From positions 1 through 20,627 of IMG/VR virus record IMGVR_UViG_3300041809_003491: a DNA stretch of 20,627 nucleotides; one strand, 5' to 3'. Both the position numbers and the translations under genes were made by a program. Each line of letters opens with the position of its first letter. The first letter of the stretch is position 1. The notes under the pieces were generated by a model. The model ran no database searches, was not told where the DNA came from, and saw only the letters and a program-made list of their open reading frames with translations. The DNA comes from a virus. Of this stretch, positions 1 to 20,627 are shown in pieces.

Positions 1-2796
1 CTACGCTCCCATGAACCTGGCCCGTCGAATACTGCGCTGCAGCGGTAGGGCGTACCCGATTAGGCAAAACTGGTCTAGGGCAAACAGGACCACCGATTCT
101 AGATGCGATCCCGACGCAATCTGCTGTTCTTTCTGCCACGGAGTGGTGTAATCGCTAATACCCACCAGGTGGCCGCTTTGGGAAGGCGGGAAGCCGCGCA
201 GCCCCGGCAATTGAATCGACTGCGTGGCCAGGTCTAGGTCCCGCTCCGCGGTGTATGTGAAGTTCTCCGTCTTCAGGCAGTTCAGATTCGCGGGCGTCCA
301 GTCATCGCCGGGGAAATTGATAAGTTGATTGAGCGCCGTATCGTTCACGTCCGTCGGATACAGCACTTCGAATCGCGCGTTCGGGAAGGACGAGCGCACA
401 AAATCTCGGATCGCCTGAGTAAACGCTCCGATCAAGCCTGGCAGGAAGGTGCACTCTTCTGCCAACGGTCCTGGATCGGCATATTGGTTCGGAATGATTG
501 CCATGGGTCGCCCATAAGCGGTCTCGAAGGCTGTGGTGGTGCAGGCGTCGTAGAGCGGCAAGCCCGGTTCCGTGACGACGGTTGCCGTGGGACCGGGGAA
601 ATACCACCACTCGACCTCGCCGAATTGCAGGTAGGGAACCAAGCCGGCGCCTGCCATCACGCCCGCCATGTCTGTGTGAACCTGTTGCCAGAAAGCCGTA
701 CTCTCCGGCCCAAAGTTCGTCTGCAGAGCCGGCGTCATCAGCCAGGCTGGATCGCCGTTCGGATACCTTTGTGCGATCCCCGTGGCCGGACTGTCGTCGC
801 CATTTTGCAGTTCCATGCTGAACGATGCCGTCGCGTCGATCCCGTAACCCTTCAACGCCGCAAAGAAGCTGCCGCTCCAGTCGCGGGCTGCGCGGTTGAT
901 CCGCGGCATCGAGGTGAGGTCCGTGCGCCAGAAATTCTGATTGGGGTCCGCGCAAGTGCCGTCAATTCCCCCGGCAAGCGCCGGCAAGGTCGTCTGCGCT
1001 GTAAGCGGTGTGCTGTTGTTCGCGGAATTCACCGTCGTTGCGGAGACGCTGAGGCCATTCCCTCCCGTTCCCATCGTGCGTGCGGTAACCGTGAGCGTCG
1101 CGCCCGCGGCCTGTGCCCACACGCTGTTCGAACCGGCATTGATCAACAGCGCGAAGCACGTTGCCACGCTTTCGGCGGTGTCGCCGATCAGGTTCACATG
1201 CTGCATCAGGGTCCCACCCAGGGTGACGCTGGTAATCTGGCCGAATTCCGGATTCCCTGCGAACGTGATGGCCGCCGAGGCGTATTGTTGGCCAGGCCGG
1301 CAAAGTTCATAGAACCAAAGCGCCCCCACATAGTGGTTGGCCCTGCCGCGGAATCCTAGTTTCTGAATCAGCCACGCCGTCCTCTCCGGCGCCAGGGCGA
1401 TCGAATGGTTCGTATCCCAGTCGGTTGCCAGGGTGATCGCCGGCATCGCCGCGAACTCCGGCAATTCGTTTGTGGGAACCGCGATCTCCAGAAAATCGAA
1501 ATAGAAGTAAGTTCCGGCGGCGCCGTCGTGAGTGATCCCGACGTTGTGTGATACCCCTCCGGCGAATTGACCCAACGGCACCCGAATCAGAACATCCTCG
1601 CTCGGTAACGCCAGGTTGACAGGTACAGCCGTATTCCCATCCACTTGGACCGAAACCTGCCCACCCCCGCCGGTATACCGCGTTCCCAGGTACAGGGAAT
1701 GGTCCATGCCAGCCGTGTAGCAACACCGGAGCGAAGATCCGGGCGTGGTTGTCCAGTGAATCAAACCGCCCGAATAGTTGCCTATGCCATCGCTCCACTG
1801 GCTTGGTGGCGAATACGCGATCGCGGTAGAGTCGTCTTCGATCCGTCGGCTCCCGGGTCCTGCCACCTGGTACAGCAGGTTGCTCCCCGTCACCGACCAA
1901 TTGGTCACCACCACCGAGAATTCAATCCGCTGGAAGTCGCCGGGCTGTAGATCCGCCGCCCACGTCCAGCGCATCTTTCGCACGCTGGACGAGGGGACCG
2001 GAACCAGCGTGGTGCGATCCGGGTCGATATAACCCTGGAGTGCGCTGAAATTGAGGTTCACTTGCCACTGGCTCGGTGAGGTCCCGCCGCTGAATAAGGC
2101 CCAAATCGGCGACCACGTTTCCGTTGCCGCCCCGTGTACCGTCCCGTAGACTCCGATGCGATTGGCATTTGCACCCAGGCCCGCCGTGTATGCCAGGGTG
2201 ATTTGCGTCCCGTCTGCCGACGCGCTCACGGTGCCGTCACCGAACTCGTTGATAGCTCCGGACAAGGCTGTGGCCGCGCTCTCCAGCGTGTCGCTTCCGG
2301 TCAGCAGGTAGTTGAAATGTTGATCCAGCCACGCCAGTTCGATGTAGTCGCCCCCCGTGGCCGCCCCCTGCAACTCGAACGTCACGGCGGCGGAAGCGTA
2401 TGCTCCACCGCTCGGTGTCGAGTATCCCAGCCGCGAGTCGTTGAGCGGCACGTCATACAGGTTCTCCACGCCGCCGTCTTCCGCCCAGATCCGCAGGTAC
2501 GGCCATTCCACCGTCGGGTAGAGCGTGGACTCCATCGGAATACAGTTAGTACGAACCTCCTGGTAGCTGAGTTGCACTCCGCTCAAGTCGCCGTCGGGCA
2601 GGTTGCGCAGGGTGGGATGTTCGAACACGTTGTCGCGGTTCCACTCTACTACCACCCAATCGAACTGTTCCCTCCAGGATCCCGAAACCGTGAATCCGTT
2701 GGCACTCGTCTGGCTGAGCGCCGCCGCGGCCGACGGTTGCTGAAAATAGCATTGCAGGTCCCGATCCGGCCGCAGTTTGCTAAGTTGCTCTCCCAT
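1..2796 (-). CDS. Tail fibre / tail-tip protein with TIM-barrel-like C-terminus
   Basis: A 931-residue protein of the tail tip or receptor-binding apparatus, by position as the last tail gene seen. The ATG at 2796 shares its A with the TAA of the upstream hub gene (TAATG), which suggests translational coupling; the frame stays open further upstream but only inside the hub gene. The TAG stop is bases 3-1, so the gene is complete. Residues about 1-125 are tail-tip-like. Residues about 131-238 and 504-612 are two copies of one domain, each opening with YASAA and containing a D-T-x-E-S-x-A-T segment. Between them, about 320-440, is a beta-rich jelly-roll-like stretch. From about 450 to the end the alternation of strands and helices looks like a TIM barrel: ITLATDWD, then VGALWFYEL, then YLQFGEVEWWYF with E727 and E729, LKTENF with E844, and VVLFALDQF. 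The second repeat domain sits inside this barrel. A glycosidase activity is possible but inferred only from this pattern. Confidence 0.75.
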   Translation of the reverse strand: MGEQLSKLRPDRDLQCYFQQPSAAAALSQTSANGFTVSGSWREQFDWVVVEWNRDNVFEHPTLRNLPDGDLSGVQLSYQEVRTNCIPMESTLYPTVEWPYLRIWAEDGGVENLYDVPLNDSRLGYSTPSGGAYASAAVTFELQGAATGGDYIELAWLDQHFNYLLTGSDTLESAATALSGAINEFGDGTVSASADGTQITLAYTAGLGANANRIGVYGTVHGAATETWSPIWALFSGGTSPSQWQVNLNFSALQGYIDPDRTTLVPVPSSSVRKMRWTWAADLQPGDFQRIEFSVVVTNWSVTGSNLLYQVAGPGSRRIEDDSTAIAYSPPSQWSDGIGNYSGGLIHWTTTPGSSLRCCYTAGMDHSLYLGTRYTGGGGQVSVQVDGNTAVPVNLALPSEDVLIRVPLGQFAGGVSHNVGITHDGAAGTYFYFDFLEIAVPTNELPEFAAMPAITLATDWDTNHSIALAPERTAWLIQKLGFRGRANHYVGALWFYELCRPGQQYASAAITFAGNPEFGQITSVTLGGTLMQHVNLIGDTAESVATCFALLINAGSNSVWAQAAGATLTVTARTMGTGGNGLSVSATTVNSANNSTPLTAQTTLPALAGGIDGTCADPNQNFWRTDLTSMPRINRAARDWSGSFFAALKGYGIDATASFSMELQNGDDSPATGIAQRYPNGDPAWLMTPALQTNFGPESTAFWQQVHTDMAGVMAGAGLVPYLQFGEVEWWYFPGPTATVVTEPGLPLYDACTTTAFETAYGRPMAIIPNQYADPGPLAEECTFLPGLIGAFTQAIRDFVRSSFPNARFEVLYPTDVNDTALNQLINFPGDDWTPANLNCLKTENFTYTAERDLDLATQSIQLPGLRGFPPSQSGHLVGISDYTTPWQKEQQIASGSHLESVVLFALDQFCLIGYALPLQRSIRRARFMGA

Positions 2797-5700
2797 TAGA
2801 GTCGGATAATCACCGTGAGGTCTGCCCCGGGAGCGGTCTGGCCTACCGACAGCACCGCCACTGTCAACTGCCCCATCTCCGGCAGTGGCGGCAGTGTGCT
2901 GCCGAGGATGCTGCTCGAAGAGATCGTTCCGGGTCCGAAAGTCACTGTGCCATACAACGCGCCGTTGAGGTTGATTTGCACCTGCACTTGAGCGTCGGCC
3001 GCCGTCCCTAAAACGGCAAACACGTCCCGCACCGAGTGGGCCGTCTCCACCACCAGCGGCGGCGCTACCGATTGCTCCACCGCCAGGAACCCATCCACTT
3101 GAATTGCATACTGCCCCCCCGAAAGAGTGCGCAGGCCACTGTCGACGTTGTGCGTCATATTTATGCCTGCCACCGGACTGTTCCCCATTTCGTTCGTCAC
3201 GAACAGTTCGGCGCTGCCCACGCGGACGTCCGGCAGGAAAATCGGATAGCTCCAACTCCCGCTGTAAGGGCTGCCGAAGAACCCGCTGGGAAATGGCACG
3301 ATCGTGGTCTGGTTCGCCAGGTGGTACACCGGCGTCGCAGCCGCGTGACTTGCCGCCGTGCTGCCATTCACGCCCCGCGCTACGCTGTACTGCGCGCCGC
3401 TGTTGGTTACCGCCGACACACTAAGAATCTCGCCATCGATTTCGAGGACGCTTCCCACCTGCCCCGGGCCCGCGGCATTCAGCGTGAGGGTCTGATCGCC
3501 CGCCGTCATGGCGCTTGCCAGCAGAGTCGTCGGTGTTCCCAGCAGCTCGTTCCAATAATGCAGGGTAAGTGTGCCCGACGAGACGGAATTCGTGTTCGTC
3601 AGGTCTGTGAACGAGACGCCGCTCAACACCACCGTGCCGCCGCCGACCCCCGGCCCCAGCCCGAAGAACGGTTGCGGCGGCACTTGTGTGTCCGCCCCAC
3701 CCGATCCCCCGATCGTCCATCGCGTCACCGTCGAAAGCTCCGGTGAACATTCGACGTTATTGACGTTGGCCGCGCGGCCGGTAATCTGCACAGCCTCGCC
3801 CGCCCGGTTTGGAATCGCAAACTGCACCGGGCTGCTCTCCGTGACGGCGCCGAAGTGCCAGCCTGCTTCGGCAACCGTGAAGAAACTCGCCGCGTCCGGT
3901 TCCACCACCCACGTCGAAACCGTTATTGTGGTCGCATCGTTGGACAGAATACTCTGTTCCTGGCCGGCTCCTGTGCCGCGCGTAATCCGCAGCGTCAGGC
4001 CCTCGTAACCGTTCACTGCCATCTGCAATGTTCCATTTCCGACCATTGTAGGTGAGTGCGTTGTGACGCCGACCTCCGGCTGCAGCTCCTGTCGCCAATA
4101 GAAATTGGCATGGTCGAAATTCGGATCCGCCGGCGGGATCACTTGGTTCGCCAGTCCCGCATCCGTGAAACTGGCCGCGACCGCCTGATTGGACGCAACT
4201 CGCAACAGCAGCGCCGGCGAGCTTCCACGATATATGTTGAATCCGGTGGTTCCTGCCGCAAAGCTTAGCCCCGTCAACGTTACGGTGCTTCCGTCGCTTT
4301 CAACGGATGCTCTCACCGTGAAGGAGAGCGCGCTTTCATCCCCGGCGCTGTTTTTCGCGGAAACGGCGTAGTAAAGTATCTGGCCGCCCGTGATAGTGCC
4401 GCCCGTCCCGATCGTCGGAGACACGCTCACCAGCGGAATGCCGGGGCCGCCGCTCGTAACTTTCGCCGGTGGAATGTAACTCACCGTCACGCTGGTCTCG
4501 ATCGTGCCGTCGCTGTTGCTAGCGGCAGTCTCGACTATTCCAAATTGGATGTTTCCGTTTGCGTCGGTCACGCTTCCCATCAGCGGACTCGGCAGTCCCA
4601 CCCCGGAATTGTTTCGAGTCACGACACCCGTGGGCGATGTTACCTGTCCGTTGGTGTCGGCGTACCACGCATCGTCGTGGATCTGGGCTGTGATCGTCGC
4701 CGTTCTGTAGTTAGTTGCCGGTGAGATCTTCAGCACTCGAAATGCCTGCCGGGTAAAGCCCTCTTTCAGGTAAGTCACCGTGATGATGTCGCCCGGCGAC
4801 ACGCCGAAGGCTTGCACACTGGTCTGGAATTGGATGTAGGTGTTTCCGAGAATCGACTTATCGAGGTTGAATTTCAGGGTCCGCGCCGCTTGGTCGTACT
4901 GCGGCAGCCCCAGCGCCATCAAGGTGGCGGAAGTGATTTGCCCAGTCAGCGCTATGTCGTCCGAGTCCACCATTTCGTAGCTGTCTTGCTGGTAGCCGTT
5001 GAGCCCGTCTTGAAACTCCACCGACATGTCGTTCGGCGTGTCGGCGATGCTGCGCGATGTCAGCACCACGCTCGCCGCTCCGTTCGCTGTTCGCAGGATC
5101 CCCGAGAACCCGTTGCTGCCATCCCCGAATTCATAACTCGGCCATCCGCCGTTCAGCGTCTCGGTGCTGTTGGACCATGGCTGCTGGGAGGGCCTCTCCA
5201 ACGCAATTGTGTTTTCGACCTGCGCTCGCAGAACTCCGCCCGGCCCATAGGTCAGGTACATTCGCGCGCAGTTGCGAATGCCCCTGACTACGTCTCCCGC
5301 ACTCCGCCGGTTCTGCAAAAGCAGATTGCATTGAAACCGCGGCAGCGTGATTGGGTTCCCGTTCGGATCCACCGCCGCGATCGTCTCGTCGCAGTATGCC
5401 GCGGCCGCCGCGAAGCTCGTCATGTCGATCTCTGCCGCCGTCCACCCGCTCCTTCGCAACACGTCCAGCAGAATCCACGCCGGATTGCTCGAGAACTGGT
5501 CGCTGATATACGTCCCATCCGTTCCGTAGACCGGTACCAGCAAACCCTGCACCAACACTTCCACGCTCGGTAGCGACGTGCCGTTGTTCAACTGATTTGG
5601 AACCACCACCGAGAGATATGCCATGCTGCCGTACGGATCGCCCGCTGGCGCTCCGCTGGCATTCGTGAAGTTGGGGTCGAACGCGCCGTCCCGCGTCCCT

Positions 5701-6674
5701 AGTGTTTCAACGTTGTACCAACCCGTGCCGGTCATGTTGGTGCCGGTTACCCCCAGCGGGATTTGTACGTCGTTCACCAGAACTGTCAGCACGCCCTGGA
5801 TCTGGCCGATACCCAGCAGCACCTCCATCCGCGTCAGGTTGCCGTCGTTGCGCGCAAACACTACCTTGGGCGACTGCCAAACGGTGCCGTAAATCATCGG
5901 CACATAGTCGTTGTAGAGCGCTTGGTTCACCGAAACCGCCGCCGTGGACGAGCTCTTTCCGTAGGCGCGGACCATGATTGCCGGCGGCACGAACTCCAAT
6001 CCGCCGAAGCGGGCGAGCATACCCCGCGCCTGGCAATCGGTGCGCACATACCCACACGAAGTAAATGGCGCTATTCCGTTCAGATTCCCCGTTCCGCCGG
6101 AAAGTCCGGCTGAATATCCGCATCGGTAATACCGGGAGTACTTGCCGTTGACTCCGCCGTTCACCGCTTCCGCCATCTGGGCTGCCGTGGTCGGAAACTG
6201 CCACGGGCACTGCCGCTCGATGCGTACCTGGGGCAGAAACACCCTCTGCAGGCTCATGCGATTGAGGGCCGTCAGGCGAAACGTGGATTCGTCGCTCCGG
6301 TCCGGTGGATTGCACACTCCCTGGAACACCACCGTGGTGTCCGTCAGAGGTACGTTGTTCCGCAGATCGTAGAACAGTACGCTCGCCGTGAGTTGCGCAC
6401 CCTTCCAGCCTACCGAGCGTTCCACCTCCGAAAAGTGCGAGTCGGCGTTGGCCAGCAGAATCGAGATCTGCGGGCTGCCGTCGATTCCCTGGTCGGAAGC
6501 CGTCTGGATATCGAAAGCGCTGTGCTGCATCACGCGCGCCGCGTACGCATTCCCGCCCGCCGTCACACCATGCGTGCACCAGTGTTCCACCTCCCCGCTG
6601 GACAACACGCAGTCGAATATGATCAGCGGCGTATCCGTCACCGGCTGCCCTTTCAGATCAGAGATGGCTTGCAT
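2796..6674 (-). CDS. Tail-tip hub protein: gpL-like iron-sulfur domain fused to a central hub/fibre (gpJ-like)
   Basis: A 1292-residue protein that should form the central tail tip. Residues 1 to about 240 resemble lambda gpL and DUF2163-type tail proteins; C156, C185, C207 and C214 are followed by RFGG at 222-225. The last two spacings (x21, x6) are close to those I recall for the 4Fe-4S ligands of lambda gpL. The middle (about 400-690) resembles gpJ-type hubs, with GDIITVTY followed by FRVLKIS and a D-D-A-W-Y motif. About 750-850 is an FN3/Ig-like domain (ILYYAVSAKNSAGDES, then FNIYRGSS). A segment near 1080 (DGEILSVSAV, then SVARGVNGS) is a type common in phage tail proteins. The ATG overlaps the end of the preceding gene by 17 bp and has only a weak GGTGA upstream. 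The stop overlaps the next start. Other phages usually encode gpL- and gpJ-like proteins separately. Confidence 0.82.
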   Translation of the reverse strand: MQAISDLKGQPVTDTPLIIFDCVLSSGEVEHWCTHGVTAGGNAYAARVMQHSAFDIQTASDQGIDGSPQISILLANADSHFSEVERSVGWKGAQLTASVLFYDLRNNVPLTDTTVVFQGVCNPPDRSDESTFRLTALNRMSLQRVFLPQVRIERQCPWQFPTTAAQMAEAVNGGVNGKYSRYYRCGYSAGLSGGTGNLNGIAPFTSCGYVRTDCQARGMLARFGGLEFVPPAIMVRAYGKSSSTAAVSVNQALYNDYVPMIYGTVWQSPKVVFARNDGNLTRMEVLLGIGQIQGVLTVLVNDVQIPLGVTGTNMTGTGWYNVETLGTRDGAFDPNFTNASGAPAGDPYGSMAYLSVVVPNQLNNGTSLPSVEVLVQGLLVPVYGTDGTYISDQFSSNPAWILLDVLRRSGWTAAEIDMTSFAAAAAYCDETIAAVDPNGNPITLPRFQCNLLLQNRRSAGDVVRGIRNCARMYLTYGPGGVLRAQVENTIALERPSQQPWSNSTETLNGGWPSYEFGDGSNGFSGILRTANGAASVVLTSRSIADTPNDMSVEFQDGLNGYQQDSYEMVDSDDIALTGQITSATLMALGLPQYDQAARTLKFNLDKSILGNTYIQFQTSVQAFGVSPGDIITVTYLKEGFTRQAFRVLKISPATNYRTATITAQIHDDAWYADTNGQVTSPTGVVTRNNSGVGLPSPLMGSVTDANGNIQFGIVETAASNSDGTIETSVTVSYIPPAKVTSGGPGIPLVSVSPTIGTGGTITGGQILYYAVSAKNSAGDESALSFTVRASVESDGSTVTLTGLSFAAGTTGFNIYRGSSPALLLRVASNQAVAASFTDAGLANQVIPPADPNFDHANFYWRQELQPEVGVTTHSPTMVGNGTLQMAVNGYEGLTLRITRGTGAGQEQSILSNDATTITVSTWVVEPDAASFFTVAEAGWHFGAVTESSPVQFAIPNRAGEAVQITGRAANVNNVECSPELSTVTRWTIGGSGGADTQVPPQPFFGLGPGVGGGTVVLSGVSFTDLTNTNSVSSGTLTLHYWNELLGTPTTLLASAMTAGDQTLTLNAAGPGQVGSVLEIDGEILSVSAVTNSGAQYSVARGVNGSTAASHAAATPVYHLANQTTIVPFPSGFFGSPYSGSWSYPIFLPDVRVGSAELFVTNEMGNSPVAGINMTHNVDSGLRTLSGGQYAIQVDGFLAVEQSVAPPLVVETAHSVRDVFAVLGTAADAQVQVQINLNGALYGTVTFGPGTISSSSILGSTLPPLPEMGQLTVAVLSVGQTAPGADLTVIIRL

Positions 6675-7440
6675 GGAAAATGTTCACCGTCGCCGAATGG
6701 CGATTCACGTCCATCGTCGTAAAGCAGAGCGCGTCGTCGCGCAGCCGTGCGTTCTCGTAACAGCCGCCGCTCGTGCTTGCCATGTAAAGGGAAGGAACGG
6801 CCTGTGGCTCCACCTGCAAGCCGTACACCTCGATCGCTGAGCCTGGCCCCACCTCTACTCCGAAAGTGACCGACGACGCTGAGGCATCCGCGGTTCCCGT
6901 ACACACCATCCTTCCCCAGTTCGCGCCGGCGATCTGCGGGTAGCGATTGCTCCCGATGACTAACGTCACCGTCGCCGGAGTCGCCGACTTTGCATATACG
7001 CTGAAACAGTACACATACCCGCCAGGCGCCGCCACCGTTTGCGATAAGTCTTGCGCTGCCGTCCCGGAGTTCACTATGTTCCAGGCATTGGTCCCGCCCG
7101 CCGGGTCCGCCATTCCTCCGGTGTTGGCGAGGAACGGTCCGCTATCCCAAACCGCGTTGCTCAGGTCGTTGCTCCACGCCAGCAGGTTCCCCATCGGATC
7201 CAGAAACGTGAAGTTATTGAGCGTACCCTCGGCGGCGGAGAAAAACTGCTGTAAAGCCGTTAATTCGGCGTCGCTCAGCGCAACGTAGTTCAGTTGCCAC
7301 TCTACCGTTTCCGCCCCCGGATCTCCCCCTTTGATGGCCGTACCGTCCGCCGCTGTGTTGACTAACGTTCGCAGTGTGTGGCGCCGTTGGACCGGAAACT
7401 GGCTCATTGCTCCGGTGGCAAGTTGTGGATATACCAGCAT
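6658..7440 (-). CDS. Distal-tail-like protein with added carbohydrate-binding-like domain
   Basis: A 260-residue protein. The first ~85 residues are paralogous to the preceding gene product: both begin with PQL-x-TGA, have a W-Q-L-N or W-V-I-N strand, then a helix (SDAELTALQQFF against DESEMAAFEQFF) and F-L/T-D-P. This matches the position and style of DUF2460-like distal tail proteins that join the tube to the hub. Residues about 90-235 form a beta-sandwich-like module with YCFSVYAKS, W-x-R-M-V and AIEVYGLQVE. That pattern is common in carbohydrate-binding modules carried by phage tail proteins. The start has GGAG seven bases upstream and lies 3 bp after the previous stop. The end overlaps the hub gene by 17 bp. 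The distal-tail assignment is by position and architecture; sugar binding is inference. Confidence 0.7.
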   Translation of the reverse strand: MLVYPQLATGAMSQFPVQRRHTLRTLVNTAADGTAIKGGDPGAETVEWQLNYVALSDAELTALQQFFSAAEGTLNNFTFLDPMGNLLAWSNDLSNAVWDSGPFLANTGGMADPAGGTNAWNIVNSGTAAQDLSQTVAAPGGYVYCFSVYAKSATPATVTLVIGSNRYPQIAGANWGRMVCTGTADASASSVTFGVEVGPGSAIEVYGLQVEPQAVPSLYMASTSGGCYENARLRDDALCFTTMDVNRHSATVNIFHASHL

Positions 7441-7443
7441 TGG

Positions 7444-7803
7444 TTAACTCCGGTTTTCTATTACCGTCAGCGACGTCTTACCGCTCATCTCCGCCAGCGA
7501 GCTCAAGGACAGTTCATCGCTGGCGAGGCTGCAGCTCGCATACTGGGTTCCGTCCCAGGGGTCCGTGAACGCAAAGCTTCCCAGCCTTCCCTGATTGTTC
7601 TGAAAGAACTGTTCGAACGCCGCCATCTCGCTCTCGTCCAATTCGGTCAAGTTGATTACCCATTGGTGCAGGGGGCCGGCCGAGTCGCGATACCGTTGCT
7701 CGGTTCCGTCCAGGAATCGCATCGTCTGGTTCTGATACCGAAGGGCCTTGGTGGCCGGATACTGCGCTACCGCGCCCGTCTTCAGTTGGGGAAGTGTGGC
7801 CAT
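7444..7803 (-). CDS. Distal-tail-like protein, short paralogue (DUF2460-like)
   Basis: A 119-residue protein that would act at the junction between tail tube and tail tip. The sequence reads as one small beta-rich domain: the N-terminal PQLKTGAVAQYP is followed by a strand with W-V-I-N-L, a helix (DESEMAAFEQFFQNNQG) and F-x-F-T-D-P-W-D-G-T, then a C-terminal strand pair (SCSLASDELSL). The FTDPWDGT element resembles members of the DUF2460/distal-tail type. The next gene contains the same fold at its N-terminus, so the two are tandem duplicates. The ATG lies one base after the TGA of the upstream gene. The assignment rests on gene order (after the tape-measure slot, before the gpL-like gene) and on the paralogy; an alternative is a minor tail protein of lambda gpM type. 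Confidence 0.68.
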   Translation of the reverse strand: MATLPQLKTGAVAQYPATKALRYQNQTMRFLDGTEQRYRDSAGPLHQWVINLTELDESEMAAFEQFFQNNQGRLGSFAFTDPWDGTQYASCSLASDELSLSSLAEMSGKTSLTVIENRS

Positions 7804-7804
7804 G

Positions 7805-8443
7805 TCAGAGGTCGCTCACCACGTCATTCAGGGAACTCAGGTTCAACATCGCCGAACGCACCGCCTGCGCGATGTCGCTGCTGTGGTCCATGAACCATTG
7901 CGGATCGCCGGGTTGTGGTGTATTCTGCGCCGGCTTGGTCTGCGGCGGCGCGTCCAACTGGCTGGCGCTGGGCGTCGCGACATTCGTCGGCGCCATCGTG
8001 CCCAGCAGTGCGTTCGTCTGCGTTGCCGCCCCGGCCCGCGGCATGCCCGATTGGTCGAAGCCGTCTGTTCCGGTGGCCTCGCTGCTGATGTCGCCTTCGA
8101 ATTGAATGGAGTCCGGCATGGCGTACTTAGTAAGTACGTTTGTCGCGGCCTGGCCTCCCTCGAGAAGCCCGATGATCCCTATGATCATCGGCAGCAGGCC
8201 GCCCTCGCTCTCCATTACCGTTTTCGCGACGGCCTCCGCGGTGATGCCGGTGTTGCCCGTGGGGGTGGTGTACGGCACGATTGGGTTGGGGTCCCCTTTC
8301 GGCGCCGTGTCGGTGCTTCCCCCGCTGCCCCCGGCCGCCCCCGTAATGCTATAGGCTTCTGCTCCCAGGTTGTCCGCGCTTCCCTGGTTCCTGGCGGCCT
8401 CGGCGAAAAGCCGCAGTAGTTGCTCTTGTGTGGTGTCGGACAT
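7805..8443 (-). CDS. Short protein in the tape-measure position
   Basis: A 212-residue protein between the chaperone/small-gene block and the distal tail genes, where long-tailed phages encode the tape-measure protein. Residues about 75-105 hold a hydrophobic stretch (GGLLPMIIGIIGLLEGG). The C-terminus (WFMDHSSDIAQAVRSAMLN, then a serine/leucine-rich tail) looks to me like the end of tape-measure proteins. The N-terminal 70 and the central region are rich in G, S, T, P and A and probably flexible. At 212 residues it is far shorter than usual tape measures, which run to many hundreds of residues. It is therefore either a minimal or reduced tape measure, or a different tail-initiation protein. 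The start lies 2 bp after the previous stop and the end 1 bp before the next ATG. Confidence 0.6.
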   Translation of the reverse strand: MSDTTQEQLLRLFAEAARNQGSADNLGAEAYSITGAAGGSGGSTDTAPKGDPNPIVPYTTPTGNTGITAEAVAKTVMESEGGLLPMIIGIIGLLEGGQAATNVLTKYAMPDSIQFEGDISSEATGTDGFDQSGMPRAGAATQTNALLGTMAPTNVATPSASQLDAPPQTKPAQNTPQPGDPQWFMDHSSDIAQAVRSAMLNLSSLNDVVSDL

Positions 8444-8445
8444 AC

Positions 8446-8784
8446 TTACGTTTCAAAGGTGGTGAGGACTGCGGCCGACGCCAGGGTCCGGAGCGTTGGC
8501 GGCACTCCGGGCGGCGCTGGCTCGCCTGGCTGAAATTCGTTGAGCATGTGGTCGGAGTGCTCCTGGCTGATTTGGTCGCTGCCGATCAGCGCCCATCTCG
8601 TGCACCCCGGCCAGTACAGCCTGGCGCACGCCAACTGGTAGCTGAATGACGCTTCCGTGTGGTCGGTGAGCACGAATGCGGGCGCCGTCGTGGCTGGTGT
8701 GGCGTCTGCCGGCCTGATGCCGATGTATGCGTGGTCTTCGCTGCTGAGTGCGTGCACGATCGCGCTATTCTCGGTGGGTGTCAT
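8446..8784 (-). CDS. Hypothetical phage protein
   Basis: A 112-residue protein that I do not recognise. It has a folded-looking core (about 15-75) with SYQLACARLYWPGCTRWALI, including two cysteines and several aromatic residues, then a proline-rich linker (PGEPAPPGVPP) and a short hydrophobic end. There is no signal peptide or clear membrane helix. The ATG overlaps the TGA of the upstream mini-gene (ATGA), and the stop lies 2 bp before the next ATG, so it is translated as part of the tail operon. By position it may be a tail minor component or assembly factor, but the sequence does not say which. Confidence 0.6.
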   Translation of the reverse strand: MTPTENSAIVHALSSEDHAYIGIRPADATPATTAPAFVLTDHTEASFSYQLACARLYWPGCTRWALIGSDQISQEHSDHMLNEFQPGEPAPPGVPPTLRTLASAAVLTTFET

Positions 8785-8930
8785 TTCTTTTTGGCTCTCT
8801 CGGATTTCTTGCCGCGCGTCGGTACCGGCACGGTGAGGGACTTCTGCCGCGCCGCGCCCGTTCCTCCTCCCACGCGGACCTGGTGCGGCGTCTTCGGCGC
8901 CTTCGGGCTTTTGAGGGTCATGCCTGCCAT
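8781..8930 (-). CDS. Small basic phage protein
   Basis: A 49-residue protein, very basic at its end (RGKKSERAKKK) and rich in K, P, G and T, likely disordered. It has no recognised domain. The chosen ATG at 8930 has GAGG six bases upstream, while an in-frame ATG at 8942 overlaps the previous stop and would add four residues (MRRT). The TGA overlaps the ATG of the 112-residue gene (ATGA). The tight overlap at the downstream side and the good ribosome binding site argue for a real gene despite the small size. Role unknown; the charge would fit nucleic-acid or partner binding. Confidence 0.5.
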   Translation of the reverse strand: MAGMTLKSPKAPKTPHQVRVGGGTGAARQKSLTVPVPTRGKKSERAKKK

Positions 8931-8938
8931 CGTTCGCC

Positions 8939-9112
8939 TCATGGTAGGTCCGGGTTGTCGACGTCTTGGATTCCGGCCGGGATGCCCGCGTCGAACTGCT
9001 GGTTCTGCTCGATGCTGTCCTCGAGGGCCTGCGCCTCTTCTTGCGTGTTGAGGGGCTGCGGTAGGAATTGCTTGGGCGTTGCCGGCTTCTGGCGTTTCGG
9101 TTGGCGTATCAT
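8939..9112 (-). CDS. Small charged phage protein
   Basis: A 57-residue protein with a basic, proline-rich first third (MIRQPKRQKPATPKQ) and an acidic, glutamine-rich remainder (NTQEEAQALEDSIEQNQQF) that may form one helix. It is not recognised. The ATG at 9112 has AGGAG seven bases upstream. An upstream in-frame TTG at 9139 has no such site and lies next to the repeat, so the ATG is preferred. The gene restarts the operon after the repeat-bearing gap 9113-9397. Confidence 0.5.
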   Translation of the reverse strand: MIRQPKRQKPATPKQFLPQPLNTQEEAQALEDSIEQNQQFDAGIPAGIQDVDNPDLP

Positions 9113-9143
9113 CGGTTGACTCCTATCAGCCTGTGGCAATAGT

Positions 9144-9235
9144 CCTAAAGCATCGCTTACTAACGCCCGGCTCTGTAGATTCAGCGCCCCTTACTGAGCC
9201 GCGACCGTAAGGGAGCGGATTTGTCACAGGCTGCT
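9144..9235. repeat. Dispersed composite intergenic repeat, copy 1
   Basis: About 90 bp, closely similar to 15403-15490. The shared order is CCTAAAGCA, CGCTTACTAA, a small hairpin (arms 9169-9175 and 9182-9188 with one mismatch, loop TAGATT), CAGCGCCC, then the core GCCGCGACCGT-AGGGAGCG, then CACA. It lies in the non-coding gap between the 88-aa and 57-aa genes. The core here has A where most copies have C. Confidence 0.8.
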
Positions 9236-9397
9236 ATGGCTGGCGCTCTCGGCCGGGCGCTACTCCGGCCGCGGCCGTCGTTACGAAAACGTTCGTTCGC
9301 GTCGCGCACCCATAGCTGCTTCGCATTCTGCATCGCTCGCGCGGGTCGCTGGCTGCGCCGGCCTGACTTATACCGTGCGTCAGCTTGACGTTGATGC
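9236..9397. other. Non-coding gap without a recognised gene
   Basis: Remainder of the 285-bp gap 9113-9397. It contains a perfect 12-bp palindrome CGGCCGCGGCCG at 9266-9277 and a short hairpin CGTCA-GCT-TGACG at 9378-9390, just after the 88-aa gene's stop. No T-rich tract follows the hairpin, so it is not called a terminator. No coding sequence is supported here. Confidence 0.5.
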
Positions 9398-9664
9398 TCA
9401 TTTCCCCTTGCTTCGTGGCGTCCGGAACCTGCCCCCCGCGGTCCGCGCCCTGAACTTCATTTGCGCGTCTGCCTGGATCTTGGCGTTGAGCTTCGCTGCC
9501 TCCGCATCGTCCGCGCCGCTGCCTTGTGCGGCGTCTTGGTCGAGGGTCTTGGTGGTGGCGTCGGGGCCTGTTATCGTTCCCTGCGCCGGCTGTCTGCCTG
9601 CGTTCTTCGTGGCTTCACAGTCTCGTTTGTCTGTCGGCTCGTTGTCTTGCGTTGTGTCGTCCAT
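9398..9664 (-). CDS. Small hydrophilic phage protein
   Basis: An 88-residue protein with an acidic, polar first two thirds (MDDTTQDNEPTDKRD, then DQDAAQGSGADDAE) and a basic C-terminus (MKFRARTAGGRFRTPRSKGK). It has no hydrophobic core and no recognised domain, so it is probably disordered or folds on a partner. The ATG has AGGGGAG seven bases upstream, which is strong. The gene overlaps the end of the chaperone frameshift extension by 50 bp in another frame. It sits between the chaperones and the tape-measure slot; it might be a chaperone partner, but that is only positional. Confidence 0.55.
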   Translation of the reverse strand: MDDTTQDNEPTDKRDCEATKNAGRQPAQGTITGPDATTKTLDQDAAQGSGADDAEAAKLNAKIQADAQMKFRARTAGGRFRTPRSKGK

Positions 9665-10345
9665 CGTTCATCTCCCCTGCCAGTTCTTTTTCCAAAATCA
9701 CGAATGCCTCCGCCTGGCGGGCGCTCAACTCTTCTCCATCCAACGCCCGCAATTGCCGCCGCACCAGGAACTCCTCCACCAGCGAGCGGCTCTCCGCGGT
9801 GATATACGGCTTTGGGCATGTGTCGAGGGTGACATTCCTCCGCGCCCAAACTGGCCGCCCTGGTGCGCTGGCATCGGCGGGAAGCCATCCGCAACGCCGC
9901 GTTCGTTCCAGACCGGACTTCCGGCAGATGTCGCACTTCCAACCGGCCTGGTTGGAGAATTCGAAGTGGAAGGCGACAATCAGTTTTTTCGTTCTGCCGG
10001 GCTCAACCCCGTCTGCGCCCGCACCGCTTCTACCGCCTCGCGGAACAGTTCCTCCGGCCCGGCCTCCGCCAGCGACTCCGGTGTGGCTTCCACTCCATCC
10101 AAATCCAGCCCCGAAATCGCCCTCAACCCCCACTTCACGTAAAGACGGTCGATTTCGGCCTGCAGCAGAGCGGCATCCATCTTCTGTCCGGCGTCCGCCC
10201 CCGCTCCCAGAAACTCCACCCTTCGGGCCAATTCCCGCACTTGCCGCATCAGCTCCGTCCGTCTTCCGAAGGACATTTTCGCGACCGTGAACTTCACGCC
10301 GCCGGCCACCCGCGACTCCACCACCTCTACGCTGTCATAACTCAT
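9615..10345 (-). CDS. Tail assembly chaperone, predicted -1 frameshift fusion product (gpGT-like)
   Basis: Predicted alternative product of the chaperone gene. Ribosomes that slip by -1 on A AAA AAC (9989-9983) avoid the TGA at 9982-9980 and read from 9983 to the TGA at 9617-9615. This gives about 243 residues: the 121 of the short form plus 122 more. The extension has no start of its own with a good ribosome binding site near its beginning, yet it is protein-like. It contains C138-x2-C141, C152 and C177, a possible zinc-binding knuckle, then a helical region (SRSLVEEFLVRRQLRALDG and AFVILEKELAGEM). In lambda and many other siphophages the pair gpG/gpGT is made this way and chaperones the tape measure and tail tube. 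The position directly after the tail tube gene fits. Frameshifting itself is inferred. Confidence 0.7.
9929..9989 (-). promoter_or_regulatory. Programmed -1 ribosomal frameshift signal
   Basis: Slippery heptamer A AAA AAC (9989-9983), in phase with the upstream frame (CGA AAA AAC TGA). Four bases after it begins a stem: TGTCGC (9978-9973) pairs with GCGACA (9934-9929), and TTCCA (9971-9967) with TGGAA (9941-9937). A small internal loop separates the two helices and the apical loop is 25 nt. The -1 frame then stays open for 122 codons. Heptamer, phase, spacing and stem together match known frameshift sites. Confidence 0.75.
9980..10345 (-). CDS. Tail assembly chaperone, short form (gpG-like)
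   Basis: A 121-residue, largely helical protein translated without frameshifting. The N-terminus is a short beta segment (GGVKFTVAKMSFGRR) followed by helices with many charged residues (LMRQVRELARRVEFL, MDAALLQAEIDRLYVKWGL, EELFREAVEAVRAQ). The VKFTVAKMSFGRR opening looks like a small tail-chaperone or tail-associated protein. It follows the major tail tube gene by 97 bp and precedes the tape-measure slot, the standard place for the chaperone pair. The stop codon immediately follows the slippery heptamer. The ATG has GAGG 12 bases upstream, a weak site. Confidence 0.7.
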   Translation of the reverse strand: MSYDSVEVVESRVAGGVKFTVAKMSFGRRTELMRQVRELARRVEFLGAGADAGQKMDAALLQAEIDRLYVKWGLRAISGLDLDGVEATPESLAEAGPEELFREAVEAVRAQTGLSPAERKN

Positions 10346-10442
10346 CGCACCCCAATCCTCACGTGATGGGTCTTACCGGACCGCAACCTGTCTCCGCGCC
10401 TTTGCGCGAGGCTATACCGGAGTAGATAGCGGTTTCCCTCTC

Positions 10443-11624
10443 CTATCCGAATGCCACCGCGATTTCGTCGTTCACCGTTCCCTGGGCCCTCGATGGCCTG
10501 AACTTCCACTGCAACCGGTTCTTGCTATCGTCGAATTCCGGCACCACCGGAATCACGCTTTTCAAGTAGACCCCCACCAAGTGGCCCTGCGTTTCTCCCA
10601 ACTGGAACATCACGCTGATCGGCGATTGCTGCCGCGCTGCTTGGTATAGTGCCACCGTGTTGGCGTCATCCTGGCTGAAGAGCTCGAATGCCGCCGTCAC
10701 AGTCCGCTCGCCCGGCGCGATGGCCCTCGGAAGGCTCGACCCGAATTCTCTTGATCGTGTATCCAATCCGTTCTTGAGCACCACTGACCCCGCGGTAATC
10801 GTGAAGAACTGCGTTGGCGTTGTCCCCAGCCACGCCTGGCCCAGGTTGCCGGGCACGATCGTATAGTCGAACCCGCCCACCGCCGGCTCTCCTGGAAAAC
10901 TCTGCAGCTGTCCTGCGCCACCCGTGTTCCCGCCGAAGCTGCTGCTGTCCACTACGTCCTGTGCCTGTCCGCTGAAAAGAAATTCATGGTAATCGCCGTT
11001 CAGGTCGATCGCCATCTGGTCCACCGCCCCCCCGCATAACAGTCGCTGCGTCGCTGTGGCCGGGTTCCAGTAATCGAATATCCCTACGCTCGGCAGCTCC
11101 GTGGCCGGAGAGTAAGTGATCGCCACTCCGACCGGCGCGCCCGCCGCCGGCGGCACCGTGAACGGCACGTTGAGCTGAACGTTGTTGGCATCCACGATCG
11201 CCGCCACAAACCGGATCTCGCCGCCCGAGCTCACTGCCTGGCCCGCCTGTAGCCCGTGCGCCGCCGCAAATCCCAACCTTCCGCTGCCCGTGCTGGCCGC
11301 CGCCGTCCCTCCCGCGAAATACGCCGGCGACGCACCCAGCGCCGCCTGGAACAGTGGGCCGTAACTTGGGCCGCTGGCCGATTGCGTCCAGTTCGTCAGG
11401 AACGTCCGCAGCTCGAAGCTGGTCTGCCGTCTGCCCCCCGCCGGCAGGCCCGCAAACGTCCGGCTTCCCGTCTTGTCTTTCCGGTCGGTGACTTCCAGTT
11501 GTTGCTTGACGGTCAGTTTCACAGCTGGAATCCGGTTCGTCGCTGTGATCGTGGGGACCTGTCCATACGCGCTTTCCAGCGCCGTGTAGAACCGGTTTGC
11601 GTTAGAGGAAATATAGGAGGCCAT
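10443..11624 (-). CDS. Major tail tube protein
   Basis: A 393-residue protein that should form the tail tube. It starts MASYISSNANRFYTALES, then K-L-T-V-K-Q-Q-L-E-V and a strand with SFELRTFLTNW, the usual beta-rich beginning of tube subunits. Residues about 105-178 form an inserted domain (GLQAGQAVSSGGEIRFV). The C-terminal half has long strands (TVTAAFELFSQDD, ISVMFQLGETQGHLVGVYL, NRLQWKFRPSRAQG), again tube-like. The position between the terminator-like protein and the chaperone pair supports the call. Its length is larger than a minimal tube protein, which the inserted domain explains. The ATG is one base after the previous stop (TAGTATG). The family name was not recalled, so the assignment is from fold style and order. 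Confidence 0.75.
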   Translation of the reverse strand: MASYISSNANRFYTALESAYGQVPTITATNRIPAVKLTVKQQLEVTDRKDKTGSRTFAGLPAGGRRQTSFELRTFLTNWTQSASGPSYGPLFQAALGASPAYFAGGTAAASTGSGRLGFAAAHGLQAGQAVSSGGEIRFVAAIVDANNVQLNVPFTVPPAAGAPVGVAITYSPATELPSVGIFDYWNPATATQRLLCGGAVDQMAIDLNGDYHEFLFSGQAQDVVDSSSFGGNTGGAGQLQSFPGEPAVGGFDYTIVPGNLGQAWLGTTPTQFFTITAGSVVLKNGLDTRSREFGSSLPRAIAPGERTVTAAFELFSQDDANTVALYQAARQQSPISVMFQLGETQGHLVGVYLKSVIPVVPEFDDSKNRLQWKFRPSRAQGTVNDEIAVAFG

Positions 11625-11625
11625 A

Positions 11626-12126
11626 CTAGCTTCTGCTCACTCCAATCTCGAATGTGATCTTTGCCGCCTGCAGAAAGTTCTTCCCGCCGTGCTTCACGGC
11701 TCCGAACGCCGCCTGGTATTCGCCGCCATAGAACATGCCGTTGCCCCAGTCGCCGCGGTTTGCGTTCAGCACTTGCATCACCGCGTCCGCGTAAGTCTCC
11801 AGCCCGTCTTGTAGTCCGTCCAGCCGGTCCTGCGAATGGCGCACCTCGACCGCCACCTGGACGCTGCCGGAAAATGTCCGGAACTTCTCCACCAGGTTGT
11901 TGACGATCTTTTCGCAGTACACATTGATCGCCGGATATTGCATCGTGTTGCTCTGATCGGCGATATCCGGCGCGACATTCTGCGCTCTCACCTGCGCTGT
12001 GTTCATCGGGCTGATGGCCATCCCGACAGTCTGCGCCAATGCCGCCAGGCCCGAATCCACGCCGCTCGTGCCGGTGATAAGCTCTATCACCTGCGCCGTA
12101 ATCAAGCTTCCGATTGTAGTCGTCAT
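11626..12126 (-). CDS. Tail terminator / head-tail completion-like protein
   Basis: A 166-residue protein encoded just upstream of the tail tube, the usual slot for the tail terminator or completion protein that caps the tube and binds the head. It contains YPAINVYCEKIVNNL, SGSVQVAVEVRHSQD, a helix LQDGLETYADAVMQVLN and a final strand ITFEIGVS, an alpha/beta pattern that fits terminator proteins. The ATG shares its A with the TGA of the upstream gene (TGATG) and has GAGG about five bases upstream. A longer reading frame continues upstream but only within the preceding gene. I saw no motif that separates terminator from completion protein. Confidence 0.62.
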   Translation of the reverse strand: MTTTIGSLITAQVIELITGTSGVDSGLAALAQTVGMAISPMNTAQVRAQNVAPDIADQSNTMQYPAINVYCEKIVNNLVEKFRTFSGSVQVAVEVRHSQDRLDGLQDGLETYADAVMQVLNANRGDWGNGMFYGGEYQAAFGAVKHGGKNFLQAAKITFEIGVSRS

Positions 12127-12890
12127 CAGCCCCTCAGAATCATGCGCGGTGCCGGCAGCATGGTGCCCGGCTCTTGTCCCGAGCCCGGCGCGCGTCCTCC
12201 GCTCGTAATGGCGTTGGGCTGCAGCCATGTCTGCGCCGCTGCGATCGGAGATCCGTTTTGCATCGACAGGGCCGTGGGGTCCAGACCGACGTACACGTTC
12301 CAGCCGGCCGCGCACGAGGGTGGCGCGGCCGGTTGCACCAGCAGCGTGCTTTGGGTGGTGGTGATCGTCGTCGGCGCGGATGGCGCGCCCTCCTCGCCTT
12401 TGCTGTTAGTCCACGTCATCGTCACATAGTAGGTCCCGTCGGCCAGGTTACCCGCCGCGCTTACCACCGTCGGCTCCGCGGCCCGTGGCACCGGAAACCA
12501 GGCGATCCCGATTCCCAGCAGCAGTAGCTTCTCGTACGCCCGGTTGGCCCGTTCCTGGAATTGATCGCGCTTCGCCGCGTAGCGGTCGTTCAATTGGCTC
12601 GAGTATGCGTCTCCGTAGACCATCTCCAAAGCGCGGAACGTGTGCCACAGTCTCAGCGCGGGTGTCACCACCACGTTTCGGACCGTAGGCTGCAACGCCG
12701 GCCGGAATGCCTGCTCGGCTCTCCTGCGGCCGTCCAGCAGCGTCTCGAGTTCCAGCGCCAGTTCCTCCTGCGCCAGAAACAGCTTCTGCGTCACGTCGAT
12801 CCCTTCGACGTTCGCCACGTTCGCTAGCTGCGTGTCCTGCGCCGTCAGCTCTTCCATGCCGGAGACCGGACCGTCCGTGAAGAGGGCCAT
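12126..12890 (-). CDS. Head-tail connector-like protein with C-terminal Ig/FN3-like domain
   Basis: A 254-residue protein. The first ~150 residues are helical: MEELTAQDTQLANVANVEG, then QKLFLAQEELALELETLL, a central WHTFRALEMVYGDAYSS and a long charged helix AAKRDQFQERANRAYEKLL. This resembles head-tail connectors that dock on the portal. Residues about 160-230 form an Ig/FN3-like unit (GTYYVTMTWTNSKGEEGAP, then GWNVYVG), similar in style to one in the hub protein. The proline/glycine-rich end is probably flexible. It lies 9 bp after the upstream gene and overlaps the next start. Function is inferred from helical make-up and position between coat and tail genes. Confidence 0.62.
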   Translation of the reverse strand: MALFTDGPVSGMEELTAQDTQLANVANVEGIDVTQKLFLAQEELALELETLLDGRRRAEQAFRPALQPTVRNVVVTPALRLWHTFRALEMVYGDAYSSQLNDRYAAKRDQFQERANRAYEKLLLLGIGIAWFPVPRAAEPTVVSAAGNLADGTYYVTMTWTNSKGEEGAPSAPTTITTTQSTLLVQPAAPPSCAAGWNVYVGLDPTALSMQNGSPIAAAQTWLQPNAITSGGRAPGSGQEPGTMLPAPRMILRG

Positions 12891-12899
12891 GTCGTTCGC

Positions 12900-13247
12900 C
12901 TACTCTCCGGCGGATTTTGATCCGCTCTTCAGCTTTGTCAGATCGTCCGTCAGCTTCTTCAAATCGTCCGACGACACCATCGTGACCGACACCTTTGCCG
13001 CTGCCGCTGCTGCCAGCGCGGCCTTCTGCTCCGCCGCCTGCTTTGCCTGGAACGCCGTGGCCTGGTCGGCCGTCGCCAGCACTGCCGAACCGTCCACCAC
13101 CAGCTTGGCGGCCACCTCCCGCGTTACCTCCACCGGCATGCCGCTTTTGCCGCCGTTGTCTGTCGCCTGGGTGATCACCACCACATACTGCGCGGGAATT
13201 GTCGCTACCGTATCGCGAATCTTCTGGTAATACGTCTTCAAATCCAT
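12900..13247 (-). CDS. Small phage protein of unknown function, downstream of coat gene
   Basis: A 115-residue protein, not recognised. The first half is a mixed alpha/beta segment (MDLKTYYQKIRDTVATIP, YVVVITQAT, PVEVTREVAAKLVVDG). The second half begins with an alanine-rich helix (QAKQAAEQKAALAAAAAAK), probably a coiled coil or extended helix, and ends in lysine and serine. GGGGAGG stands five bases before the ATG, the strongest ribosome binding site in this part. The gene follows the tandem-repeat gap after the coat gene. A head decoration or head-joining role is possible from position alone. Confidence 0.6.
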   Translation of the reverse strand: MDLKTYYQKIRDTVATIPAQYVVVITQATDNGGKSGMPVEVTREVAAKLVVDGSAVLATADQATAFQAKQAAEQKAALAAAAAAKVSVTMVSSDDLKKLTDDLTKLKSGSKSAGE

Positions 13248-13278
13248 TCTGTCCTCCCCTGTGTTGCCTGTCTTCCCG

Positions 13279-13616
13279 GCTCTCCCGCCGGCATCCAGGA
13301 CGAGGTCCGTCCACCGTGCCTCGCCCCCGGTTGATGCAATTAGTGAACTCTTACCGAGCCGCGACCGTCAGGGACCGTTCTTCACTCCGTCGTCCTCCCG
13401 GCGTCCGGGGCGAGACTTGTCCATCGTGCCTCGCCCCGTCGATGCCATCGGTCCGCCCGCTGAACTCTTACCGAGCCGCGACCGTCAGGGACCGTTCTTC
13501 ACTCCGTCGTCCTCCAGGCGTCCGGGCGAGACTTGTCCATCGTGCCTCGCCCCGTCGATGCCATCGGTCCGCCCGCTGAACTCTTACCGAGCCGCGACCG
13601 TCAGGGAGCGGTCTTT
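13279..13616. repeat. Tandem repeat of ~116 bp in the coat-gene downstream gap
   Basis: The 380-bp gap 13248-13627 is nearly filled by this array. Unit 1 is 13344-13460 (117 bp) and unit 2 is 13461-13576 (116 bp), differing by one substitution and one deletion. A partial third unit starts at 13577 and a diverged partial unit precedes unit 1 (about 13279-13343). Each full unit begins TGAACTCTTACCGAG, continues into the dispersed core (13356-13378, 13473-13495, 13589-13611) and ends with a segment containing GTGCCTCGCCCCGTCGATG. The plus-strand open frames across it are repeats of the same 39-residue pattern and are not considered genes. Confidence 0.88.
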
Positions 13617-13627
13617 ACCCGGTCCCT

Positions 13628-14557
13628 TTACGTGTACACCTGCACCCCTGACGAAGGCCGCAAAATGCCGCAGCCGTACAGAATGTCCACCGTGAACTGC
13701 TGCGCCAGCGTGTCCGGCTGATAGCTCATCACTACGCGCATTCCGAAGTTGCCCAGTTCCGCGTACTCCGCGATGGCGCCGGTCCCCGGCAGCGGTTGCG
13801 GCAGCCGCCGGATCACCAGGCCGATGGCATCCCTCGCGAACGCCAGATTGTGGGTAGTCGTAACCGGGCTGGAGCCGGTGCTGACGGTATACGGCACGAA
13901 CTGTGAACGAAACACGAAAAAGTCTTTGACTTTTCCGATGGTCCCCTCCACCAGCGCGTGCAATCCGGCATCGCCCGCGGTCTGAAACTCGCTGAACCGG
14001 GGAATCTGTCGCCATGCCGAATACGTCGCCGCGTCCACCACGATGAATTTCTGCGCGCTCGGCGGAAGCTTCGACAGGAACAAAGCCGTTTCCGCCGCGT
14101 CGATCACCGGCTCCGTGACCGGCGTGCCCGGCGTACCAACCGGCGTATTCGAAAACCCGGGGTACAGGTTGAGCAGGTCGCTTTCCACCCTCTGCGCGAT
14201 CGCGGCCACTGCCGGCTGCATGTAGATCTTCAGCAGGTCCGGCACGGCTAGCACCTTAATCACGTCGGGAATCTGAAAAGTCGCTTCCGCGTGCGTGCGG
14301 AGCTGGATCGTGGCATTCCCCAGAGTTGGATTCTGCGGCTGCACTGCCCCGCCCTCGAGTATGTTATACGCCGTCATCACCGGCGGAATCGGCACGTTAA
14401 TCGTGTCGCCGCCGTTCGCCAGTGTCGGCTCGTAGTCGCGATTCACCAGGTTCCCCATCACGAGGTTCCCGACCAGCACCGGCAATGCTTCCGCCGCCAC
14501 CAGCTTCACAATCGCGCTGGCGACATTAGTTGAGGTAATTGTTCCTAATGATCCCAT
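13628..14557 (-). CDS. Major capsid (coat) protein, P22-like
   Basis: A 309-residue coat protein that forms the head shell. The N-terminus (TSTNVASAIVKLVAAEALPVL, NLVMGNLVNRDYE, then GDTINVPIPP) resembles P22-type coat proteins, whose fold is the HK97 fold. A later stretch (FQIPDVIKVLAVPDLLKIYM, AIAQRVESDLLN) fits the family's spine helix. The C-terminal part has LAFARDAIGLVIRRL and GMRVVMSYQPDTLAQQFTVDILYGCGIL, a standard end of coat proteins. The gene lies after the scaffold, with AAGGAG five bases from the ATG. No maturation protease is encoded nearby, in keeping with a P22-like scaffold-driven assembly. The family assignment is from memory of the pattern. Confidence 0.82.
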   Translation of the reverse strand: MGSLGTITSTNVASAIVKLVAAEALPVLVGNLVMGNLVNRDYEPTLANGGDTINVPIPPVMTAYNILEGGAVQPQNPTLGNATIQLRTHAEATFQIPDVIKVLAVPDLLKIYMQPAVAAIAQRVESDLLNLYPGFSNTPVGTPGTPVTEPVIDAAETALFLSKLPPSAQKFIVVDAATYSAWRQIPRFSEFQTAGDAGLHALVEGTIGKVKDFFVFRSQFVPYTVSTGSSPVTTTHNLAFARDAIGLVIRRLPQPLPGTGAIAEYAELGNFGMRVVMSYQPDTLAQQFTVDILYGCGILRPSSGVQVYT

Positions 14558-14625
14558 TCTTTCTCCTTCTTTCTTTGTTCTTGCCGGCCGCTCGACTCGC
14601 GTCCGCTCGTCCAGCCGGTACTTCT

Positions 14626-15177
14626 CTACAGCCCACGAAAGGTCTGTGACGCCACGCGCACGATTTCCTCTCGCACCCGCCGCATCTCTTCGGCGCTCAT
14701 GCCCGGCCGGATCTGTTGCATGGTTACCGTCTCCCTGCCCGCGCCCGGGGCTTTCAGGGTTGCCGTCATCCCGGTTCCCCCCGCAATTCGAGCCGGCAGA
14801 AACTCCGGATTCTCGTTGACGAAGCTCGTGAGATACTCTTTCACCGGAACCTCGCCGCTTTCGCCGTGAGCCACCAGCCGCCCGTCCTCGGTGCGCACGA
14901 TTCCGTCTTGCACCGCTTTGAACGCCAGGTCGATCTTCGCCACACCTAGCCGTTGCAATTCCGCCCTCACTGCCGAGCTGCGCTCCGCTTCCGCCGCGGT
15001 CTTGCGGCTGCGTTGGTTCTCCGCCACCAGTTCGTTCATCCGGCGTTCCAGTTGTTCCCGGCGCCGGCGCTCTTCCACCAGCTCCGCCTTGTAAGCCGGT
15101 TCGCTTTTCGCCTTTTCCGTGTTGGCGAACTCCTCCACCGCCTGTCGCACGATCGCTTGAATGTCGATTCCTTCCAT
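14626..15177 (-). CDS. Capsid scaffolding protein
   Basis: A 183-residue, highly charged helical protein encoded directly before the coat gene, where scaffolds lie. Residues about 20-75 form a strong coiled coil (ELVEERRRREQLERRMNELV and on). A middle part has VAKIDLAFKAVQDGIVRTED and EVPVKEYLTSFVNENPEFLP, typical of scaffold or capsid-assembly proteins of this size. The C-terminus is arginine-rich and helical (SAEEMRRVREEIVRVAS), the usual coat-binding end. The ATG at 15177 has AGGAGG a few bases upstream; an in-frame GTG at 15189 would place that site inside the gene. The scaffold would be expelled or recycled during packaging. Confidence 0.78.
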   Translation of the reverse strand: MEGIDIQAIVRQAVEEFANTEKAKSEPAYKAELVEERRRREQLERRMNELVAENQRSRKTAAEAERSSAVRAELQRLGVAKIDLAFKAVQDGIVRTEDGRLVAHGESGEVPVKEYLTSFVNENPEFLPARIAGGTGMTATLKAPGAGRETVTMQQIRPGMSAEEMRRVREEIVRVASQTFRGL

Positions 15178-15234
15178 AAGCCTCCTCACTGACTCTGCTT
15201 GCCAGGTTCCCCTTCGTAACTACAGGGCCGCGAT

Positions 15235-15265
15235 TATCGAGCCGCGACCGTCAGGGAGCGGCTTT
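15235..15265. repeat. Dispersed intergenic repeat core, copy in portal-scaffold gap
   Basis: A single copy of the core (GCCGCGACCGTCAGGGAGCG, 15241-15260, preceded by CGA) in the same orientation as the other five. It lies in the 361-bp gap 15178-15538, which holds no gene. Downstream (about 15300-15330) is a weakly similar version of the second half of the tandem unit. Confidence 0.8.
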
Positions 15266-15402
15266 CCCTGCACCGTTACTCTGCGCCCCTGTCTCATCTG
15301 CGTCCCACCCCGGCAAGACTCGGCATCCACAAACATACGCCGGGTTGTTTCTGTCCTTGTCTTTCTCTGCGCCGGGGTACCCCTGTTAGCGCCCTTTGTA
15401 AG

Positions 15403-15490
15403 CCCTAAAGCACCGCTTACTAAAATGCGCTGCCAGATTCAGCGCCCTACCGGGCCGCGACCGTCGGGGAGCGAATTCTGCCACAAGGTG
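15403..15490. repeat. Dispersed composite intergenic repeat, copy 2
   Basis: Second copy of the ~85-bp composite element also seen at 9144-9235. It has CCTAAAGCACCGCTTACTAA, a perfect 6-bp hairpin (GCGCTG 15427-15432 and CAGCGC 15440-15445, loop CCAGATT), then the core at 15452-15474 with two changes, then CACAAGG. It is non-coding, 49 bp beyond the portal gene's stop in the direction of transcription. Confidence 0.8.
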
Positions 15491-15538
15491 TTACCGGCCC
15501 TCTCTGCGGTGAACACCCCTTCTTAGTTTCCCCCGCTC

Positions 15539-16909
15539 CTACTCTGCGCTGTCGATCTCCTCCGCCACCCGGTTCTTGATGTCCTGCCCCGCGTCGCTTA
15601 GATATTTCAGCGCCAGCCGCTTGAATACTTCTTTCTTCAGCGTCTTCGATTCGATCCCCAGGGCCAGCAGCTTTTGGGCATCGTCCAGTTCGGTGCCCAG
15701 ATCGTTGATGTCGAATTCGTCCATTCCCGACACGTCGATCGACACCCCGTCCTGCCGCGCCGTCGCGATCGCCAACAGAACTTGTTTCATCGAATCCTTC
15801 ACCATCCCGCCGTACGCCAGCAGTACCTCCTCCGTGGTCTCGAAGTCCATCTGCTTACTTACTGCCGACTGGCGCGTGCCCGTGCCCGCCTCACCCGACT
15901 GGATCATCAGGTAACAAACGCGGTAGATCTCGTCTCGCAAATTCCCCAGGTTATCCGCCGCAATCTGGTAGACCTTGCCTTCCGGCTCTGTCCAGCCGAA
16001 CCGGTCGTCCTTTCCCAGTTGGATGTAATAAGATTCGCCTACCACTTGTCTCCACTCGCGGTCCGAATACACTACCGGAGAGGCGAACAGCCCCAGCGTG
16101 AGCGCCCATGCGAGCGCGTTGGATTTGTTGAAATGTTCCAGTTGGAGCGATGCCGATTTGTTCATCAGCCACAACCCCTCCGAGACCTGCATCTGGAACA
16201 CCGGTACCCGTCCCGCCGAAGCCAGCCCGTGCCGTCCCTCGTCGATCAACTCGATCGGGCTCGATTCACCGCCCTTCCGGCAGATCGCGTAATTCTCGCG
16301 GTCGTAGTATATCCATCGCGTCTCTTGCTCCCACTTTGCGTCCGTCACCTTCGACTGTTGCAGGCACGACGTGCGCAGCACCACCCATTCCAGCCCGCCC
16401 ACCCGGTCGTGGCTCCAGTTGATAACTTCGTCCGGGCCGTAGTCCGTCAGGTAAGCGCGCGACCGGCCGCTCGCATCTTCCTCCGCCCGCGACCGTACCT
16501 CGCCGTTGGCTTTCGGAAAGTCCACCACCGTGTAGCTGCTCCCGCACACCAGCGCCTCGACGAATCTCTGCCGGAAGAACTCGCTCAGGCTGGTGCCCTT
16601 CAGATCGCAGTCGTCCGACAGCACGCTATAGAAGTCCTTCGCCGCCGCGTCGCCGTCTCCGAACAGCAGCGCCGGTTCGCACCGCATCAGTGTCGCCGCG
16701 TACCAGTCGATGATCGATCCGATGTAGTTCTCGTAGAAGACCCGCCCCAGCCGCTCCATGTAAATCTCGCCCGGCTCTTTGTGTCGCCGCGCCAGGTATT
16801 CCGAGGCGTGCGTGCGTAACTGCTCGCCGCCTGCGTACAGGTCTTTGTACTGCCTCCAGATTGCCTTGCGCGCGGCGTATTCGGGATGTTCCCGGTTGAT
16901 GTTTTCCAT
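15539..16909 (-). CDS. Portal protein (DUF4055-like)
   Basis: A 456-residue portal subunit, the ring through which DNA enters the head. It starts MENINREHPEYAARKAIWRQ, then YKDLYAGGEQLR, EYLARRHKEPGEIYMERLGR and FYENYIGSIIDWYAA, a pattern I associate with DUF4055-type portals. The centre contains DEVINWSHDRVGGLEWVVLR and the clip/stem-like part LQLEHFNKSNALAWALTLGL. It ends in an acidic helix rich in D and E. The ATG follows the terminase stop by two bases (TAACCATG); an upstream in-frame extension only covers terminase sequence. The location between the large terminase and the scaffold is the usual one. Confidence in the role is high, in the exact family moderate. Confidence 0.82.
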   Translation of the reverse strand: MENINREHPEYAARKAIWRQYKDLYAGGEQLRTHASEYLARRHKEPGEIYMERLGRVFYENYIGSIIDWYAATLMRCEPALLFGDGDAAAKDFYSVLSDDCDLKGTSLSEFFRQRFVEALVCGSSYTVVDFPKANGEVRSRAEEDASGRSRAYLTDYGPDEVINWSHDRVGGLEWVVLRTSCLQQSKVTDAKWEQETRWIYYDRENYAICRKGGESSPIELIDEGRHGLASAGRVPVFQMQVSEGLWLMNKSASLQLEHFNKSNALAWALTLGLFASPVVYSDREWRQVVGESYYIQLGKDDRFGWTEPEGKVYQIAADNLGNLRDEIYRVCYLMIQSGEAGTGTRQSAVSKQMDFETTEEVLLAYGGMVKDSMKQVLLAIATARQDGVSIDVSGMDEFDINDLGTELDDAQKLLALGIESKTLKKEVFKRLALKYLSDAGQDIKNRVAEEIDSAE

Positions 16910-16911
16910 GG

Positions 16912-18216
16912 TTAGCTCAATATTCTCCGCTGCTGCTCTCCCACCGGCGGCAGTGGCCGGCATTCCTGCCACAGCAAGTACCCGAGAGCGTCCGATAGGT
17001 GCGTTCTCCTGCGGTCCCGGTCCTTGTCGATCTGTCCGGTGTCGCCTTTGTAACAAACCTGCTCGAAGTCCTGGATGAGTTCCGTGCATTTCCTGTCTAC
17101 CAGCAGACCGATATCGCCTGCCGCCGACCGTAACTTCGCGTTAGTTAGGTTAATCCGCTCCCGCACGCTGGGGTTTGCTTTCGGTACCCGGTAAGTCACT
17201 TTCACCGTGGAGTATGCTTCCAGGTGCTCTTTGACCATGTCGTAGTCCGACGACCCCGAGGTCTGTTGTGCATTCCCCGATGCGTCCCCGAACACCACTA
17301 CCCCCGGGTCGTGCTTCGCGAATCGCGCCAGAAATTCCTCGCACGCCCGCCTCGTCGTGCCGTGTCGGATCACAATCTCATCCAGCACCATCACCCGTCC
17401 GCCGCAGATCTGGGCGATGACCGAGCTCATCGGATCCACGTTGAAATCCAGCGCCCACAAAACCGGCCGCCGCGGGTCGGCCGTGATATCGGTCACATGT
17501 TGCTTCTGCTCGAACGAACTGTAGACCCGGCTGCCATCCAGGTTGAGATAGACCCCCCGTACTTCCTGTTCGTAAAACTTCTCGTCGTAGCTCTCCCGCA
17601 ACCTCTCGTAGAAGTCTGGATCCCGCCCCAGCAGGTGCCGGTTCTCGTTCGGCTTTGCGTAAATTGTCTGGTACGTCTTCGTTGGCCTGGCGACGAACTT
17701 GCGATAGACCCAGTCGTAGCCCTTGGGAGTCCATGCCGCAAACCCGCAAAGCCGTTGCGCCTTGGGGTCGCGTAGCCGGCCCTCCAGGCGCAGCCAGGCC
17801 TCTTCCTGCGTGTAGGTCAGCTCGTCCAGCCCGAACCACGCCAGGTTGGTCCCCCGCAGCCGCTCGAAATCGTCCACCGGGCGAAACAAAATCCGCGACC
17901 CGGTGTCGCGCATCACCAGCGCGTTTTCCGCTTTGTTGTGTTCGTATGGAAGCCCGTTGGCCCCCAGTATCTCGAATAGTGTGGCCTGGGTCGCGTCCCG
18001 CAACATCGGATAAGTCGGGGCGCCCAGTAATCCCGTTCGCCCGGGATTCAGATAAGTCAGCCGAATCGTCTCTTGACACAGCGCCTGGCTCTTGCCGCTG
18101 CCGATCGGCCCCGAATACCCTTTGTATCTCGCCGGACAATCGTGAAAGGCCTTTTGCGACTCCAGCGGATCGTAGATTATTTCTCGGAGTCTGACGTCGT
18201 CTTCGGGCCCACCCAT
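16912..18216 (-). CDS. terL: Terminase large subunit
   Basis: A 434-residue packaging motor and DNA-cutting nuclease. The N-terminal ATPase has a Walker A GPIGSGKS at 36-43 and a Walker B WFGLDE with D131 and E132. The C-terminal RNase H-like nuclease has three acidic positions in order: D257 in ALDFNVD, D311 in VVFGDASG and D409 in HLSDALGYLL. All essential motifs are present and the length is normal for a large terminase, so it should be functional. The ATG overlaps the upstream gene by 40 bp, with AAGGAG 11 bases upstream, a long spacing. The stop is two bases before the portal ATG. It would pair with the small terminase encoded just upstream and dock on the portal. Confidence 0.93.
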   Translation of the reverse strand: MGGPEDDVRLREIIYDPLESQKAFHDCPARYKGYSGPIGSGKSQALCQETIRLTYLNPGRTGLLGAPTYPMLRDATQATLFEILGANGLPYEHNKAENALVMRDTGSRILFRPVDDFERLRGTNLAWFGLDELTYTQEEAWLRLEGRLRDPKAQRLCGFAAWTPKGYDWVYRKFVARPTKTYQTIYAKPNENRHLLGRDPDFYERLRESYDEKFYEQEVRGVYLNLDGSRVYSSFEQKQHVTDITADPRRPVLWALDFNVDPMSSVIAQICGGRVMVLDEIVIRHGTTRRACEEFLARFAKHDPGVVVFGDASGNAQQTSGSSDYDMVKEHLEAYSTVKVTYRVPKANPSVRERINLTNAKLRSAAGDIGLLVDRKCTELIQDFEQVCYKGDTGQIDKDRDRRRTHLSDALGYLLWQECRPLPPVGEQQRRILS

Positions 18217-18452
18217 GTAACTTTGATCTCCTTGGGCTCGTCCTCCAGCCCGATCTCCCGTTCGAGCTGCAGCAACTTGACGTACTCCGCCACCGTCGGT
18301 TCGTAGTCTTTTTTCTTGATCTTGCCTTCAAACTGCTTAATGGTCTGTTCCAGCAATTCATGAATCCGAATCTTGTCTTTCACCTCTCCCCAGCGCTGGC
18401 ATTCCCTGCATGTCTTGGGAGCCTTCTCTTGCAACCGCACCTTCTTGGTCAT
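18177..18452 (-). CDS. Candidate terminase small subunit
   Basis: A 91-residue, lysine- and glutamate-rich helical protein in the small-terminase slot directly upstream of terL. It has a C-x2-C (CRECQRW, C15 and C18), then helices IRIHELLEQTIKQFEGKIKK and PTVAEYVKLLQLEREIGLE, and a short C-terminal strand (PKEIKVTWVG). That last part fits the portal- or TerL-contacting end of small terminases. The protein is shorter than most small terminases and I see no clear helix-turn-helix at the N-terminus. It might be a reduced subunit or an accessory protein. GAGGAG stands five bases before the ATG. The 40-bp overlap with terL suggests coupled translation. Confidence 0.62.
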   Translation of the reverse strand: MTKKVRLQEKAPKTCRECQRWGEVKDKIRIHELLEQTIKQFEGKIKKKDYEPTVAEYVKLLQLEREIGLEDEPKEIKVTWVGPKTTSDSEK

Positions 18453-18463
18453 GCGTGCTCCTC

Positions 18464-18497
18464 AAAATGAAAACGGCTCCGCGTTTCCACGGAGCCG
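18464..18497 (-). terminator. Hairpin with U-rich tract before the packaging genes
   Basis: On the minus strand CGGCTCCG (18497-18490), loop TGGAAACG, then CGGAGCCG (18481-18474) form a perfect 8-bp stem. TTTTCATTTT follows (18473-18464). This has the form of an intrinsic terminator for asnB transcripts. The T tract runs directly into the GAGGAG site of the next gene (18463-18458), so it may also act as an attenuator or leader structure. On the plus strand the same stem lacks a T tract. Confidence 0.7.
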
Positions 18498-18574
18498 CGC
18501 AACCTGTGCCCTGAGTTGAGACTAGCACCCACCCCCTCGAATCCCGCGCCGACGGGTTCTCTAAGTGCCTGAAA

Positions 18575-18610
18575 GGAAGGAAAATATAGTTGCTATTGAT
18601 TTGCGAACAG
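18575..18610 (-). promoter_or_regulatory. Possible promoter region (AT-rich island) for the packaging operon
   Basis: The only AT-rich patch in the asnB-terminase gap. On the minus strand TATATT (18588-18583) resembles a -10 element, but I find no convincing -35 at a suitable distance. If real, its transcript would have to pass the hairpin at 18497-18474 before reaching the small terminase gene. Low confidence. Confidence 0.2.
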
Positions 18611-18704
18611 GATTTTGCTCCCGGACCGCGTCACTGGAACCAGCCTCTTTTCCAGCCGGATTTGCGATCCGCCAGGCCTGCCGCCGCAGCCACCGGCGCG
18701 AGGG

Positions 18705-20627
18705 TTACCGGATGGCCGGAGCGTGATCCGGCTGCGTTCCAACCGCTTCCTGGGGAGGCGCGATTTCCACTTTCCACCTTTTCATCCACACGAAAAGCGT
18801 CAGCAGGCCCCATAAGTGGTATCCCGCATTGACGCGCCTTTCCATGTGGTCCCGTATCAGGGATTGGATCGCGCCCGTATCGAAGATTCCCGTGGCCTCG
18901 ATCGCTTCTGGACTCAGGACGTCCATCAGCAGCTCCCGCAGCGGCCCTCGGAACCAGCCGTGGGTCGGAATGTCGAATCCGGTTTTCGCGCGGTGCAGCA
19001 CCGTCTCCGGCAGTTTCCCCCGCATCAGTTCCTTGAGCAGGACCTTCTGCCGGAACCCGCGGATTTTCATCCTCGCCGGCAGTCCGGCGGCGAACTCCAC
19101 GATCCGGTGATCCAGAAATGGCGGACGGACCTCCAGCGAGTGCGCCATGCTCATGCGGTCCGTTTTGTACAGAATATCGTCCGGAAGGTAGTAGCTCTGG
19201 TCCACGCGCAGATACCGTTCCACCACCCCGCTGGCCGGCAGTCCCAGACGGTCCACCAGCATTCGCAAACCGCCGTTGCCGGCCCCGGGACGGATCTGCT
19301 GGCGCTGTTCCGCGGAAAATGTGCCGTTCCAGAAAAAGTGGGCCTCGTCGGGATCGAACCCGCTTCCTTCCAGCCATCGTTTCAGCTTGTACTCCAGGCT
19401 GATCTTCTCATCCGACACCGGCATGTACCGGTCCAGTGTTCCCCGCATCCATCGGCGCAAACCGCGCGGAACCAGCCGGAACGGTCGCACCAGCTTATCG
19501 GCGAGGTAAGTGACATACCCCCCGAATAACTCGTCCGCGCCTTCTCCCGACAGTGCTACCGTCACTTCGCGGCGCGTCATGCGCGACAGGAACCACAACG
19601 GCAGTGCGCCTGCATCCGCGCTCGGCTCATCCGAATAGTAGGCGAAGTCCTCGATCGCGCTTCGCAGTTGCACCTCCGGGTTCAAGTCGAACTCATAATG
19701 CTCGGTGCCGTAGACGCGCGCGATTTCCCGGAAATACGGACTCTCATCGAAGCTGCGGCCCGCAAACGAAACCGAGAATGTCTTCAGCCGGCCCGCATTC
19801 TGCGCGGCCGCATAGTGCAGGATCGTGGAAGAGTCCAACCCGCCCGAAGCCCACACCCCCAGCGGAACATCCGCCACCAGGTGCTCGCGCACCGCGTCGC
19901 GGAGCAACCAGTCCAGCTCTTCCTTCGCCGCATCGAGGGTTAGGTCGCTTCTCTCCCGCTCCGCCGGTTTCCACCATCGTTCCAGCCGCACTCTCCCCTG
20001 TCGCCATTCCAGCCAATGGCCGGGTGGCACTTTCCTGATGCCCTCGATCAGCGTGTGGGGCCCAGGTACGTAATTGACCGAGAGATAGTTATCCAGTGCT
20101 TCCAGGTCGAGCCTCCTGGGAATGTCCGGGTGCTCGAAAATGGCCTTTAGCTCGGAGCCGAAATAGACCTCGTCGCCGCCGCGGTAATAATACAGCGGCT
20201 TGATGCCCATCCGGTCTCGTACCAGCACCAGCCGCCGGCGCGACTCTGTCCACAGTGCCGCCGCGAACATCCCCCGCATGCGCTGGAAGCACGCCATGTC
20301 CCACTGCAGATACGCCCGCAGTACCGTCTCGGTGTCGCAATGGGAACGGAAGTGGTGGCCTAACCCCTCCAGCTCGGCGCGGATTTCGCGGTGATTGTAA
20401 ATCTCCCCGTTGAACGCAATCGCCGTGTCCCCATCGTCGCTCACGATGGGTTGATCCCCTCCCCCCAGGTCGATGATCTTCAACCGCACCGCGCACAAGG
20501 TCGCCACGCTGCCTTCGAAGATCCCCTGTTGGTCCGGTCCGCGATGCCGCAGCGTTTCTGTGATCCCCCGGGCAACGCCCTTCTCCACCGTCTTACTGAG
20601 TCGTGTAAACCCTGCGATGCCACACAT
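18705..20627 (-). CDS. asnB: Asparagine synthetase (glutamine-hydrolysing)
   Basis: A complete 640-residue protein that makes asparagine from aspartate, ATP and glutamine in the cytoplasm. The N-terminal glutaminase starts MCGIAGF with the nucleophile C2, then RHRGPDQQG (about 27-35), NGEIYN at 73-78 and a D-T-E at 98-100. The synthetase domain has the ATP-binding SGGLDSS at 261-267, then GEGADELFGGY, and later YYLPDDILYKTDRMSMAHS followed by VRPPFLDH. The length is near that of related AsnB proteins, many of which serve amidotransfer in surface polysaccharide or secondary pathways rather than free asparagine. The ATG is the last three bases of the window, so its upstream control is not visible. 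It stands 252 bp before the small terminase gene and may be a flanking host gene or a cargo gene. Confidence 0.92.
   Translation of the reverse strand: MCGIAGFTRLSKTVEKGVARGITETLRHRGPDQQGIFEGSVATLCAVRLKIIDLGGGDQPIVSDDGDTAIAFNGEIYNHREIRAELEGLGHHFRSHCDTETVLRAYLQWDMACFQRMRGMFAAALWTESRRRLVLVRDRMGIKPLYYYRGGDEVYFGSELKAIFEHPDIPRRLDLEALDNYLSVNYVPGPHTLIEGIRKVPPGHWLEWRQGRVRLERWWKPAERERSDLTLDAAKEELDWLLRDAVREHLVADVPLGVWASGGLDSSTILHYAAAQNAGRLKTFSVSFAGRSFDESPYFREIARVYGTEHYEFDLNPEVQLRSAIEDFAYYSDEPSADAGALPLWFLSRMTRREVTVALSGEGADELFGGYVTYLADKLVRPFRLVPRGLRRWMRGTLDRYMPVSDEKISLEYKLKRWLEGSGFDPDEAHFFWNGTFSAEQRQQIRPGAGNGGLRMLVDRLGLPASGVVERYLRVDQSYYLPDDILYKTDRMSMAHSLEVRPPFLDHRIVEFAAGLPARMKIRGFRQKVLLKELMRGKLPETVLHRAKTGFDIPTHGWFRGPLRELLMDVLSPEAIEATGIFDTGAIQSLIRDHMERRVNAGYHLWGLLTLFVWMKRWKVEIAPPQEAVGTQPDHAPAIR

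Follow-up and report, generated by a model that had tools for sequence, protein, structure and literature searches.

In phage lambda, the tail genes follow the order gpV, gpG/gpGT and gpH, and the slippery heptamer is G GGA AAG. The gpG/gpGT type is further characterized by a fixed low ratio of long to short product and by binding to the tape measure and the tube. The literature regards such a frameshift as the norm for tail chaperone genes (PMC8601537). A second kind of system, the gene transfer agent (GTA), is defined by head and tail proteins of caudoviricete origin that are fully endogenized and mostly inherited vertically, in co-diversification with the host; the definition further comprises the packaging of random host DNA, its delivery to other cells and a head too small for the element's own genome (PMC9662315). 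The paper on the structure of RcGTA, the GTA of Rhodobacter capsulatus, makes no mention of a tail chaperone or a frameshift (PMC7296036). A third point of reference is a 2025 paper on Tunturi viruses, which in the passages concerned distinguishes proviruses specific to the Bryobacterales as group (i) (PMC11924767).

The DNA analysed here, referred to as the window, is a virus record of 20,627 bases in IMG/VR. It very probably encodes a programmed −1 ribosomal frameshift that yields a short protein, G, and a 243-residue fusion, G-T, which we predict to be a tail-assembly chaperone pair. The larger finding is the setting of this site, an order-wide, vertically inherited head-tail cluster.

The slippery heptamer and its overlapping frame

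Three features of the window define the candidate site:

9980 to 10345, minus strand: G, the short product and candidate tail assembly chaperone, 121 amino acids, conserved in 80 of 80 genome loci
9989 to 9983, minus strand: slippery heptamer A AAA AAC, with the phase X XXY YYZ in the 0-frame
9615 to 9986, minus strand: T extension, read in the −1 frame and 123 codons long when the re-read lysine codon is counted

The frame of G closes with CGA AAA AAC TGA. From the AAA at 9986 to 9984, the −1 frame runs to a stop codon ending at 9615 and adds 122 further codons to G, giving the fusion a length of 120 + 123 = 243 residues. An earlier note on this DNA had proposed this arrangement, with the heptamer in the correct phase at the end of the short frame, the −1 frame open for 122 more codons and a 243-residue product, and all of these points hold. 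The heptamer alone is expected 1.1 times by chance over both strands of the window and was found once; the case must therefore rest on conservation.

In IMG/VR, searches found well over 100 contigs with relatives of T and G, and 101 genome contigs with relatives of T were also recovered, 80 of which were retained for comparison; further, more distant copies were drawn from whole genomes. The records are labelled Acidobacteriota, mostly Bryobacterales, Bryobacteraceae, Solibacteraceae or Terriglobia, and one is labelled Acidimicrobiia, while no relatives of T or of the neighbouring tail protein were found among 50,697 deposited phage genomes. The heptamer is present in 278 of 280 loci with T, and the remaining two, L213 and L292, were rejected as exceptions because N masks exactly this stretch in both. 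All 202 readable distinct junctions keep it, 200 as AAAAAAC and 2 as AAAAAAT. The lysine codon of the heptamer is AAA in every junction, against 454 AAG and 135 AAA codons in the rest of G. The 0-frame stop follows the heptamer directly in 174 of the 202 junctions, one codon later in 26 and 22 to 33 codons later in 2. These last two (L294 and L310) were likewise rejected as exceptions, since the heptamer is present and only the stop lies further on; they retain the T frame without an adjacent stop, and the tail of their short product would differ. The slippery site is thus conserved even where the stop is not.

T is free of stops over its conserved length. Its third codon positions are the most variable, and its pairwise dN/dS has a median of 0.23, with all 1232 pairs staying below 1. 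The T extension is under purifying selection as a protein. The alignment of homologous loci for which the earlier note had called therefore has a clear outcome, with the heptamer and a protein-like −1 frame conserved across all 202 readable distinct junctions. Of the two contrary patterns which that note had named, loss of the heptamer with both frames kept was not seen among the readable junctions, and an extension without protein-level selection was sought and not found.

It could be argued that T is a separate overlapping gene with its own start and that the heptamer is incidental, given that gene overlaps are common in phages and that the −1 frame of the window is open well upstream of T, with a GTG at 10133. 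However, 69 of the 202 loci have no ATG, GTG or TTG in the −1 frame from its upstream stop as far as codon 8 of T, which means that T cannot start alone there and must come from a ribosome that has translated G; for those 69 loci independent initiation was rejected, unless a non-standard start is used. Protein conservation also starts exactly at the heptamer (K1 L2 ... A5 F6), and the synonymous sites of the heptamer do not vary. We consider a separate gene extremely improbable. Annotation is affected by the frameshift reading, as gene finders would end G at the UGA and either miss T or give it a wrong start.

The downstream hairpin and the proposed ribosomal slippage

Past the heptamer, the minus strand carries two complementary arms:

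9978 to 9967, minus strand: 5′ arm of the stem, UGUCGCCUUCCA, 4 nt past the heptamer
9941 to 9929, minus strand: 3′ arm of the stem, UGGAAG-U-GCGACA, with one bulged U at 9935

The minimum-energy fold is a hairpin of 6 + 6 bp (12 bp) around the single bulged U, with an energy of −19.3 kcal/mol for 62 nt and a z-score of −2.7, and 2 of 200 shuffled sequences were equally stable. The folding that the earlier note had suggested as a check was therefore favourable to the stem it described; the position four bases on and the two parts were right, and its count of 6 + 5 bp was nearly exact, the pairs being 6 + 6.

Both arms are coding, so conservation of the RNA has to be told apart from that of the protein. 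Synonymous sites are frozen in the 5′ arm (Val4 is GTC in 170 of 171 sequences) and in the 3′ arm (Cys18 is TGC in 173 of 173 and Asp19 is GAC in 155 of 160). The third base of the unpaired His7 is evenly divided (CAC 84, CAT 84), and Cys57, outside the stem, is encoded by TGC in 91 cases and by TGT in 82. Ala5 and codon 17 covary at their third bases, which pair in 151 of 173 sequences, with a maximum of 137 in 10,000 shuffles. In distant relatives, the pair GTC-GAC is replaced by the compensated pairs CTC-GAG, GCC-GGC or ATC-GGT, in which both codons are altered and the pairing is kept. In a set of 100 sequences, which was enriched for unusual stem codons and compared with shuffles that do not remove relatedness, pairing was found in 96.7% of stem cells, as against 93.0% in the shuffles (0 of 500 as high), and 24 cells were changed on both sides, as against 5.3 (0 of 500). 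Pairing in the same set drops to 34–49% when the stem is slid, and this control, together with the several kinds of compensation, offsets in part the caveat of enrichment and relatedness. The loop varies from 24 to 39 nt among relatives, and in the two long-loop relatives that were folded (L204 and L208) the isolated fold was no more stable than shuffles.

The RNA hairpin is unusually well supported. Heptamer conservation, the constant AAA at the lysine and the covariation of the stem are beyond chance, unlike the heptamer alone. Together with the protein-level selection on T, they support the view, already put forward in the earlier note, that these elements act as a frameshift signal.

The same evidence bears on the possibility that the −1 product results from transcriptional slippage on the run of A rather than from ribosomal frameshifting. 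The site does have six A in a row, and a few relatives have longer runs (L200, L214), yet the run is six in nearly all loci, and transcriptional slippage generally needs runs of eight or more. The base that follows the run is C or T without exception, and a covarying downstream stem would have no role in such slippage. Heptamer conservation and stem covariation thus disfavour this explanation, which we regard as very improbable.

In the ribosomal frameshifting that we propose, most ribosomes would complete G and stop at the UGA that directly follows the heptamer. A smaller fraction, paused by the hairpin 4 nt downstream, would slip back by one base on A AAA AAC, the P-site tRNA-Lys staying on AAA and the A-site tRNA-Asn re-pairing from AAC to AAA, and would then continue for 122 codons to produce G-T. 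A point against this is that in E. coli the heptamer A AAA AAG is the more slippery of the two, ahead of A AAA AAC. The slippage itself, its rate and the chaperone role of the products are what we infer from the analysis of conserved features.

Gene neighbourhood and the predicted chaperone pair

G and T lie within a cluster of head and tail genes:

10443 to 11624, minus strand: upstream neighbour, tail protein and probable tail tube, 393 amino acids, PHROG 290
7805 to 8443, minus strand: downstream neighbour, short tape-measure-like protein, 212 amino acids
2796 to 18452, minus strand: rest of the syntenic head-tail cluster, with terminase, portal, scaffold-like, P22-type coat, two DUF2460 and gpJ-like genes

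The gene order, from terminase to fibre, is the same across genome loci. The upstream protein matches PHROG 290 ('minor tail protein', 1e-11), as do 23 of 23 relatives; comparison with solved structures gave no identification, and its position indicates that it is probably the tail tube. On the other side, 18 of 25 relatives of the 212-residue protein hit the family PHROG 3779, 'tail length tape measure protein', the best of them at 7.8e-6. This protein has 174 to 236 residues in nearly all relatives, and such a short tape measure implies a very short tail. Its C-terminus is conserved as AMDSxSFxDRSxDIAxAVRxAMLN. The lambda-like position that the earlier note had assigned to the frameshift gene agrees with these two neighbours, with the tube identity read from gene order. 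In the window, a stretch of about 1.2 kb (8444 to 9614) with small ORFs of 88, 66 and 112 amino acids separates T from the tape-measure gene. Many relatives have the two genes lying close together or overlapping at the end of T, so this stretch looks lineage-specific.

Several other observations concern the layout of the window. The last gene of the cluster (1 to 3255) matches the Pfam model 'non-contractile tail sheath protein TIM barrel' (2.5e-16), which is unusual at the fibre position. The DUF2460-like genes at 6658 to 7803 lie in tandem and encode 119 and 260 amino acids; the match of the second is low-scoring, and the pair may be a duplication. Near-identical segments are repeated at 13250 to 13620 (NSYRAATVRDRSSLRRPPG, plus-strand reading), in the interval that separates the coat gene from the one that follows, and look like interspersed host repeats; a PRPSGS segment at about 15190 to 15530 looks related to them.

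The AlphaFold model of G is confident (pLDDT 88.8), and that of T has a pLDDT of 89.5. A Foldseek comparison of both with the PDB gave no match, and sequence profiles from PHROG, Pfam, NCBIfam and the PDB gave no convincing match to a known chaperone or family. Weak matches to RNase HII (0.027), DUF3708 (0.007) and the Tse3 N-terminal domain (0.0013) came from single or few members and were taken as chance. Since G and T have no match in family libraries or solved structures, they would form a new family of a known kind, and the chaperone role assigned to G and G-T derives from gene position and two-product logic. By analogy with lambda, G would be made in surplus over a small amount of G-T, and the two would cover the tape-measure protein and bring in subunits of the tail tube.

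A real frameshift could also serve a pair of proteins that are not chaperones, with T adding some other function, such as an enzyme or a metal-binding module. The lack of homology or fold match to known chaperones is compatible with this, and so are the invariant residues of T, which include Cys18, Cys21, Cys32, Cys57 and Trp47, the four cysteines suggesting a metal (zinc-like) site. Nevertheless, every complete relative has G and T placed between a tail-protein gene and the tape measure, and the logic of two products is that of lambda, which makes a function of this other sort unlikely. As judged from sequence comparison, we have high confidence that this is a real frameshift of a known kind, located in a protein family that is new.

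Inheritance of the cluster and comparison with known systems

T was found in 105 of 150 genomes from one Acidobacteriota order, the Bryobacterales, once in each, and the coat gene was found in 110 of the 150, nearly always as a single copy. Among 396 genomes drawn phylum-wide, only 2 gave strong coat matches, both already seen in the order. Three copies of the coat gene occur in one genome (G063), and a C-terminal fragment of this gene lies about 10–16 kb away from the main copy in two viral contigs (L059 and L079); these cases may stem from duplication, from a related prophage or from misassembly. In the window, a host-type asparagine synthase/amidotransferase gene (18705 to 20627, XrtA/PEP-CTERM amidotransferase model) adjoins the cluster, which indicates that the virus record was cut from a chromosome.

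In 19 genomes, a tree of four structural proteins had 11 of 16 splits in common with the rpoB tree (random mean 0.2, maximum 3), and no strong splits of the cluster and rpoB trees were in conflict. Single-gene distances correlate with those of rpoB at 0.52–0.71 for portal, coat and tail protein, and weakly for the terminase TerL (Mantel 0.24). In two closed genomes, the cluster is directly flanked by ordinary host (metabolic) genes, and no integrase was found near it. The cluster genes are not decayed.

Measured against the definition of a GTA, the head and tail proteins are of caudoviricete derivation (terminase, P22 coat, DUF2460, gpJ-like), the cluster is endogenized between host metabolic genes in closed genomes, with asnB upstream in one subclade as in the window, and inheritance is mostly vertical according to the rpoB comparison. 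The cluster thus fits the sequence-testable parts of the definition. It is probably a chromosomally inherited GTA-like element, a phage relic more than a roaming virus. We lean, with some reservation, towards the fuller reading that it represents an undescribed GTA of the Bryobacterales, co-inherited across the order, whose tail assembly would depend on the selected −1 frameshift. In the literature that we searched, no GTA of the Acidobacteriota is described, which is not proof of absence. Where the earlier note spoke of a phage type, the element is probably better read as an inherited GTA-like one of the Bryobacterales.

An ordinary temperate prophage family common in the Bryobacterales, as opposed to a domesticated GTA-like element, would accord with the filing of the record as a virus in IMG/VR, with the genome that has three coat-gene copies and with the similar Bryobacterales proviruses reported in the group (i) passages (PMC11924767). 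It is harder to reconcile with a single copy in nearly all of the 105–110 positive genomes, with the agreement between the element and rpoB trees, or with host genes directly adjoining the cluster and no integrase found in the two closed genomes. We regard this explanation as doubtful, although it deserves consideration.

With the GTA-like reading preferred, a known phage tail-chaperone device can be traced across a whole bacterial order in an apparently domesticated chromosomal cluster. If a two-product tail chaperone has been preserved by the host for so long, particles are probably still made and useful. Bryobacterales are abundant soil and peat bacteria, and the slippery site offers a direct genetic handle on whether they run their own gene transfer system. 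Were the GTA reading true, it would place a GTA in a further phylum, with a recoding site in every copy examined.

The group (i) proviruses share with the present cluster the host order, the provirus calls in IMG/VR and the conservation of gene order, and the two are probably the same elements, as judged from these features; the passages on group (i) are silent on a frameshift, on single copies, on co-phylogeny and on a GTA reading (PMC11924767). RcGTA resembles the cluster in its short tape measure, of about 216 residues as judged from segments (PMC7296036), against 212 here. It is also similar in being a single chromosomal head-tail cluster with DUF2460-like genes that is co-inherited with its host, but the coat family here is of the P22 type, the host phylum differs, no sequence relationship has been shown, and particles and DNA transfer are putative for the present cluster.

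The closest parallel to the site itself is the tail assembly chaperone pair gpG/gpGT of lambda, along with its counterparts in other long-tailed phages, with which it shares a short gene, a slippery heptamer, a −1 slip into an overlapping frame and the location between tail-protein and tape-measure genes; the 69 loci that permit T only as a fusion with G add to the likeness. G and T have no detectable similarity in sequence or fold to the lambda proteins, and such proteins diverge greatly. In contrast to lambda, the site described here combines the heptamer A AAA AAC with a strong, covarying downstream hairpin, and its T extension bears four invariant cysteines.
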